From Fluviicola sp. (GTDB taxonomy: Bacteria > Bacteroidota > Bacteroidia > Flavobacteriales_D > Crocinitomicaceae): a stretch of DNA of 64,000 nucleotides. Shown here piece after piece: positions 1-64,000 of the stretch (the first letter of the stretch is position 1; each line of letters starts with the position of its first letter). The stretch covers positions 98,524 to 162,523 of the forward strand of contig NVXV01000005.1 of the NCBI GenBank assembly GCA_002734085.1, written 5' to 3'. A model generated the notes under the pieces. The model saw only the letters and a list, made by a program, of their open reading frames with translations, was not told the DNA's origin and made no database searches. A program made the position numbers and the translations under genes.

Positions 1-1573
1 CATCTTTAGCTGGCTCTTGGTAACCATTATCTTCAACATCAAATCCTTGTGGTGGAAGCTCTAAACCTGTTGGTGGATCTAACTTAACTTCTTCACCATT
101 TTCATTCTTAAGTGTATCTGTTAATGGATTAAAATCAAGTGTTCCCGCAATTGCCATTGCTGCAACCATTTCTGGTGACGTTACAAAGGCATGTGTATTA
201 GGATTTCCATCGGCACGTTTAGAGAAGTTTCTGTTGAATGAGTGAATAATTGTATTTTTTTCTTCTTTATCTGCTCCTGCTCTATCCCACTGTCCAATAC
301 ATGGTCCACAAGCATTTGTAAAGATTGTTGCATCTAAGTCTTCAAAAACTTTTAATAAACCGTCTCTTTCTGCGGTAAACCTAACTTGCTCAGAACCGGG
401 ATTGATTCCAAATTCAGATTTTGTTTTCAGATTCTTATCTACTGCTTGTTTTGCAATAGAAGCGGCTCTTGTTAAATCTTCATACGAAGAGTTCGTACAA
501 GAACCAATGAGTCCCCACTCAATTTTAGTTGGCCAATCTCCTTTTTTAGCAGCCTCTTTCATATCTCCAATCGGAGTAGCTAAATCTGGTGTAAAAGGTC
601 CGTTTATGTGTGGTTGTAATTCATCTAAATTAATTTCAATTACTTGGTCAAAATATTTTTCTGGCTCAGCATACACTTCAGGGTCACCTGTTAAATGTTC
701 AGCTACACCATCAGCCAATTCAACAACATCTGCTCTACCAGTAGCTTTCAAGTAACGACGCATTGACTCATCGTAACCGAAAGTTGAAGTTGTCGCACCA
801 ATCTCAGCACCCATGTTACATATGGTACCTTTACCAGTACCTGATAAAGATTTAGCACCTTCACCAAAGTACTCAACGATAGCACCTGTACCTCCTTTTA
901 CAGTTAAAATACCTGCTACTTTTAAAATAATATCTTTTGATGCTGTCCAACCGTTTAATTTACCAGTTAACTTAACACCAATAAGCTTTGGAAATTTCAA
1001 CTCCCAAGGCATTCCGGCCATAACGTCAACTGCATCTGCTCCACCAACACCTACAGCGACCATTCCAAGTCCTCCTGCATTTACCGTATGCGAATCAGTA
1101 CCAATCATCAAACCTCCTGGAAATGCATAGTTTTCAAGCACTACTTGATGAATAATTCCAGCTCCTGGCTTCCAAAATCCAATTCCATATTTATTACAAA
1201 CAGAACTTAAAAAGTTGAATACTTCGTTATTCTTGTTTAAACTTTCTTGTAAATCTCTGTCTGCTCCAAGTTTTGCTTGAATCAAGTGATCGGCGTGAGC
1301 TGTTGATGGTACTGCTACTTTCTTTTTCCCAGCTTGCATAAATTGCAACAATGCCATCTGTGCTGTAGCATCTTGCATAGCAACACGGTCAGGGGCAAAA
1401 TCTACATAAGACTTACCTCTTTCAAATGCTTCTGTTGCAGCACCGTCCCATAAATGTGTATAAAGTATTTTTTCTGAAAGCGTCAATGGTTTCCCCACTG
1501 CTTTTCTAGCCGCAGCAATACGATCTGGGTATTGATCGTAAACGGCTTTAATCATATCAATATCAAACGCCAT
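1..1573 (-). CDS. acn: Aconitate hydratase, C-terminus cut off by window edge
   Basis: Interconverts citrate and isocitrate in the TCA cycle using a 4Fe-4S cluster. About 524 codons from the start are present and the gene runs off the left edge, so the swivel domain is missing. The start [19 protein letters not shown] is an ATG at 1573 with no earlier in-frame candidate. Visible family marks are the TAHADH stretch, [11 protein letters not shown], the cluster cysteine in [14 protein letters not shown] and the paired cysteines in [13 protein letters not shown]. It resembles the mitochondrial-type single-chain aconitase rather than AcnB. It is monocistronic as far as seen, and the downstream part is outside the window. 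The type is inferred from motifs and was not tested by alignment. Confidence 0.95.
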
Positions 1574-1699
1574 ATTAAATTTGTTTCTTTTAATTATAAA
1601 AATCGTGTGTGCGAATATAGTGAATTTTAAGGGCAAATAAAAGCAGAATGGCATGAAATTATCACCTCATACTCACTTAACTTTTTGACCTATAAATCG

Positions 1700-2449
1700 C
1701 TACTTATCTGATTTAGACTTATTCTTAACAAAAATATGCTTAGAGCGACTATTTGGAGCTTGTCGTTGCTCAACTTCAAAATCTCCAATAGAATCTATTA
1801 AAGGTGTCAACTTGTAAAATCCGAAATTACGAGGGTCGAAATTTGGTTGTTTCTTATTGATGAGTGAGCCTACATCTCCTAAAAACGCCCAACCATCATC
1901 ATCTGCACAATCATAAATACTTGAACGAATCAATTTGATTGTTTGTGGCGTTACTTTCTGAACAGCTCCTTTTTGTTGTTTGGTGTTTTTCGTTTTCTTA
2001 GCAGAGTCTTCATCCTCATGCAAGATTTCTAGGTAAATAAATTTATCACAAGCTACAATAAAGGGCTCTGGTGTTTTTTGCTCTCCAATACCAATCACCT
2101 TCTGACTAGACTCCCTTAACCTGGTGGCTAAACGAGTAAAATCAGAGTCAGACGAGACCAGACAGAATCCATCTGTTTTTCCTCCATACAAGATATCCAT
2201 TGCATCGATTATCATTGCAGAATCTGTTGCATTCTTTCCTTGAGTATAACCATACTGTTGTATGGGTTGAATTGCGTTTTCCAGTAATATATTTTTCCAT
2301 TTAGACAAATGCGGTTTTGTCCAGTCACCGTAAATCCGCTTAATTGCAGGAACGCCATACTTGGCTATCTCCTCCATCATTTCTTTTATATATTTACTTG
2401 GTATATTGTCACCATCTATTAAGACAGCTAAATTTAAATCTTCTTTCAT
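1700..2449 (-). CDS. NYN domain protein with C-terminal OST-HTH/LOTUS domain
   Basis: 249 aa cytoplasmic protein. Residues 5-140 match a NYN (PIN-like) nuclease domain of the LabA/DUF88 type: acidic residues at LIDGDN (8-13), ATDSAM (74-79) and SSDSDF (99-104) would form the metal site. After a lysine-rich linker (150-165), residues 168-240 look like an OST-HTH/LOTUS RNA-binding domain (DGWAFLGDVGSL, then NFDPRNFGFYKL). The combination suggests an RNase or RNA-binding factor, since LOTUS domains bind RNA, often G-quadruplexes, in other proteins. All expected acidic residues are present, so it is probably active. The substrate is unknown. It stands alone, with 126 bp to aconitase. Confidence 0.85.
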   Translation of the reverse strand: MKEDLNLAVLIDGDNIPSKYIKEMMEEIAKYGVPAIKRIYGDWTKPHLSKWKNILLENAIQPIQQYGYTQGKNATDSAMIIDAMDILYGGKTDGFCLVSSDSDFTRLATRLRESSQKVIGIGEQKTPEPFIVACDKFIYLEILHEDEDSAKKTKNTKQQKGAVQKVTPQTIKLIRSSIYDCADDDGWAFLGDVGSLINKKQPNFDPRNFGFYKLTPLIDSIGDFEVEQRQAPNSRSKHIFVKNKSKSDK

Positions 2450-2604
2450 TCTTATTTTTATATTTTATTATTCGTTGATAATTAATCCAACTATTGATGC
2501 ATCCTTTCAAAGTTATCAATATTAAAAGAAGCGATTCTCAAATCTAATGATAATTTTAATAGTAGGTGAATTAATCTAATTATATGGAAACGAGAACTAT
2601 TGGA

Positions 2605-3705
2605 TTATTTCTTTTTCCAAAATTGCCACCACTTTTTCTTCTTTGTTTCAGGTATTTCGTCGTCTTCTGTTTTTTCTACAGGACCATCTTCATCCACAGT
2701 ACGAATCTCATTACCATATTTATCGTAAACATGTTCTTCAACTAGTTCGTCTTTTTTATAATATGCCTCTCGTTTTATCTTATCATCATTAAAACGTTCT
2801 TCAAAGTAACCATGTTTCATTCCTTTCTTGTAATTCTCTATTTTTTGAGGAAAACCTTGAATGTAGAAGGTTTTAAATGTACCTTCTTTCACACCTTTAT
2901 CCCAATTTTCAGTTCTTAACAAGCTTCCGTCATCATAGTAATACTTAAACTCACCATCTTTTTCACCTTCACTATAATTCAATTCTTGTAAAAGGTTACC
3001 TTCCTCATCATAAACCAAAAACGGTCCATGGAATACTCCATTTTCGTAATAGACTTCTTTTTTAATTTTTGATCCGGGATAAAATTCTTGTTTCAGTCCA
3101 TGAAGTAATCCATTCGCATAATTTTCAATTTTTATTGTATCTCTTTCATATAACCCATATTCAAGGGTTCTTGTTGAATTACCTATTTTAACATTTGTTT
3201 GATCGGTACCAACTCTATAATGACTCCAGTAAATAGATTGCCCATGTTTTTCTCCATTAAAATAATTGATTTGCCATGCTTCTAAGCCACTAGTATCGTT
3301 GTAGTATGTCCACATGCCATTCTCCGCTCCATCAATGTGGTTTCTTACAACCTGAGGACATCCTGATGAGTAATATGTAGTATCAATACCGTCAACTAAA
3401 CCACCATTAAAATGAACTAAACGCTGACGAATTCCATTGTCATGACACGTTTCACAATCTCCAGAATAAGGAGCACCCGAGCTTCTAGTGAGTACTAGAT
3501 TTGACCCTGGGTCGCTTTCCAACTTTTCATTACAATCTACTATTGCATCATTTTGACCACATTGCCAATCAACATATCGCTTGCCATACCTATCTATTGA
3601 CTCTTGAAAACAGAGCCTGTTACGACCACTATTTAAGTCACTACCTGATTGACTAAAGCTTAGAACAGGGAATAAAAAAATGATTGAAAACAAAATGCGA
3701 ATCAT
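2605..3705 (-). CDS. Secreted MORN-like repeat protein (YwqK-type)
   Basis: 366 aa with an N-terminal signal peptide (MIRILFSIIFLFPVLSFSQ). From about residue 100 onward there are repeated units of the form NGxxHGxxxxYYxxGxL (for example GLLHGLKQEFYPGSKIKKEV and GEKDGEFKYYYDDGSL), the MORN-variant repeat that databases label toxin-antitoxin YwqK antitoxin. That label is misleading in Bacteroidota, where these are exported proteins of unknown role. Cysteines cluster in the first 115 residues (CETCHDNG). The C-terminus is basic and tryptophan-rich (KKKKWWQFWKKK), unusual and possibly membrane- or envelope-associating. It lies 6 bp downstream of the thioesterase, so it may be co-transcribed with it. 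Confidence 0.75.
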   Translation of the reverse strand: MIRILFSIIFLFPVLSFSQSGSDLNSGRNRLCFQESIDRYGKRYVDWQCGQNDAIVDCNEKLESDPGSNLVLTRSSGAPYSGDCETCHDNGIRQRLVHFNGGLVDGIDTTYYSSGCPQVVRNHIDGAENGMWTYYNDTSGLEAWQINYFNGEKHGQSIYWSHYRVGTDQTNVKIGNSTRTLEYGLYERDTIKIENYANGLLHGLKQEFYPGSKIKKEVYYENGVFHGPFLVYDEEGNLLQELNYSEGEKDGEFKYYYDDGSLLRTENWDKGVKEGTFKTFYIQGFPQKIENYKKGMKHGYFEERFNDDKIKREAYYKKDELVEEHVYDKYGNEIRTVDEDGPVEKTEDDEIPETKKKKWWQFWKKK

Positions 3706-3711
3706 AATAAA

Positions 3712-4107
3712 TTATTTTTTTATTTTTTGAAAAGCAGTTTTCATCCTTGGGTAAACTTCTACAGACTTTTGACTTTTAAAATCAAAACAAACTAACTTAG
3801 AAACACCTTTACTTCGAATTTCATCATTAACTTGAACATCATAACCTAGTGTAAAACTCTTTTCTCCGATTTCAACTAAATATACAATAATCTCTGGAAG
3901 ATCATGTAAAAGGATAGGTTTTAAATACTCAACCTCATTTTTCACCAATAAGATTCCATCTTTCTTATAATCCCAATCTGCACCAATTAATTCTTCAAAG
4001 TAATGCATTCTGGCTTGTTCAAAATAAGACAAATAAACGGCATTATTTACATGCCCCATCATATCACAATCTCTAAATCTAACTTGAATTTTTGCTGGTT
4101 TAATCAT
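3712..4107 (-). CDS. Acyl-CoA thioesterase, YbgC/FadM-like hotdog fold
   Basis: 131 aa, the usual length for a single hotdog-fold 4-hydroxybenzoyl-CoA thioesterase relative. The N-terminal motif RFRDCDMMGHVNNAVYLSYF contains the catalytic Asp (RDCDxxGHVNN) and is followed by the long hotdog helix. It would hydrolyse acyl-CoA in the cytoplasm; the substrate cannot be read from sequence. The start codon lies inside the 3' end of the sugar dehydratase gene (8-bp overlap), so the two are translationally coupled. A second YbgC-like gene is at 43352-43774. Confidence 0.85.
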   Translation of the reverse strand: MIKPAKIQVRFRDCDMMGHVNNAVYLSYFEQARMHYFEELIGADWDYKKDGILLVKNEVEYLKPILLHDLPEIIVYLVEIGEKSFTLGYDVQVNDEIRSKGVSKLVCFDFKSQKSVEVYPRMKTAFQKIKK

Positions 4108-6022
4108 TATTAATATCTAATTTTTGATAAACCGAGTTATTACTTAAAAACTCGGGCACTATTGATTTCATATGTTTAACAATCTGGGAATTATCCTGTT
4201 CATCAAACATAGTAAGCAACTCTTCTATTTCTTTTACTTTATGAATATCCTCATCACGTGTTTTCGCTTTCATAATTTGTGGGTGATGTGTCTGCATTGT
4301 ATTTTCATTATCTGCTAAAAGTTCCTCATAAAGTTTCTCTCCAGGCCTTAAACCAGTAATTTTAATTTCAATATCTTTATTCAGTTCCAAACCTGAAAGT
4401 TGAATCATTTTTTTAGCGAGGTCAATTATTTTAACCGACTCCCCCATATCAAAAACAAATATTTCACCACCATCCCCCATAGATCCAGCTTCAAGAACAA
4501 GTTGACAAGCTTCAGGAATAGTCATAAAATAACGAGTAACATTTTCATCGGTCACTGTTATTGGCCCTCCTTTTTCGATTTGCTTTTTAAACAATGGAAT
4601 AACAGAGCCATTCGACCCTAGCACATTTCCAAAACGCGTAGTAATGTACTTAGTTGAAGATGAGTTATTCTTCAATTGAGCATAGATTTCAGCGATTCGT
4701 TTAGAAGCCCCCATAACATTTGTTGGGTTGACAGCTTTATCAGTAGAAATCATTACAAACTTTTCTGTATTAAATTGATCTGCTAAATCAACTAAAATTT
4801 TTGTTCCGAGTACGTTCGTTTGAACCGCTTCACTTGGGTTATCCTCCATCAAAGGAACATGTTTATAGGCTGCTGCATGAAAAATAATTGAAGGTTTAAA
4901 ATGTTCAAAAAGTTTCTTCATTCTATGCTCGTTTCGAACATCGCCAACAACAACTTCAATTGCTTCATCCTGATTTACAGAGATCAATTCGTTTTGAAAA
5001 TCATACAACGATGACTCTGCCTGATCAAGTAATATTATCTTCTTTGGACTATATCCTACAACTTGGCGGACAATCCCGCTACCAATTGATCCCGCTGCTC
5101 CAGTAACCAGAACAACCTTATCTTTAATCTGGCTTTTAATTTTACCAACATCTAGAATTATAGGCTCTCGCCCGAGTAAATCATCAATATTAACTTTTCT
5201 TATTTGCTTAAAGCTAAACTCGCCGTTAATCCAGTTTTTAAAGTTTGGTACACTCTGCACCTCAACTTCGTAATGTAGACATATATCTACAATACGAGAG
5301 GTGTTTCTCTTATTTGGATTTTGAATGGCTATTATGAGTTCATCCACATCATATTTTGTGATTAATTTTTTGATATGAGCGGTATGATAAATTTTAACCC
5401 CTTCCAGTCTATTTCCATCCAACTTCGTATTGTCATCAATAAATCCAACAACTTTAGCTCCAATAAGTTGATCTTTTTCAATCGTCCTTTTCGTTATTAA
5501 TCCTGAAACACCTGCTCCGTAAATCAGAATGTTTTTTGTTGACTTTAATGATGGTTTGTTCAATTCATAATAATATACTTTGATGGTAAACCTGAAACCA
5601 ATTAATAAAAGTAAAGAAGTCAAAAACTCAACTAAAAGAACTGAGGTAGGTATCAAGTACCTACCATCATAAAATTTTGCTCTAATAAATCCACCAATTA
5701 AAAGTAGGATTGAGCTGGTTAAAACAGCTAAAAATATTCTTTTTACATCTTCAAAAGAAGTGTGCCTAATTAATCCTTTATGAATCTTATATAGATAAAA
5801 GGTTACTAACTTAATTGCAAAAATAAAAGGCAAAGAAACTTTAAGAATTTCCCATTCTTTTAACAACACCTCTACATTTGCGTATACATCAAACCGGACA
5901 GAATAAGCCAGTAACAATGCGGCAAGAGAAACTAGTAAATCTAAGACAATAATTATCCACCGAGGTGTACTCGTGACTGGCAGATTTATAAAAGAATGTT
6001 TAACTTGTCTATTACTATTCAT
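4100..6022 (-). CDS. Membrane nucleotide-sugar 4,6-dehydratase, CapD/WbpM/PglF family
   Basis: 640 aa, the full length of the large CapD/WbpM class. It has four predicted membrane helices (about 22-42, 62-80, 97-115, 124-144), a first Rossmann-like segment with YGAGVSG at 168-174, then the catalytic SDR domain with TGAAGSIG at 307-314 and STDKAVNPTNVMGASK at 426-441. The Met in place of the usual SDR Tyr (S-M-K) is typical of this dehydratase class. Members convert UDP-GlcNAc to the 4-keto-6-deoxy sugar for O-antigen, capsule or protein glycosylation. No glycosyltransferase cluster adjoins it; the EPS-like operon is 48 kb away, so a direct link is not supported. Confidence 0.92.
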   Translation of the reverse strand: MNSNRQVKHSFINLPVTSTPRWIIIVLDLLVSLAALLLAYSVRFDVYANVEVLLKEWEILKVSLPFIFAIKLVTFYLYKIHKGLIRHTSFEDVKRIFLAVLTSSILLLIGGFIRAKFYDGRYLIPTSVLLVEFLTSLLLLIGFRFTIKVYYYELNKPSLKSTKNILIYGAGVSGLITKRTIEKDQLIGAKVVGFIDDNTKLDGNRLEGVKIYHTAHIKKLITKYDVDELIIAIQNPNKRNTSRIVDICLHYEVEVQSVPNFKNWINGEFSFKQIRKVNIDDLLGREPIILDVGKIKSQIKDKVVLVTGAAGSIGSGIVRQVVGYSPKKIILLDQAESSLYDFQNELISVNQDEAIEVVVGDVRNEHRMKKLFEHFKPSIIFHAAAYKHVPLMEDNPSEAVQTNVLGTKILVDLADQFNTEKFVMISTDKAVNPTNVMGASKRIAEIYAQLKNNSSSTKYITTRFGNVLGSNGSVIPLFKKQIEKGGPITVTDENVTRYFMTIPEACQLVLEAGSMGDGGEIFVFDMGESVKIIDLAKKMIQLSGLELNKDIEIKITGLRPGEKLYEELLADNENTMQTHHPQIMKAKTRDEDIHKVKEIEELLTMFDEQDNSQIVKHMKSIVPEFLSNNSVYQKLDINND

Positions 6023-6112
6023 TCAGATAAAAACTAGTTTTCATATACGACAAATATACGTTAAAACTAAAGATTAAGTTATGACATTAAGTCGAAATAG
6101 CTCTAGTTAATA

Positions 6113-6511
6113 TTACGAAAATTGCTTTCCCAGAGCATTGGTCATATGATTAAACAAATTGGTCAGCGGTTTTTTAACCATCATTTTTAAAAAAGCATTT
6201 ACTTCGCCATCAAACACTATATACCCTTTTGTTCCACCATCTACTTCATCCATAAAAACATTCAATTTAAAGGGAAAAGGAGATTTCTCTCCAGACTTCA
6301 TAATGATTTTTTCGTTTGGAATTAACTCCTCCTGAATCAAAGAAATAGTAATACCGCCTTGAACTTTAAATGAACACTCAGTTGAAGTCCCTTTAAATTC
6401 CTTAATTTCCTCTTTAGGTAAAAGAGACTCAATGTTTTCAGCATTCGATAGAAATGTATACACTTCCTTCTGTGTTGCTTTTACAACTGTTTTTTCGCTT
6501 TCAATTATCAT
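6113..6511 (-). CDS. SRPBCC/polyketide-cyclase-like protein
   Basis: 132 aa small START/Bet v1-like (SRPBCC) fold. It starts with a beta strand and helix pair typical of the fold (ESEKTVVKATQKEVYTFLSN) and ends in an amphipathic helix with MMVKKPLTNLFNHM. Such proteins bind hydrophobic ligands; no catalytic residues are recognisable. It lies 13 bp downstream of pyrE and is probably co-transcribed. The pyrE-SRPBCC pairing is a common arrangement in Bacteroidota from general knowledge, but its meaning is not known. Confidence 0.75.
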   Translation of the reverse strand: MIIESEKTVVKATQKEVYTFLSNAENIESLLPKEEIKEFKGTSTECSFKVQGGITISLIQEELIPNEKIIMKSGEKSPFPFKLNVFMDEVDGGTKGYIVFDGEVNAFLKMMVKKPLTNLFNHMTNALGKQFS

Positions 6512-6524
6512 TCGTTCTATTTTT

Positions 6525-7163
6525 TTATCCCCAGTTGTCAGGTGATAGTCTCCACTCTCTTAATGAATCTATATCACTTTTAGAGATTGCTCCTTGCTCT
6601 AAAGCTTTCTCTATCAACACTTCGTAATTAGAAAGTACCTTTAACGAGCAATTAGCATCTTTGAAGGACTCTTTTGCTTTATTAAAACCATAACTAAAAA
6701 TAGCTACAACTCCTTTTACTTTCAATTTAGCTTCTCTCAAAGCTTCAACGGCTTTTAAGCTACTCCCTCCGGTAGAAATCAAATCTTCAACCACTACAAC
6801 ATTATGATCTTCAGTATAATCGCCTTCGATCATATTTTCTAACCCGTGACCTTTCGGTGAAGATCTCACATAAATAAATGGTACTCCTAACTCTTGGGCT
6901 ACCAGAACACCATGTGCAATACCTCCTGTGGCAACACCCGCAATCAAATCTGGTTTGCCATATTCCTCTAAGATTTGCTGGGTAAAACTCTGACGAATAA
7001 AAGTCCTAACGTTAGGATAAGACAAAGTTTTGCGATTATCGCAGTAAATAGGAGACTTCCAACCTGAAGACCAAGTAAATGGATCATTTGGTTGAAGCTT
7101 GATTGCTTTAATTTGAAGTAAATATTCTGCTATCTTTGTAGCATTATCAATATCTGTAATCAT
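6525..7163 (-). CDS. pyrE: Orotate phosphoribosyltransferase
   Basis: Transfers ribose-5-phosphate from PRPP to orotate, giving OMP in pyrimidine synthesis. 212 aa from the chosen ATG at 7163 (MITDIDNATKIAEYLLQI), the normal PyrE length. The PRPP loop is NVVVVEDLISTGGSSLKA, and SGWKSPIYCDNRKTLS is the family's N-terminal substrate region. An in-frame ATG at 7244 would add 27 residues without family similarity and would overlap the start of the divergent Nudix gene; a -7 box inside that extension (7233-7240) also argues for 7163. Divergent from the Nudix gene with 8 bp between start codons. Confidence 0.93.
   Translation of the reverse strand: MITDIDNATKIAEYLLQIKAIKLQPNDPFTWSSGWKSPIYCDNRKTLSYPNVRTFIRQSFTQQILEEYGKPDLIAGVATGGIAHGVLVAQELGVPFIYVRSSPKGHGLENMIEGDYTEDHNVVVVEDLISTGGSSLKAVEALREAKLKVKGVVAIFSYGFNKAKESFKDANCSLKVLSNYEVLIEKALEQGAISKSDIDSLREWRLSPDNWG
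7131..7138 (+). promoter_or_regulatory. Candidate -7 box for the Nudix gene, inside pyrE
   Basis: TATCTTTG matches the Bacteroidota -7 consensus TAnnTTTG and lies 33 bp before the Nudix ATG at 7172, within the 5' part of the pyrE reading frame. A TTTG lies 15 bp upstream, somewhat short for the -33 element. Assigned by motif only; a match of this quality is expected by chance about once per 1.5 kb per strand in DNA of this composition. Confidence 0.45.
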
Positions 7164-7171
7164 AGCGGCAA

Positions 7172-7789
7172 ATGTATAAAGTTTTTGTAGATAATATTCC
7201 GATTTACTTCGAAAAAGAAATGAATTTTCACTCAAATCTACCAAATAAATATTTTCCTGTTTTAGCTCCCGAAAAATACAACAATCTCGTTAAACATATA
7301 AATTCTTTAGATAAAAACAACAAAATAATCGTTCAGTCATCAAAACCTTATTCTACGCTTAAGAGATTTTTTAGCGACTTTAAATACTTAGAAGCTTCAG
7401 GTGGTTTAGTTTATAATCCACTTGAGAACAAATACTTATTCATTAAGAGAAATGGTTTTTGGGATATCCCTAAAGGTAAAATAGAGAAAGGGGAAGAAAA
7501 AGAACATGCCGCTATTCGAGAAGTGCGAGAAGAGTGTGGTTTCAACGAAATTCTGTTAAAAGATTTAATTACTGAAACCTACCACACTTATTTTGCCCAT
7601 GGTAAACATCATCTAAAAAGAACCTTTTGGTATTCAATGGAAAGCAGTGATATAAAACATCTAACTCCACAATTTGAAGAAGGAATATCTGAGCTAATTT
7701 GGCTAAAGAAAGAGGAATGGAACATGATTCGTCAAAACACATTTAAGTCTATTTCAGTAGTTCTAGATATAGTTCAAAAATCATTCTAA
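7172..7789 (+). CDS. Nudix hydrolase
   Basis: 205 aa. The complete Nudix box GX5EX7REUXEEXGU is seen as GKIEKGEEKEHAAIREVREECGF around residues 105-127; it binds the metal and the diphosphate substrate. The family cleaves nucleoside diphosphates linked to another group; the exact substrate cannot be read. The N-terminal ~70 residues (MYKVFVDNIPIYFEKE...) form an extra domain that recurs in Bacteroidota Nudix proteins. The start ATG is 8 bp from that of pyrE on the opposite strand, so their promoters must lie inside each other's coding sequence. Confidence 0.9.
   Translation: MYKVFVDNIPIYFEKEMNFHSNLPNKYFPVLAPEKYNNLVKHINSLDKNNKIIVQSSKPYSTLKRFFSDFKYLEASGGLVYNPLENKYLFIKRNGFWDIPKGKIEKGEEKEHAAIREVREECGFNEILLKDLITETYHTYFAHGKHHLKRTFWYSMESSDIKHLTPQFEEGISELIWLKKEEWNMIRQNTFKSISVVLDIVQKSF
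7233..7240 (-). promoter_or_regulatory. Candidate -7 box for pyrE, inside the Nudix gene
   Basis: On the minus strand the sequence reads TAGATTTG, an exact TAnnTTTG -7 match about 70 bp before the pyrE ATG at 7163. No good -33 TTG is seen at the usual spacing. If both this and the 7131-7138 box work, the two divergent transcripts overlap by roughly 80 nt at their 5' ends. Confidence 0.4.
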
Positions 7790-7818
7790 ATTTACTTCAG
7801 AGGTGAGATTAATAGATA

Positions 7819-8169
7819 TCACTTAGCTATTATGGATAAAAGTAAAAATGGAAAATTGTAATATTCTATAAATCCAATTACAACTGAACTTAGAACAATC
7901 AGTAAATAAGAAGAAGCAAAACTTAAAGATATCAATTCAAATTTCAATTTTCTAAAAACAATCACAAAAAATGTGTTAACCAAAAGTGCGACTAGTAAAT
8001 AAATGAAACTACTGACAAAATAAGACAGAGCTATACTGAACCAAAACGATCCTTGCGTACTGTATTTCGGAATAAAATAAACGTATTTAAACAGATAAAA
8101 GCCAAGAATTACAATTAACGTAAAACCGATTGAAAGCAAAACCTGATTAATACCCCCTGAAAATTTCAT
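7819..8169 (-). CDS. Small hypothetical membrane protein
   Basis: 116 aa, not recognised. It contains three strongly hydrophobic segments (about 10-30, 43-73 as one long or two short helices, and 80-110), so it is an inner-membrane protein with little soluble part. Composition and codon use resemble neighbouring genes. It is convergent with the Nudix gene (29 bp between stops) and divergent from clpB. No motif supports a function. Confidence 0.6.
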   Translation of the reverse strand: MKFSGGINQVLLSIGFTLIVILGFYLFKYVYFIPKYSTQGSFWFSIALSYFVSSFIYLLVALLVNTFFVIVFRKLKFELISLSFASSYLLIVLSSVVIGFIEYYNFPFLLLSIIAK

Positions 8170-8317
8170 GTTACAAAATTAGTTGAATTCAATTAAACAT
8201 TATTTCGTGTCAATTTGACTGGCCAAATAAGCTCGAAACGCCATATTGTCACTAGCATAGCACCTAATTACAATTGGAGCACTTTTTGACTAAGCTAAAT
8301 CAAAAAATAAACTGAAA
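8170..8317. other. Divergent intergenic region upstream of clpB
   Basis: 148 bp between the divergent small membrane protein and clpB. It holds a palindrome TTGAATTCAA near 8183-8192 and an 11-bp inverted repeat GTCAATTTGAC at 8209-8219. Neither matches the CIRCE element of HrcA. No exact TAnnTTTG box was found close to clpB, so how this chaperone gene is induced is not visible. Confidence 0.35.
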
Positions 8318-10951
8318 ATGGATATAAATAAATGGACAACTAAAACGCAGATGGCGGTAAACGAAGGTCAGAAATTGGCGCTCGAAAACGGTCAGCAAGC
8401 GATTGAAACAGGTCACATCTTTAGGGGGATGATCCAAGTAGACGATAGTGTCATTCCATTTATCTTTAAAGAGCTAAATAGTAGCTTAGAGACTTTTAGT
8501 CAAGCTTTGGATAGTATAATAAAATCATATCCAAAAGTTGAAGGCGGAAGTCAACCTTATCTAAGCAATACGCTTCAACGCGTATTTAATTATGGGATGA
8601 ATGAAATGAAAAATTTCAAGGATGAATTTTTATCACTGGAGATTTTACTTTACTCCCTTCTAGACGCCAACGACCAAGTTGCGCGACTGATGAAGGATAA
8701 TAACTTTAATAAATCTAACCTCAAAAATGCAATTATGAAATTAAGAGATGGTGAGTCTGTCGATTCTCAAGGAAAAGACGGAACATATAAATCGTTGGAC
8801 AAATTTGCCAACAATTTAAACGAAATGGCCAAAAATGGGAAGCTAGACCCAATCATTGGTCGTGATGAAGAAATTCGTCGTGTACTACAAATTTTAACGC
8901 GACGTACTAAAAACAACCCGATAATGATCGGTGAAGCGGGCGTTGGTAAAACAGCAATTGCTGAAGGAATAGCACAACGAATTGTTTCTGAGGATGTTCC
9001 TGAGAATTTAAAATCAAAAGTCGTTTACGCCCTAGATATGGGAGCCCTTGTTGCAGGTGCAAAATACAAAGGTGAATTTGAAGAGCGCTTGAAAGCAGTA
9101 GTTAACGAAGTAATCAAATCAGATGGTGAAATTATCTTATTTATTGATGAGATTCACACGCTGGTTGGTGCTGGCGGCGGTGGCGAGGGTGCTATGGATG
9201 CCGCAAATATTCTTAAACCTGCTTTGGCTCGAGGTGAACTTCGCGCTGTGGGTGCAACGACTTTGGATGAGTACCAAAAATACTTCGAAAAAGACAAAGC
9301 CCTTGTGCGTAGATTTCAAACTGTATTAATTGATGAGCCAACCACAGAGGATGCAATTTCAATACTCCGAGGTATTAAAGAAAAGTATGAAAACCACCAT
9401 AAAGTATTAATCAAAGATGATGCAATAATTTCTGCCGTCGAGTTATCTCAGCGTTATATTACTGATCGTCAACTACCCGATAAGGCCATTGACTTGATTG
9501 ATGAGGCAGCTTCAAAGTTACGTATGGAAATCAATTCCAAACCAGAGGAATTGGACGAGTTGGAACGTCGTATTATGCAAATTGAAATCGAACGCGAGGC
9601 TATAAAACGTGAAGGCGACAATAAAAAACTTGCTGACTTAAAAGCAGATCTAGCCAACTTAAGTGAGCAGCGTGACGAATTCTTAGGAAAGTGGAAGGCT
9701 GAAAAAGACCTCATTGATAAGGTTCAAAATTCGAAAGAGGAAACTGAACAAGTTAAACTTGAAGCAGACCAAGCGGAAAGAGCTGGTGATTATGGTAAAG
9801 TCGCTGAGTTGAGATATGGCAAACTTAAAGAACTTGAAGCAGCCGTTGAAGAAGGAAAACAAGAACTTATAAAGCTTCAGTCTAATGCTAAGATGATTAA
9901 GGAAGAAGTGGATGCTGAAGAAATTGCTTATGTAGTTTCTAAATGGACTGGTATTCCTGTTTCAAAAATGCTGGAAAGCGATCGAGCTAAACTACTGAGA
10001 CTTGAAGACGAATTAAGAAAACGAGTTGTTGGGCAAGAGGAAGCAATTGAAGCTGTTTCCGATGCAGTAAGGAGAAATCGTGCAGGACTTCAAAACCCAA
10101 ATCGACCAATCGGTTCATTCCTTTTCATGGGTACAACAGGTGTTGGTAAGACAGAACTTGCAAAAACATTGGCTGAATATTTATTCAACGATGAAAACGC
10201 AATGACTCGAATCGACATGAGTGAATATCAAGAAAAACACAGCGTGAGTAGACTAGTTGGAGCACCTCCAGGATACGTGGGATATGATGAGGGCGGTCAA
10301 TTGACCGAAGCTGTAAGACGTCGTCCCTACTCTATCATTCTACTTGATGAGATCGAAAAAGCACATCCAGATGTGTTCAATATACTATTGCAAGTATTGG
10401 ATGATGGAAGGTTAACCGACAATAAAGGTCGTTTAGTCAACTTTAAAAATACAATCATCATCATGACTACCAATATGGGGGCTAGTATCATACAGGAGAA
10501 TTTCGATGGTGCAAAAGGTGCTGAATTACCAAGAATTAAAGAAAAAACTCAAATGGAGTTGCTTGAGTTTCTAAAACAAGAAATACGTCCGGAGTTTTTG
10601 AATAGAATTGACGAGCAGATCCTGTTTACTCCATTAACAAAAGATGATACAAAGCAAATTGTAGAAATACAGTTGAGAAATCTTAAGGAACAACTTAAGA
10701 AAAGTCATATAAACTTAATTGTTAAAGACGATGTGATCGAATGGATAGCAGAAGCTGGTCACGACCCACATTTTGGTGCAAGACCAGTAAAACGTGTAAT
10801 TCAAAAGAGTATACTTAATGAGTTATCAAAAGATTTACTAGCCCAAAAAATTGATACTTCTCAAAATGTAATAGTAGATTTCTTTGATGGAAAAGTAGTA
10901 TTTAGAAAGCCAATTTCTGAAGATGAAGAGGCTTCTTCTTTAGAAGTTTAA
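8318..10951 (+). CDS. clpB: ATP-dependent chaperone ClpB
   Basis: 877 aa hexameric AAA+ disaggregase that resolves protein aggregates with DnaK. Domain order: Clp N-domain (1-145), AAA-1 with Walker A GEAGVGKT at 205-212 and Walker B ILFIDE at about 273-278, the long coiled-coil middle domain (about 405-530) that identifies ClpB rather than ClpA/ClpC, and AAA-2 with GTTGVGKT at 605-612. The C-terminal D2 region ends with [11 protein letters not shown]. Length and every motif are normal. It is monocistronic, followed by a strong intrinsic terminator. Confidence 0.97.
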
Positions 10952-10975
10952 TTAAATTCTTATAAACTTTATTTG

Positions 10976-11014
10976 CACCCTATACTCTTTTGAGTTTAGG
11001 GTGTTTTTTATTTT
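10976..11014 (+). terminator. Rho-independent terminator of clpB
   Basis: CACCCTATACTC and GAGTTTAGGGTG form a 12-bp stem with a single T-T mismatch and a TTTT loop (10976-11003), followed by a T-rich tail. It lies 24 bp after the clpB stop. Confidence 0.9.
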
Positions 11015-11084
11015 ATGTGATAAAGACCTTTCAATAGCATAGAATATCATGTCTTAAAAAAAAATTGTATCATTGCTATACTGA

Positions 11085-13097
11085 TTGAATTCCAACATCT
11101 TGAAACAAATAGGAATATATTTAATTTTCACCTTTAGTTGCTTAGTTGTCGTTTTTACGGCAAGTGCTCAGGACAATGGAAAGGATAGTTTGATCAACTT
11201 ATTGAAAAGAACTAATTCTTTGGAGAAGAGAACAAAGATACTCTTCGAGTTAGGGGAATTTCATTACCTCAGTAACAACGATTCTGCTGTTTACTATTAT
11301 AAAAAAGCGCAAAAATTAAGTAAAGAAATTAATGACTCTATCTATTTCGCTGCTTCCACGATTCAGTTGGGAAGGACTTACAGGTATATTGATCCGGTTA
11401 AATTTGCTGAATACACCATGGAGGCTCAGGTTGCTGCAAAAAAAAGTGGCGATCACCATAACATAACGCAGTCCAATCGTCTTCTAGCTTTACTCTATAG
11501 GTCTCAAAAAGAACTAGATAAAGCGATGGATGTTTACAAAAAGATACTAGTCAGTTCCAAACATGCTAATGACAGCTTGGAGATCGCTTGGACCTATAAT
11601 GGAATTGGCATTATCCATATGATGAAAAGCGAGTATGATGAAGGGCTTGAATACTGGAAAAAATCCTTAGAGTTAAAACTAAGACTAGGTGATATTCATG
11701 GCGCTTCTTCGACGATGTCAAACATTGGATTATACTATAAAGACATCAATCGATTTGAGGAAGCTAAAAAGTACATTCTCGAGTCACTAAAATTAGATAG
11801 TGCATCTAACAATTATGAGTCTGCCGCATTTAACTTGTCAAATTTAGGCAGCCTCTATACTAAAACTAATGAATTCAATAAAGGAATTGAAGCCTTTAAA
11901 AGTTCACTGGCTTTTTCAGACTCAACAAATAATTATTTCGATAAAAAAGAAACTCTCCTTGGGCTTTACAAGCTATATAAGAAAAAAGGAGATCATTCGA
12001 ACGCACTAGATACACACGAAGATTATGTTGAAATCTTAGAGGCTGAATTTGACAAAAATAATTCTGAAATCATTAAGTCTTTAACCACAAAATTTGAAAC
12101 TGAAAAAAAAGAACAGCAACTTGCAATTATTTCAGCTGAAAATAAATTAATTCAAAGCAATTTCAATTACGTTTTGATTTTTTTAGTACTAATTTCAGTT
12201 GGTTTAATCGCTATTATTTTTATCCTCAGAAAAGTAAGAAGAGCGAAAAAACAAGTTGAAAATCAGCGGCACCTTATCCAACAAAAGAATGATGAAATAA
12301 TGGATTCAATTAGGTATGCTAAACGATTACAAGATGCAATTCTTCCATCACGTACCGAAATAAAGAAGTCGCTTAAGCATCACTTCATCTATTTCAATCC
12401 CAAAGATATTGTGGCAGGTGATTTTTATTGGTTTGAAAAAGTGAAAAATCACACTTTCTTTGCTGTTGCTGACTGTACAGGGCATGGTGTGCCTGGAGCG
12501 ATAGTAAGTGTTGTTTGCTCCAATGCTTTAACAAAAGTAGTGCTCGAAGAAAAAGAATATACCCCTTCCATTATTCTGGACAGAGCTAAAGAAATTATCA
12601 TAGATCAATTTAAAAAAAGCGGTGAAAAAGTAAATGATGGAATGGATATTTCTCTTTGTAGACTAGACACAGAGACTAATCAATTAGAATGGGCAGGTGC
12701 ACACAATCCATTATGGGTTATTCGTCAAAAAAACAATATTGATTCTGAATCTATAAATAGCATAAAAATTGAAGACTTTAATGATTGTACCTTATTAGAG
12801 TATAAAGCGGACAAGCAACCAGTAGGCAATTTTGAATATGGTAAACCATTTAGAAACAATCTAATTCAACTATACCCTGAAGACGAACTCTATTTATTCA
12901 CAGATGGATTTGCTGATCAATTTGGGGGTGAAAAAGGTAAAAAGTATAAGTCTGGAACTCTTAAAAAGTTTTTAATAAAAATTAGAGATGTATCAACTGA
13001 AAAACAAGAAGAATTAATCTCGAAAGAATTTCAAAATTGGAAAAGTCACCATGAACAAGTGGACGATGTCTGCTTAATGGGAGTTAAAATTAAATAA
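11085..13097 (+). CDS. TPR sensor protein with SpoIIE-type PP2C phosphatase domain
   Basis: 670 aa. Signal sequence (1-29, ends TASAQ), an extracytoplasmic array of about seven TPR units (45-320), a transmembrane helix at 361-381, a coiled coil (382-415) and a cytoplasmic SpoIIE/PP2C serine phosphatase domain (about 440-668) with GDFYWFEKV, ADCTGHGVPGA and the closing DDVCLMGVKI. The metal-binding aspartates (AGDFYW, ADCTGHG, DDVC) are present, so catalysis is likely. Such proteins probably dephosphorylate an anti-sigma-factor antagonist in response to a periplasmic ligand sensed by the TPRs; no such partner is adjacent. The start is a TTG at 11085, chosen because it gives a complete signal peptide. 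Confidence 0.88.
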   Translation: MNSNILKQIGIYLIFTFSCLVVVFTASAQDNGKDSLINLLKRTNSLEKRTKILFELGEFHYLSNNDSAVYYYKKAQKLSKEINDSIYFAASTIQLGRTYRYIDPVKFAEYTMEAQVAAKKSGDHHNITQSNRLLALLYRSQKELDKAMDVYKKILVSSKHANDSLEIAWTYNGIGIIHMMKSEYDEGLEYWKKSLELKLRLGDIHGASSTMSNIGLYYKDINRFEEAKKYILESLKLDSASNNYESAAFNLSNLGSLYTKTNEFNKGIEAFKSSLAFSDSTNNYFDKKETLLGLYKLYKKKGDHSNALDTHEDYVEILEAEFDKNNSEIIKSLTTKFETEKKEQQLAIISAENKLIQSNFNYVLIFLVLISVGLIAIIFILRKVRRAKKQVENQRHLIQQKNDEIMDSIRYAKRLQDAILPSRTEIKKSLKHHFIYFNPKDIVAGDFYWFEKVKNHTFFAVADCTGHGVPGAIVSVVCSNALTKVVLEEKEYTPSIILDRAKEIIIDQFKKSGEKVNDGMDISLCRLDTETNQLEWAGAHNPLWVIRQKNNIDSESINSIKIEDFNDCTLLEYKADKQPVGNFEYGKPFRNNLIQLYPEDELYLFTDGFADQFGGEKGKKYKSGTLKKFLIKIRDVSTEKQEELISKEFQNWKSHHEQVDDVCLMGVKIK

Positions 13098-13132
13098 TAA
13101 CAAAAAACCAATTGATTGACACTTTTTTATGG

Positions 13133-14257
13133 TTACTTCATAAAGTTCAAAATGCTCTCTGCTACCTTATCACTAGCTCCTCCCTTCCCTAGAATTTGTA
13201 TCAAATCGTCGTAGTCAGCATTCAATTGTTTAAATTTTTCTCCTTTTGGTAATACCTTTAATAATTCACTCTTAATGTTCTTAGAGTTACACTCCGATTG
13301 AATTAGCTCTTTAACAGCTTCTCTATTCAAAATAAGATTAACAAGACTGATATAGTCAATTTTCACCAATCGTTTAGCAATTTGATAGGAAATAGGTGAT
13401 CCTTTGTAGCAAACAACTTGAGGAACTCTGAACAAAGCTGTTTCTAAAGTTGCAGTGCCAGAGGTTACCAATGCTGCTGTTGATAAAGTTAGAATATCGT
13501 ATGTTGCTCCATGAATAACTTTAATATTATCATATAGCTTCATATACGGTTTATAAAAATCAGGATCTAATGCTGGAGCACCTGCAACGATAAATTGATA
13601 ATCCTCAAAAGACTTGAGACTATTCAGCATAATTGGGAGTTTCGTATTTACTTCTTGCTTACGACTACCGGGTAATAGTGCTATAATTGGTCGCTCGTCC
13701 AAATTATGTTTTTCGCGTAAATCAAGTTCTTCTATTTTCTCTTGATATTGATCAATTGCATCTAAAAGTGGATGACCGACATAATCTACCTCGACATCAA
13801 ATTGAGCATAAAACGATTTTTCAAATGGTAGGATAACAAACATTTTGTCAACTACCTTTTTGATTTTGTACACTCTTTTTTGTTTCCAGGCCCAAACTTG
13901 AGGTGATATATAATAAATCACCTTAATACCATTTTCCTTAGCCCAGCTAGCAATTCTTAAATTAAATCCAGGGTAATCAACCAATATTATTGCATCAGGT
14001 TTATAGTCTGAAATATCGTTTTTGCAAAATCGAATATTACCAAGGATAGTACGTAGGTTCGCAACAACTTCAATGAACCCCATAAACGCGAGATCTTGAA
14101 TATGTTTAACTGGTTTACCAGCAACTGAAGCCATATGATCACCTCCCCAAAATCGGAATTCGATGTCCTTTGATTTTTGTTTTAAGGCTTTCATCATATT
14201 TGCTGCGTGCAAATCTCCTGATGCTTCTCCTGCTATGACGTAATACTTTTTCACCAA
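13133..14257 (-). CDS. lpxB: Lipid-A-disaccharide synthase
   Basis: 374 aa GT19 enzyme that joins UDP-2,3-diacylglucosamine and lipid X into the lipid A disaccharide at the inner membrane. The start VIAGEASGDLHAANMM, then KVIYYISPQVWAW, LPFEKSFY and the nucleotide site GSRKQEV and SGTATLETAL are diagnostic. Its start overlaps the preceding small membrane protein gene by 7 bp, and with surE they form an operon. Length is normal. Confidence 0.96.
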   Translation of the reverse strand: MVKKYYVIAGEASGDLHAANMMKALKQKSKDIEFRFWGGDHMASVAGKPVKHIQDLAFMGFIEVVANLRTILGNIRFCKNDISDYKPDAIILVDYPGFNLRIASWAKENGIKVIYYISPQVWAWKQKRVYKIKKVVDKMFVILPFEKSFYAQFDVEVDYVGHPLLDAIDQYQEKIEELDLREKHNLDERPIIALLPGSRKQEVNTKLPIMLNSLKSFEDYQFIVAGAPALDPDFYKPYMKLYDNIKVIHGATYDILTLSTAALVTSGTATLETALFRVPQVVCYKGSPISYQIAKRLVKIDYISLVNLILNREAVKELIQSECNSKNIKSELLKVLPKGEKFKQLNADYDDLIQILGKGGASDKVAESILNFMK

Positions 14258-14565
14258 ATTAATGAAATTACAATGGGAACAGCTAAAGTTAATGTAGCGG
14301 CTACCAAACCAAATGTCATTTTATCCCATCTCCATTGAAAATTTGTAAAATAGAACAACACTAAGTTTGGGATCAATGGAAAAATCAACAGATCGTTTCT
14401 ATTTCCACTATGATAAGCCATGTAGTAGTATAGTTGTTCGAAACTTTTGTTTCCATACTTTATTTGCCAAAACAAAAAGAATGCTATAATAGGCAAAATT
14501 GCACCTAATAATACTCCAATCTTTGTCTTATCCAGCTTTTTTCCAAATTTATCTGAAAAACTCAT
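14251..14565 (-). CDS. Small conserved membrane protein between surE and lpxB
   Basis: 104 aa with three hydrophobic stretches (about 16-33, 58-74, 83-103) and a basic N-terminus. Not assigned to a named family. It overlaps lpxB by 7 bp and lies 10 bp after surE, so it is translated with them. Its position in a lipid A operon suggests an envelope role, which is inference only. Confidence 0.65.
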   Translation of the reverse strand: MSFSDKFGKKLDKTKIGVLLGAILPIIAFFLFWQIKYGNKSFEQLYYYMAYHSGNRNDLLIFPLIPNLVLFYFTNFQWRWDKMTFGLVAATLTLAVPIVISLIW

Positions 14566-14575
14566 ATTCCTTTAA

Positions 14576-15346
14576 TTAAATGTCCCATTGGTTAATTTCA
14601 CTCACCGCATGGTAAGCCGTCATATCAAATTGAGTAGGGACAATACTCACATATCCGTGATCTAATGCCCAAATATCAGTATCCTCACTTCGATCCGATC
14701 TGTTAAACTCTCCTTTCAACCAATAATAAGGTTTTCCAAATTGATCTTGTCGTTTGTCGAAACTATCTTCCCAATATGCTTTTGCTTGTCGACAAATTTT
14801 AATTCCCTGAATCTCTCCCTCTGGTAATTGAGGGATATTCACATTTAAACACATTCCTTTTGGAAATTGATTTTTCAATACTTTATCCATTACTTTTCGA
14901 ACAGCCCATTGAGAACCACTAAAATCAGCATCAGCGTCAAAATCTAAAAGTGAAAATCCTATTGAAGGTATATCTTCCATAGCTCCTTCAACGGCTGCAG
15001 ACATAGTTCCAGAATAAAGTACATTCGAAGCACTATTCTCTCCGTGATTTATTCCTGATACTAATACGTCTGGTTTTCTATGTAACACTTGTGAAATCGC
15101 TAACTTAACACAATCTACCGGAGTTCCCGTACAAGTAAAAGCATCATAATTAGGATATAGCGTAGATTTATTTAATCGAAGAATATTATTTACTGTAATC
15201 GCATGCCCCATACCAGACTGAGGTTTGTCTGGAGCAACAATTACGACATCACCGAAAGTCTCAACAGCTTCAATTAGACTTCTCAATCCTTTTGCTTGAA
15301 TTCCGTCGTCATTAGTTACTAAAATTAAAGGTCTATCGTTTGCCAT
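14576..15346 (-). CDS. surE: 5'/3'-nucleotidase SurE
   Basis: 256 aa metal-dependent phosphatase acting on nucleoside monophosphates, linked to stationary-phase survival. The N-terminal ILVTNDDGIQAKGL carries the two metal aspartates; SGMGHAIT, GTPVDCVK and VSGINHGENSASNVLYSG complete the active site. First gene of the surE/small membrane protein/lpxB operon. Start ATG at 15346, consistent with homologues beginning a few residues before LVTNDDG. Confidence 0.96.
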   Translation of the reverse strand: MANDRPLILVTNDDGIQAKGLRSLIEAVETFGDVVIVAPDKPQSGMGHAITVNNILRLNKSTLYPNYDAFTCTGTPVDCVKLAISQVLHRKPDVLVSGINHGENSASNVLYSGTMSAAVEGAMEDIPSIGFSLLDFDADADFSGSQWAVRKVMDKVLKNQFPKGMCLNVNIPQLPEGEIQGIKICRQAKAYWEDSFDKRQDQFGKPYYWLKGEFNRSDRSEDTDIWALDHGYVSIVPTQFDMTAYHAVSEINQWDI

Positions 15347-15563
15347 TTCTGTAGATTTCTCAATTTTCCACGAAATTAATCAAATTGATACTACTTTAAC
15401 TTTCAGAGATACTTTTTTTCGTAACAAACAAACTCATGATATGAAAAGGAAAAATATACTTCTACTAATAAAATATATATACTTTTGCGTCGTTAATGAA
15501 AAACTTATGAAGCTAAAAGGCCTCAGTTAATTTTTAAAAACTATTTTTGGGAATTTTTAAATA
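15347..15563. promoter_or_regulatory. Divergent promoter region, surE operon / acyltransferase
   Basis: 217 bp without a gene. On the plus strand TACTTTTG (15480-15487) and TATTTTTG (15542-15549) both match the -7 consensus TAnnTTTG; the second would leave a leader of only about 9 nt before the ATG at 15564. On the minus strand TAATTTCG (15371-15378) is a near match for surE. No convincing -33 element accompanies any of these. Confidence 0.4.
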
Positions 15564-16442
15564 ATGTCCAAAATATTAAGCCCATTCATTTATTATGTGC
15601 TAGTGATTCCAATCTCTCACTTGCCATTCCGCGTGCTTTATTTTGTTTCGAATATCGTTTACTTAATACTTTACTATATAGTAGGTTACCGAAAAAAAGT
15701 GGTTAAAGAAAATCTTAAAAACTCATTTCCACATTTAACTGAGAATGAACTAAAGCGAATAGAAAAGAAGTTTTACAAACATTTTGCGGATTTTCTGGTT
15801 GAGAGTACAAAATCACTAACTATCTCTGACAAAGACATTAAAGAAAGATGTGCACTGATCAACCCTGAAATACTCTATAAATATCACGAACAAGGTAAAA
15901 ACGTTATCGTATTGTGTGGACATTATAATAATTGGGAATACTATGCTGTAGGAATTGCTCAACAAATGAAACACAAAACTATAGCTGCCTATCGCCCATT
16001 AAAAAATAAATTTTTCGATAAAGTCATCTTAAAGTCAAGACAAAGATTTGGGATGAACATGCTCAGCATGAGGGAAGTACCTCGTTTTTTCAGGTCTAAT
16101 ATTGGAAAGGAACCCACGTTGAGTATCATGATGAACGATCAGTCACCTGGAAATCCAAAAACAGCCTACTGGAATACGTTTTTAAATCAAGATACAGGTT
16201 GGATGAAAGGTGCTGAAAAGTTAGCAATTAGGTATGATCAAGTTGTTTTATTTGGTTGTATTCGAAAAAAGAAACGTGGTTTTTACGAAGTTACTTTCTA
16301 CCCTATCTCAGATGACGTTAGTAAGGAAAAAGAAGGTTATGTTCTGGACAAACACGCTGAATACCTTGAGATGGTAATTAAAGAACACCCTGAATATTGG
16401 TTGTGGTCACACAAAAGATGGAAACACGACAAATGTGATTAG
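15564..16442 (+). CDS. Lipid A late acyltransferase-like (LpxL/HtrB family)
   Basis: 292 aa, the usual length for this family. An N-terminal membrane anchor (about 6-40) is followed by the HX4E catalytic motif in GHYNNWEYY (His and Glu) and an arginine-containing acceptor region AAYRPLKNKFFDK; NDQSPG is another conserved block. It would add a secondary acyl chain to lipid A at the inner membrane. Located divergently from the surE-lpxB operon, consistent with a lipid A role. Its stop overlaps that of the convergent helicase gene. Confidence 0.87.
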   Translation: MSKILSPFIYYVLVIPISHLPFRVLYFVSNIVYLILYYIVGYRKKVVKENLKNSFPHLTENELKRIEKKFYKHFADFLVESTKSLTISDKDIKERCALINPEILYKYHEQGKNVIVLCGHYNNWEYYAVGIAQQMKHKTIAAYRPLKNKFFDKVILKSRQRFGMNMLSMREVPRFFRSNIGKEPTLSIMMNDQSPGNPKTAYWNTFLNQDTGWMKGAEKLAIRYDQVVLFGCIRKKKRGFYEVTFYPISDDVSKEKEGYVLDKHAEYLEMVIKEHPEYWLWSHKRWKHDKCD

Positions 16443-17662
16443 TCCCATTTGTTCCCTAATCTTTCATTCTCTTCTTCGATTAGTTTTTTCCAATCATTAC
16501 TTCCATCATCAGAATCTTGAATAATTGTCTTATAGTCTGTCTTAGACAAGTCGTAAACTTCAATCTCATGTCCCAAATATTCCTCAATTTCAACCAGCAA
16601 TGGTAATTCATCCTCACTACAAAATGAAATAGCAAACCCTTTGTCTTTTCCTCTTCCCGTTCTACCAACGCGGTGCACATAATTGTCAGGTTGTTCTGGC
16701 AAATCGTAATTTATTACTGCATGTACTCCTTTTATATCTATACCTCTGGCAGCAACATCAGTCGTTATCAAAATTTTTAAATCGTCTTTTTTAAACTCAT
16801 TTAAAATTTCAAAGCGAGCTTTTTGATCAACGTCACCATGAATTGTCTTTGAAGTTATTGCCACGCGTTCCATAGCTTTTACAACTCGCTCTGCACGTAC
16901 TTTCGTTCTTACAAAAACTAAAATTTTCTTCTCAGCATTCTCTTTTATGATGTTTTCAAGAAAGAAACGCTTATCGTCCATTTCAACATGAGCTACAGCA
17001 TGATCGATATTTTTAGCAACAGGATTTTTAGGAGAAATTTGAATTCGAATTGCATTTCTTACTAAGTCATATGCAATTTTTTTAATTTCTTTATTAATGG
17101 TAGCCGAAAAGAATAGAGTTTGACGTTTTTGTGGGATATGTCTCATTAAGTCTCTAATGTCTTTAACAAAACCTAAATCAAGCATATGATCAGCCTCATC
17201 TAACACTAACGTTTGCAGTTTGTCTAATTGTAAAAAACCTTGAGAACATAAGTCAAACAATCTTCCCGGAGTTGAAATCACTACATCTACTCCATTTTTC
17301 AAATCTTCAATTTGATCCTCTTGTTCAACTCCACCTAATAGAGCCCGCGACCTCACTTTTGTTTCTTTTCCTACCTCTTCAAAAACTTCCTGAATCTGAA
17401 CAGCCAACTCACGTGTAGGTACCATCACCAGGCATCGTACAAAATGAAATTCGTTTTTTTCAAGTTCATTATGTATAGCATTCAATGTTGGAATTACAAA
17501 ACTCGCCGTTTTTCCAGTCCCCGTTTGTGCAATTGCTAACACATCTTCTCCTTCTAATATTGGCTTAATTGCCTTAAATTGAATATCAGTTGGCCTCACC
17601 CACCCTAAGGTTTTGATCTGAGATTTAATGACTTTTGAAATGGGATAATCTTTGAATTTCAT
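16439..17662 (-). CDS. DEAD-box ATP-dependent RNA helicase
   Basis: 407 aa, core helicase with a short acidic tail. All motifs are visible: Q-motif region (GWVRPTDIQFKAI), AQTGTGKTA (Walker A), PTRELA, TPGR, DEAD, SAT and in the second domain TDVAARGIDI and HRVGRTGRG. It unwinds short RNA duplexes, likely in ribosome assembly or RNA turnover at low temperature. The C-terminal extension typical of RhlE or CsdA is lacking, so no finer name is given. Convergent 4-bp overlap with the acyltransferase gene. Confidence 0.94.
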   Translation of the reverse strand: MKFKDYPISKVIKSQIKTLGWVRPTDIQFKAIKPILEGEDVLAIAQTGTGKTASFVIPTLNAIHNELEKNEFHFVRCLVMVPTRELAVQIQEVFEEVGKETKVRSRALLGGVEQEDQIEDLKNGVDVVISTPGRLFDLCSQGFLQLDKLQTLVLDEADHMLDLGFVKDIRDLMRHIPQKRQTLFFSATINKEIKKIAYDLVRNAIRIQISPKNPVAKNIDHAVAHVEMDDKRFFLENIIKENAEKKILVFVRTKVRAERVVKAMERVAITSKTIHGDVDQKARFEILNEFKKDDLKILITTDVAARGIDIKGVHAVINYDLPEQPDNYVHRVGRTGRGKDKGFAISFCSEDELPLLVEIEEYLGHEIEVYDLSKTDYKTIIQDSDDGSNDWKKLIEEENERLGNKWD

Positions 17663-17739
17663 TCTAATAGAATTTTACGCAAATTTAGTCAAAACACTTC
17701 AGTGAATCACTAGAATATTAGAGGAATAGACGGAATAAA

Positions 17740-18708
17740 TTATTTGGTCATTTTCGCAAAATCCTTTGCAAAATAGGTCAAAATAGAACTTGCCCCTGCT
17801 CTTCTCATACTTAGTAAGGTTTCTTGAACAGATGATTCATAATTCAACCAGCCTTTTTGAGCTGCAGCACACAACATTGCATATTCACCAGAAACATTAT
17901 ACGCAGTAACGGGTAAAGTAAAATTCTCATTGAGTATATGAATTATATCAAGATAAGCCAGTGCAGGTTTCACCATAAGAAAGTCAGCACCCTCTTCAAC
18001 ATCCAACATAGCTTCAAGAATTGCTTCCTTTTTATTTGCCGGATTCATTTGATATGTTTTTTTATCACCTGCCTTTGGAGCAGAATCTAAAGCATCCCTA
18101 AAAGGACCATAAAATGCACTCGCATACTTCGCTGTATAAGACATTATACTAGTATTCGAATATCCACTCTCATCCAACATCTCACGAATAAAACCAATTC
18201 GTCCATCCATCATATCTGAGGGGCCGATTATATCAATACCAGCTTGTGCTTGAGCAACACTCATTTTAGCTAAAATCGGAAGTGTCTCATCATTTAAAAT
18301 TTCTCCATTCTCAACCAATCCATCATGTCCATCTGTACTATATGGGTCTAGTGCCACATCACTCATTAAAGTAATACTAGGAAACTCCCTTTTTAGATTT
18401 TTTATTACTTCTAAATAAAAGTTATCATCGGCATAACTATAAGTGGCTACTTTATCTTTTTTAACTTCTTGAACTACTGGAAATAATACGAAATTTTGGA
18501 CACCTAGTTTAACACACTCCTCCACCTCTTTGATAATTAAGTCTTTACTCCATCTAAAAATATTAGGCATTGATGAAATCTCCGTCTTCTTGTTTTCCTC
18601 ATCTGTAACAAAAAGTGGATAAATCAGGTGGTTCACCGATAAATGTGATTCTTCAATCATATTGCGAATTGCCGATGATTTTCTATTTCTCCTAGGTCTT
18701 GTATACAT
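17740..18708 (-). CDS. hemB: Porphobilinogen synthase (delta-aminolevulinate dehydratase)
   Basis: 322 aa; condenses two 5-aminolevulinate molecules to porphobilinogen in heme synthesis. The Schiff-base lysine lies in FLMVKPALAYLD, and the second active-site lysine in IMSYTAKYASAFYGPFRDA. The metal region reads DVALDPYSTDGHDG, with Asp and Ala where Zn-type enzymes have cysteines, so this is the Mg/K-type enzyme. Length is normal and the N-terminal RPRRNRKS start is typical. Stands alone. Confidence 0.96.
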   Translation of the reverse strand: MYTRPRRNRKSSAIRNMIEESHLSVNHLIYPLFVTDEENKKTEISSMPNIFRWSKDLIIKEVEECVKLGVQNFVLFPVVQEVKKDKVATYSYADDNFYLEVIKNLKREFPSITLMSDVALDPYSTDGHDGLVENGEILNDETLPILAKMSVAQAQAGIDIIGPSDMMDGRIGFIREMLDESGYSNTSIMSYTAKYASAFYGPFRDALDSAPKAGDKKTYQMNPANKKEAILEAMLDVEEGADFLMVKPALAYLDIIHILNENFTLPVTAYNVSGEYAMLCAAAQKGWLNYESSVQETLLSMRRAGASSILTYFAKDFAKMTK

Positions 18709-18858
18709 ATTTGTAAGAAGTTTAAATGATTCTACTAAATTAGAAAGAAAACTATCTTGATTAGGAAAAAAATATTTTTTTTAGGAAAAACTTATGATTT
18801 TCACTCTTAGGTATTAATTTTTATTATTTTAGCATACGATTTAAACAATTTAAGCACA

Positions 18859-19776
18859 ATGAATTTACATAAAAAATTATTACTCTTAGGAGCAGCATCT
18901 TGTTTCATGTTTGCTTCTTGCGAAGACAACCCAACTGACACGGTTGAGGATGAAGGTAAAAAGAAAGTAAATAAAGATTTACTAGACCCGGATCGATCGT
19001 TCAATACAACATTCGATGGAAAACTGTTTTCAGTTCCTTCTCCTGTTCAAACAGCGTTACTAATTAAAGAGTTGAAAATTCCGTTTAATGAATCCTTATT
19101 GAACCCGAATGAAAATATTAGTAACTATTCTAAAATGAACTCTAAGGCTTTAAATCTAGGTATTTATGGTGCGGACTTAGGTTATGTTACATTATACGAT
19201 CAAAATGCAAAAGCAATTTCTTATTTAAGTACTGTTGAATCATTAGCTAAAGATTTAGGTATCTCTGGTGCCTTTGACAAATCTTTTTTAGAGCGATTTG
19301 AAGCAAATAGCGACAATGAAGATAGCATGTTAGTTATTCTAACTGATGCGTTTAGAAAAGGAGATAGTTTCCTTAAAGAAAATGAACGCAAAAATACTTC
19401 TGCACTTATTTTAACGGGAGGTTGGTTAGAATCTATGCATTTCGCAACAAAGCTTTACCAAGAAAGTAAAGAAAATAAAATCTTGATGCGTATCGGTGAG
19501 CAGAAACAATCCTTAGAAACAATTATAGAGCTTTTAGAAAAATACAACGAAGACGGAGAAAGTGATAATATTATTGCCGATTTCAAAGCTCTCAATGAAT
19601 CATTTCAAAAGATCAATGTCTCTTACAAATATGTTGAGCCTGTAACTGACGTTGACAACAAAATAACTACGATTAAGAATAAAATGGTTATAGATTTAGG
19701 TGATGAGTTAACAAAAGAAATAATTGAAAAAGTTTCATCGATTAGAGAAAAAGTAATTTCATCACAAGAAGGATAA
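18859..19776 (+). CDS. Lipoprotein of unknown function
   Basis: 305 aa. The signal peptide ends in a lipobox (MFASC, Cys at residue 21), followed by an acidic, probably outer-membrane-directed linker (EDNPTDTVEDEGKKK). The rest is mainly helical and lacks a recognised domain; it resembles a group of Bacteroidota lipoproteins of about 300 aa, by impression only. A near -7 box TATTTTAG sits at 18825-18832, about 26 bp before the ATG. It is followed after 29 bp by the small secreted protein and then the ABC transporter, so the three may be an operon. Confidence 0.7.
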   Translation: MNLHKKLLLLGAASCFMFASCEDNPTDTVEDEGKKKVNKDLLDPDRSFNTTFDGKLFSVPSPVQTALLIKELKIPFNESLLNPNENISNYSKMNSKALNLGIYGADLGYVTLYDQNAKAISYLSTVESLAKDLGISGAFDKSFLERFEANSDNEDSMLVILTDAFRKGDSFLKENERKNTSALILTGGWLESMHFATKLYQESKENKILMRIGEQKQSLETIIELLEKYNEDGESDNIIADFKALNESFQKINVSYKYVEPVTDVDNKITTIKNKMVIDLGDELTKEIIEKVSSIREKVISSQEG

Positions 19777-19805
19777 TTATTTATTTAAGAAAAAGAATTA
19801 AGACC

Positions 19806-20237
19806 ATGAAAAAGATATTATTTATAGGATTTATTTTAACACTTGTAACTTCTTTTAACGTTCAAGCTCAGGACTGTGATTCAATCTATAGAGTTGTTGA
19901 ACAATACTTAGTAGAAAATGATGAAGGAAGAGTTTTTGTTTCAGACGGACAAGTTTATACTGCTTTTCTAGATAATGAAAAAGCAGAGTTTAAGACTACA
20001 TTGTACGGAGGATCTGTATATAGAATCGCAGCATCTGCAGGAACTAGAGATGATTACGCCATATTTACAATTCGCGATATGGACGATAACATTTTGTTTA
20101 CTAACCGTGATCAATTAAACAGTCCATATTGGGATTTCAAAATTGAATCAACAGTTCCAGTATTAGTGCAGACAGAATTAGATACAGACAAGAAAATCAC
20201 AGGTTGTGTTGTCATGATGATTGGATTCTTAAAGTAG
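19806..20237 (+). CDS. Small secreted protein, function unknown
   Basis: 143 aa. A signal peptide (1-21, cleavage after VQAQ) precedes a beta-rich domain of about 120 residues containing two cysteines (Cys24 and a second near the C-terminus in ITGCVVMM) that could form a disulfide. Features such as YRIAASAGTRDDYAIFTI resemble small periplasmic beta-sandwich domains. It sits 29 bp after the lipoprotein gene and 12 bp before the ABC transporter, which suggests a joint task with them. Confidence 0.7.
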   Translation: MKKILFIGFILTLVTSFNVQAQDCDSIYRVVEQYLVENDEGRVFVSDGQVYTAFLDNEKAEFKTTLYGGSVYRIAASAGTRDDYAIFTIRDMDDNILFTNRDQLNSPYWDFKIESTVPVLVQTELDTDKKITGCVVMMIGFLK

Positions 20238-20249
20238 AACTTTTGAATT

Positions 20250-23200
20250 ATGAGCGATAGAATTCTACGAGCCTTGATGCAACTTTTCGCTATTATTGCG
20301 AGAGTTGATGAGGTTTCAGATGATGATATCGACTATGATAAAATAACTAGTTCAAGAGGTCGAAAAGTAGTAGAGTTATTCCTGAGCCAAGAACTCAACA
20401 ACGAACTTGTTGAACAGTATCTTAAAGTTTTTGATGAGTACCTAAATACGCATCATGGCATTAAAAAGAAGAAAGATGGAAAAAAGAAGCGTACTTCTGT
20501 TAATTCCGTTAAGATTCTTCGTATTTGTTCAGAGATTAATAAGGAACTCACCCAGCGGCAAAAATTCATTGTTCTCATAAGAATCATAGAATTCATTCAA
20601 GCTAACGAAAATGTTTCTGAACAAGAATTAGAGTTTGTAAATACGGTGGGCGACGCTTTCAACGTCAATCAAGAAGAATATAATACGATTTACAACTTTG
20701 TTGAGGCTGATACAGTTAAGTTACTTGACGTTCCCAACGTTATGTATATTAGCTCTAAAGTTTCCGATCGCTGGAAAGAGGCGAAACAAATGGTTGTTGA
20801 TGGACTCGATGGGAAAATTGGCGTCCTCCGTGTAGAAAGTATAAATCTTTTCTTTTTTAGATACTTAGGAGATGACCAGGTTACTTTAAATGGTCAAATT
20901 GTACCAAACGATCGACAGCATATTTTCACCCCTGGCTCCACAATTAGAACTCCTAAAATAAATCCAATATATTACTCTGATATTATTTCTCGCTTTATGA
21001 GCGATGATTCTACAGAGAATATTGTTTTTAAATGCGAAAGTGTAGAATACAGATTTCCCAATAATGAAATAGGATTACATAATATAAATTTTGCCGAAAG
21101 TAGTGGTGGCTTAATTGGTATTATGGGTGGTTCTGGCGCAGGTAAATCAACTTTACTTAATGTCTTAAATGGGAATTACACTCCTTTCTCAGGAAAAGTT
21201 ACTATTAACGGTATAGATATACACCACGATAAAAATGAAATTGAAGGTGTTATAGGATTTATTTCACAGGACGATTTACTAATTGAGGAACTTACCGTAT
21301 TCCAAAATTTATTTTTTAATGCAAAACTTTGCTTTAAGGAGTTATCGGAAAAACAAATCGCGAGACGTGTAATCAAAATTCTAAAAGCAATTGGATTATA
21401 CGAAAGTAAAGACCTTAAAGTTGGTAATCCTTTAGAGAAAACAATATCTGGTGGTCAGCGTAAAAGGTTGAATATAGCGTTAGAGTTAATTCGTGAACCA
21501 AGTGTACTCTTTGTGGATGAACCAACCTCTGGATTAAGTTCAAGAGACTCTGAAAACATAATGGATTTACTAAAAGAACTTGCATTAAAAGGCAAGTTAG
21601 TTTTTGTAGTTATTCACCAGCCCTCATCTGACATTTTTAAAATGTTTGATCGACTAATGTTGCTGGATCAAGGAGGTTATCCTATTTTTTATGGTAACCC
21701 TATTGATAGTGTCGTTCATTTTAAAACTCAAATCAATCACGCGAATTGCGAGGAACGTGAATGCCCAGTTTGCGGTAATGTAAATCCTGAACAAATTTTC
21801 AATATCATTGAAGCTAAGGTTGTTGATGAATTTGGAAATCAAACTGCTAAAAGAAAAACATCTCCCAAGGAATGGAATAAGTATTATAGGAAAAATCATT
21901 CCGATACAACTGTTGATGACACGAATGAAAGACCTCACGTTATTCACCAGATTCCAAATAAGTGGAAGCAATTTAAAGTATATTTCATCAGGGATATCTT
22001 ATCGAAACTAACAAATAAGCAATATATTTTAATCAATACAATTGAAGCACCTATTCTCGCTTTAATACTTGGTTTCTTTGTGAAGTATTTCGGTACGACT
22101 AAAGACGGTATGAAATATACCTTTGAAAATAGTGAGAACATTCCTCAATTTCTATTTATTGCTGTTGTTGTGGCTTTGTTTCTGGGCTTAACTGTAGCTG
22201 CTGAAGAGATAATAAAAGATCAAAAGATTTTAAAAAGAGAATCGTTCTTGAACTTATCCAAAGGCAGTTATTTGTTTTCCAAGATTTCAATAATGTTTAT
22301 CATATCTGCTGTTCAAACATTCTTATTTGTACTTATAGGGAATTTTATTCTAGAAATTAAAGGAATGTGGCTGGAATACTGGTTAATACTATTCTCCACC
22401 TCCTGTTTCGCCAATTTGTTAGGTCTAAATATTTCTTCAACCTTTAACTCCGCAAAGGTGATATACATATTAATACCTATAATGATTATTCCTCAACTTC
22501 TTTTTAGTGGAGTTATTGTGAAGTTTGATAAATTACACCCTGTATTTTCGCAGGAAGACAGTGTTCCCTGGATAGGAAATGTAATGGCTTCCAGATGGGC
22601 GTATGAGGCATTGGCAGTAACACAATACAAACGCAATAACTTTGAAGCACCTTTTTATAGTGTGAAACAAATGGAAAGTGAAGCTGCTTGGAAAAGAGAT
22701 TATTGGTTACCCGAAATGAGAAACCTTCAAAGCCTGGTATACAAATATGCTGATGATGAGGATAAAAAAGAAGAGGTTAATCAGGCAAAAACAGTTCTTA
22801 TCAATGAAATTCAGAAGGAAGAGCGACTATATGATCCTAGTGACAACTTTGTATGTGAAGGATGTGTCAATGCCTTAAGCAACAATCAATGGGACAATGA
22901 AGTTAACGCTAATTTGACTAATTATCTAAAAATTCTTAAGAAAATTTATAACGCAGAAGTAAACGAAGCTCTTGACAAGAAATCTAAAATTCTAAATAAA
23001 ATTGGAGTAGAAAAGTATCAATCCTTAAAGGCTGATTACTACAATGAGTCGTTATCTGATTTTGTAACCAATAGAAATGACTTAGATAAAATCATTCAAA
23101 TGAATGGAAAATTAATTCAGAAATCTGATCCTATTTATCAAATCCCACGTGGAAAATCTTTTTTTGAAGCCCAATTTTACGCACCAGGTAAAAACATTTT

Positions 23201-23342
23201 TGGCATTTACGTTTCAACATTTGTAGCGAACATTTTAATGTTGTGGTTTATGACAATTCTCTTTGTAATTACTCTATACTTTGACTTCTTTAGGAAGTTA
23301 ATAGAAGGAATTGAGAATTTAATTAGTAGAATTAGAAGTTAA
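20250..23342 (+). CDS. Large ABCG-like transporter with N-terminal TerB-like domain
   Basis: 1030 aa fused ABC ATPase and permease. Residues 1-150 look like a TerB-like helical domain (two acidic repeats, the second LTQRQKFIVLIRIIEFIQAN). About 155-265 is a beta-rich segment with VTLNGQIVPNDRQ. The ATPase has Walker A GGSGAGKS at 293-300, signature SGGQRKR at 400-406 and Walker B VLFVDEP. A cysteine group (C500, C505, C508) and CEGC (869-872) may bind metal. The ABC-2 type membrane part spans about 595-800, with a large loop and a last helix near 990-1020. The order ATPase-then-membrane domain is that of ABCG half-transporters. Substrate unknown. Confidence 0.9.
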   Translation: MSDRILRALMQLFAIIARVDEVSDDDIDYDKITSSRGRKVVELFLSQELNNELVEQYLKVFDEYLNTHHGIKKKKDGKKKRTSVNSVKILRICSEINKELTQRQKFIVLIRIIEFIQANENVSEQELEFVNTVGDAFNVNQEEYNTIYNFVEADTVKLLDVPNVMYISSKVSDRWKEAKQMVVDGLDGKIGVLRVESINLFFFRYLGDDQVTLNGQIVPNDRQHIFTPGSTIRTPKINPIYYSDIISRFMSDDSTENIVFKCESVEYRFPNNEIGLHNINFAESSGGLIGIMGGSGAGKSTLLNVLNGNYTPFSGKVTINGIDIHHDKNEIEGVIGFISQDDLLIEELTVFQNLFFNAKLCFKELSEKQIARRVIKILKAIGLYESKDLKVGNPLEKTISGGQRKRLNIALELIREPSVLFVDEPTSGLSSRDSENIMDLLKELALKGKLVFVVIHQPSSDIFKMFDRLMLLDQGGYPIFYGNPIDSVVHFKTQINHANCEERECPVCGNVNPEQIFNIIEAKVVDEFGNQTAKRKTSPKEWNKYYRKNHSDTTVDDTNERPHVIHQIPNKWKQFKVYFIRDILSKLTNKQYILINTIEAPILALILGFFVKYFGTTKDGMKYTFENSENIPQFLFIAVVVALFLGLTVAAEEIIKDQKILKRESFLNLSKGSYLFSKISIMFIISAVQTFLFVLIGNFILEIKGMWLEYWLILFSTSCFANLLGLNISSTFNSAKVIYILIPIMIIPQLLFSGVIVKFDKLHPVFSQEDSVPWIGNVMASRWAYEALAVTQYKRNNFEAPFYSVKQMESEAAWKRDYWLPEMRNLQSLVYKYADDEDKKEEVNQAKTVLINEIQKEERLYDPSDNFVCEGCVNALSNNQWDNEVNANLTNYLKILKKIYNAEVNEALDKKSKILNKIGVEKYQSLKADYYNESLSDFVTNRNDLDKIIQMNGKLIQKSDPIYQIPRGKSFFEAQFYAPGKNIFGIYVSTFVANILMLWFMTILFVITLYFDFFRKLIEGIENLISRIRS

Positions 23343-23521
23343 CACCTTACAACCACTTCATTTTTGTAAACCACATTTTTAATTGTTTTTTTTAAGTCTA
23401 ACTCTTAATTTCCAATTTCTTTCTTATATCAATTTAAGATATTAATTCTGATTTTCAAACATCACAGTAAATAGTTAAAAACTCTTTACTAAATAGAGCT
23501 ATTCGCTTGCCTTTAAAAATG

Positions 23522-23529
23522 TATTTTTG
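23522..23529 (+). promoter_or_regulatory. Candidate -7 box directly before the LtaS-like gene
   Basis: TATTTTTG, followed by C, exactly matches TAnnTTTG and ends 4 bp before the ATG at 23534. If used, transcription would begin at or very near the start codon, giving a leaderless mRNA. No clear -33 TTG at the standard distance. Confidence 0.4.
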
Positions 23530-23533
23530 CATT

Positions 23534-25411
23534 ATGAGTTTAAATTCATTCGTTCCATATTATTTTAAACGTCTTATTAAACGAATGGGGATCACCCTGT
23601 TAATGCTTACCATAACACGTATCATTTTCTATATTTCAAATCATCAAAACTTCCAATCTGTTTCGTTTTTTGATTTTATCGCGGGAATATGGATGGATTG
23701 TATTGCTATTGGTATATGGTTTATTCCTTTTTATGGGCTTTCACTTCTTCCTCAACCATTTCGAGCCACTCGCTTCTTTCAACTCTTTCTAAAAGGATTA
23801 TTTCATCTAATCAATACGTTGATGATTGCGTTTAATTTACTTGACGTAGAATACTTTAAATATACGGCTAAAAGAAGTACTTCCGACTTATTTACTTTTG
23901 TAAGCGCTGGTGAAGACTTATCTCAACTTATAGGTGCTTTTTTTATTGATTTTTGGTGGTTGTTACTCACTTTGGTGATTTTAATTTGGTTGAGTAATTA
24001 TCTATATAATAAAACGTGCAAAAAAATCGAAGAATCAAAAAGCTACTTGCATCAGTCTATTGTTTTCTTCGTGGGTTGTTTTTTACTTTTTATTATGGGA
24101 CGCGGTGGATTTGGCTTTCGCCCAGCAGATATGCTTACAGCCTCTCAACTGACAACTCCGAGCAAAACAGCATTGGTTCTCAATACGCCTTTATCTATTA
24201 TAAAAACTATTGGTAAAAAATCTTTAACAGAAGTTGACTATTACGATGACAATAGTAAATTATATAATCCAATACATAAAGGCACAAAAATTCATAAGCT
24301 TAATGAAGACTTAAATGTAATGGTGATTATTTTAGAAAGCTTTGGTAATGAATGGCTCGGCAAGAAAACAGGTGATCCTTTCACTCCATTTCTTGACTCA
24401 CTTATAGATGAATCCCTATACTTCAGTAATGCCTTTGCTAATGGGAAGAAGTCTATAGAGGCAGTACCAGCAATTTTTGGGAGTATTCCTAGTCTTCTCG
24501 ACAATCCATACATTTCATCACATTACGGAATGAATCAAATCGAATCATTACCGAAGCTATTAAAAGAAAAAGGCTATAGTTCTGCTTTCTACCATGGTGC
24601 AACAAATGGGTCGATGAAGTTCGATGTGTTTGCCTCTCATGCTGGATTTGATAAATATTTTGGTAGAAATGAATACAATAATGAAGCTCATACAGATGAT
24701 ACCTGGGGAGTTTTAGATGAACATTTCATGCCCTGGACTGCTCAAAGCGTCACGAAAGAATTAAAAGAACCTTTTTTAGCAAGTTTATTTACCCTTTCTT
24801 CGCATCACCCCTATTTTGTGCCCGAAGAACATCGAGGTGTTTTACCCAAAAGTTCTCATCCAATGGGGCAATCTATCGCTTATGGGGATATGAGTTTGCG
24901 GTTATTCTTTGAGGAAGCGAAAAAACAGCCTTGGTATGAAAATACGATTTTTGTTATTTGTGCTGATCACACTCCAGCAGGCAGAGAGTTAAAATATACG
25001 CAGCGTATTGGTATGTATCAGGTTCCTATCTTATTCTTTAGTCCAGATAAAAAAATTGTCGCTAAAAAAAGTGATCAATTATTCAATCAAATAGACATTA
25101 TGCCAACCATTCTTGATTATGTTGGCTATGAATCCAGATATTATGCATTTGGAAACTCATATTTTAACACTAGAAAACCTTTTGTTATAAATTACATTAG
25201 TAACACTTACCACTTTCTAGAGAACGATTATATGATTAACTTTGTTGGTGATGAGACAGTTGGTTTATACAATTATAAAGAAGATGGGTTAATGTACTAC
25301 GATTCACTGTCGTTTTATAAGGACAAAGCTCTGAGAATGGAAAAAAGATTAAAAAGTATTATTCAACGTTACAATTATGATTTAATTCATAATGATATGA
25401 TTGCAAAATGA
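23534..25411 (+). CDS. LtaS-like membrane phosphoglycerol/phosphoethanolamine transferase
   Basis: 625 aa from ATG 23534 (MSLNSFVPYYFKRL); upstream in-frame TTG 23507 and ATG 23519 would add residues without a clear role. Five N-terminal membrane helices, then an extracytoplasmic sulfatase-fold domain as in lipoteichoic acid synthases. Active-site features: metal Glu in VIILESFG (268), likely nucleophile Ser307 in GKKSIEA (Thr in S. aureus LtaS), HHPYF, and Asp-His in CADHTPAG (478-479). In Gram-negatives such enzymes move a phospholipid head group to a glycan or lipid. The 4-bp overlap with a lipid kinase gene fits recycling of the diacylglycerol product. Confidence 0.87.
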   Translation: MSLNSFVPYYFKRLIKRMGITLLMLTITRIIFYISNHQNFQSVSFFDFIAGIWMDCIAIGIWFIPFYGLSLLPQPFRATRFFQLFLKGLFHLINTLMIAFNLLDVEYFKYTAKRSTSDLFTFVSAGEDLSQLIGAFFIDFWWLLLTLVILIWLSNYLYNKTCKKIEESKSYLHQSIVFFVGCFLLFIMGRGGFGFRPADMLTASQLTTPSKTALVLNTPLSIIKTIGKKSLTEVDYYDDNSKLYNPIHKGTKIHKLNEDLNVMVIILESFGNEWLGKKTGDPFTPFLDSLIDESLYFSNAFANGKKSIEAVPAIFGSIPSLLDNPYISSHYGMNQIESLPKLLKEKGYSSAFYHGATNGSMKFDVFASHAGFDKYFGRNEYNNEAHTDDTWGVLDEHFMPWTAQSVTKELKEPFLASLFTLSSHHPYFVPEEHRGVLPKSSHPMGQSIAYGDMSLRLFFEEAKKQPWYENTIFVICADHTPAGRELKYTQRIGMYQVPILFFSPDKKIVAKKSDQLFNQIDIMPTILDYVGYESRYYAFGNSYFNTRKPFVINYISNTYHFLENDYMINFVGDETVGLYNYKEDGLMYYDSLSFYKDKALRMEKRLKSIIQRYNYDLIHNDMIAK

Positions 25412-26280
25412 AACAGCGCATTAGATTCATAATTAATCCCATTTCTGGTGTTGGAAAAAAAAATATTCTTCCAAACCTCATCTCGCGATATATAGATGAG
25501 ACTATTTTTGAATACGACATCGTTTATACTGAGTTTAGAAGACATGCAACTGAGCTTGCTAAAAATGCAGTCACTGAAGGCATAGATATAGTTTGTGCAG
25601 TTGGGGGGGATGGATCTGTCAATGAAGTTGGAATTGCTTTGATAAATACAAATACCTCACTCGCTATATTACCTACTGGTTCAGGTAATGGATTAGCCAG
25701 ACATTTAAATTTATCCCTAAAGCTAAAAAAAGCCATCAAGAATTTAAACAAAGCATCTAAGAGTTCCATCGATACAGTGAAAATTGACAACAGGCATTTC
25801 ATAGGAGTGGCAGGGTTTGGTTTTGATGCACTCGTTGCAGCAAAATTCGATCAGTATCACACAAGAGGTTTTTTGAGTTATGCGAAACTTGTGATAAGGG
25901 AGTTTAGAAACTTTAAAGGAATTTCAATTCGAGTGAATAATGAAGAGTATTTAGATAACTTACTGTTTTGTACTTTTGCTAATGCGTCTCAGTTTGGAAA
26001 TGGATTTATAATATCTCCTAAGTCGGATATAAATGATGGTTCTTTTGAAATTGTTTGTATTAAAAATCCAAGCTTTTTTGGATTTATTTTTCTTTTGATT
26101 CGATCATACTTGGGTACAATCGATAAATCCAACTACTTTTCTTCGATTAAAGTCCACCAAGCAACGATTGAGACTCCAGAAACTAAGGCACATATTGATG
26201 GTGAACCAGTTACGTTTAATAGTAATTCACTTGCACTCAATTGCCAATCAAATAGCTTGAGTGTTCTAATAAATAATTAA
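25408..26280 (+). CDS. Diacylglycerol/lipid kinase family protein (YegS/DgkB-like)
   Basis: 290 aa, normal for the family. The N-terminal INPISGVGKKN, the ATP-binding GGDGSVNEVG and PTGSGNGLARHL motifs are the family's hallmark; the C-terminal half is the beta-sandwich ending in AHIDGEP. It phosphorylates diacylglycerol or a related lipid with ATP at the membrane. The start overlaps the LtaS-like stop (ATGA), which implies coupled translation and points to recycling of diacylglycerol released by the transferase. Followed at 1 bp by the next gene. Confidence 0.9.
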   Translation: MKQRIRFIINPISGVGKKNILPNLISRYIDETIFEYDIVYTEFRRHATELAKNAVTEGIDIVCAVGGDGSVNEVGIALINTNTSLAILPTGSGNGLARHLNLSLKLKKAIKNLNKASKSSIDTVKIDNRHFIGVAGFGFDALVAAKFDQYHTRGFLSYAKLVIREFRNFKGISIRVNNEEYLDNLLFCTFANASQFGNGFIISPKSDINDGSFEIVCIKNPSFFGFIFLLIRSYLGTIDKSNYFSSIKVHQATIETPETKAHIDGEPVTFNSNSLALNCQSNSLSVLINN

Positions 26281-26281
26281 A

Positions 26282-26731
26282 ATGTTTATACAATCATCAT
26301 TAGAAGAAATTTTACCATTGATCAATAAGTTAGACGATCAAGCTAAACCTAACTGGGGTAGCTTAACTCCTCAAGGAATGGTTGAACATTTAACAGATAC
26401 ACTTAAAATAGCAAGTGGTGAAACCCGGTACAAGCTAGTTATTCCTGAAGAAAAGTTAGAGTCGATGCAAAGATTCTTAGAGACTGATAAGGAAATGGTT
26501 CGTAACATAGAAGTTCCTTTTGCCCCAAAAGTAAGAGAACTAAGAAATGAATCTATCTCTGACGCCATTGATGAGTTTGTTGAGCAGTGGATTGCATTTG
26601 AAGAACACTATGAAAATGAAGGTACACGTGAGTTACACCCCTTTTATGGTGATTTGAATTTCGATCAATGGAAAAAGTTAAATAGCAAGCACTTAACACA
26701 TCATTTTAAGCAGTTTGGTTTAATAAAATAA
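26282..26731 (+). CDS. DinB/DUF1569-like protein
   Basis: 149 aa. Helical bundle features with histidines at TPQGMVEHLTDTL, then FYGDLNFDQWKKLNSKHLTHHFKQF near the C-terminus: the spacing of His residues matches the metal site of DinB-like four-helix proteins such as DUF1569. These proteins are thought to be metal-dependent transferases or hydrolases, mostly uncharacterised. It sits between the lipid kinase (1 bp) and ung (4 bp), hence operonic. Confidence 0.7.
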   Translation: MFIQSSLEEILPLINKLDDQAKPNWGSLTPQGMVEHLTDTLKIASGETRYKLVIPEEKLESMQRFLETDKEMVRNIEVPFAPKVRELRNESISDAIDEFVEQWIAFEEHYENEGTRELHPFYGDLNFDQWKKLNSKHLTHHFKQFGLIK

Positions 26732-26735
26732 AGCT

Positions 26736-27401
26736 ATGAAAGTTGATATTGAAGAAAGTTGGAAGTCAAAATTAAGTGAAGAATTTGAGCAAGCTTACTT
26801 CAAAAATTTAGCAAAATTTATCAGGACTGAGTATAAAGAAAATCAGTGTTTCCCTCCCGGTAAGCTTATTTTTTCTGCATTTAATCATTGTCCGCTCAGT
26901 AAATTGAAAGTTGTAATTATCGGACAAGATCCATATCATGGGCCTGGTCAAGCAAACGGACTGTGCTTTTCAGTAAATAATGAAGTTCCACATCCACCTT
27001 CACTTATAAATATTTTTAAAGAAATTGAAAGTGATATAGGAAAGCCTGTTCCAAATTCCGGTAACTTAGAAAGATGGGCTGATCAAGGTGTACTGCTACT
27101 TAATGCTACTCTTACTGTAAGGGCACACAGTGCTGGCTCTCATCAAAAGAAAGGATGGGAGAAATTTACAGACGCTGTGATCAAAACAATATCTGAAGAG
27201 AAAGAAGGAGTTATATTCTTGCTCTGGGGAGGCTTTGCTAAAAGCAAAACAAAATTAATTGATTCTTCCAGACATTATATATTAACGAGCGGACACCCGT
27301 CTCCACTTAGTGCTAATAGAGGGTTTTGGTTCGGAAACAAACATTTCAGTAAGGCAAATCAAATCCTTTCTAATAATGGCAAAAAACCTATTATCTGGTA
27401 G
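26736..27401 (+). CDS. ung: Uracil-DNA glycosylase
   Basis: 221 aa; removes uracil from DNA as the first step of base excision repair. The catalytic water-activating motif GQDPYHGPGQANGL, uracil-pocket LLLNATLTV and the HPSPLSANRGF loop with catalytic His are all intact. Length is that of family-1 UNG. Last gene of the LtaS-like operon; its stop directly abuts the stop of convergent radC with no bases between. Confidence 0.97.
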   Translation: MKVDIEESWKSKLSEEFEQAYFKNLAKFIRTEYKENQCFPPGKLIFSAFNHCPLSKLKVVIIGQDPYHGPGQANGLCFSVNNEVPHPPSLINIFKEIESDIGKPVPNSGNLERWADQGVLLLNATLTVRAHSAGSHQKKGWEKFTDAVIKTISEEKEGVIFLLWGGFAKSKTKLIDSSRHYILTSGHPSPLSANRGFWFGNKHFSKANQILSNNGKKPIIW

Positions 27402-28100
27402 TTAGATATACCCACTATCCATTAAACTCGTGTATCCATTGTCTGTAATTATCAAATGATCCAATATTCTCAGATCCACTAGTTCACTGAAACTTAAAAA
27501 ACGCTCTGTTAAATCAATGTCTTGCTGACTTGGTTTTAGGTTCCCTGATGGGTGATTATGACTCAGAATACATGCCGAGGCTTTCATTTCGATTAACGAT
27601 TTAAAAATGATCTTACCGTCTGCAATTGTACCAGATCGTCCACCTTTTGATATTAGCTCGGTTTTAATGATACTATTATTTCTAGACAAACCTAAAATTC
27701 GAAATTCTTCGTGTTCTAAATCCTCAAAATATGGTTTCAAATAGCTATAGGCTTCATTACTCGAACTGATCTTTTTTAGTGGTTTCTTATCACTTTTTTT
27801 CCGTCTCCGTCCCAACTCTAATGCAGAAATCAAACTGATTGCTTTGGCAGCTCCAATTCCATTGAATTTTTCCAGATCTGCTATAGAAAGTCTTCCCAGT
27901 TTATATAGATCGTTATCTACACTATTTAAAATTTCTTGTGCGAGCTCTACCGCAGATTTCTTCTTTGTTCCTGAGCCAATTAATATAGCAATAAGTTCAG
28001 CATCTGAAAGTGCTGATTTTCCTTTGATTTGCATTTTCTCTCTCGGTCGATCATCTTCCGCCCAAGACTTTATTGATAAGGGATTTGTCGAATAAATCAT
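27402..28100 (-). CDS. radC: RadC family JAB domain protein
   Basis: 232 aa. Helix-hairpin-helix region (about 15-85, with DLEKFNGIGAAKA) followed by a JAB1/MPN metalloprotease-like domain (108-230) with the JAMM site SHNHPSGNLKPSQQD. Once thought a DNA repair factor in E. coli; the actual role is unsettled. Zinc ligands are present. The minus-strand gene is monocistronic and convergent to ung. Confidence 0.94.
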   Translation of the reverse strand: MIYSTNPLSIKSWAEDDRPREKMQIKGKSALSDAELIAILIGSGTKKKSAVELAQEILNSVDNDLYKLGRLSIADLEKFNGIGAAKAISLISALELGRRRKKSDKKPLKKISSSNEAYSYLKPYFEDLEHEEFRILGLSRNNSIIKTELISKGGRSGTIADGKIIFKSLIEMKASACILSHNHPSGNLKPSQQDIDLTERFLSFSELVDLRILDHLIITDNGYTSLMDSGYI

Positions 28101-28167
28101 AGTTATTTAGGTTATTGATTTACTCTAAGATAGGAAAAATATTTAATTGATTTTACATCAAACAAAA

Positions 28168-29064
28168 TTATTCTGATATACAAAATAAGTTATCGTGCGT
28201 AGGTAAATCAGATATACTATTCACTTCAACTAACTTAGATTTGCGAGATTTCGAGCCTTTTAACTTGTAAAATCTATATTTTCTATTTGTTTCTTTCAGA
28301 TACGAATAAAGTGCTTCTCGAGAATAGTTTTTGTGCTCAGTCTCTTCAGTACATTCGACAATTAGAATTGGAGGAGTCTGAGAACTCAATAAATTTTCAG
28401 CTCCCTTTAATGCTTCCAACTCAAATCCTTCAATGTCAATTTTCAACATATTTACATCAATATTTTCGAATACTTCATCAAGTGATACTATTTGAATATC
28501 ATGACTTTTTTGTTTTGAACTTGAAGAGAGTAAACTAGCCCCTCCTCTATTTACATCCCATCGGTCATAAATTTTAGCTTCTCCACTCCTACTACTCACA
28601 CCTTTCTCTAGAACTTCAATATTATTAATCGAATTCAAATTAACATTAAAGCGAAGTATTTTAACCGTATTAGGGTGTGGTTCGAAGCTAAATATCTTTC
28701 CTTGGCTACCAACCACTTTTGATGCAACGATGCTCATCAAACCAATGTTTGCTCCTACATCTACGAAACAGTCACCTTTCTTTAAATTATTTTTAATAAA
28801 GGCTAATGTGCCCGTTTCGTAGGATCCTGTATAGTAAAGTGATCGTTCAACGCCATCGTCATTTACAGGATCTATCCAAAGTTTAATCTCATCCTTAAGC
28901 TGAATTACACCCGTTTTAGTCGGAGCCAGAATTAACCATTTTGGAGCGAAGTGCGCTAACTTTCTAAATCCAGCAATATCAATATTATTCAACCAATTGA
29001 TGAATGAATGACGAATTTTAAAATTGAATTCTGTTTTAATTTTAAAGGATGAATTAGACTTCAT
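28168..29064 (-). CDS. FkbM family methyltransferase
   Basis: 298 aa from ATG 29064 (MKSNSSFKIK), which directly follows the stop of the upstream gene; a longer frame reaches back to 29136 inside that gene and is less likely. SAM-binding motif FVDVGANIGLMSIVASKVVG, then SFEPHPNTVKILRFNVNLN and MLKIDIEGFELEALKGA are diagnostic of the FkbM domain. Such enzymes O-methylate sugars or other small molecules; the acceptor is not evident. Part of the minus-strand series TPR, ComA, WD40, transglutaminase, FkbM. Confidence 0.88.
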   Translation of the reverse strand: MKSNSSFKIKTEFNFKIRHSFINWLNNIDIAGFRKLAHFAPKWLILAPTKTGVIQLKDEIKLWIDPVNDDGVERSLYYTGSYETGTLAFIKNNLKKGDCFVDVGANIGLMSIVASKVVGSQGKIFSFEPHPNTVKILRFNVNLNSINNIEVLEKGVSSRSGEAKIYDRWDVNRGGASLLSSSSKQKSHDIQIVSLDEVFENIDVNMLKIDIEGFELEALKGAENLLSSQTPPILIVECTEETEHKNYSREALYSYLKETNRKYRFYKLKGSKSRKSKLVEVNSISDLPTHDNLFCISE

Positions 29065-29065
29065 A

Positions 29066-30022
29066 TTATATTTCCATTTGACTAATTCTTTCATCACTCT
29101 GATATCTACCTCCAGGAAAATCATCGTTGTAATCAAAATTCAACCAAACATCTCCTTTGGAATCCTGGAAATAACGAATTGGGCTATTACCCGCTTCAAT
29201 GGGAAAAAGTACCGTTTTAATGACATGAGCTATATTCTCCAATTCTTTCTTATCTCCGACTTTTACTTCCGGATACATATGTCCAATACTTGTACCATTG
29301 CGTTGAGGAACTCTAGTACGAACTAACCTCACTTCTCCACCGATTGCTCGGATGCAAGCTGCTATCATTATCGAATAATCATCGCAATCACCTTTAAAGA
29401 GATTGTTATGAGCTAAACTATTAATATTTTCAGATGCTGGGGAATAGAAATCTTCACCTCTCGGATCATAGACATAAACCCATCTTGATTTAATCTCTTT
29501 AAATATTGAGAAATACTGAATAACTCTAGTGTCTCTAATTAATCCTTTATACTCTGCGAAATTAGATGTTGCCATATTTCTAGCAAACTGAACCACTATA
29601 GGGTCATTGTAGTTAATTGCTGCACGCAACTCCTCCTCTTTGGTGAAGGATTCATTCCTCATGAAAAATCGTTTTTCTAGACTTTCATCTCCTAGATTAT
29701 ACAGAATTTTATTATAATCGCTATACAGATCTTCTAACGTGTAAATACCAGAAAAATTCAATATTGTAACAGCAATAATTGCAAAAATTGAAATACCAAT
29801 GAACACTACTTGAAAACGCTTGATAATAAAGAATAGCACAAAAAACAATACTAAGAAGAGTAGTATATGATCAATTCTAAAACCATCCTGCCCAATAGGT
29901 AGCATCATTGAAGGCATATAGCGATAGAGTAGTAAAAATAGTGGAAAGCACAGTACAACCGTTATTATCCCAACGAATAATAAGTTCATAGCATCTATCC
30001 TATATTTCTTAATTTCTTTCAT
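29066..30022 (-). CDS. Membrane protein with transglutaminase-like domain
   Basis: 318 aa from MKEIKKYRID at 30022 (five residues shorter than the longest frame, starting at 30037). Three hydrophobic helices within the first ~105 residues, then a transglutaminase-like domain with Cys in FKGDCDDYSIMIAACI, His in SIGHMYPEV and Asp in VWLNFDYND, an intact Cys-His-Asp triad. Probably a periplasmic thiol protease or amidase of unknown substrate. One base separates its stop from the FkbM start. Confidence 0.83.
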   Translation of the reverse strand: MKEIKKYRIDAMNLLFVGIITVVLCFPLFLLLYRYMPSMMLPIGQDGFRIDHILLFLVLFFVLFFIIKRFQVVFIGISIFAIIAVTILNFSGIYTLEDLYSDYNKILYNLGDESLEKRFFMRNESFTKEEELRAAINYNDPIVVQFARNMATSNFAEYKGLIRDTRVIQYFSIFKEIKSRWVYVYDPRGEDFYSPASENINSLAHNNLFKGDCDDYSIMIAACIRAIGGEVRLVRTRVPQRNGTSIGHMYPEVKVGDKKELENIAHVIKTVLFPIEAGNSPIRYFQDSKGDVWLNFDYNDDFPGGRYQSDERISQMEI

Positions 30023-30065
30023 AAGAACTACTCCCAAAATTATAACGACTTAAAAATTAAAATGT

Positions 30066-30956
30066 TTAGTCAATAATTTTCCACTGGATAATTTGTTTAT
30101 CATCACTAACGGTTAAAAATGATCTATCATCTAATTTCGATATTCTATTTACTACATGTCGATGTCCACCATCTTTAAATTCAACGCGTTCAACAATCGA
30201 CAAGCCATCTGTTTTCCAAAGCTTTATTGACTTGTCAAAACTTACAGAAACTAAATTTTCATCCCCATTAAAAAGTGCTAAATCATAAACGGCATAATTG
30301 TGTGCAGGAATTGATTTTAATTTACTGTTTGATTTCCAGTCCCACATAATAATATGAGCATCCTTCCCACCAGTGTATAACCTATCGTGATCAAAAACGG
30401 CACAATTTGCTCCTAGCCGATGTGCTTTTAATGTGGCAATTTCATTGTAAAAATGCGTTTCAATAATCCTAACATTCCCATCCTGTCCACAAATGGCTAT
30501 ATGAGATGCATTTTCATTGATAGAAATCTGTCTTATTTTACCACAGTTAAACGGTAGAGTCAAGAGCAAGTCAAAACTATCGCCATTCCAGACGCAAAAA
30601 TATCCTTCTGCATCTCCAGAATAGAAGACATTATTAATCTCATCATAATTTAGGGAAAATATTGCAGATTTATGTTGAGTGAGTAGGCGTTTTTCAACCT
30701 TTTTTTCTAAATCAATAAAATGAATTCCTCCTTTTGAATTACCTATCGCTAATGTTTGATTATTATGATTAAGTGCAATTCTGAACCCAGAAAATTCCAG
30801 TTTAACAGCAAAATTATCTTGAACGCCCCTTTTTAAATCCCAACGGGCAACATATTTATCTGCACTTGTAGTATAAGCGAATAATTCATCTTTGGAAGTG
30901 ACGTCATAAATTGCTGCGGCGTGTCCAGTAATCGACTTCAACTTCTCTAACTGCAT
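30066..30956 (-). CDS. WD40 repeat protein
   Basis: 296 aa, cytoplasmic (no signal). About six to seven WD40 units, with ends such as YVARWDL, FCVWNGD, HIIMWDW, SIKLWKT and IIQWKI spaced about 40 residues apart, enough for one beta-propeller. Propellers act as protein interaction platforms. No other domain. It lies 11 bp after the ComA-like gene and belongs to the same transcription unit. Confidence 0.88.
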   Translation of the reverse strand: MQLEKLKSITGHAAAIYDVTSKDELFAYTTSADKYVARWDLKRGVQDNFAVKLEFSGFRIALNHNNQTLAIGNSKGGIHFIDLEKKVEKRLLTQHKSAIFSLNYDEINNVFYSGDAEGYFCVWNGDSFDLLLTLPFNCGKIRQISINENASHIAICGQDGNVRIIETHFYNEIATLKAHRLGANCAVFDHDRLYTGGKDAHIIMWDWKSNSKLKSIPAHNYAVYDLALFNGDENLVSVSFDKSIKLWKTDGLSIVERVEFKDGGHRHVVNRISKLDDRSFLTVSDDKQIIQWKIID

Positions 30957-30967
30957 AAAAATTTCAT

Positions 30968-31789
30968 TTATTCGTCCTCATCATCATCCTCATCAGAATT
31001 GACTTGCTTAAGCCTTTCTGCATAATCTGCTGGTAAATTTTCAAAGAATGTATCACCTCTTAGACCTATTCTGAGGCATTCTAAAGGAATAACAGCATTA
31101 GGAGCTATGTTTCCTAAATTTACATTTGCACCAAACAATTTGATAAACCAAACTTGTTGGTTCTTTATAGGAGCCTCCCAAAGGATGTCTTCAGGTTTTA
31201 CTTTTGAAATAATTTTATTTATCAAGAATGTATGCGCTGTTCCATTTGGCCTAAAAACACCAACGTTACCACTTTCTCTTCCCTCAGCAATCACTTTCCA
31301 AGAACCTGCTTCCAGCTCGGTACTCATCATTTTAATCCATTTATTTGGAGATATGAGTATTCCTGAATCTTTAGATCCAACTTCCGATAGAACAGTTCTA
31401 TCTTTTGCCATTCTATGGATTAGATTGCATTTTTCATCATGAGGAATAATTATAGAGCCGTCTGAAATTTCAGCTAAATCTAATTTGTACTTATCTATAA
31501 GCCTTAAGTAGTCTTCAAACATTCCTCTCGCATAAAACGCTTCGAAAAGTGTTCCTCCAAAATAAGGACGTATATCGTGTTTTTTGTATAACGCAATTTT
31601 CTCCTCCAAATCATTCGTGACAAATGCAGTACCAAATCCGAACTTGACAATATCTGTTAGGTGGTGATTTGCTTCAATAAAATTTTCAGTTTCTCGTAAA
31701 CTCAAACCTTTATCCATCATCATGGTAAGACCATTCTTTCTTGGTTTGTTCGTACGGTCTGGAATATATGGTAAACTAAAGTTTTTCAT
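30968..31789 (-). CDS. Phosphosulfolactate synthase (ComA) family protein
   Basis: 273 aa from MKNFSLPYIPDR at 31789; an ATG at 31804 is possible. Matches the ComA family throughout: PRKNGLTMMMDKGLS, VKFGFGTAFV, PYFGGTLFEAF, LAEISDGSI, EVGSKDSG and IAEGRESGNVG. In methanogens ComA adds sulfite to PEP for coenzyme M. Many Bacteroidota carry it without the rest of that pathway; a part in sulfonolipid or cysteate supply is possible but unproven. The acidic tail (DEDDDEDE) is unusual. Overlaps the TPR gene by 14 bp. Confidence 0.86.
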   Translation of the reverse strand: MKNFSLPYIPDRTNKPRKNGLTMMMDKGLSLRETENFIEANHHLTDIVKFGFGTAFVTNDLEEKIALYKKHDIRPYFGGTLFEAFYARGMFEDYLRLIDKYKLDLAEISDGSIIIPHDEKCNLIHRMAKDRTVLSEVGSKDSGILISPNKWIKMMSTELEAGSWKVIAEGRESGNVGVFRPNGTAHTFLINKIISKVKPEDILWEAPIKNQQVWFIKLFGANVNLGNIAPNAVIPLECLRIGLRGDTFFENLPADYAERLKQVNSDEDDDEDE

Positions 31790-33203
31790 TCTCGTCTGTT
31801 TCATCTAATTCTTCTAATCGATTGATAAAATATTCATTCGATTTTAATTCTGGAAAATGCAAAAATAAACTTTTCGCAAGACTAGCATCGGATTGTGAAA
31901 CATCTTCGAAATAAAAAATAGCATCTGATTGATTTCCAAGCATCCAAGAAACATAAACCATTGCCAATTTAGCTCCATCATTTTTTTGTAATGAAACGGT
32001 ACTCTCAAATTTTTCAGCAACTAAATCACAGCTAACAAAAGAAAGGCACGACATCCACTCTAGCGCAATATCAGTATCAGACTCTTTTGATTCATGTGCT
32101 TTTCCGTAAGTTTCCAAGGCCTTTTCTAATTGACCATCGTTTTCATATGCACTTGCCAGCGCTCTCAAGTAATTATAACTATCTGGTTCAAGGTCAAGAG
32201 CCACATTTAATTCAGAAATTGCCGTTTGAAAATTCCCCATTAGGTCACTTATGATTCCTTTACCGAGCCAGGCATCACCTAAGTGAGGCAGTAAATCTGC
32301 GCTTTTAGTATACGATTCATAAGCTTTTTCATATTCGCCCATTTCTTCGTAACACTCTCCAAGAGAACAGTAAACCATTCCGTCATCACCGTCTATTTCT
32401 AAACAGCGTTTGTAATAAGTTAATGCCTTACTAAAATCATCTTGATCCATGTGAGTATTTGCCATATTGAAGTATGCAGGGGCAAATTCGTCATTTATGA
32501 CAGTACAGTAATCATACGCCCATAAAGCTTTTTCTACATCCCCCATTTTAGTGTAGGCGTTCCCCAAATTATACCATGTAGTATAAGAATAGGGATCTTC
32601 ATCAATATAGAATAAAAAGCTTTTTACAGCATTTTCATAATCTTCTAACTGTTCATAACAGTAGGCTAATTCGTAGATAATTGCTTCGTTTCTCTTATCG
32701 TCTTTTAATGCTTGTTCAAGCGTTGCAATAGCATCTCTAAATTTCTTTTGGTTTTCATACTCCATCGCTAGATCGAGATATATTTCTGTACGTTCGTCGC
32801 CTTCTGAGAAATCAATTGCTTTTCGGAAATATTTAATTGCTGAATCTGAATCGCGTAACTGACTATAACATGCGGCTGTTGTTAGCAACAAATCCAGATT
32901 TGGCGCGTCCATTTTTTCCAACTTGGAAAGAATTCGGATAGCACCATGTAATTCCCCCGCAAGTGACATAGCCTGAGCTTTACGTAACAAAAGTGTATTA
33001 TTAAAAGGGAAATGCTTTAATGCTTGATCGGCAGCCCATTTTGCCTTTTTAAATTGATTGGCTATCAACAAATGATCTAAAATTATCTCCACTTGATCTG
33101 CATCTAAGTATTGATAATCTTGGTTTTCATACATCTGATTGAAGGTCTCTAATTGTTTATTAAAGTCTGCTCCAAACCATTCGTCCTCTTCGTCTTCAAA
33201 CAT
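31776..33203 (-). CDS. TPR repeat protein
   Basis: 475 aa, no signal peptide, so cytoplasmic. About ten tandem TPR units (roughly 55-400), for example AWYNLGNAYTKMGDVEKALWAYDYC-like units at 34-residue spacing (read as WYNLGNAYTKMGDVEKALWA). Acidic N- and C-termini. First gene of the run leading to ComA, WD40, transglutaminase and FkbM genes. The DnaA-box-bearing gap lies just upstream. Role unknown; probably a scaffold. Confidence 0.88.
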   Translation of the reverse strand: MFEDEEDEWFGADFNKQLETFNQMYENQDYQYLDADQVEIILDHLLIANQFKKAKWAADQALKHFPFNNTLLLRKAQAMSLAGELHGAIRILSKLEKMDAPNLDLLLTTAACYSQLRDSDSAIKYFRKAIDFSEGDERTEIYLDLAMEYENQKKFRDAIATLEQALKDDKRNEAIIYELAYCYEQLEDYENAVKSFLFYIDEDPYSYTTWYNLGNAYTKMGDVEKALWAYDYCTVINDEFAPAYFNMANTHMDQDDFSKALTYYKRCLEIDGDDGMVYCSLGECYEEMGEYEKAYESYTKSADLLPHLGDAWLGKGIISDLMGNFQTAISELNVALDLEPDSYNYLRALASAYENDGQLEKALETYGKAHESKESDTDIALEWMSCLSFVSCDLVAEKFESTVSLQKNDGAKLAMVYVSWMLGNQSDAIFYFEDVSQSDASLAKSLFLHFPELKSNEYFINRLEELDETDENEKL

Positions 33204-33385
33204 AGTACAAATTTACGAATTTAAACTGTGAATAAATATTTCTAATAAGAAATACTCCCACCAAGAAACAATCTAGCGATTGTTCCTAAAATAAAGATAG
33301 GTAATCATTTTCATGTTTATACACAGTGCTGAAATTGGTTATCAACAATTAATTAACAACAAGTTATATAGTTCAATATAAAAAA
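33204..33385. other. Intergenic region with DnaA-box-like sequences
   Basis: 182 bp between the phosphohexomutase and TPR genes. It has TTATTCACA on the minus strand (33227-33235) and TTATACACA on the plus strand (33317-33325), both fitting the DnaA box TTATnCACA, plus looser copies TTATCAACA (33339-33347) and TTAACAACA (33353-33361), next to an AT-rich stretch. This may be a DnaA-binding locus or part of an origin; gene orientation around it does not switch as expected at an origin. Confidence 0.35.
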
Positions 33386-34798
33386 CTACTTGATTATTTC
33401 TTTTTCAGTTGCCTTCAAGATTCTTCTAACCTCAGTTAAATCTAAGGCTTCAGCATAAACTCTAAGAACAGGTTCAGTACCAGAAGGACGAATCATTACC
33501 CAACGATCATCTGGTAAGAAAAACTTAAAGCCATCAATAGTTTCAACTCGCTCTACTTTATAATCACCGAAAGCAGTATACTTTCCACTTTCGCAGTTTT
33601 TAATTATTTGTTGTTTTAAGTTCTCGTTGATATGCAAATCACTTCGTTCAAATTTGAATTCACCAATAATCTCATACACCTCAGCGATCAATTCTTCTAA
33701 CGATTTACCAGACTTAGCCATGAATTCCCAAATTATCATCCCCATCCAAATACCATCTCTCTCGGGAATATGACCTTTTGTTGCAATACCTCCAGATTCT
33801 TCTCCCCCTAGTAATACGTCCTCCTCAATCATAATTCCAGCTACATATTTGAATCCGATTTTAACGGTTTGATGCTCTAATCCGTAGTGCTCACACATCT
33901 TGGCAATTTTAGGAGTACAACTAAATGCAGTTACTACTTTACCAGTCATCCCTTTGTACTTCACTAAATAGTGAATCAATAATAAAATAATGTGATGAGA
34001 GTCAACAAATTCGCCACTACTATTATACAATCCAATTCTATCTGCATCGCCATCCGTAGCAAGTGCCGAATCAATATTTTGTTCCTTTTTAATTAACTGT
34101 GATAATTCCTGAAGGTTCTTATCGATAGGTTCTGGGGCCTGACCTTTAAAAGACGGATTATAATCACAATGTAAATAAGTCATTTCTGGAAACAAAGGCT
34201 TTAATACATTCTGTCCTGCACCATACATTGCATCAAAAGCTAGTCTCATTCCTGAGTTTTTAATCGCTTCCAAATCAAAACTCTCTTTCACTCGATCTAT
34301 ATACTCCGCTTCTAAATCTACCTTAATTAAAAGACCCGATGCAGCTGCCCCCTTCAAATCAACCATATCTGGGCTAAACGAAGTTTCATCTGGAATTAAA
34401 TCTTGTACCTCTTGCACTTTTTCTGGTGACAAAGGCCCTCCCTCTTTTGATTTTAATTTAAAACCACCGTAAGCTGGTGGATTATGTGAAGCTGTTAAAA
34501 CAATACCTAAATCCGCTTTATATTTCGCGGCGCCTAAAGAGACCATCGGTGTTGAAACAAATCCTTCGGCATACAATACTTTTATTCCTCGTTTCAACAA
34601 TGTTTGAATAGCAACATCCATGAACATAGCTCCATTAAATCGACAATCGTGTCCTATTATTATTGTTGGTGATTCAATTTTTTGTTGGTCTAGCCAATTT
34701 GCAACGCCTTCAGCTACTCTCGCAACGTTTCTTACTGTATATGTATCACCTATAACTGCTCTCCAGCCATCAGTTCCGAATTTTATTGTATCAATCAC
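33386..34798 (-). CDS. Phosphoglucomutase/phosphomannomutase family protein
   Basis: 470 aa alpha-D-phosphohexomutase. Catalytic phosphoserine in LTASHNPPAYGG, metal loop DGDADRIG, sugar-binding GGEESGG and phosphate-binding RPSGTEPVLRVY are all intact. It interconverts hexose-1-P and hexose-6-P for glycan precursor supply; the choice between glucose, mannose or glucosamine cannot be made by eye. Monocistronic. Confidence 0.93.
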   Translation of the reverse strand: MIDTIKFGTDGWRAVIGDTYTVRNVARVAEGVANWLDQQKIESPTIIIGHDCRFNGAMFMDVAIQTLLKRGIKVLYAEGFVSTPMVSLGAAKYKADLGIVLTASHNPPAYGGFKLKSKEGGPLSPEKVQEVQDLIPDETSFSPDMVDLKGAAASGLLIKVDLEAEYIDRVKESFDLEAIKNSGMRLAFDAMYGAGQNVLKPLFPEMTYLHCDYNPSFKGQAPEPIDKNLQELSQLIKKEQNIDSALATDGDADRIGLYNSSGEFVDSHHIILLLIHYLVKYKGMTGKVVTAFSCTPKIAKMCEHYGLEHQTVKIGFKYVAGIMIEEDVLLGGEESGGIATKGHIPERDGIWMGMIIWEFMAKSGKSLEELIAEVYEIIGEFKFERSDLHINENLKQQIIKNCESGKYTAFGDYKVERVETIDGFKFFLPDDRWVMIRPSGTEPVLRVYAEALDLTEVRRILKATEKEIIK

Positions 34799-34907
34799 TT
34801 TATCTTATTTAAATTAAAAGACGACTAATTTAAGGATTGTTAATTGAAAAATCGTGAACTATACTTAAAAGATATAGTATGCTTAAGAATATTGTTAATT
34901 TGGCACT

Positions 34908-35468
34908 ATGAAAAAAGCAGAAATCATATCATCTATTTTGGCTGTCTTAGCCTCAGTTGGTAATTTATATTTAGTTCCAGGAAGTGAAGCTGTATTAGTT
35001 ACTTCACTTTCCACATTAGGAATTCTATACATCTTTGGAGGAATGAGTGGCTTTCAAGTCAACCTCAAAGCAGAGGCCTCTTTTGAAAACCAAATGACCC
35101 AATTTATCTATAAAATTGGCGGCTATTCGATGGCTGTATTTGCAATCGGCGTATTGTTTTATCAACTCTTCTGGCCTGGACATAAAGCGATGATTATTGC
35201 AGGATTCTCATCTTGTATTCTTTCATTGGGATTTCTTCTATTCAAGAAAAAAGAAGTGAAATCAGAAGATGTGAGAAAATTATTCCCACGATTGTTTGCA
35301 TGGGTGTTTCTGGGTGGATTGTTTGTGTTTCTACCTCAACAGAAATGGGTAGCAATAAAATACAAAAATCATCCGTCAGTTGTTGAATCGTTCGAACGGA
35401 TGCAAAAAGCCCCTAAAAACGACTCCTTAAAGGATCTTTTTCAAAAATCAAAAAAAGAAATTGAATAA
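34908..35468 (+). CDS. Hypothetical membrane protein
   Basis: 186 aa with four predicted helices (about 8-24, 28-48, 66-88, 92-112) and a further hydrophobic stretch near 130-145, then a charged C-terminal tail (QKAPKNDSLKDLFQKSKKEIE). No family recognised; the tandem hydrophobic pairs resemble GldL-like or small channel-like proteins but no motif supports that. It is 68 bp upstream of ispH, which has its own candidate promoter. Confidence 0.65.
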   Translation: MKKAEIISSILAVLASVGNLYLVPGSEAVLVTSLSTLGILYIFGGMSGFQVNLKAEASFENQMTQFIYKIGGYSMAVFAIGVLFYQLFWPGHKAMIIAGFSSCILSLGFLLFKKKEVKSEDVRKLFPRLFAWVFLGGLFVFLPQQKWVAIKYKNHPSVVESFERMQKAPKNDSLKDLFQKSKKEIE

Positions 35469-35508
35469 ATCTTCTCAAGGAGATCAAACATTCTTCACTT
35501 CAATCGGT

Positions 35509-35516
35509 TACTTTTG
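35509..35516 (+). promoter_or_regulatory. Candidate -7 box for ispH
   Basis: TACTTTTG exactly matches TAnnTTTG and lies 20 bp before the ispH ATG at 35537, giving a leader of about 15 nt. The -33 region lacks a clear TTG. Confidence 0.45.
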
Positions 35517-35536
35517 TAGAGTAGAAAGAAGTAATT

Positions 35537-36766
35537 ATGAAACAATTCAATATTCCAACATTTTATAAGTCACCAATAATTTCTAAAGTTAAGAAATTAC
35601 GAAAAGTAGATGATCCTCGAAAGAAAGATTTTACTCCTACTTTGCTCGATTTTGGTCCCGTACAGTTTTATATTGCGCGGCACTTTGGATTTTGCTACGG
35701 TGTGGAAAATGCTATTGAAATTTCATATAAGGCGCTCGAAGAAAATGAAGGCAAACGTATTTTTTTACTGAGTCAAATGATTCACAACCCTGACGTCAAC
35801 AACAATTTAACATCCCATGGCATACAGTTCTTGCAGGATACGGAAGGAAATGAATTGATTTCAATGGACACGCTTACACCAGAAGATGTAGTGATCATCC
35901 CTGCATTTGGAACAACCTTAGAAATTGAGAATAAACTGAAACAAATTGGGGTTGATATCAAAGCTTACAATACAACCTGCCCTTTCGTAGAAAAAGTTTG
36001 GAATCGCTCTCAAAAATTAGGCGAAAGTGACCATACTATTGTAATTCATGGTAAACACAATCACGAAGAAACGCGAGCAACATTTTCTCACAGTTCTGAA
36101 AGTGCTCCTTCAATTATTGTAAAGAACCTCGAGGAAACAAAAATCCTAAGTGAATTCATCCAAGGTAAACGCTCAAAAGAAGAGTTTGAGGATTATTTTA
36201 AAGGTCGATTTTCTCCAAATTTCGAGTTTAAAAATCATTTAACTAAGATTGGAGTCGTCAATCAAACTACAATGCTAGCGACAGAAACACAAGAGATTGC
36301 TGATTTCATTAGACAAACTATGATTCAAAAATATGGAGAATCAAACATAAAAGACCACTATGCCGACACGCGTGACACACTTTGTTATGCTACAAATGAC
36401 AATCAAAATGCGACTTACGGCCTGATGGAAACAGACGCTGACTTAGCCATAGTTGTAGGAGGATATAATAGTTCAAACACTACACACTTAGTAGAATTAC
36501 TCGAACAAAAATTCCCTACCTTCTTTATTGCGAACGATGACGAGATTAAAAACAAAAATTTAATTCAGTTTTTTGATATTCATAAAAAAGAAATTCAAGA
36601 AAAGTTGAACTTTCTCCCAGAAAAATCGCCTATTAAGATAATACTTACTTCAGGAGCATCATGTCCTGATTCCATGGTGGATAGTGTACTTCACAAGTTG
36701 TTAAGCTATTATAAAGATACAAAGGAAATCAGTGAGGTTCTCAAAACCTTAGAAACAGAAAATTAA
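35537..36766 (+). CDS. ispH: 4-hydroxy-3-methylbut-2-enyl diphosphate reductase
   Basis: 409 aa; last enzyme of the MEP isoprenoid pathway, reducing HMBPP to IPP and DMAPP with a 4Fe-4S cluster. Cluster cysteines are visible at C53 (HFGFCYGVENAI), C148 (NTTCPFVEKV) and C283 (DTLCYATNDNQ). It is about 90 residues longer than E. coli IspH because of an N-terminal extension and inserts near 200-225, as in the long class of Bacteroidota, cyanobacteria and plastids. An additional Cys lies at 376 (SGASCPDS). Monocistronic. Confidence 0.95.
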   Translation: MKQFNIPTFYKSPIISKVKKLRKVDDPRKKDFTPTLLDFGPVQFYIARHFGFCYGVENAIEISYKALEENEGKRIFLLSQMIHNPDVNNNLTSHGIQFLQDTEGNELISMDTLTPEDVVIIPAFGTTLEIENKLKQIGVDIKAYNTTCPFVEKVWNRSQKLGESDHTIVIHGKHNHEETRATFSHSSESAPSIIVKNLEETKILSEFIQGKRSKEEFEDYFKGRFSPNFEFKNHLTKIGVVNQTTMLATETQEIADFIRQTMIQKYGESNIKDHYADTRDTLCYATNDNQNATYGLMETDADLAIVVGGYNSSNTTHLVELLEQKFPTFFIANDDEIKNKNLIQFFDIHKKEIQEKLNFLPEKSPIKIILTSGASCPDSMVDSVLHKLLSYYKDTKEISEVLKTLETEN

Positions 36767-36789
36767 AAAAATTTAACGTAAATTATTAC

Positions 36790-36819
36790 TTGCTTTAGTA
36801 AATGAATTTACTAATTTTG
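36790..36819 (+). promoter_or_regulatory. Promoter of the SRP RNA gene
   Basis: TTG at 36790-36792, 19 bp of spacer, then TAATTTTG at 36812-36819: the full Bacteroidota housekeeping promoter (-33 TTG, -7 TAnnTTTG). The -7 box ends 4 bp before the RNA 5' end predicted by pairing. It is the best-matching promoter in the window. Confidence 0.85.
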
Positions 36820-36823
36820 CGGC

Positions 36824-36922
36824 GGGGTAAGTCTTGTACGACCAGCTCCCTCTGAATCCCCCAGGACGGGAACGTAGCAAGGGTAAGAGGTTGTAGCGGT
36901 GCGATGCAAGTAGCTTACCCCA
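36824..36922 (+). ncRNA. ffs: Small signal recognition particle RNA (4.5S type)
   Basis: About 99 nt folding into one long hairpin: GGGGTAAG (36824-36831) pairs with CTTACCCC (36914-36921). The apical Ffh-binding domain is recognisable: CCCCCAGGACGGGAACGTAGCAAGGG carries the conserved internal loops and GGAA-type tetraloop (read in parts, CAGGACGGGAACGTAGCAAG at about 36861-36880). It binds Ffh for co-translational targeting. A T-run (36924-36930) after the closing stem should serve as terminator. The 3' end overlaps the end of the convergent SUI1-family gene. Confidence 0.93.
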
Positions 36923-37280
36923 CTTTTTTTACCCACCCACCTTTTCGTTTTGTTTTGTAACCATCACCTTCTAATAGTTTCATGATTTTATCTCGGTGGT
37001 TTCCTTGAATCAATATTTCACCATCTTTGGCCGTACCTCCTACTCCACAAGAAGATTTTAGTTTTTTTGCCAAGTCTTTAAAATCATCTTCAGTACCAAC
37101 AAACCCTTCAATCAGAGTCACATCCTTTCCTTTGCGCTTTTTACGATCAATAGAGACATACAACAACTGCTCACTATTTGGCAGTGTTTCTTCTTCACTT
37201 TCTTCATCATCATAATCGTACCCAAAGTCAGGATTGGTACTATAAACAACGTCTACTCTTTTTTTCTTTTTCTTTCCCAT
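36915..37280 (-). CDS. Translation initiation factor SUI1/YciH family
   Basis: 121 aa. Basic N-terminus (MGKKKKKR), acidic linker (DYDDEESEEE) and a SUI1/eIF1 domain at about 45-120 with SCGVGGTAKDGEILIQGNHR, the highly conserved block of this family. In bacteria it resembles YciH and may affect start-codon selection. The last codons and the stop are within the ffs RNA region on the opposite strand. Two bp separate it from the upstream GDPD-like gene, so co-transcription is likely. Confidence 0.92.
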   Translation of the reverse strand: MGKKKKKRVDVVYSTNPDFGYDYDDEESEEETLPNSEQLLYVSIDRKKRKGKDVTLIEGFVGTEDDFKDLAKKLKSSCGVGGTAKDGEILIQGNHRDKIMKLLEGDGYKTKRKGGWVKKVG

Positions 37281-37282
37281 TA

Positions 37283-38080
37283 TTAATTTCTTTCAATAAT
37301 AGCTGATTTAAAATCTTCAACAAGCACAGCACTTGGATATTTTCTTAAACCATCTCTAACTCCACTCATACTAAACATATCTAAAAGTATAACCTTTTTG
37401 TTGTTGATTTGCAAATTTGAGACCTCAGAACTTGTCAAAATGCCATTTCTTACAACTACTCCATGATAAAATAAAGATAGTCTTTCTTTTGCTTCACCGT
37501 ATGAAAGTGCATCTGAAAAAACTTTGTAACCTACATTATGAATCGTATGTGCAAATGCTGTATCATTTATGATTGGAAATACATTTACATCTTCTTTTCC
37601 ATTGATTTCATCCAAAATAGAGATAAATTGACCAGGTGTATATGCTTCACTAATGCAAGCATTTAGATTCTTTAAATCTAAATAAACATCTTTATCTCCA
37701 TTATTCAATGACCAATCTATTGAAGATAATCGAGAAATTGACGTAGAATTTAAATCCATGTACGTTGCTTGAGATAAAGCAACATCTGTTTTTTCACAAA
37801 CCCTCCCTAATTCACTTGTCCGATCATCTAAAAATTCATCGTGGAACATCCAAAGACTCCCATCCAAACTATGTTGCACATCTATTTCTATTCCTTCTAG
37901 CTCTTCAAATTTTAATACATAGTGCATTGCTTCTTTTGTATTATCAATATGAAAGGATTTTGGATTGTACAAACCAGAAACTCCATGTGAAATTATTCTC
38001 ACATCCTTGAAAGACTCCTTCTCATTACAAGAAAAGAAGATCAATAAGAACACGATATATTGAAAAGCTTTAAAACTCAT
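37283..38080 (-). CDS. Glycerophosphodiester phosphodiesterase-like lipoprotein
   Basis: 265 aa from ATG 38080 (MSFKAFQYIVF); ATG 38092 is also possible but lies further inside the upstream gene. Signal peptide with lipobox (IFFSC). The fold marks of GDPD/PI-PLC-like enzymes are seen: ISHGVSG (usual HRG changed), GIEIDVQHSLDGSLWMFHDE with metal Glu/Asp and the second His, and KDVYLDLKN. Because the arginine of HRG and the Glu of PENT are replaced (HGV, IDNT), activity on ordinary glycerophosphodiesters is uncertain. Confidence 0.75.
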   Translation of the reverse strand: MSFKAFQYIVFLLIFFSCNEKESFKDVRIISHGVSGLYNPKSFHIDNTKEAMHYVLKFEELEGIEIDVQHSLDGSLWMFHDEFLDDRTSELGRVCEKTDVALSQATYMDLNSTSISRLSSIDWSLNNGDKDVYLDLKNLNACISEAYTPGQFISILDEINGKEDVNVFPIINDTAFAHTIHNVGYKVFSDALSYGEAKERLSLFYHGVVVRNGILTSSEVSNLQINNKKVILLDMFSMSGVRDGLRKYPSAVLVEDFKSAIIERN

Positions 38081-38594
38081 ACCCAAATCCAAAATAAAAA
38101 GAATAAGCCCAATAATTTACTTGTGAATCAATAGTGTTATACCATTCCTTCCCTCTTCCAATGAATGCTCCTTGCGTCACATACCACTTCTCTCCATAAG
38201 CCAATGAATAGCCAACAGATCCTTCCAAATATCTCAATCTACTACTTTCAGATAAATCAATCATCGTTGTTCTCGATTTTATCATCGGGATAAGTTTCCA
38301 TCTATTTTTGCTTTTCAACAAATCATAACCAATTCCTATTGAGAACTGAGGAGCAAAAGAGCGTTGAAAATAGGTTTTATTGACATTCACACCAACCGAT
38401 GCTTCTAATGAAAGCAAATTGTATAGCTCTGTATTTACTTGAATATTGTGAAAGAAGTCCAATTTACTCATTTCAGCATTCATTGAAAGTACAATTGAAT
38501 TCTTTGATTGTATCGTATCCTGCGAAAAGGGACTGTTTGATACAAATATTGCAATCAAAGAAGTTATAAATATGTTTACCAATCTGTTAATCAA
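38070..38594 (-). CDS. Hypothetical outer-membrane beta-barrel protein
   Basis: 174 aa. Signal peptide (1-24), then alternating-residue beta strands (for example LLSLEASVGVNVNKTYF, FSIGIGYDLL, YLEGSVGYSLAYG) and a C-terminal strand ending in Phe (AYSFYFGFGYEF), the outer-membrane barrel signature. Probably an eight-strand barrel. Its 3' end overlaps the GDPD-like gene by 11 bp, and it is 10 bp from the DUF389 gene, so all are one unit. Confidence 0.65.
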   Translation of the reverse strand: MINRLVNIFITSLIAIFVSNSPFSQDTIQSKNSIVLSMNAEMSKLDFFHNIQVNTELYNLLSLEASVGVNVNKTYFQRSFAPQFSIGIGYDLLKSKNRWKLIPMIKSRTTMIDLSESSRLRYLEGSVGYSLAYGEKWYVTQGAFIGRGKEWYNTIDSQVNYWAYSFYFGFGYEF

Positions 38595-38604
38595 TTAAAT
38601 AAAG

Positions 38605-40083
38605 TTAGTAATTATATACTTTTATTGTTTTGTTGCTTTCGATTTTTTGTGACTCTAGCTGAATTTCAACTTGTTTTTTGAGTTTTTCATTCAACTTTTG
38701 TTTTTCGACTTCTTTAAGTTTCCCTGAATACTTCACTGCAATTGCAAATAAAGTATCAATTTGCTCTTTCTTATTAGCCATAACGCCAGAATAAACCTCA
38801 AAAGTGTCTACTTCTGGAAAATGTAAATCAATATTTTTACGAATACTTTCTATATCTATCTCATTACTATTTACTGACTCTAATTCTTTATTTTTTATTG
38901 CCAACTGTTGTTCTAAGCGATTAATGTGTTCTTGTTTATCTCTTATAATCGAAATACTTTCATTGTTGTTAGAATTTGACAAATTCTCTTTTAGTGAACG
39001 GATTTTTTGCTCTAAATCCTCCCCTTGAATAACTTTTAAAAAATGGGGAGACAGTCCATAACTAATCATTTGACGTTTCCAAGTATCAATAACATCTGAA
39101 GAAACTACTTTATTACGTAGAAATACTTCAACATTGCTACTATCACCATCATAATTATAGGCAAAATCAGCACGGATTTCATCGTCAGCTAAAATTATTT
39201 GTCTTGCATATTTTTTTGCATTTTCCCTAAAGACTGTTTCTTGAACTTTAATATAGAATAGAAATATTGCCGGTGCTACAACTAAAAATAGAATAACATA
39301 GGTTGTCCAAGTTACTTTCTTCTGTACTTTTCTATCAATAAATTTACGCAACGGAAACTTCAAATACCGCACAACAAGAATTGTAGACAAGCAAATAAAT
39401 AAAGTATTCAAAAGAAATAGATAAGATGCTCCAAGAAATAGACTTAATTCACCTATCGCTAAACCATAACCTGCCGTACATAGAGGCGGCATTAGAGCCG
39501 TGGCAATTGCAACACCAGGAATAACGGTGCTGTTATCTCCTCTACTTGCCGCAATAATTCCTGCTAATCCACCAAAAAATGCAATAAACACATCCATTAA
39601 ATTAGGACTAGTTCTAGCTTCGATTTCAGAGGTGAATTCACTGATTGGAGAAACTAAAAAATAAATCCATGCGGTCAGAACAGAGATTCCCACGGCAACT
39701 CCAAAATTTCTTAAGGAGTCAAAAATCAACTTGATATCATTTGTTCCTACCCCAAGACCAATACCTCTTATTGGTCCCATAAGAGGGGAAATCAACATGG
39801 CTCCAATTATAACTGCTGTTGAATTCGTGTTTAGTCCCACTGAGGCTACAACAATCGAGCAGATAAGGACCCAAACATTTGGTCCTTTAAAGTCAATTCC
39901 TTCCTTAATGTTTTTTATCGTCCCTTCGACATTAGCCCCTTCTTTAAAAGAAAGTGTAATTTTAAGAAAAGTCCAAACTCCTTTTAAATTTTCGCGAATA
40001 TCTGGATTAATTTTAACCTTTGTTGGATCATCTTGAATAGCATCATTTGAATGACTATCCTTTTCTTTATCTTCTGGATTCAT
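38605..40083 (-). CDS. DUF389 (TIGR00341) family membrane protein
   Basis: 492 aa. Cytoplasmic N-terminus, then a five- to six-helix membrane region (about 70-270) with the DUF389 core: NSTAVIIGAMLISPLMGPI, GIGLGVGTND, IAASRGDNSTVIPGVAIATA and LMPPLCTAGYGLA. The C-terminal 200 residues hold a coiled coil (about 355-390) and a mixed domain that probably lies in the periplasm or cytoplasm. Function unknown. One bp separates it from the patatin gene, implying an operon. Confidence 0.9.
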   Translation of the reverse strand: MNPEDKEKDSHSNDAIQDDPTKVKINPDIRENLKGVWTFLKITLSFKEGANVEGTIKNIKEGIDFKGPNVWVLICSIVVASVGLNTNSTAVIIGAMLISPLMGPIRGIGLGVGTNDIKLIFDSLRNFGVAVGISVLTAWIYFLVSPISEFTSEIEARTSPNLMDVFIAFFGGLAGIIAASRGDNSTVIPGVAIATALMPPLCTAGYGLAIGELSLFLGASYLFLLNTLFICLSTILVVRYLKFPLRKFIDRKVQKKVTWTTYVILFLVVAPAIFLFYIKVQETVFRENAKKYARQIILADDEIRADFAYNYDGDSSNVEVFLRNKVVSSDVIDTWKRQMISYGLSPHFLKVIQGEDLEQKIRSLKENLSNSNNNESISIIRDKQEHINRLEQQLAIKNKELESVNSNEIDIESIRKNIDLHFPEVDTFEVYSGVMANKKEQIDTLFAIAVKYSGKLKEVEKQKLNEKLKKQVEIQLESQKIESNKTIKVYNY

Positions 40084-40084
40084 T

Positions 40085-42340
40085 TTATTGATTTATTAAT
40101 GGCAACAAACGTTCAATTTCCTTTTTGTTTGATTCTGAATTGAGTGCATTAACTATCTTGATTTTCTCTTGGGTAGTAAGATGCCAAGATAATGCAATTC
40201 TATCCTTAAACTCTTCTCTTAGATTCAGTGAGAATACCTGGATTGGATAATCTAAAGTTCTAATTGTTGAAGAAAGTAACTCATCCTGATCAAAGTCCTG
40301 GACTCTAGGAAAGTTACCATACATATTACCAAATGGTAAAAGAAGTTTTTCAATCATTCCAACTTCTTCGTAACTTTCACCAACTAAAGTCTTTTTAGAA
40401 TCTCTAATTTTTAAAATTATTACGCCACTAGTATTTTCTTTAATCCATTTACGTAATGATAATAAATACTTTGCCGTAGTTTTGGTTCCATAGTTATCTC
40501 TAATCCCAGCATCCATAATTTGCATTCCTGGATCAGTCGGCATTGTAACCATAGGCATTATGTATGGGAAGGTTGCACTCATTCGAAGGACTGTCGTAAA
40601 AGCCAGGTCCTCTGGATTGTTCTTTTTAAAATATTTCAAATACTCAATGTTTTCAATTTGTGGGTTCATTCCTACGCGTTCATCCAATCGAAAATTTGAA
40701 TGCAAAAAACCCATTTGCTGACTCGAAATAAGTAATCTTCTTCCATCGTTAATGATCGTTGGTGTGAAAATAAATGTCGGTATTATCCCTTTTGTTTCAG
40801 GCTCTTTATAACTACCAATAGTCCGATCAAAAGCACCTTCCAGGTTTGAGATAAGTTCTTGCTCGAACGCATAACCTCTATCTTTTGAGTAGTCATTCCC
40901 ATTAATCTTGACTTTTTGAAACCTAAAAAAGATATCACTGGTCGATATAGAAAATGACAATCTATTTAATAAGTCTTTAGATATATTCTCACGAAACTTA
41001 ATGTTAGATCTAGAAGCTATTAAACTATCCCGCTCCATAAGAATTAAGTCTCTGTAATATGAAGCCCCAATCATCCCCCCAGAAGCTCCGGTTCCCATTT
41101 GAACATGTTTTATAAACTGCCCATCCGTTATGCTATCAAGTAAACGTAAAACGGAAAACGTCCACATTGCACTTCTCAAACCTCCACCGCTCGAATTTAA
41201 TATTACTAACTTAGGCTTTTTCAGCCCTGTATTCTTCTTCCAGTTGTTTAATGTTTCAACATACTCTTGATAATCATTTTGTATTATTGAGTCACTAAAA
41301 TCAAAATCAATAATCGACTCTTTAGAGTATTCAACTAAATCTTCCTTCTCGTATGATAAACCGAAAGCATAACTTTTAAACTGAAACATTTCTGTTTCTT
41401 TACTTAGAAAATTTATCAGTAAGAAGATACCAAGTAAAAGAGGGTAAGTCCATCCTCTAAACCATGAGAAAAATGCGCTTACCAACATAACTATTATTGT
41501 AAACAACATCATGATACTTACACTTGCAGGTACTTGAAAAAACTCATTATCTCGAAAAAAACCAATTGCGAAAAAAGACAATATTAAAACAACTTCGAAA
41601 AAAGAAGCATTGATATGATTCTGAGAGAACACTTTGTCTAAAACCTCTTTATCGTAGTGCATACTGCTTCTCGACTGTTTAATTTTAAAGCCTTTTCCTA
41701 TGTAGTAGTATCTATCTAATTTTACCTTTAAAAAATATTTGTACCAAGACTGTTTTCTATGTAGTGATGCGTTTACATTGCTTGATTTCACATTGAAATC
41801 TTCAGATTTTTTACCCGTTATTTTGAATAAATCTTTATTTGTAGGAAAAAAATAAAGAAATGATATTGAAATAAAAAGAGAAATCCCAACTACAAAACTT
41901 AATACTAAAATGAAAATTTCTGAATTTGAATTTAACTCTTGGGATCTTTGAAATTCAACTATATTAATAACTAAGTTGATAATAAAAATCAATGGAACCA
42001 GACTGTTATTAACACAAAATTTAAAGAATGGCCTAGACAGTGTAGCAATAAATGGATACCTTGGTCCTAACTGAATATAACTGTATGTATGGTAGGCCAT
42101 TATAAACCCACCAATACTAAAACCCAGTAGAACAAAAGACATATAGCTAGTTTCTCCCAAATACTCAGGCGACATAAATAAATAGGGCAACCCGAGCCCT
42201 ATTCCAAGAGAGCTATTAATAATTGAGAATAAAAACACCCAATAAAACAACACTAACAGGTTTGATTTCAGATGAGAAAATAGAAGATGAATAGGAAAAA
42301 ACCCTTTAACTGCACGTAAGAAATCAAACAGTTTAATCAT
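40085..42340 (-). CDS. Polytopic membrane protein with patatin-like phospholipase domain
   Basis: 751 aa. The N-terminal ~320 residues contain about seven membrane helices (27-50, 66-85, 112-130, 141-165, 247-262, 272-292, 298-315), followed by a patatin domain (375-740): oxyanion SSGGGLRSAMW (383-393), nucleophile Ser420 in GTGASGGMIG and the dyad Asp in IMDAGIRDNYG. All catalytic residues are present, so it is likely an acyl hydrolase held at the membrane surface. Fusion of a polytopic module to patatin is unusual. Followed by DUF389 after 1 bp. Confidence 0.88.
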   Translation of the reverse strand: MIKLFDFLRAVKGFFPIHLLFSHLKSNLLVLFYWVFLFSIINSSLGIGLGLPYLFMSPEYLGETSYMSFVLLGFSIGGFIMAYHTYSYIQLGPRYPFIATLSRPFFKFCVNNSLVPLIFIINLVINIVEFQRSQELNSNSEIFILVLSFVVGISLFISISFLYFFPTNKDLFKITGKKSEDFNVKSSNVNASLHRKQSWYKYFLKVKLDRYYYIGKGFKIKQSRSSMHYDKEVLDKVFSQNHINASFFEVVLILSFFAIGFFRDNEFFQVPASVSIMMLFTIIVMLVSAFFSWFRGWTYPLLLGIFLLINFLSKETEMFQFKSYAFGLSYEKEDLVEYSKESIIDFDFSDSIIQNDYQEYVETLNNWKKNTGLKKPKLVILNSSGGGLRSAMWTFSVLRLLDSITDGQFIKHVQMGTGASGGMIGASYYRDLILMERDSLIASRSNIKFRENISKDLLNRLSFSISTSDIFFRFQKVKINGNDYSKDRGYAFEQELISNLEGAFDRTIGSYKEPETKGIIPTFIFTPTIINDGRRLLISSQQMGFLHSNFRLDERVGMNPQIENIEYLKYFKKNNPEDLAFTTVLRMSATFPYIMPMVTMPTDPGMQIMDAGIRDNYGTKTTAKYLLSLRKWIKENTSGVIILKIRDSKKTLVGESYEEVGMIEKLLLPFGNMYGNFPRVQDFDQDELLSSTIRTLDYPIQVFSLNLREEFKDRIALSWHLTTQEKIKIVNALNSESNKKEIERLLPLINQ

Positions 42341-42370
42341 CTACTATAAATTGAGGTTACAATAATAACG

Positions 42371-43345
42371 CTAAAGTTTCAAAACACCATGCGACGAAAT
42401 AAAATCTGTCACTAAATAGGCTAATGTTTTTCCAACTATGACTTTTTCAGATTCATTTAATGGAGCTCCTTCAGGCAAATGTAGGTAAACGACTTTTTGG
42501 TCTTGTGCTATTTTTCTAATATAGTATCTCGCAGTTTCCATAGAGATACCAGACGGTGAAAAAGCACTACTTGGCATGTTTTCGATGCAATCTAAATCCA
42601 GTTCAATACCAAGGTATTGTTTTCTTCTCTCCTTAATGAAGATGTCAATATCTGCCTTCAAGTTTCGATGTCCATCAATATAGTCTTCAAAAAAAGTAAA
42701 TGTGTGACCATCTCCTCTCAAATCGTCAATTATTTTTTGACTATTATATCGTTGGTGCAACCCTAGAACCAAGTATTTATCAATAAACCCATCGCTAAAG
42801 GCATAAGAGAAAGGGTTTCCACTATGCCTACCTTCTAAAGCTCTATAATCCGCATGAGCATCAAGGTTAACAATATCTATTTTAGACTCAAATTGTGAGT
42901 TAGCATATTTCATTAGTGGATACGCATTATTATGTCCTCCACCGATAATAATAGGGATTTTTGTGTTATTCAGTTTATCAGACAACAAATCAAAAACAAA
43001 TTGATCCAGCTCCTCAACAGCATCACACCGTTTTTCAACTGGCACATCATCAAAACTACTAGAGATTTTACCTAATATACAAATATCATCACCTAAAAGT
43101 GACTCATTGGATTGCATATTTAAAAACTTACTCAAAAAAGATTCAAATCCATTTTCCGCACCTCCTCTTCCTTTATTCGCTTTTGGACCTATCGATTCTT
43201 CGATACCAAGTATTACAAATTTTGCTTTATCTATCGGCACAACAGAATCACCTAACTTTCTCTCTCCATCACGCTTGTTATAACGGTGATTTATATCTTC
43301 AGTACCGAAGTTTACAAAATGAAATAACTTGGTTTTACTATTCAT
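42371..43345 (-). CDS. Arginase/agmatinase/formimidoylglutamase family ureohydrolase
   Basis: 324 aa. Metal-binding motifs of the ureohydrolase family: IIGGGHNNAYP (His), NLDAHADYR (Asp, His, Asp) and ELDLDCIENMPSSA (two Asp). The family SxDxDxxDP motif has Glu and Asn in place of DP, so the substrate may differ. The closest type by eye is formimidoylglutamase, but no other histidine-degradation gene is nearby, so hutG is not assigned. It follows the YbgC-like gene by 6 bp. Confidence 0.85.
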   Translation of the reverse strand: MNSKTKLFHFVNFGTEDINHRYNKRDGERKLGDSVVPIDKAKFVILGIEESIGPKANKGRGGAENGFESFLSKFLNMQSNESLLGDDICILGKISSSFDDVPVEKRCDAVEELDQFVFDLLSDKLNNTKIPIIIGGGHNNAYPLMKYANSQFESKIDIVNLDAHADYRALEGRHSGNPFSYAFSDGFIDKYLVLGLHQRYNSQKIIDDLRGDGHTFTFFEDYIDGHRNLKADIDIFIKERRKQYLGIELDLDCIENMPSSAFSPSGISMETARYYIRKIAQDQKVVYLHLPEGAPLNESEKVIVGKTLAYLVTDFISSHGVLKL

Positions 43346-43351
43346 ATCGTA

Positions 43352-43774
43352 CTATAATTTAGAAAGAAGCTCTTTAAAAGAATCTGGTGGACTTGTGGGG
43401 CGCATGTTGGACTTTTTCACAAAAACCAATGTAGTATTTGCTTTAGCCAATAATTTGTCAGATTCGTTATGAATTTCATAGTCAAAATATAATCTTGCTC
43501 CTTCTAGCTTAGTGACATAAGTTGTAATTGTTAATTCATCATCATAGAGAGCAGGTAAAAAATATTTGACAGAATACTCACTAACAGGAAGCATTACACC
43601 TTGGCTCTCAAGGTTTTTATAAGAAACACCAATAGAACGAAGTGCTTCAACTCGTCCTACTTCAAAGTACTGTGCATAATTACCGTAATAACAATATCCC
43701 ATTTGGTCCGTCTCTCCGTAACGAACTCTTAGTTGAGTTGAGCCTTTAAATAGGAAATCTGAAATCTTAGTCAT
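43352..43774 (-). CDS. Acyl-CoA thioesterase, YbgC-like
   Basis: 140 aa single hotdog domain. RVRYGETDQMGYCYYGNYAQ holds the catalytic Asp and the tyrosine-rich pocket characteristic of YbgC-type thioesterases, followed by the long helix YFEVGRVEALRSIG. Differs from the other copy (3712-4107), which has DCDMMGHVNN. First gene of the minus-strand unit that continues with the ureohydrolase and perhaps the patatin gene. Confidence 0.87.
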   Translation of the reverse strand: MTKISDFLFKGSTQLRVRYGETDQMGYCYYGNYAQYFEVGRVEALRSIGVSYKNLESQGVMLPVSEYSVKYFLPALYDDELTITTYVTKLEGARLYFDYEIHNESDKLLAKANTTLVFVKKSNMRPTSPPDSFKELLSKL

Positions 43775-44080
43775 CTTTTTAACAAAAAAAAGTTAATAAT
43801 TAAAAAAGGATGTTTATATTCGAAGCATAAAAGCATGAAAAATTTTAAACTACTATGTTTACATATATTGTCGATGAAAATAACATTTTAATCCGACCAA
43901 CATCTGAAATATGTAGATATTTTATTTTTTTTATGACAAGTAAAAAATATTAAAAAGTCAATAGCAATTTGATTTTTTTTTAAACTTTTTTATGTAAATA
44001 TTTGCTCTTCCGAAAAGAGACACAATAAATTGGACAATGACTGTTCAATTCAATATATAAAATTGCTAAGAACGAACTAA
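43775..44080. promoter_or_regulatory. Divergent intergenic region upstream of dnaA
   Basis: 306 bp, very AT-rich with long T runs. No sequence matching TTATnCACA or its complement was found, so neither oriC nor DnaA autoregulation through perfect boxes is seen here. AATATTTG (43997-44004) is a one-mismatch -7 box for dnaA about 77 bp before the ATG; GCTCTTCCGAAAAGAGAC just after it contains a short hairpin (CTCTTCcgaaAAGAG). Confidence 0.4.
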
Positions 44081-45511
44081 ATGAGTAAATTACATGAACA
44101 AAAATGGGAAGCTTGTCTTAAAGTCATAAAAGACAATATTCCTTTACAAGCGTTTAAAACTTGGTTCAGCCCGATTGTTCCAGTTAAATTGGAAGATGAA
44201 ATTTTAACAATTCAGGTACCCTCTCATTTTTTCTACGAATGGTTAGAGGAACACTATATAGGTCTACTTAAGAAAGTAATTAAGAAAGAACTAGGTGCTA
44301 ATGGTCGATTAGAGTACAGCATTATTATGGAAAAAAATGCGACTAACTCCACACCATACACAGTTAAACTTCCAACTTCAGGCAAAAGTTCATTAAAAAA
44401 TTCACCCGTTACAGTTCCTTTAAGCGTAAATGAAAATCAAATTCGTAACCCATTTGTAATTCCTGGCTTAAAGAAAGTAAATGTTGATTCAAATCTGAAT
44501 CCATCTTATTCCTTTGAAAATTTTGTTGAAGGCGATTGTAACAGATTAGCTAGATCGGCAGGTTATGCTGTAGCAAACAAGCCAGGTGGCACTGCTTTCA
44601 ATCCTTTATTAATTTATGGAGGAGTTGGTTTAGGTAAAACACATTTAGCTCATTCAATTGGAATTGGTATTAAAAACCAATTCCCCAATAAAACTGTACT
44701 TTACGTAGGCTCTGAAAAGTTTGCACATCAATTTATAGATTCAATAAAAAACGGGACGACAAATGATTTTATTCATTTTTATCAAATGATGGATGTACTC
44801 ATTATTGATGATGTTCAGTTTTTCTCTGGAAAAGAAAAGACGCAAGATGTTTTCTTCCATATATTTAATCACTTGCATCAAAACGGGAAGCAAATCATTC
44901 TAACATCAGATAAGCCTCCAGTTGAAATGCAGGGTATGGAGCAGCGTCTATTAAGTAGATTCAAATGGGGATTATCTGCAGATCTTCAGTCTCCAGATTT
45001 AGAAACTAGAATTGCTATTCTTGAAAAGAAGATGTATGGCAATGGAATCGAATTACCAAATGAGGTTGTTGAGTATCTAGCTTATAGTATTAATACAAAT
45101 ATAAGAGAGATGGAAGGTGCTTTAACCTCACTCCTTGCTCAAGCTTCATTAAATAAGAAAGCAATCACATTGGATCTTGCTAAACAAATGATTGACAAGT
45201 TTGTCAAAAATACTGCACGAGAGGTATCCATTGAGTATATTCAAAAAGTTGTTTGTGACTATTTTGATTTAGCAATTGAAATACTAAAATCAAAAACACG
45301 TAAACGTGAAGTTGTTCAAGCGCGTCAAATTGCAATGTATTTCTCTAAAAAAATGACAAAATCATCTCTAGCGAATATTGGAGCTCATTGCGGTGGTAAA
45401 GATCACGCAACTGTTCTACATGCATGCAGAACGGTTAACAATCTATCTGAAACGGATAAACAATTTAAAACATACCTTACTGATTTAGAGAAAAAATTAT
45501 CTATGCAGTAA
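44081..45511 (+). CDS. dnaA: Chromosomal replication initiator DnaA
   Basis: 476 aa, normal length. Domain I (1-80; KTWFSPIVPVKLEDE), a variable linker, AAA+ domain with Walker A YGGVGLGKTHLA (179-190) and Walker B VLIIDDVQFF (239-248), and the DNA-binding domain IV with the signature GGKDHATVLHACRTV. It initiates chromosome replication by binding DnaA boxes. No dnaN or other classical origin neighbours adjoin it, as is common in Bacteroidota. Monocistronic, with a strong terminator. Confidence 0.98.
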   Translation: MSKLHEQKWEACLKVIKDNIPLQAFKTWFSPIVPVKLEDEILTIQVPSHFFYEWLEEHYIGLLKKVIKKELGANGRLEYSIIMEKNATNSTPYTVKLPTSGKSSLKNSPVTVPLSVNENQIRNPFVIPGLKKVNVDSNLNPSYSFENFVEGDCNRLARSAGYAVANKPGGTAFNPLLIYGGVGLGKTHLAHSIGIGIKNQFPNKTVLYVGSEKFAHQFIDSIKNGTTNDFIHFYQMMDVLIIDDVQFFSGKEKTQDVFFHIFNHLHQNGKQIILTSDKPPVEMQGMEQRLLSRFKWGLSADLQSPDLETRIAILEKKMYGNGIELPNEVVEYLAYSINTNIREMEGALTSLLAQASLNKKAITLDLAKQMIDKFVKNTAREVSIEYIQKVVCDYFDLAIEILKSKTRKREVVQARQIAMYFSKKMTKSSLANIGAHCGGKDHATVLHACRTVNNLSETDKQFKTYLTDLEKKLSMQ

Positions 45512-45535
45512 ACATTATATTTAACATCTTATACA

Positions 45536-45568
45536 ATGGGAGTTCTGTATAGAACTCCCATTTTTTTA
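45536..45568 (+). terminator. Rho-independent terminator of dnaA
   Basis: ATGGGAGTTCT (45536-45546), GTAT loop, AGAACTCCCAT (45551-45561): a perfect 11-bp stem followed by a run of seven T. It lies 24 bp after the dnaA stop. Confidence 0.93.
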
Positions 45569-45661
45569 TGCTTTTCCTTTTGATTTTATTATAAAAAGAA
45601 ATAGGGAAGACCTAAACGTCTCCCCTATTAATTGTATTATCATAAATCTAATTCTTTCATC

Positions 45662-45895
45662 CTAGCCAACGCCTTGATGTGGTGTTGGTGGAATAGACAT
45701 TATAGAATCGCTTGAAATCTGAATATCGTCAACACCTTCTTTCTTAGCATAAAGCTTTGTCAGGTGATTAAAAACTGTCTCTTGCTGATTTGGGAATCTA
45801 TCTACAATTTCATCGACCATTTCGATTTTCATAGGATCGTGTCTTTCGAAAAATTCACGCAATTTTTGAGTGTACATATCTTTATCGTAATTCAT
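45662..45895 (-). CDS. Small hypothetical protein
   Basis: 77 aa, soluble. Charged, helical first two thirds (MNYDKDMYTQKLREFFERHDP, shortened here, with ERHDPMKIEMVDEIVDRF) and a proline-rich tail SIPPTPHQGVG. Codon use and AT content look like real coding sequence, and the frame is open to a plausible ATG. Not recognised; similar short proteins occur in Bacteroidota by impression only. 58 bp from the FKBP gene. Confidence 0.55.
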   Translation of the reverse strand: MNYDKDMYTQKLREFFERHDPMKIEMVDEIVDRFPNQQETVFNHLTKLYAKKEGVDDIQISSDSIMSIPPTPHQGVG

Positions 45896-45953
45896 AATTC
45901 TTTAAAAAAGTTTGGTTCACCTCAAAATAGCAAAAATCTAGCAAAAATCCAAA

Positions 45954-46418
45954 CTATCCAGGAATATCCAATAAGGCCACATCAAAAATCAATACAGAAT
46001 TTGGTGGTATAGAAGAGTTACCGTCTGGCCCGTAAGCTAAAGCTGATGGGATTAGTAAGACTCCTTCCCCTCCTTCTTTTAACTTTGGAATACCTTCTGT
46101 CCAACCCTCAATGACTTGCTGTAAATTAAAGGTAATTCCCTCACTATCACTTTCATCAAATACAGAACCATCTGTAAAGTAACCTTTGTAACGGACCGTA
46201 ACATCACTATTTGAATTAGGGTAGTTACCCGTTCCTAAATCTGTTATCACATAGTGTAAGCCAGAGGATGTTTTCTCTGCATCCAAATTATTATCATCTA
46301 TATAATTAGTTATTATTTCTTGATCCTTCTCCATTTGTTCTTCAGGGCTCAACTTTTTATTACAAGCACTGGTAAAAACAAGAACCAAACAAGTGAGTAA
46401 AAATATTTTTCTTTTCAT
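45954..46418 (-). CDS. FKBP-type peptidyl-prolyl isomerase lipoprotein
   Basis: 154 aa from MKRKIFLLTCLVL at 46418; a longer frame to 46448 would push the signal peptide inward and overlap the upstream gene. Lipobox FTSACNKK gives a lipid-anchored envelope protein. The FKBP domain (about 60-154) has VTVRYKGYFTDGSVFDES, VIEGWTEGIPKLKEGG and IPSALAYGPDG, all hallmark segments, ending LIFDVALLDI. Catalyses proline isomerisation in periplasmic folding. Ten bp downstream of the PhnP-like gene. Confidence 0.93.
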   Translation of the reverse strand: MKRKIFLLTCLVLVFTSACNKKLSPEEQMEKDQEIITNYIDDNNLDAEKTSSGLHYVITDLGTGNYPNSNSDVTVRYKGYFTDGSVFDESDSEGITFNLQQVIEGWTEGIPKLKEGGEGVLLIPSALAYGPDGNSSIPPNSVLIFDVALLDIPG

Positions 46419-46428
46419 AATTAATTTT

Positions 46429-47217
46429 TTAAATAGCTTCTCCAGCATTAAAAATTAGTCCATCGAAGCCTGGAGAAATGCTTTCGGGTAATTTATTATT
46501 AATATTCTCATGCGTATCAAACAAATGTGAGATATGCGTAAGGTATGTTTGTTTCGGTTGAATAACATCAACCAACTCGATTGCTTCTTCTAAATTTAGA
46601 TGTGATATATGAGCACGCTCTCTAAGACAGTCTAAAATAAGATATTCCACCCCCTTTAGCTTATTCAATTCCTCCATTTCGATGGATTTGACATCAGTTA
46701 AATAGGCGAAATTACCAATACGAAATCCTTTTACTGGCATTTTATAATGATATACTTGTATTGGAGTTACTAGTGGTCCATCTGGTAATCTAAAAGATTT
46801 ATCAGAGATATTATTAATATTAACATTTGGCACGCCTGGATATTTATTATCTTCAAAAGCATAAAAAAATTCTCTTTTTAGTGCTTTCTCAACATCTTTC
46901 GTGCAATAAAGTTCCATATCTCTTTTTTCGAGAAAATTGAAAGAACGCACATCGTCCATTCCAGCAATATGGTCTTTGTGCTCATGCGTAAAAAGAACTG
47001 CTCTTAACGATCTCACATTTTCTCTAAGCATTTGCTGTCTAAAATCTGGACCCGTGTCAACAACAAAATTCTCATTGTTCCATTCAAACATGATCGAGCT
47101 TCTCAATCGATTATCTCTCTCGTCATTTGATTTACACACAGAGCATTGGCAACCAATAACTGGAACTCCCTGTGATGTACCGGAACCCAACATAGTCACT
47201 TTTAAATCGTGCTTCAT
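46429..47217 (-). CDS. Metallo-beta-lactamase fold hydrolase, PhnP-like
   Basis: 262 aa. N-terminal LGSGTSQGVPVIGCQCSVC carries the extra zinc-binding cysteines typical of PhnP-like enzymes, and FTHEHKDHIAGMDDVRSF is the HxHxDH metal motif; YLTDVKSIE and LTHISH supply further ligands. Probably a cyclic phosphodiesterase or similar hydrolase; no phosphonate genes are nearby, so the phnP name is not applied. Forms a short operon with the FKBP lipoprotein. Confidence 0.9.
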   Translation of the reverse strand: MKHDLKVTMLGSGTSQGVPVIGCQCSVCKSNDERDNRLRSSIMFEWNNENFVVDTGPDFRQQMLRENVRSLRAVLFTHEHKDHIAGMDDVRSFNFLEKRDMELYCTKDVEKALKREFFYAFEDNKYPGVPNVNINNISDKSFRLPDGPLVTPIQVYHYKMPVKGFRIGNFAYLTDVKSIEMEELNKLKGVEYLILDCLRERAHISHLNLEEAIELVDVIQPKQTYLTHISHLFDTHENINNKLPESISPGFDGLIFNAGEAI

Positions 47218-47265
47218 ACCACGAAAATAGAAACAATTATTTTATTGTTTGCAAAAAATAGCAGA

Positions 47266-47298
47266 AATGAAAAAGGCTCAGTACAAACTGAGCCTTTC
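47266..47298 (-). terminator. Terminator of the T9SS surface protein gene
   Basis: Perfect 11-bp stem AAAGGCTCAGT / ACTGAGCCTTT (47272-47282 and 47287-47297) with a 4-nt loop. Read on the minus strand it is followed by a T-rich tail (TTTTTC), 25 bp after the stop of the 864-aa gene. Confidence 0.88.
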
Positions 47299-47321
47299 CA
47301 ATAGTTTACTTACTAATATCT

Positions 47322-49916
47322 TTATTTAACAATCCTTAAAGTGGTACTACCTTCAAGTGTAGTTACATTTACAAAGTATACACCAGAATCCCAACTTGTT
47401 GTTGTAATTTTAGTTTTTGATGCATTCAATGATTCAGAGTATACCCTTTTTCCAGTTGCATTGATTACCTCAACTGAGACAATAACTGCATCTGAAACAT
47501 CAATCGTCATCTCGTTTGAAACAGGATTTGGATACAATCGAACACTTTCAGATAGATTATTTGTTAGTAACCCAACCGTTGTTATTTCAACACAAGCAGA
47601 AGTGTCTACACATGAACCGTCAGTTAAAATAACTGCATAGTTTCCATTTTCACTTGCAACAAAAACTTGATTTGTCTCACCTGAAATAAATGCGTAGTTA
47701 TCATCACAGTCTACCCATTGGTAATCTACTCCTGTGGCATTAGCAGTAATTGTAATTTCATCAACTGAAGTTGAAACATCTACATTACATTCAGGAACTA
47801 TAACTTCTACACAAGCAGAAGTGTCAATACAAGTACCATCTGTAACAATCACAGCGTAATTCCCTGTTTCAGTTGCTGTAAATGATTGACTTGTTTCACC
47901 AGCAATTAAAGCGTTATTGTCATCACAATCTATCCATTCATAATCAAGTCCAGCAGCATTTGCAGTGATTGTTTCGTCGGTTAATGTAGTGGTAACATCA
48001 ACATTACATAATTCAGTAACGGAACACGGAAACAATTGATATCCTTCATCATACGGAGAACTACTATCGTATTGTCCACCCAAACCAGTTATATCAAATG
48101 AATTTGAAGGTGTTGGTGTACCCGCTAAAGGAGAAGCACTTGGAACGCGCACTGTAAAGTTATTTGTTCCGTCAGTTACTTCAATATTATTATTGTTCGG
48201 CCAGGTTGTCTCACCATTTACTAGAGATAACCCCTCAATTGTCACAAACTGACTTTCAGTTGTCTCATCGAGAGCAGTTACAATCATTGGAGTCATAGTT
48301 GCATTACCTTGTGAAAACAATTGAATTTCTTCAGCAAACACTTGTGTCAATCCATTAAATTGACTTATTTGACCTTTCACACCAATCGAATCTCCTTCAG
48401 TTACTACATAACCATCAACATCATTAAAGTTAAAAATATTAACTCCATCATTTTCTGAATCAATTATTGTAAAACTATAACCGTCATTTCCATCGAAGTC
48501 AATACAGTGAACTATACCTCTTACTTCAACATAAACATCTACTGAGTCTGCGACTCCATTCGCGTCGTTTGTCGTTACCGAACCAATCGGATATAAAGTG
48601 TAATCAAATGTTTCTCCTTCTAAAGCGACAGTTTCATCGGTTGCATTAGTAGAAGAAACAACAATATCTCCTGTTTGACTGTAATTAGCAACCGTACCAT
48701 TTAAACGTACATAAACCATTGTTGCTGGAACTGAACCTGATGTCGGTGTTAATGATACAGACGGTCCAAAACCAGCCCCTGAAGTTAATGAAACTTCATA
48801 CTCACTTGGTGCAGTTACAACAATATCATCCGTTAAAAATTCTCCTGAAACTTCAAAAGATTGTTCTGCAGATGGTGTGCCTACAAAATGTGAAAAACCA
48901 TTCAAAGCATTTGGATCAGCAAATACTGTTGGCACAGGATTCAAAATCTCACCTTCAAGAAGTACCTCTACATCAGTTGCACTAGTAGAAGTCAATGTAA
49001 CCGTACCATTTGAAGGAGATGCAGCTATAGTTCCATTTAATCGAACATATATAGTTGTTGCAGTAACTTCACCTGCAGTCTGTGTAAGTGTAATAGAAGT
49101 TCCAAAACCAGCTCCTGATGTTTCAGAGATTTCATAATCACCAGCCGTTACATTAATATTAATATCAGCTGTCAAGTTCGTTCCCGAAACCTCAAACGAT
49201 TGTTCTGCAGATGGATTACCTACGAACTGCTGAAAACCTGTCAATGTTGTAGGGTTAGCACTAATAAATGGACCTGTTGGAGTTGTTGAAACCACTATAT
49301 TATCCAAAGCAATGTCTTCATCTCCGGAGTCTACATTCGTTTCTATAAAGAACTGGATATTAGTCGCACCAGAAAGAGCAATATTTTCGGTAAACTGGGT
49401 AAACACAGAGGTAATGACTGTTCCATCTCCTGTTCCATCAAAGTCAGTATCAATCATTGGAGCACTGTTAAATTGCGCGCCATCATTTTCTACCCACAAT
49501 AGATTTTGTTGTGCTCCTCCATCAATTGAGTAAGTGATATGAAGGTAATCATTATCATCCCAATCTTCATTTGCTGCATCATCATCTTCAGCAAGTAAAA
49601 TAGAAAAATCTACACTTGACAATCCACTTACGCCTATGCTTGTTGTAGATAGATTAACAGGAAGTACTGCTCCATCGCCATCTATATCCATCCCTGCAAA
49701 GAAAAATGAACCATCGATATTTGTCACTTCGTACGCTGTAGTTATATTACTACCATCTGTTCTTGTGAAAAAATCTCCTGATCCATCGGAGAATTCTGCA
49801 ACTGAAGTATTATAATTCGTACCGTTAGTATTTGTCTCAAAACTCTCTTCGTAAAGCACCTGACTAACAGCAGCATTTGTAATAAGCAGCAGAACTGCTA
49901 AATAAACCTTTTTCAT
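47322..49916 (-). CDS. Secreted multidomain protein with T9SS type A sorting domain
   Basis: 864 aa. Signal peptide (1-18); an N-terminal beta-sandwich (about 20-210); two tandem repeats of about 109 aa (216-324 and 328-436, each with FVGxPSAEQSFEVSG and YVRLNGT); an OB-like domain (440-630) with YVEVRGIVHCIDFDGND; two tandem ~72-aa Ig-like repeats (637-709 and 710-780, both with TGNYAVI or NGNYAVI and DTSACVE); and a T9SS C-terminal domain (787-864) with RLYPNPVSNEM and WDSGVYFVNV. Exported through type IX secretion and probably cell-surface attached; acidic DxD-rich stretches may bind calcium. Confidence 0.9.
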   Translation of the reverse strand: MKKVYLAVLLLITNAAVSQVLYEESFETNTNGTNYNTSVAEFSDGSGDFFTRTDGSNITTAYEVTNIDGSFFFAGMDIDGDGAVLPVNLSTTSIGVSGLSSVDFSILLAEDDDAANEDWDDNDYLHITYSIDGGAQQNLLWVENDGAQFNSAPMIDTDFDGTGDGTVITSVFTQFTENIALSGATNIQFFIETNVDSGDEDIALDNIVVSTTPTGPFISANPTTLTGFQQFVGNPSAEQSFEVSGTNLTADININVTAGDYEISETSGAGFGTSITLTQTAGEVTATTIYVRLNGTIAASPSNGTVTLTSTSATDVEVLLEGEILNPVPTVFADPNALNGFSHFVGTPSAEQSFEVSGEFLTDDIVVTAPSEYEVSLTSGAGFGPSVSLTPTSGSVPATMVYVRLNGTVANYSQTGDIVVSSTNATDETVALEGETFDYTLYPIGSVTTNDANGVADSVDVYVEVRGIVHCIDFDGNDGYSFTIIDSENDGVNIFNFNDVDGYVVTEGDSIGVKGQISQFNGLTQVFAEEIQLFSQGNATMTPMIVTALDETTESQFVTIEGLSLVNGETTWPNNNNIEVTDGTNNFTVRVPSASPLAGTPTPSNSFDITGLGGQYDSSSPYDEGYQLFPCSVTELCNVDVTTTLTDETITANAAGLDYEWIDCDDNNALIAGETSQSFTATETGNYAVIVTDGTCIDTSACVEVIVPECNVDVSTSVDEITITANATGVDYQWVDCDDNYAFISGETNQVFVASENGNYAVILTDGSCVDTSACVEITTVGLLTNNLSESVRLYPNPVSNEMTIDVSDAVIVSVEVINATGKRVYSESLNASKTKITTTSWDSGVYFVNVTTLEGSTTLRIVK
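47577..48008 (-). repeat. Tandem protein-level repeat, two ~72-codon units
   Basis: Codes for residues 637-709 and 710-780 of the T9SS protein. The two units share CNVDV, a W-DCDDN segment, GET, GNYAVI-TDG-C and DTSACVE, with clear nucleotide similarity, so they arose by duplication. Confidence 0.85.
48609..49271 (-). repeat. Tandem protein-level repeat, two ~109-codon units
   Basis: Codes for residues 216-324 and 328-436 of the T9SS protein. Units share GF-FVG-PSAEQSFEVSG, SGAGFG, and YVRLNGT followed by E-L-GE. Units of this kind recur in many Bacteroidota surface proteins. Confidence 0.85.
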
Positions 49917-50027
49917 AATGTTTTTTTTGTTATTTAGATTTGCAACAAAAGTAAGGTAATATCAGGTGAAGAAGATTAATAAATCATTAAGTCTTTTCAA
50001 TATTTCTCAACAATTTATCAAAGAATT

Positions 50028-50822
50028 TTATTCTTCAATTACAATAGACTTAGAATCATAACCATACGCAGCAAAATTACCAATCGCTCCGTTTGTCCAA
50101 GTTGAGTTAGGGTTTGCAGGTGCAGCACTTTGTCCAGAATCACCAGCTATATCAAGTAGCTCAGAAATAAAATCAAATGTTTTTTCACTGTAAGACCTAA
50201 ATTCTATGTTGATTGAATCACCTACTTCATAACGAGCAGTGAAAAATGGCACTGTTTGTTGGTTTCCTTCTGAAAAACTATCATCAAAAAGAAACTGATC
50301 CCCCCTATCCGTAAGCTCTTCTCCGTTAACGAACCTCATTGCTCTGTAGTAATTAGGTCCACTTGGATCTGTAAAATTCATATACACGACATATCCTTCC
50401 GAACCAAAAAGACTCTCCTCTTGAAAATCTGAAGTAACGGAGTCTAAAACCACAGGAGTAGGCAGGTAATCAAAAGATTCATAAGTTTCTCCTTCATAAT
50501 TTATTCTCATTAAATATTGAGTATTATAAGTCGGTACATATCCTGAAAGTTCATAAGTACCATTCCCCATATCAGTTAAGGCTGTTGACACTCCATTTTC
50601 ATCAATAATCTCAGCTTGTGCACCAGAAACAAATGGAAAATCCTCTCCTGAAAAAACATCTTTCGTTTTTGAGATTTTAACTTTCACCAAATCTTCAGAA
50701 GCTATATATTCTGCTTCAATAACTAGTTTTTGCTCTATCTCACTAACATCTAAATCAATTACTTTTTCACATGAAAATAGCAAAGTGAATAATGCAAAAT
50801 ATAAAAGGTTTAAGTATTTCAT
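50028..50822 (-). CDS. DUF4249-type lipoprotein
   Basis: 264 aa lipoprotein (YFALFTLLFSCEKVIDLDV, lipobox LLFSC). The start of the mature part (EKVIDLDVSEIEQKLVIEAEY) and the beta-rich body with AEIIDENGVSTALTDMG match the DUF4249 family, which is usually encoded next to a TonB-dependent receptor, as here (1 bp gap). Probably a surface-exposed partner of that receptor, similar in logic to SusD-type lids. Ligand unknown. Confidence 0.83.
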   Translation of the reverse strand: MKYLNLLYFALFTLLFSCEKVIDLDVSEIEQKLVIEAEYIASEDLVKVKISKTKDVFSGEDFPFVSGAQAEIIDENGVSTALTDMGNGTYELSGYVPTYNTQYLMRINYEGETYESFDYLPTPVVLDSVTSDFQEESLFGSEGYVVYMNFTDPSGPNYYRAMRFVNGEELTDRGDQFLFDDSFSEGNQQTVPFFTARYEVGDSINIEFRSYSEKTFDFISELLDIAGDSGQSAAPANPNSTWTNGAIGNFAAYGYDSKSIVIEE

Positions 50823-50823
50823 A

Positions 50824-53154
50824 TTATTTAATTTTAAAATTGTAGGTAATTGAGGGTATCAATTTAAATAATGCAGTTTGAACAGCTTGCGTCTGTCCAG
50901 TTGAATTACCTTCAAAAGAATCGGTAAATCTCACTGAAAAAGCGTTTTCTCTAGCATATACGTTGTATATTGAAAAATTTAAACTTTGTTCAAAACGTTT
51001 TCTTTCCTTTAAATACCAAGTGAAACCTAAGTCTAATCGATGATAATCAGGTAAACGATTTCCATTTCTCTTACCAACATATGGTACTGTTATATTGTCA
51101 TACGTATATTGAGCTGAAGGGAATGTTACAGCGTCTCCTGTGTAATAAACAAAACTCGTGCTCAGAACAAATTTCTCGTTGATTTTATAAGTTAAAACTA
51201 GATTTAGATCATGGATTCTATCTTGACGAGCAGAAAATTCCTGACCATTATCTATATCGTCAAACTGTCTCAATGCTCTTGAGAGTGTATAGTTAAACCA
51301 ACCCGTCAATTTACCTTTGGTTTTTTTTACCTGAAACTCCACACCATAGGCGCGTCCTCTTCCATAAACTAATTCACTTTCGACTTTGTCGTTCAATATT
51401 AAATCCGCATTGGGTCGGTAGTCAATTTGATTTTGAAGCCATTTATAATATGTTTCTACGGATACTTGATACTCATTACTTTTAAAGTTTCTATAATAAC
51501 CAAGCGCTATTTGATCTCCAATTTGTGGGGCTACGTTATTAGAAGTTGGCACCCAAACATCTGTAGGGCTGCTTGTTGTAGTATTCGACAACTGATGAAT
51601 GTATTGAAATATTCTATTGTATCCTGTTTTTATGGAGCTCTTCTCATTGATAATAAAACTAGCAGAAAGTCTAGGCTCAATTCCATGGTAAAACTTAATA
51701 GACTCCCATGGATCATATGACCTTTCTTCAATCACATTTCCTGCTTCGTCGTATTCGTATGCTGTTCCTTCACCCATGTAATTAAAACCAGAATATCTTA
51801 ATCCATACATAAGAGAAAAACGGTTACCGATTTTTTGTTCATTTTGGATATAAGCGCCAAATTCTACAGCTCTTCTTTTGTCTAACTCAATGTTATTAAA
51901 CCCAACATTATCTCCACTTTCAAGTACTCCTGGTTCAAAAGTGTGATGGATACCATTTACACCATACTTTATGGTATTGTTCCTATTCAAATAATAGGTA
52001 AAATCTTGTTTTACATTGAAGTCTCTAATTGACGAACGAATTCCAAAACCATCTTCCCCCTGACCAATTGTAAATTGGTAATCAAACTTACTGTAGATAA
52101 AGGATGTATTAGAAAAAAGCTTATCAGAAAACACGTGATTCCACCTAACTGTTCCTGTTGCATTACCCCAGTCGAAACCAAATTGATCGTCTAACAAAAA
52201 GTCATCGCGACCAAAATATCCTGAAACAAACACCCTATCTTTATCTGAAAACTTAAAGTTTGCTTTTGCGTTTAGATCATAAAAGTAGAGTGTTGTATTC
52301 TGAAGACTAGGATCATCAGCAAGTTTTAGAAATATATCAGCATAACTTCTTCGCCCAGAAAGTATGAAAGATCCTTTGTCTTTAACTATTGGACCTTCTA
52401 CGGTAAGTCTAGACGAAATCAATCCAATTCCACCTGAAGCTCCAAAACGTTTATTATTGCCATCTCTCATTTTAACATCCATTACTGAAGAGGCTCTACC
52501 ACCATATTCAGCTGGTATTCCAGATTTGTATAAGGCAACATCTTTAATTGCATCAGAATTAAATACTGAGAAAAAACCTAATAAGTGTGAGGCATTATAA
52601 ACTGTCGATTCATCTAACAAAATTAAATTTTGGTCTGCTCCCCCACCTCTAACAAAAAATCCAGCGTTACCTTCTCCAGCACCTTTGACTCCAGGAGTTA
52701 GTTGTAAAGTTTTCATGATATCTTGCTCTCCAAACAAAATTGGAATCGTTTCTATATCCTTTGGATCTAAACGTGTTACTTCCATTTGAGCTGAAGTAAT
52801 ATTGTCATTTTCTTTCTTTGATGTTATCGTTACTTCTTCAATTTCCTGAACTTCTTCTGGAATACCTAACTCAACATTTAAAGTAAGATTATCAGTTAAG
52901 TCAACTGTTTTAGTCAGATCCTCATATCCAGAGCTTCTAAAAAGTAAAGTATACTCCCCCTTAGGAAGCGTCAATGAATAAAAACCGTAGACATTGGTTT
53001 GAGCACCCGTATTACTTAATTCTTTTACAATTACGGATGCTCCGAACAAATCCTCCCCATTTGTTGCATCAGTGACAGTACCACTAATGGTATAATCTTG
53101 TGCGAAAATTGAAGTCGATAATAGGAAAAACAGTGGTAAAATCTTGCTAATCAT
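50824..53154 (-). CDS. TonB-dependent outer-membrane receptor
   Basis: 776 aa. Signal peptide (1-18); a carboxypeptidase-regulatory-like beta-sandwich (20-100, DYTISGTVTDATNGEDLFGA); a TonB plug (about 125-235, with ETIPILFGEQDIMKTLQLTPG and FFVRGGGADQNLILLD); and a 22-strand barrel whose last residues YNFKIK are less canonical than a terminal Phe. Imports a large ligand using TonB energy. Paired with the DUF4249 lipoprotein. A -7 box match lies at 53207-53214. Confidence 0.93.
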   Translation of the reverse strand: MISKILPLFFLLSTSIFAQDYTISGTVTDATNGEDLFGASVIVKELSNTGAQTNVYGFYSLTLPKGEYTLLFRSSGYEDLTKTVDLTDNLTLNVELGIPEEVQEIEEVTITSKKENDNITSAQMEVTRLDPKDIETIPILFGEQDIMKTLQLTPGVKGAGEGNAGFFVRGGGADQNLILLDESTVYNASHLLGFFSVFNSDAIKDVALYKSGIPAEYGGRASSVMDVKMRDGNNKRFGASGGIGLISSRLTVEGPIVKDKGSFILSGRRSYADIFLKLADDPSLQNTTLYFYDLNAKANFKFSDKDRVFVSGYFGRDDFLLDDQFGFDWGNATGTVRWNHVFSDKLFSNTSFIYSKFDYQFTIGQGEDGFGIRSSIRDFNVKQDFTYYLNRNNTIKYGVNGIHHTFEPGVLESGDNVGFNNIELDKRRAVEFGAYIQNEQKIGNRFSLMYGLRYSGFNYMGEGTAYEYDEAGNVIEERSYDPWESIKFYHGIEPRLSASFIINEKSSIKTGYNRIFQYIHQLSNTTTSSPTDVWVPTSNNVAPQIGDQIALGYYRNFKSNEYQVSVETYYKWLQNQIDYRPNADLILNDKVESELVYGRGRAYGVEFQVKKTKGKLTGWFNYTLSRALRQFDDIDNGQEFSARQDRIHDLNLVLTYKINEKFVLSTSFVYYTGDAVTFPSAQYTYDNITVPYVGKRNGNRLPDYHRLDLGFTWYLKERKRFEQSLNFSIYNVYARENAFSVRFTDSFEGNSTGQTQAVQTALFKLIPSITYNFKIK

Positions 53155-53206
53155 TTAGACTATATTTTATAAGTTGCTTACAGGACAACCTTATTTAATT
53201 TTTGTT

Positions 53207-53214
53207 CAAAAATA
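53207..53214 (-). promoter_or_regulatory. Candidate -7 box for the TonB receptor operon
   Basis: Minus-strand TATTTTTG matches TAnnTTTG, 52 bp before the ATG at 53154. The nearest TTG is 25 bp upstream of the box, longer than the usual -33 spacing. Confidence 0.4.
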
Positions 53215-53301
53215 GTGTTTTATTTTTATCGATAAATGTCAATATACTTGATTTTTAGATTATCTCAATATGTGAAGTTGATTTATATCACCTTTCAAAA
53301 A

Positions 53302-53313
53302 GGAAACGTTTCC
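53302..53313. promoter_or_regulatory. Perfect palindrome GGAAACGTTTCC, possible operator
   Basis: A 12-bp perfect palindrome with central CG and AAACGTTT core, the shape of LacI/GalR-family operators. It lies 148 bp from the TonB receptor start and 283 bp from the TolC-like start. No LacI-family gene is in the window. Confidence 0.45.
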
Positions 53314-53427
53314 AATAAATATAAAACAATTAAGATGGAAAAAGCTCAAACCACCCAAATCAAGATTATCATTTTACTGTAAACGATTATTGATGAGACT
53401 TCAATCTGTTAAAATTTTCGTTTCCTA

Positions 53428-53451
53428 AATTATTATTTCACAATAATAATT
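53428..53451. repeat. Inverted repeat, 10-bp arms
   Basis: AATTATTATT (53428-53437), TCAC loop, AATAATAATT (53442-53451): perfect arms of A/T only. It could be an operator or a weak hairpin; lacking G-C pairs and a following T run, it is not a typical terminator. Confidence 0.4.
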
Positions 53452-53595
53452 GAAATACACGGTTCTCGTTCATAGTTAATTATATAATAACTTAAAACAG
53501 CTATATTTTGAACTTCAAGACATTTAATCTTAGTCTACTCAACATTTTCTTTCTAAATTCGCCTCTTAAAGTAATTGTAAACGAAGTCAATATAC

Positions 53596-55644
53596 TTGAA
53601 TACTTTTTTAAAATACGCGCTACTTTTAGCTTTAATGCTTTTAGCTAATTCCCATTTCGCTCAAGGGGACAGTACCAAGCTATATATAAATAATCTATAT
53701 TCAAACTGGAAGTCTACTTATAATAAGTATGATTTTGAACATGGTGGAGGTAATCAAAAAGACATTTCTTCTTTGTTTTCCAAACAATTTGCTGACTCAA
53801 ATAGGGTTCAAAACTTTTTAGTTGAATTAAAGCAATTAGAGTCTGATTATTACAAAGGAAATATTGGGCTTGGATTCAATGCAGGGTTTCTGAATAACCC
53901 AACTGGTGGAGAGCAAGATTTTGACAACATTATTTACAGAAGTCGATTTATAACGGATGTTGGTTGGGATATTTTACGAAGTGGTTATCTTCATAATAGG
54001 CTAAAGTCGCAAATTGCAGAAAACGAAAGTAGAATAGCTTCTATTGAAGATAAGGAGTTAAAGAAAAATGCCAATTTTGCTATTTTATGGAATTATATAA
54101 TATATCAATTTAACCTTCAAAAAATTCAGGTTCTTAATGATCGGATGAAATTAGCCCAAGATAAAATTGATGCCATTAAAAAACTATACTTTTTAAACAA
54201 GGTAGACGAATCTGAATTATTAAAACACTTAGAGAGTATTGCCGAGATCCGGAGTATGTTCAATATATATAAAGAATTTAATGAGCAGCTAAAAATAGAG
54301 TATCAGTTTAATGCTAACGACACTCTTGACCTTCCTTTAATTGATATTAAGTATAATAAAATTAAAGAACGATTAGACGGTCAACAACAAGATAGTATAG
54401 CTTATTTGATGCAAGAGAATATCGATCTAAAAAATAAATTCATAAAGGATATTTCGCTTCGAACATCAGTGCGGTACAGTTACTATGACCTTGTCACAGA
54501 TAATCCAGCCAGTAGAGATTTTTTCTCGTTAGGCATATCTTTAGGAATTCCGATTAATTTCAATCGCAAGACGAAGGCAGAATGGATAAACCTGCAAAAG
54601 GAAAGTGTAGAATATATTCCTGAAAATGATCGTATAACAATTCAGAAGTCAATTTTAAATAACTATTATGAGTTTCGATATAAATTAAAGCAATATACTT
54701 CAATGCATTATAAAAGATTGTTGTATCAAGAGCTTCTTCGGAAAGAAAATGCCAGATATTCAATAGACTACCTCTCGTTCAACCCTGTTTCATCGCTTCG
54801 CATTCTCGATGATCTCATGAAAATTGATATTGAAATGCTTGATTTAAAACAACAGATGTACTTAAAACTAATTTCGATTCATACTGAAATTCCTTACAAC
54901 GAAATAAATGAGCTATACTCCATCCATACGTTAGATGATGAATTTGAAAATGTTTATTCATCAAAGCGCTCCATTTATATTTGGGATAACCTATTTGATA
55001 ATTACGATCTTCCGTTTTTACTGAGCTATATGGAAAAGGAAGACTTTGTTGGTGCTATTGTAAGTTACAATCTCAAACAGAATAATACAAAAATTAAAAA
55101 CAACTTTATTGATACCCTTTCAAGTAAAGGAGTAAAAATAGAAATCATGACTGGTAAAAACGCTTTACTTGGATCGAATCCTATTCCTTATTATGACTCA
55201 ATCACACAAGCTATCGATTTCGATAAAATAAGTGCTCTTCATTTAGATGTTGAACCTCATACGTTTGACGATTGGAGCGAAAATAAATCAATGTATTTAG
55301 ATCAGTATGTGGAATTATTAGATAGCACATTAATATTCTGTGAAAATAAAAATATAAACCTATCAGTTTCAATACCTTTGCATTTCCCAAAGGAGTATAT
55401 CGAGAAAATATATCAAAGGTGTAACTTAGTTTATTTTATGGCTTATGAAAATATCAAAACAGATTACATTGTTAGAAAAGTCAAAGATTACGACCCTTCT
55501 AAAACAGCTATTGCATTGAGAACTGAGGATTTTAAAAACTTATTAGAGATAGAAAATAAAATTATTGATATACAAACACAATATACTCCGAGTCAATTTA
55601 TAATACATGATTTAAGAAGAGTCATAGAATTCGAAAAGCAATAG
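53596..55644 (+). CDS. TolC-like outer-membrane protein fused to TIM-barrel-like glycosidase domain
   Basis: 682 aa, start TTG at 53596 (gives an intact signal peptide MNTFLKYALLLALMLLAN). Residues about 25-435 look like a divergent outer-membrane efflux (TolC) protein: long helices at 130-230, FFSLGISLGIPINFNRK strand region at 309-325, and the second helical hairpin ending LDLKQQMYLKLISIHTE. Residues 455-680 form an alpha/beta domain with SIYIWDNL, VGAIVSY, ISALHLDVEPHTFDDW (Asp551, Glu553 possible acids) and NLVYFMAYEN, read as a TIM barrel resembling carbohydrate-active enzymes. First gene of the EPS-like operon. The barrel assignment is tentative. Confidence 0.72.
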   Translation: MNTFLKYALLLALMLLANSHFAQGDSTKLYINNLYSNWKSTYNKYDFEHGGGNQKDISSLFSKQFADSNRVQNFLVELKQLESDYYKGNIGLGFNAGFLNNPTGGEQDFDNIIYRSRFITDVGWDILRSGYLHNRLKSQIAENESRIASIEDKELKKNANFAILWNYIIYQFNLQKIQVLNDRMKLAQDKIDAIKKLYFLNKVDESELLKHLESIAEIRSMFNIYKEFNEQLKIEYQFNANDTLDLPLIDIKYNKIKERLDGQQQDSIAYLMQENIDLKNKFIKDISLRTSVRYSYYDLVTDNPASRDFFSLGISLGIPINFNRKTKAEWINLQKESVEYIPENDRITIQKSILNNYYEFRYKLKQYTSMHYKRLLYQELLRKENARYSIDYLSFNPVSSLRILDDLMKIDIEMLDLKQQMYLKLISIHTEIPYNEINELYSIHTLDDEFENVYSSKRSIYIWDNLFDNYDLPFLLSYMEKEDFVGAIVSYNLKQNNTKIKNNFIDTLSSKGVKIEIMTGKNALLGSNPIPYYDSITQAIDFDKISALHLDVEPHTFDDWSENKSMYLDQYVELLDSTLIFCENKNINLSVSIPLHFPKEYIEKIYQRCNLVYFMAYENIKTDYIVRKVKDYDPSKTAIALRTEDFKNLLEIENKIIDIQTQYTPSQFIIHDLRRVIEFEKQ

Positions 55645-55645
55645 A

Positions 55646-56704
55646 TTGAAGAACTTATACTTTAATAGAAAAACATCGGTCCTCAGAAACAAGGATGAAA
55701 AGCCACGAAAGAAGCGCAACACGAATTGGGATAAGATTATCTATTTCGCTGTATTGTTAACGATTGTATATTTCGTTTTCAGTTTTTTCTTTGTTCGTCT
55801 AGTATATGTAGATGCGCCAGGACATGTTTTATTTAAGAGTCTATCTATAAGAGTACCTGAAGACATAACAATTCACAATATTTACAAAGAGGAAGGAGAA
55901 CTTATCTGCGAAGGAGACACGCTTTTTTCTTATATATCGACAAAAGACGAATTAATGGCAATGTCTAGTATAAATGCTGATATTGCCAATAAAGGTAATC
56001 AATGGATGGAGCGAGAAATTTATTCATTGAAAAAAGATATTGGCCTAAACAATATTGATGTTTTTGAAAAGCAACAATTAATTGAATGGAACGAAGCAAG
56101 AATAAAAGAAATTGAAGATGAAGTTGTTTTAGGTATTACTCCTAAGTACAAACTTGAGAATTATCAAAAGGACATTGAAAAGTTGACTTTAGAGATTGAA
56201 AACATTGAGGCTGCAAATGCAACCTATCGAAACTTAATCACGACGTTGCAACAAGCTAATAATACAAATCCTAGTTCCATTGATATGTCTCAAAATGGAT
56301 TTGGTGGATTAAGTTATCTTCAGAAATATTACATCGCACCCATCGAAGGAACAGCTACAAGAATATATAAGAACAACTTTGAAGTTGCGCTAAAATCAGA
56401 AAACATATTGAATATCCACAAACGCGAGGACATTTATATCAAAGCATTTTTTGATCAAGAGGATTTTCATCATGTGAATGAAGGTGATCAGGTTAGGGTT
56501 ATTTTTCCAGATGGTGAAGAAAGTATAGGTCATATCAAAAGGTTCTATTTCGCTTCTTATCGACTACCAGAAGAGTTTCAAAAGAAATATGAATCTACCA
56601 CTAGGGCTATAGCTGCAGATATTTTCCCTATTGAACGTGAGGATCAAATTAAATGGAAAGCTTTTTATAAAATGAAAGTGAATGTTAGAATTAGTAAGTA
56701 TTAA
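55646..56704 (+). CDS. HlyD-like periplasmic adaptor (membrane fusion protein)
   Basis: 352 aa, start TTG at 55646, one base after the previous stop. Basic cytoplasmic N-terminus, one membrane helix (about 31-53), the lipoyl-like half HVLFKSLSIRVPEDITIHNIY with EGELICEGDTLFSY, an alpha-helical hairpin/coiled coil (about 100-215), then the second lipoyl half and beta-barrel (YYIAPIEGTATRIY, GDQVRVIFPDGEESIGHIKR). These are the parts of an HlyD-type adaptor bridging inner membrane and a TolC-like channel. The partner is very likely the preceding gene. Confidence 0.85.
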   Translation: MKNLYFNRKTSVLRNKDEKPRKKRNTNWDKIIYFAVLLTIVYFVFSFFFVRLVYVDAPGHVLFKSLSIRVPEDITIHNIYKEEGELICEGDTLFSYISTKDELMAMSSINADIANKGNQWMEREIYSLKKDIGLNNIDVFEKQQLIEWNEARIKEIEDEVVLGITPKYKLENYQKDIEKLTLEIENIEAANATYRNLITTLQQANNTNPSSIDMSQNGFGGLSYLQKYYIAPIEGTATRIYKNNFEVALKSENILNIHKREDIYIKAFFDQEDFHHVNEGDQVRVIFPDGEESIGHIKRFYFASYRLPEEFQKKYESTTRAIAADIFPIEREDQIKWKAFYKMKVNVRISKY

Positions 56705-56715
56705 ATAGAATTAAC

Positions 56716-58131
56716 ATGGGTGATGTAGTTGAGTCAGACATATTGAGGCACGGTGCTTTTGAATACATCAGAATTCACGATTATTCAAATTATTCGCTTG
56801 AACTATTCATGGCCTATGATTCAGTGGTTATTGAAAGCAACAATAGAGATTTTGTCGAGAAATTAGTTCGCTCAATACGCACCCATAACCACACTGATGT
56901 GTATTTAAAACCAATTTTTTTATTAAAGTCAAGTAAAGTTGAGGATCCATTAATTAATAACTTAATCGATGGTGTTATATTTTCAATCGATCAGTTAGAA
57001 TTAATATCAGATTACGTCAAACAAATATTACTCAGGATTAAAGATTTTGTATTCGTAAAATCAATATCTCTTGAAGCAGAAATTATCTCGAGAACAATTA
57101 ACTTAATGGTTTCTAGAGAGAAGACTGAACTTTTCGCCTATTTATATTTGAATTCAGGATTGGGATATATTTATCCAGAAGCCTCCATTCAATTTTCACC
57201 TAGAGATGAGCACAATCTCCTTTCAATATTAGATACTGCTGAGCAAGAAGGATTGTTCACTTCAGATTTCAATGATAGAATTTATTTGTGTACGAATTGC
57301 GAAACAGGAATACTCAGTTACCGAGAGGTTTGCCCAAAATGTAATTCAGCAAATTCTAAAGCAGAAGATTTAGTTCATCATTTTTCATGTGCCTATGTGG
57401 GTCCAGTTTCCGACTTTAAAAATGCGATAGACGATGAGTTAAACTGTCCGAAATGTAATAAATACTTAAATCACATTGGAGTAGATTACGACAAACCTTC
57501 GTTACTTCATACATGCAATAAATGTGGTCATAAATATCAGGATTATCACGTAAAAGCAAAATGTATCACTTGTCACCACGACAATGATGTAGAAAATTTA
57601 TTGCCCAGAACCATTAAGAATTTTTATCTCACCAAGAAAGGAAGAAACGTTGCTTATCATGGCTTTATAAGCACTTCAAAAGATTTCAATGAAATTCCGG
57701 GAACAGTAAGATTCGACGTGTTTAAAACAATGTTAGAATATGAGATTGAACGTCTAAAACAAAATGATGCAACTAGTAATATAGCGTATTTAACTATCTC
57801 AAATGCTGGAGAACTGTACTCTAGAATTGGAATTGAAAGACAGAAAATTTTAATCTCTGAAATGATTAGAATTTTAAGAAAAAACTTGAGATCGTCGGAC
57901 TTTATAGCTTTCTATAGTGCTTCAACACTTATTCTATCGTTAAACGATATACCTACAAAAATCGCAAATAATATATTGAACGATGTTGTGAAAATAACAA
58001 CCATGTTACTTAAAAAGAATTTCAAAAATGTTGAGATTCATATTGAAACGTTTGCAACACCACTAAATATAGAATTTTCTCATGAAATACAGTTACAGCA
58101 GCTAATAAAACGATTTGAAACGGAAAGTTAG
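56716..58131 (+). CDS. Zinc-ribbon protein with degenerate GGDEF-like domain
   Basis: 471 aa, soluble, ATG start. Residues about 25-115 have receiver-like alternation (YDSVVIESNN, VYLKPIFLLKSS, IDGVIFSID). Residues 190-290 hold CxxC pairs at 192/195, 206/209, 244/247, 267/270 and 283/286 plus C225, enough for two or more zinc sites, of the type called TackOD1 or zinc ribbon. Residues 325-450 resemble a GGDEF domain: SSDFIAFYSASTLILSL aligns with the RxxDxxaRyGGDEF segment, but GGDEF is replaced by SASTL. It cannot be an active diguanylate cyclase; a regulatory or binding role is likelier. Placed between adaptor and synthase. Confidence 0.72.
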   Translation: MGDVVESDILRHGAFEYIRIHDYSNYSLELFMAYDSVVIESNNRDFVEKLVRSIRTHNHTDVYLKPIFLLKSSKVEDPLINNLIDGVIFSIDQLELISDYVKQILLRIKDFVFVKSISLEAEIISRTINLMVSREKTELFAYLYLNSGLGYIYPEASIQFSPRDEHNLLSILDTAEQEGLFTSDFNDRIYLCTNCETGILSYREVCPKCNSANSKAEDLVHHFSCAYVGPVSDFKNAIDDELNCPKCNKYLNHIGVDYDKPSLLHTCNKCGHKYQDYHVKAKCITCHHDNDVENLLPRTIKNFYLTKKGRNVAYHGFISTSKDFNEIPGTVRFDVFKTMLEYEIERLKQNDATSNIAYLTISNAGELYSRIGIERQKILISEMIRILRKNLRSSDFIAFYSASTLILSLNDIPTKIANNILNDVVKITTMLLKKNFKNVEIHIETFATPLNIEFSHEIQLQQLIKRFETES

Positions 58132-58136
58132 ACCAA

Positions 58137-59456
58137 ATGGACTTTATCGCTCAAGAAGTAGATTATTTTTTTCACTATATAAGTGAAGTTGGAACTAGTA
58201 AGTTAGTTCGAATTTTCTGGTTCTTTGTGATTTTCGAATTTTCAAGGTTGTTTGTAATTGATTTCTTAGCACTCATCTTTATTTTTATCAAAAGAAAACT
58301 TACTAAAAAGAAAAGAAAAGAAGCTCGTAGACAATTATTCTTATATAACCCACTGATTTCAATAATCGTTCCTGGAAAAAACGAAGGAAAACACATTTTT
58401 AAGTTGGTTTCCTCCTTAAAGGAGCAAACCTATAAAAACTACGAATTGATTATTGTTGATGACGGCTCCGATGATGACACCGAACAAATTTGTAAAAGCT
58501 TAAAGAAAAACAACCTGATTGATGTATTTATAAGAAATGAAGTTCGCGGGGGAAAAGCTTCTGGTGCCAATACAGCATTAAGAGTAGCTAAAGGAGATTT
58601 CGTTATCCACTTAGATGCAGACTCCTCTCTTGATAGAGATGCTATTGAACAAATTATTACTCCTTTTTATGAAAACCCAGACGTTGGAGCCGTTGGAGGG
58701 AATGTAATGGTTAGGAACTATAAAGAAACACTCGCTACAACACTTCAGTCATATGAATATAATGATGCGATAAGTATAGGTAGAATGGTCGCAAGTTATC
58801 TTGGTGTTTATAGAATAATATCTGGGGCTTTTGGCGCTTTCAGAAGAGATGCCTTAGAGCAAGTTCAAGGGTGGGATATTGGACCAGGGTTAGATGGTGA
58901 CATAACCGTTAAAATGCGTAAAGTTGGCTACAAAGTAGTTTTTGAAGATAGGGCGGTTTGCCAAACAAATGTTCCAAGCTCTTTTAAGAATCTAACTAAG
59001 CAACGATTACGTTGGGATAAATCACTTATAAGATTTAGATTGAGAAAACACAAAGATGTTTTTATCCCAGATGAAAACTTCAGTATTTTAAATTTCTTAT
59101 CATTTCTTGAGAATATATTCTTTACTATAATTCTAAATATTAAATGGTATATCTACATTATTGACGTGGTTATAAATTTCCCTGGAATTTTAGGTATGAT
59201 CCTAGTAATGAACTTTTTCCTATACTCCTGTTCTAATGCATTTAAATTACTTTTATTTAATTTCTTTCGTGAGAGAAAGAACAGCCCAATCTATATTTAC
59301 TTCCCCTTCATTCCATTAATGGTACTATATCACGGTTACTATTTACGCATTGTGCGAACAGTAGCATATATTAAAGAACTATTCTTTAAATCAAGTTATA
59401 AAGATGAATGGAATCCTGAAAAGACTTCAATCAGAGCAAAACAAATTGGAATTTAA
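58137..59456 (+). CDS. Membrane processive GT2 glycosyltransferase
   Basis: 439 aa. N-terminal membrane helix pair (about 22-52), cytoplasmic GT-A domain (72-300) and C-terminal helices (about 308-345, 348-372, 384-402). Motifs: IIVPGKNEGKHIFKLVSSLK, VDDGSDD (107-113), DAD at 160-162, acceptor/base region GLDGDITVKM (251-260) and the processivity motif QRLRW at 289-293. It is of the cellulose/PNAG/chitin synthase type; the usual TED motif is replaced by DGD. No PilZ domain. The polymer sugar cannot be read from the sequence. Confidence 0.88.
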   Translation: MDFIAQEVDYFFHYISEVGTSKLVRIFWFFVIFEFSRLFVIDFLALIFIFIKRKLTKKKRKEARRQLFLYNPLISIIVPGKNEGKHIFKLVSSLKEQTYKNYELIIVDDGSDDDTEQICKSLKKNNLIDVFIRNEVRGGKASGANTALRVAKGDFVIHLDADSSLDRDAIEQIITPFYENPDVGAVGGNVMVRNYKETLATTLQSYEYNDAISIGRMVASYLGVYRIISGAFGAFRRDALEQVQGWDIGPGLDGDITVKMRKVGYKVVFEDRAVCQTNVPSSFKNLTKQRLRWDKSLIRFRLRKHKDVFIPDENFSILNFLSFLENIFFTIILNIKWYIYIIDVVINFPGILGMILVMNFFLYSCSNAFKLLLFNFFRERKNSPIYIYFPFIPLMVLYHGYYLRIVRTVAYIKELFFKSSYKDEWNPEKTSIRAKQIGI

Positions 59457-59483
59457 AAAAACTGTGTATCTTTCTACTATAAA

Positions 59484-62400
59484 TTGAATCGAATCAACAA
59501 ACATATTACTCAGGTTTTCGCAATTTTATTTTGCTTAAACAATGCTACTTTCTCTCAAAACATATTAATAAATGAAGTAGTTTCTAGTAACCTATATTCA
59601 TATTTTGATCAGTATGGAGATAATAGTGATTGGATTGAACTATACAATACAACTAACAACTCCGTCTATCTAGGAAATTTCTACCTGTCAGACGACGAGA
59701 CGAATTATATTAAATGGAGTTTGCCTGACACCTATATACCCGCTAATAGCTCTGTTATTCTCTACGCATCGGGGAAAGGAAGTGAATTTGATTCACACCA
59801 TACAAATTTCAAATTATCTTCAACAGGTGAGCATTTAATTTTATCCAATCAAAATGGATTACCGATTGACCATATTTTAATTCCAAAATTAAAGACCGAT
59901 ATAAGCTACGGAAGAATCACGGATGGTGCTCCTGATTGGGGTTATTTTGATGTTTCCACTCCTGGATCAACAAATGGTTCGTCATCTTCCTTTACTTGCT
60001 TGTTAGAAATTCCAACTGTTGATAAAAACTCTGGAAGTTATTCTGGCAGTGTAGATTTATTCGTTTCTCATGCAGATCCAGGTGTTGAAATAAGATACAA
60101 TCTACGTGGAAATAACCCTACACTTTCTGATCCAATACTTCAAAACAGTATCTTATTGCAAAACACTTCAAGTGTCAATAACTATAGTATAATTCCAACA
60201 AATCCAGCTTTCAACTATCCGATGGGAGCCTACTCTGAAACTCGAGCAAACAACAGGGGCTGGGTACCGCCCTATTCAACTCTAAATACTATAAACGTTA
60301 TTAATATACAGGCTTTTAAAAATGGTTGTATTGCAAGTGAAGTTGTTTCGAGAACCTTTTTGATTGACGAAAATCACGACCTTGATGTTTTATCTATACA
60401 AACTGATAGTCTCGGTTTCTTCTCTGATGAAGAAGGTATTTATGTTTGGGGAAATGATCCTGAAGGGAATTACAACCGAAGAGGAATTCAGAGCGAACGT
60501 AAAAGTGCTATAGATTTTTTCAATGAAGAAGGAGATTTAATTTTTTCTCATAAAGCTGGAATCAGAATTGGCGGTAGCGGTTCAAGACACTCTACTCAAA
60601 AAAATATCAATGTATTCTTCAGAGGAACTTACGATGATTCATTTCCTGAAGACAGTTTATTTGAAGATAGTGAACTGAATCGCTGGAAAAGACTAACGTT
60701 TCGCTCTGGAGGTCACCGCCCCGATTGCCTACCAAAAGATGAATTTGCATCTGAATTAGTGAGCAGCTTAGCTGTCGGTCATTCAAAGTACAGATATGCT
60801 AGTACCTACCTCAATGGAGAGTACTGGGGAATTCATGCAGTAAAGGAGAGGTTAAATAGACATTATTTAGAAGCAAAATACAATTTACCTCGTGACAGTA
60901 TTGCTTTTTTAGGAAATGAAGGAGATTTATTGGATGGAACCCCTCAAGATTCTATTGACTACAAAAATTTGGTTGATTTTGCTAAAGCTAATGACTTGAA
61001 CAATCAAGCCAACTTTGATACTGTAACCAGTCAAATAGATATTAATAATTTTACAGATTACTTTATTTCTGAAATTTTTCTGGGTAATGCAGACTGGCCA
61101 AACAGTAATATTAAGTTTTGGCGCAAAAGAACACAATCAACCCCTCACGTAAATGCTGGTCACGATGGGAAATGGAGATGGTTACTGTTTGATTTAGACG
61201 GAAGCTTTGGTGGGTCATGCAATGATGTTTATGTTACTTTCAATACACTAAACTGGGCGTTAAGAGATGACGCTAGCTTTGAAAAATACACTGCCTTATT
61301 CAGAAATTTAATCGATAATGATCATTATAAAACTGATTTTATAAATCGTACATGTGATTTAGTTAATTCGAGTTTTAAAGCTTCAGTTACTCGCCCTAAG
61401 CTACAAAGTGTAAAAAACAATATTGACCTTGATATCAATAATCACATTGACAGGTGGAGATATCCTTCTACATCAAACACGTTAGCTGACAGATATAACG
61501 AAACACCGAATACAAACCAATGGGAGTACTTAACGGCTCAAATGGATACTTTTTTAATAAGGCGTCCACATTATGTTCGCAAACATATGTTTGACGAATG
61601 GGGTCTTTCAGATTCTATTCGACTCGAAGTTGATGTAAACGACCAAAACATGGGAAGCGTTAAAGTAAATACTATCGTCATTAATGAAAATTTAGAGGGC
61701 GTTCCTTCCAATACATATCCTTGGACAGGGGTATATTTTTCAGATTTGGAAATTCCGCTGAAAGCGATTCCCAAAGAAGGTTATAGATTTGTAGAATGGA
61801 TCGAAACAGGCAATACTGACCAAACAATTTTTATTACTTTAAACAGTGATAGTTTGTTTACTGCGAGATTTGAAATTGATCCAGACTATGAACCTTTACT
61901 TCCGATTGTAATAAATGAGGTTCAATCAAATAATGGCGATACTTATCAAGATGAATATCTAGCATTTGATGATTGGGTAGAATTATATAACCCGAATGAT
62001 ACAGCAGTAAACATCAATGGTTACTATTTGACAGATGAGGCATCTAAGCCAACAAAATATGCGATTAATAATGACTTGATTATACCTGCTAATGGACATT
62101 TAATTATCTGGTGCGATAATGAAAGTGAGCAGGGTTTAAACCACACCAACTTTGGTTTAAATAAATTTGGAGACTTTATTGGCTTAGTTTCTTCAAGTGA
62201 GGACTTTGTAGATAGTTTAAGTTTTGAGGCCATTTATAGAGATTATTCGTACGGAAGAAAAAGCGATGGAGACCTGGAATGGACTACTTTTCAAACTCCT
62301 ACGCCAAACGCCCCTAATGAAATAATTGAATCTGAAACTATTCCTACAGAGTTAGTCGTTTACCCGAATCCTAATAAAAAGGGGATCTTATATTTCTCTA

Positions 62401-62552
62401 AAGAAATTACTGGAGCTTTCTACAATAGTCACGGTGCTATTGTATTACGATTTGAATCTACACAACAAGTTGAAACACTTGGGGTAAGTCAAGGAATTTA
62501 TTACTTACAAACGAATGAAGGTATTACTCGAAAAGTTCTACTCATACATTAG
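59484..62552 (+). CDS. Secreted CotH-kinase / lamin-tail protein with T9SS sorting domain
   Basis: 1022 aa, start TTG at 59484, giving signal peptide 1-24. Domain order: lamin-tail domain (26-165, ILINEVVSSN, DWIELYN), chitobiase-C-like domain (175-290, EIRYNLRGNNPT), CotH-kinase domain (about 300-660, with KERLNRHYLE, GNADWPNSNIKFW and WRWLLFDLDGSFGG), an InlB-like beta domain (710-800, YRFVEWIETGN), second lamin-tail domain (808-945, IVINEVQSNNG) and a T9SS C-terminal domain (950-1022, LVVYPNPNKKG). CotH proteins in spores phosphorylate coat proteins; this one would act outside the cell. Last gene of the EPS-like operon (27 bp gap). Confidence 0.87.
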   Translation: MNRINKHITQVFAILFCLNNATFSQNILINEVVSSNLYSYFDQYGDNSDWIELYNTTNNSVYLGNFYLSDDETNYIKWSLPDTYIPANSSVILYASGKGSEFDSHHTNFKLSSTGEHLILSNQNGLPIDHILIPKLKTDISYGRITDGAPDWGYFDVSTPGSTNGSSSSFTCLLEIPTVDKNSGSYSGSVDLFVSHADPGVEIRYNLRGNNPTLSDPILQNSILLQNTSSVNNYSIIPTNPAFNYPMGAYSETRANNRGWVPPYSTLNTINVINIQAFKNGCIASEVVSRTFLIDENHDLDVLSIQTDSLGFFSDEEGIYVWGNDPEGNYNRRGIQSERKSAIDFFNEEGDLIFSHKAGIRIGGSGSRHSTQKNINVFFRGTYDDSFPEDSLFEDSELNRWKRLTFRSGGHRPDCLPKDEFASELVSSLAVGHSKYRYASTYLNGEYWGIHAVKERLNRHYLEAKYNLPRDSIAFLGNEGDLLDGTPQDSIDYKNLVDFAKANDLNNQANFDTVTSQIDINNFTDYFISEIFLGNADWPNSNIKFWRKRTQSTPHVNAGHDGKWRWLLFDLDGSFGGSCNDVYVTFNTLNWALRDDASFEKYTALFRNLIDNDHYKTDFINRTCDLVNSSFKASVTRPKLQSVKNNIDLDINNHIDRWRYPSTSNTLADRYNETPNTNQWEYLTAQMDTFLIRRPHYVRKHMFDEWGLSDSIRLEVDVNDQNMGSVKVNTIVINENLEGVPSNTYPWTGVYFSDLEIPLKAIPKEGYRFVEWIETGNTDQTIFITLNSDSLFTARFEIDPDYEPLLPIVINEVQSNNGDTYQDEYLAFDDWVELYNPNDTAVNINGYYLTDEASKPTKYAINNDLIIPANGHLIIWCDNESEQGLNHTNFGLNKFGDFIGLVSSSEDFVDSLSFEAIYRDYSYGRKSDGDLEWTTFQTPTPNAPNEIIESETIPTELVVYPNPNKKGILYFSKEITGAFYNSHGAIVLRFESTQQVETLGVSQGIYYLQTNEGITRKVLLIH

Positions 62553-62554
62553 GT

Positions 62555-63148
62555 TTACTTTCTCCTCGATTTTAAAATAGTGAGAACATCATTTATTGAA
62601 TATCCTTTAGCTTGAAGTAAAATCAAATAATGAAATAATAGATCTGCACTTTCATTTAGAAATAATTCTTCATTGTCGTCTTTCGCTTCAATGACAACTT
62701 CAACAGCCTCCTCCCCTACTTTTTGGGCTATTTTATTTATTCCTTTCTCAAACAAATCAGAAACATATGAGGTATCTTCAGGATTTATTTTTCTATTCGT
62801 AATGATTTTTTCTAATTCTTCAATCACTCCAAATTGATTAGAAGCTGTATCGCCCCAACAAGTTGTTGTTCCCGTATGACAAGTTGGACCTTGTGGAGTC
62901 GCTTTTACTAAAAGTGTATCATTATCACAGTCTACCTCTATACTTTCTAGCGTTAATGTATTTCCACTCTCCTCTCCTTTTGTCCAAAGTCTCTGCTTAG
63001 AGCGTGAGTAAAAAGTAACCCGTTTCGTTTCTAATGTTTTTTCATACGCTTCTTCATTCATATATCCCAACATTAACACATCCATTGTGTCAACATTCTG
63101 AATAATTACAGGTACTAATCCATCTCCTTTCTCAAAATCTATTTTCAT
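62555..63148 (-). CDS. hisIE: Bifunctional phosphoribosyl-AMP cyclohydrolase / phosphoribosyl-ATP pyrophosphatase
   Basis: 197 aa; catalyses steps two and three of histidine synthesis. The HisI domain (1-110) has [17 protein letters not shown] and the zinc-binding VDCDNDT and [12 protein letters not shown]; the HisE domain (about 112-197) has [32 protein letters not shown] and [12 protein letters not shown]. Its start overlaps hisF by 4 bp. Convergent with the CotH gene (2 bp between stops), the end of the his operon. Confidence 0.96.
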
Positions 63149-63906
63149 ACGATTGTTCTTACGGGAATATTCTTTTGTGCTAAATTATACTTTAATTCTG
63201 GAATTTCAATTGTCTGAAAGTGAAAAACACTTGCTGCTAAAGCTGCAGAGACTTTGGTTTGTAAAAATAAATCTTCGAAGTGTTGAACTTCTCCAGCTCC
63301 TCCAGAGGCAATAACAGGTATGGTTAATGATTCATCTAAAGTCTTGAGCGCTTCAATAGCAAATCCAGCTTTAGTACCGTCGTGATTCATGGAGGTAAAG
63401 AGGATCTCCCCTGCTCCTAATTTCTGCGCTTCTTCTGCCCATTCAAACAAACCTAATTCCGTTTGCTTTCGACCACCAACTAAGAATACTTTCCATCCCT
63501 TTTCTGTGAGTTTTGCATCGATGGCCAACACTACACATTGGTTTCCAAATTTATCAGCAAGCTCTCGAATTAATTCTGGTCGCTTTACTGCTGCTGAATT
63601 CACAGCTATTTTATCCGCACCTGCATTCAATAGTGCACCTGCATCTTCAATAGAGCTCACACCTCCTCCGACTGTAAAAGGGATATTCACTTCTCTTGCA
63701 ATTTTTTCCACTAAGGGAACTAGGGTTTTTCGCTTTTCATGCGTCGCAGTAATATCTAAAAACACCAATTCATCTGCTCCAATTCTAGAATATTTTTTTG
63801 CCAATTCGATGGGATCACCGGCATCTTTTAGATCGACAAAGTTCACTCCTTTAACCGTTCGACCGTCTTTAATATCCAAACAAGGTATAATTCGTTTTCT
63901 CAGCAT
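63145..63906 (-). CDS. hisF: Imidazole glycerol phosphate synthase cyclase subunit
   Basis: 253 aa TIM barrel that with HisH makes IGP and AICAR. Catalytic Asp11 in [17 protein letters not shown] and Asp130 in VVLAIDAKL; phosphate loops VGGGVSS and [11 protein letters not shown] are intact. Overlaps hisIE by 4 bp and follows hisA by 9 bp: order hisA-hisF-hisIE, the usual operon arrangement. Confidence 0.97.
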
Positions 63907-63915
63907 AATATGTCT

Positions 63916-64000
63916 CTACTTATAAAAATCTGCTATTTCATTTAAGCTTATTTGTCCTTCATAAATAGCTTTTCCAATAATTGCTCCGTGTAAGTTAAAT
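63916..64000 (-). CDS. hisA: HisA, C-terminal end only (cut by window edge)
   Basis: About 27 codons of the end of phosphoribosylformimino-5-aminoimidazole carboxamide ribotide isomerase: HGAIIGKAIYEGQISLNEIA matches the conserved final helix and phosphate loop of HisA. The stop is TAG at 63916-63918. The rest lies beyond the window. Position directly upstream of hisF supports the call. Confidence 0.88.
   Translation of the reverse strand, partial: FNLHGAIIGKAIYEGQISLNEIADFYK

Follow-up and report, generated by a model that had tools for sequence, protein, structure and literature searches.

In the PgaABCD/IcaADBC systems, a membrane GT2 synthase is accompanied by a periplasmic barrel with the PgaB C-domain fold, and the hydrolase domain of PgaB trims or frees the PNAG chain. 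The DAD, DGD and QRxRW motifs, together with membrane segments, form the motif set of processive synthases. The synthase of the Pel system, PelF, is a GT4. Several other systems offer partial parallels, taken here from passages of the papers cited. PelD of the Pel system and BcsE are partners with a degenerate GGDEF domain that keeps an RxxD-type site (PMC8461298). For cyanobacterial cellulose, a GT2, an HlyD-like adaptor, TolC and a glucanase have been proposed to form a single tunnel, XcsAB-TolC; the model is unproven, T. vulcanus has these parts at scattered sites, and XcsA contains PilZ (PMC12430437). In the rhizobial bgsBA genes for mixed-linkage beta-glucan, an HlyD-domain protein adjoins the GT2 synthase (PMC9495663), and the C-terminus of BgsA, a homologue of cellulose synthase, itself binds c-di-GMP (PMC9495663; PMC5567048). 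In tripartite pumps and type 1 secretion, HlyD and TolC are combined with an ABC, RND or MFS transporter (PMC8277102).

The locus compared with described systems

The window analysed was a stretch of 64,000 nucleotides from Fluviicola sp. The ORF list confirmed five plus-strand ORFs in a row (53596-62552) with spacings of 1, 11, 5 and 27 bp, exactly as given in the first-pass annotation (Table 1). TTG was the start codon of genes 1, 2 and 5. The membrane GT2 and the barrel are shared with PgaABCD/IcaADBC, but the Pga porin, PgaD and the PgaB deacetylase domain were absent among the five genes and the barrel was fused to TolC; Pfam found no TPR in these genes, and OEP and HlyD_3 were present instead. 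A partner with a degenerate GGDEF domain and an RxxD-type site is shared with Pel and BcsE, whereas here the GGDEF-like domain comes after TackOD1 zinc ribbons, the Bacteroidota hosts have no other GGDEF proteins (with one exception among 58 genomes) and the synthase is a GT2. Unlike XcsAB-TolC, the parts stand in one operon, the hydrolase-like domain is fused to TolC, and PilZ is missing. The cited passages of PMC9495663 report no TackOD1 or fused TolC for bgsBA, and gene 4 scored 41 bits against CelA (TIGR03030; curated score 699), BgsA itself being compared by description. The earlier view of a unit built from different parts than Bcs, Pga, Pel or alginate was thus supported for genes 1-4, as none of these systems matched part for part. 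No description of a TackOD1-GT2-HlyD-TolC system was found in open-access text, which is weak evidence of novelty.

Table 1. Positions of the genes and domains within the window
Feature	Position	Strand	Basis
Gene 1	53596-55644	+	ORF list
Gene 1, first ~451 aa: TolC/OEP-like outer-membrane factor with a signal peptide (by eye)	53596..54948	+	Pfam OEP
Gene 1, C-terminal domain, aa 452-682: predicted TIM barrel, PgaB C-domain/GH18-like	54949..55644	+	AlphaFold, VIA-align, motifs
Gene 2: periplasmic adaptor, HlyD/EmrA-like, anchored in the membrane by its N-terminus (by eye)	55646..56704	+	Pfam HlyD_3
Gene 3	56716-58131	+	ORF list
Gene 3, N-terminal ~120 aa: domain without assignment	56716..57075	+	Separate ORF (106-119 aa) in L098-L103
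Gene 3, TackOD1 zinc-ribbon domain, aa 123-304	57082..57627	+	PF18551
Gene 3, degenerate GGDEF-like domain, aa 335-437	57718..58026	+	Pfam GGDEF, sub-threshold
Gene 4: membrane GT2 synthase with predicted membrane segments on both sides (by eye)	58137..59456	+	PF00535
Gene 5: CotH kinase-like and lamin-tail domains, T9SS-like tail; optional neighbour	59484..62552	+	Pfam

Domains and conserved motifs of the encoded proteins

Gene 1 matched Pfam OEP in two stretches (30.2 bits, cut-off 22; best at aa 80-217), and OEP was detected at E<=0.1 in 12 of the 26 gene 1 family members. The TolC-like character claimed for the first gene was thus supported, as judged by Pfam only. The C-terminal part, previously called glycosidase-like, had no Pfam match, yet its AlphaFold model was a confident TIM barrel (pLDDT 85.3) with eight strands alternating with helices. 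For this model, VIA-align gave its best rows to the PgaB C-domain (4p7o_B), at Z 18.8, and to Cwp19, at Z 18.3; the top three (PgaB, and Cwp19 twice) are tied. The hydrolase reading is based on this ranking and on motifs, because in the Foldseek ranking GH18 chitinases stood among other TIM barrels, tryptophan synthase included. HxDxEPH and FM[AC]YEN were present in all 26 rows of alignment A2; H549-x-D551-x-E553-P-H was invariant and lay at the end of strand 4, and MxYEN at the end of strand 6. A predicted TIM barrel with a putative acidic pair after strand 4, as in the GH18/GH153 clan, was found in this domain, HxDxEPH being read as the acidic pair by analogy with GH18. The predicted barrel resembles hydrolases, a fold being in itself no proof of function. 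In a sequence search of the PDB, the single match was weak, to a putative GH97 entry (E 0.0057 with the gene 1 family, 0.11 with the domain alone), and was given no weight.

Gene 2 exceeded the Pfam cut-off for HlyD_3 (27.9 bits versus 22.2), as expected of the adaptor it had been taken for, and its family profile matched EmrA chains (4tko_B, E 2.1e-5; 8zar_A, E 1e-4).

The TackOD1 domain of gene 3 (PF18551) scored 159 bits (E 1.3e-46; gathering score 32 bits) and was matched in 28/28 family members, all of which displayed five CxxC and one HxxC with 11 invariant cysteines. The same five CxxC and HxxC occur in archaeal TackOD1 proteins, which in the cited passages of PMC5847659 are associated with response regulators and with loci for type IV pili and have an 'obscure' function, whereas here the domain is linked to a GT2/HlyD unit. 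The Pfam GGDEF score was 15.4 bits, below the cut-off of 23.8, although GGDEF reached E<=0.1 in 18 of the 28 members (best 9.4e-7); the earlier description as a zinc-ribbon protein with a GGDEF-like domain thus stood, the latter domain being sub-threshold and degenerate. The GGDEF/GGEEF signature of active diguanylate cyclases was absent from all 28 family rows. An RxxD five residues upstream of the replaced signature was kept in 23 of them and was also in place in the Plesiomonas, Aeromonas and Photobacterium copies; it was not seen at the corresponding place in those of Rhodobacteraceae, Methylocystis, Roseibium and Phyllobacterium. The N-terminus looked receiver-like by eye, and comparison with receiver profiles by hhalign gave no support (probability 0.1%, E 0.49). 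No membrane segment was seen in gene 3, and its structure prediction from two alignment rows (pLDDT 33) was unusable.

Gene 4 matched Glycos_transf_2 (PF00535) with 109.8 bits and displayed D109, D160-A-D162, GLDGD (251-255) and QRxRW (289-293), the last three motifs being present in 27/27 rows of alignment A3. Rows omitted as truncated or broken were L060 and L063 in A2, L051 in A3 and L044 in A4. The best NCBIfam model was PgaC_IcaA (TIGR03937), with 182 bits, far below its cut-off of 422. Two trees, both with few reference families, were built for this protein. In the second one, the 24 TackOD1-linked GT2s made up one side of a 97/97 branch with PgaC/IcaA outside; this tree omits six rows from the own genome (L003-L008, five of them with under half of the columns filled), counts the Sinorhizobium GT2 as TackOD1-linked and needs one label change. 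The first tree (38 rows, including partial ones) split off the TackOD1-linked group with 86/75 and had nine long branches; the TackOD1 label needed two changes there because the group also took in the Sinorhizobium GT2 and a short fragment from the own genome. The GT2 thus lay apart from PgaC/IcaA in a comparison with a small reference set, so that processivity is suggested by the motifs, among which DAD and QRxRW agree with the first-pass annotation.

In gene 5, Pfam recognized CotH (120.1 bits) and LTD (94.4 bits, in two stretches), which agreed with the CotH/lamin-tail part of the first-pass annotation; the match to a T9SS tail stayed below threshold.

Conservation and distribution of the gene core

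TackOD1 was found in 30 and the gene 4-type GT2 (E<=1e-100) in 31 of 150 genomes of the host family; 29 of the 32 genomes with either one contained both. Loci were opened in 27 of the 29 family relatives with a match, G089 and G097 (contigs of a few kb) being left out, and the order TolC-HlyD-TackOD1-GT2 was identical in all 27, a count that takes in truncated and split genes. The GT2 of L051, for example, is truncated and, with a match weaker than E 1e-100, lies below the display threshold of the locus maps. Gaps between core genes could be measured in the 24 family loci where none of the four was broken or too incomplete, and 69 of the 72 gaps were within -14 to +22 bp. Across the 27 family loci, the intervals between the core genes showed neither an ABC or MFS gene nor any ORF reaching 80 aa; a pump encoded elsewhere in the genome may still take part. 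Conservation of this core is far beyond chance, and genes 1-4 do co-occur elsewhere. The five-gene operon initially described was accordingly retained as a conserved unit of four genes, with CotH as an optional neighbour, adjoining the core in 5 of the 27 relatives. A contig scan with one protein query gave a single locus, L066 from a Flavobacteriales MAG, apparently on the same contig as L039.

The pairing of TackOD1 with GT2 extended beyond the family. The two adjoined at 12/12 loci in 11 further genomes of the phylum (four weak matches to the GGDEF region, in G316, G376, G420 and G431, having been dropped from 16), in 20/20 above-cut-off matches from the class (three of them shared with other samples) and on 15/15 bacterial TackOD1 plasmids among the matches listed. 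HlyD was part of the same gene run in all seven of the TackOD1 plasmid regions examined, with profile E values from 5.2e-5 to 5.5e-21. An eighth locus, found via GT2 on a Sinorhizobium medicae plasmid, contained GT2, a weak HlyD (0.0049) and beside them a 110-aa ORF with the TackOD1 core (1.8e-13), which had escaped the tblastn search of plasmids. The presumed restriction to Bacteroidota was not supported, given these Pseudomonadota plasmids, plasmids being the only places where the unit was seen outside Bacteroidota.

The barrel was absent in L104-L106, and shortened and without motif in L107. On the Methylocystis plasmid, a barrel-related domain was encoded by a gene of its own, located between HlyD and TolC (E 2.2e-4 among 407 ORFs; 4.6e-7 versus 0.016 for the best of 1,000 shuffles on one scale). 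The C-terminal domain of the Aeromonas protein was weakly similar to the barrel (0.024, or 2.6e-4 on a one-sequence scale) and missed the 0.01 threshold in another search. TolC in the Aeromonas and Methylocystis regions was recognized by annotation only, as the TolC profile used here had no match there. The incomplete gene tables of the Plesiomonas, Rhodobacteraceae, Roseibium and Phyllobacterium regions list no TolC within about 9 kb, and none was seen among the Photobacterium ORFs.

A proposed export machine and its alternatives

Genes 1-4 probably constitute a synthase-dependent exopolysaccharide system that uses the frame of a tripartite pump. In this model, the membrane GT2 would polymerise a UDP-sugar, most likely an N-acetylhexosamine, and its membrane part would also extrude the chain. 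HlyD would join it to TolC in the outer membrane, and the GT2 would therefore occupy the place of the ABC, MFS or RND pump. The barrel on the C-terminus of TolC would be periplasmic, at the mouth of the tunnel, and may trim or free the chain. Gene 3 may bind the synthase and switch it on, as PelD and BcsE are thought to do, though in Bacteroidota not by c-di-GMP. The exopolysaccharide export suggested in the first-pass annotation is thus kept for the conserved GT2, HlyD and TolC, the fused PgaB/GH18-like barrel and the degenerate-GGDEF partner, and is not supported as regards c-di-GMP control and a role for CotH. Points against the model are the loci without the barrel or its motif, the plasmid regions in which TolC was either not found or recognized by annotation only, the weak Aeromonas match and the detection of OEP in only 12 of the 26 gene 1 relatives.

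It is unlikely that the GT2 product is a glycolipid or a decoration of surface glycans, with HlyD/TolC exporting this product or something small and no long polymer being formed. The functional breadth of the GT2 and HlyD/TolC families would allow it, processivity being deduced from motifs, and L041 has genes for a GT4, a thioesterase and a GT9 upstream, with ORFs of similar size in several other loci. However, these upstream genes differ or are absent elsewhere, the synthase has the processive motif set and membrane segments, the core is conserved with no pump gene in it, and a fused hydrolase-like domain fits a polymer. A divergent PNAG system, in which a PgaC-like GT2 makes poly-beta-1,6-GlcNAc and the TolC-fused barrel replaces PgaB, would account for the best NCBIfam model and for the PgaB C-domain among the top structural matches. 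It is nevertheless quite unlikely in view of the low TIGR03937 score, the position of PgaC/IcaA outside the TackOD1-linked branch in both trees and the lack of PgaD, a PgaA-type TPR porin and the PgaB deacetylase domain among the five genes of the window (Pfam). The protein beside the core in two same-genus relatives (L048 and L052) does not fill this gap, being T9SS-tailed with a sub-threshold deacetylase match.

Ordinary c-di-GMP control, with gene 3 as a genuine c-di-GMP receptor, would be in line with the retention of RxxD in the family and in the three gammaproteobacterial copies, and PelD and BcsE operate in this way (passages of PMC8461298). The persistence of RxxD where c-di-GMP enzymes are missing counts against our preferred explanation. 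On the other hand, GGDEF, EAL and PilZ had no match in the host genome, a search for GGDEF domains beyond that of gene 3 was positive in none of 30 family and one of 28 further locus-bearing Bacteroidota genomes, and no RxxD was seen at that place in the Rhodobacteraceae, Methylocystis, Roseibium and Phyllobacterium copies. The c-di-GMP control initially proposed is not supported by the genomes of Bacteroidota hosts and the receptor reading is improbable, although such control may apply to the Gammaproteobacteria copies. Least probable by far is a matrix-protein system that would modify or export surface proteins of the CotH/lamin-tail type. CotH does follow GT2 here by 27 bp and is adjacent in five relatives, but it lies away from the core in the other 22 (some of whose contigs end soon past the core, L051, L063 and L065 being among the shorter) and occurs in 122 of 150 family genomes, with up to at least 13 matches each. 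These counts do not support the functional part ascribed to CotH, which was rejected as a core component.

The exopolysaccharide export reading could, more tentatively, be extended to a further class found in Bacteroidota and Pseudomonadota, in which a processive GT2 is the engine of an HlyD-TolC conduit, TolC can carry a hydrolase, and TackOD1 acts as a regulator, free of c-di-GMP in Bacteroidota, with a fossil or re-purposed GGDEF fold. If true, this would add an export architecture with all parts of a synthase-HlyD-TolC tunnel in one operon, a tunnel that has been proposed and is unproven for cyanobacterial cellulose (passages of PMC12430437). It would also raise the question of how a synthase with a degenerate-GGDEF partner is switched on where genomes show no c-di-GMP enzymes. 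TackOD1 gains a physical, testable context in bacteria.

Accessory genes such as CotH, the deacetylase-like gene, DUF4114 and UDP-sugar dehydrogenase may tailor or anchor the product. The last two were observed beside the core in other loci, and galE and a gene of the UDP-glucose dehydrogenase family were located within some loci.

The core unit and its neighbours in Crocinitomicaceae

The five ORFs and their spacings, as proposed by the first-pass annotation of the Fluviicola sp. operon, agreed exactly with those found in the window. Upstream and divergent were a TonB-dependent receptor gene and a DUF4249 gene (Pfam/NCBIfam); two convergent downstream genes were read by eye from ORFs as HisIE and HisF. 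The palindrome between the receptor gene and gene 1, which we take to resemble a LacI-type operator, had one match in the window against 0.09 expected and was absent 5' of gene 1 in the loci of relatives L066 and L039 and in the other loci compared.

Features of the operon and of selected related loci
Feature	Location	Strand	Assignment
Genes 1-5	window 53596-62552	+	
Gene 1			outer membrane efflux protein (Pfam, NCBIfam)
Gene 2			HlyD family (Pfam, NCBIfam)
Gene 3			TackOD1 (PF18551, 159 bits), sub-threshold GGDEF (Pfam, NCBIfam)
Gene 4			GT2 (Pfam, NCBIfam)
Gene 5			CotH and lamin-tail domains, weak T9SS tail (Pfam, NCBIfam)
Palindrome GGAAACGTTTCC	window 53302-53313		perfect, 12 bp
Interrupted GT2	G072:C53:20210-20956		gene 4 subfamily, internal stop
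Mini-protein, Sinorhizobium medicae	L131:7116-7445		TackOD1 zinc core only, ~110 aa

Gene 3 was present in 30 of the 150 family genomes, including the host. Regions were opened for 27 of the 29 relatives carrying it, and co-occurrence of genes 1-4 was borne out by a constant TolC-HlyD-TackOD1-GT2 order in all 27, a count that takes in GT2 genes cut by a contig edge (L051, L065), loci in which HlyD (L044) or TolC (L063) is split, and one in which 1,025 bp separate TackOD1 from GT2 (L042). Reverse search with the GT2 profile (E<=1e-100) retrieved 31/150 family genomes, 29 of them also carrying TackOD1; GT2 occurred without TackOD1 in G072 and G101 (both partial), and TackOD1 without GT2 only in G097, on a 3.6-kb contig. 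The G072 gene, from a genome without gene 3 match, is likely a decaying copy.

CotH, formerly counted as a part of the system, directly followed the core in only 5/27 loci (L039, L053, L055, L059, L060) and occurred somewhere in 122/150 family genomes, which argues against this membership. In two same-genus relatives (L048, L052), its place was taken by a protein that has a T9SS tail and matches polysaccharide deacetylase below the threshold.

Distribution in the wider phylum and on plasmids

The gene 3 profile matched 16 of the 395 genomes of the phylum sample, namely the host, 11 genomes with strong matches (12 loci) and four with weak ones that were left out; GT2 adjoined TackOD1 in all 12 loci. 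In the class sample, PF18551 exceeded its cut-off in 20/295 genomes (the host, G011 and G212 being already counted in other samples) and in 0/14 control genomes. GT2 adjoined TackOD1 in 20/20 of these loci and HlyD in 18/20, the two remaining loci stopping on the HlyD side. At three of the 12 phylum-sample loci (L104-L106), a TolC without barrel and an HlyD lay 3.7-4.1 kb upstream of the TackOD1-GT2 pair, from which two large ORFs separated them; in L104 these ORFs encode DUF4114 and UDP-glucose dehydrogenase family proteins. Locus L101 carried two oppositely oriented TackOD1-GT2 pairs of one genome, ~11 kb apart; a UDP-glucose dehydrogenase family gene precedes one of them and an HlyD protein with SPOR domain the other.

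Among plasmids, 21 records matched gene 3, and the 20 matches listed comprised 15 bacterial and five haloarchaeal ones. GT2 was next door by coordinates on all 15 bacterial plasmids among the matches listed, and HlyD was in the same gene run, by profile, in 7/7 opened bacterial regions; the single haloarchaeal region opened had no annotated glycosyltransferase. The system had been placed in Bacteroidota, a range that proved too narrow since the TackOD1-GT2 pair with HlyD also occurs on plasmids of Pseudomonadota. Cross-phylum homology in a 21-protein search reached E-values of 5e-33 to 2e-49 for TackOD1, 7.5e-57 to 1e-91 for GT2 and 2.7e-6 to 2.9e-22 for HlyD. The TolC profile had no match among ORFs of the plasmid regions, and TolC on the Aeromonas and Methylocystis plasmids was identified through annotation. 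A mobilizable plasmid of Aeromonas caviae (L094, 29 kb) has a TackOD1-GT2-TolC-HlyD set next to partition genes, indicating that the core unit can travel. On a Sinorhizobium medicae plasmid, found through its GT2, this gene was accompanied by an HlyD whose match was weak and by a TackOD1-core ORF of 110 aa, perhaps a minimal form of the putative regulator.

Gene 3 and the question of c-di-GMP

The TackOD1 cysteine pattern was intact in 28/28 gene 3 members, all of which missed the GGDEF signature; RxxD was retained in 23/28. The host genome (99.89% complete) had no match to GGDEF, PilZ or EAL at E<=1e-3. GGDEF matches occurred in 11/150 family genomes; in eight of them the match was gene 3's own, and the remaining three (G028, G064, G086) lack the core locus. 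Four of 28 further locus-bearing genomes had such matches, three in gene 3 only, and G617 had two besides gene 3. Overall, GGDEF other than gene 3 was found in 1/58 locus-bearing genomes, some incomplete, so that gene content does not support the c-di-GMP control initially proposed. Given this near-absence, gene 3 may be a PelD/BcsE-like partner by fold, responding to another signal in Bacteroidota hosts.

In L098-L103, gene 3 was in two ORFs (N-terminal 106-119 aa and ~480 aa), so its N-terminal domain is separable. A Roseibium TackOD1 protein (L093) seems, by eye, to contain a true receiver domain; Hpt, CHASE/ATP-binding and response-regulator genes surround its gene, a hint that the unit may be under two-component control.

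Barrel, synthase and known export systems

Residues 452-682 of gene 1 were modelled from two sequences (pLDDT 85.3) as eight strands with alternating helices. The best VIA-align hit was the PgaB C-terminal domain (Z 18.8, 3.0 A, 219 residues), level with Cwp19 (18.3) and followed by BpsB and GH18 proteins. Motifs HxDxEPH and FM[AC]YEN, conserved in 26/26 family rows, are presumably counterparts of the DxE and MxYD motifs that follow strands 4 and 6, respectively, in GH18 and there handle an N-acetyl group. A barrel-related domain, by eye apparently carrying a signal peptide, formed its own gene between HlyD and TolC in Methylocystis, and a weakly similar domain was fused to TolC in Aeromonas.

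D109, D160-A-D162, GLDGD and QRxRW were invariant over 27 GT2 rows (x being L 22, Y 2, M 2, Q 1), and the closest NCBIfam model for gene 4 was PgaC/IcaA, below its cut-off. In a tree omitting six own-genome rows, partial or long, 24 TackOD1-linked GT2s from two phyla formed one side of a 97/97 branch, leaving outside PgaC, IcaA, a Lactobacillaceae GT2, two fused synthases and three others; with these six rows kept, two changes were required and the nearest split had 86/75. The GT2-TackOD1 link was strengthened by the final plasmid-profile, Sinorhizobium and tree checks.

A 2020 survey names five polymers made in a synthase-dependent way, with four parts to each system (PMC7112194). Like these systems, the core unit probably has a synthase and a modifying domain, but it has HlyD/TolC where they have a TPR-porin, and it gave no indication of c-di-GMP enzymes. 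Among the systems compared, the cyanobacterial XcsAB-TolC proposal is nearest in mechanism (PMC12430437), bgsBA shares HlyD and GT2 (PMC9495663), and the TackOD1 domain itself was already named (PMC5847659); a description of the TolC-HlyD-TackOD1-GT2 unit was not found in the open-access texts searched. The core unit is best read as a variant form of synthase-dependent EPS export, for which we infer polymer, activity and control. The earlier EPS-export interpretation is partly supported: in the conserved unit of probable synthase, HlyD, TolC and barrel, but not in c-di-GMP control or the part given to CotH.

Glycosyltransferases of ~1,130 aa on Sulfitobacter (L133) and Prevotella (L134) plasmids, in which only the C-terminal third matched GT2, may by their sequence be further fused polysaccharide synthases worth a look.
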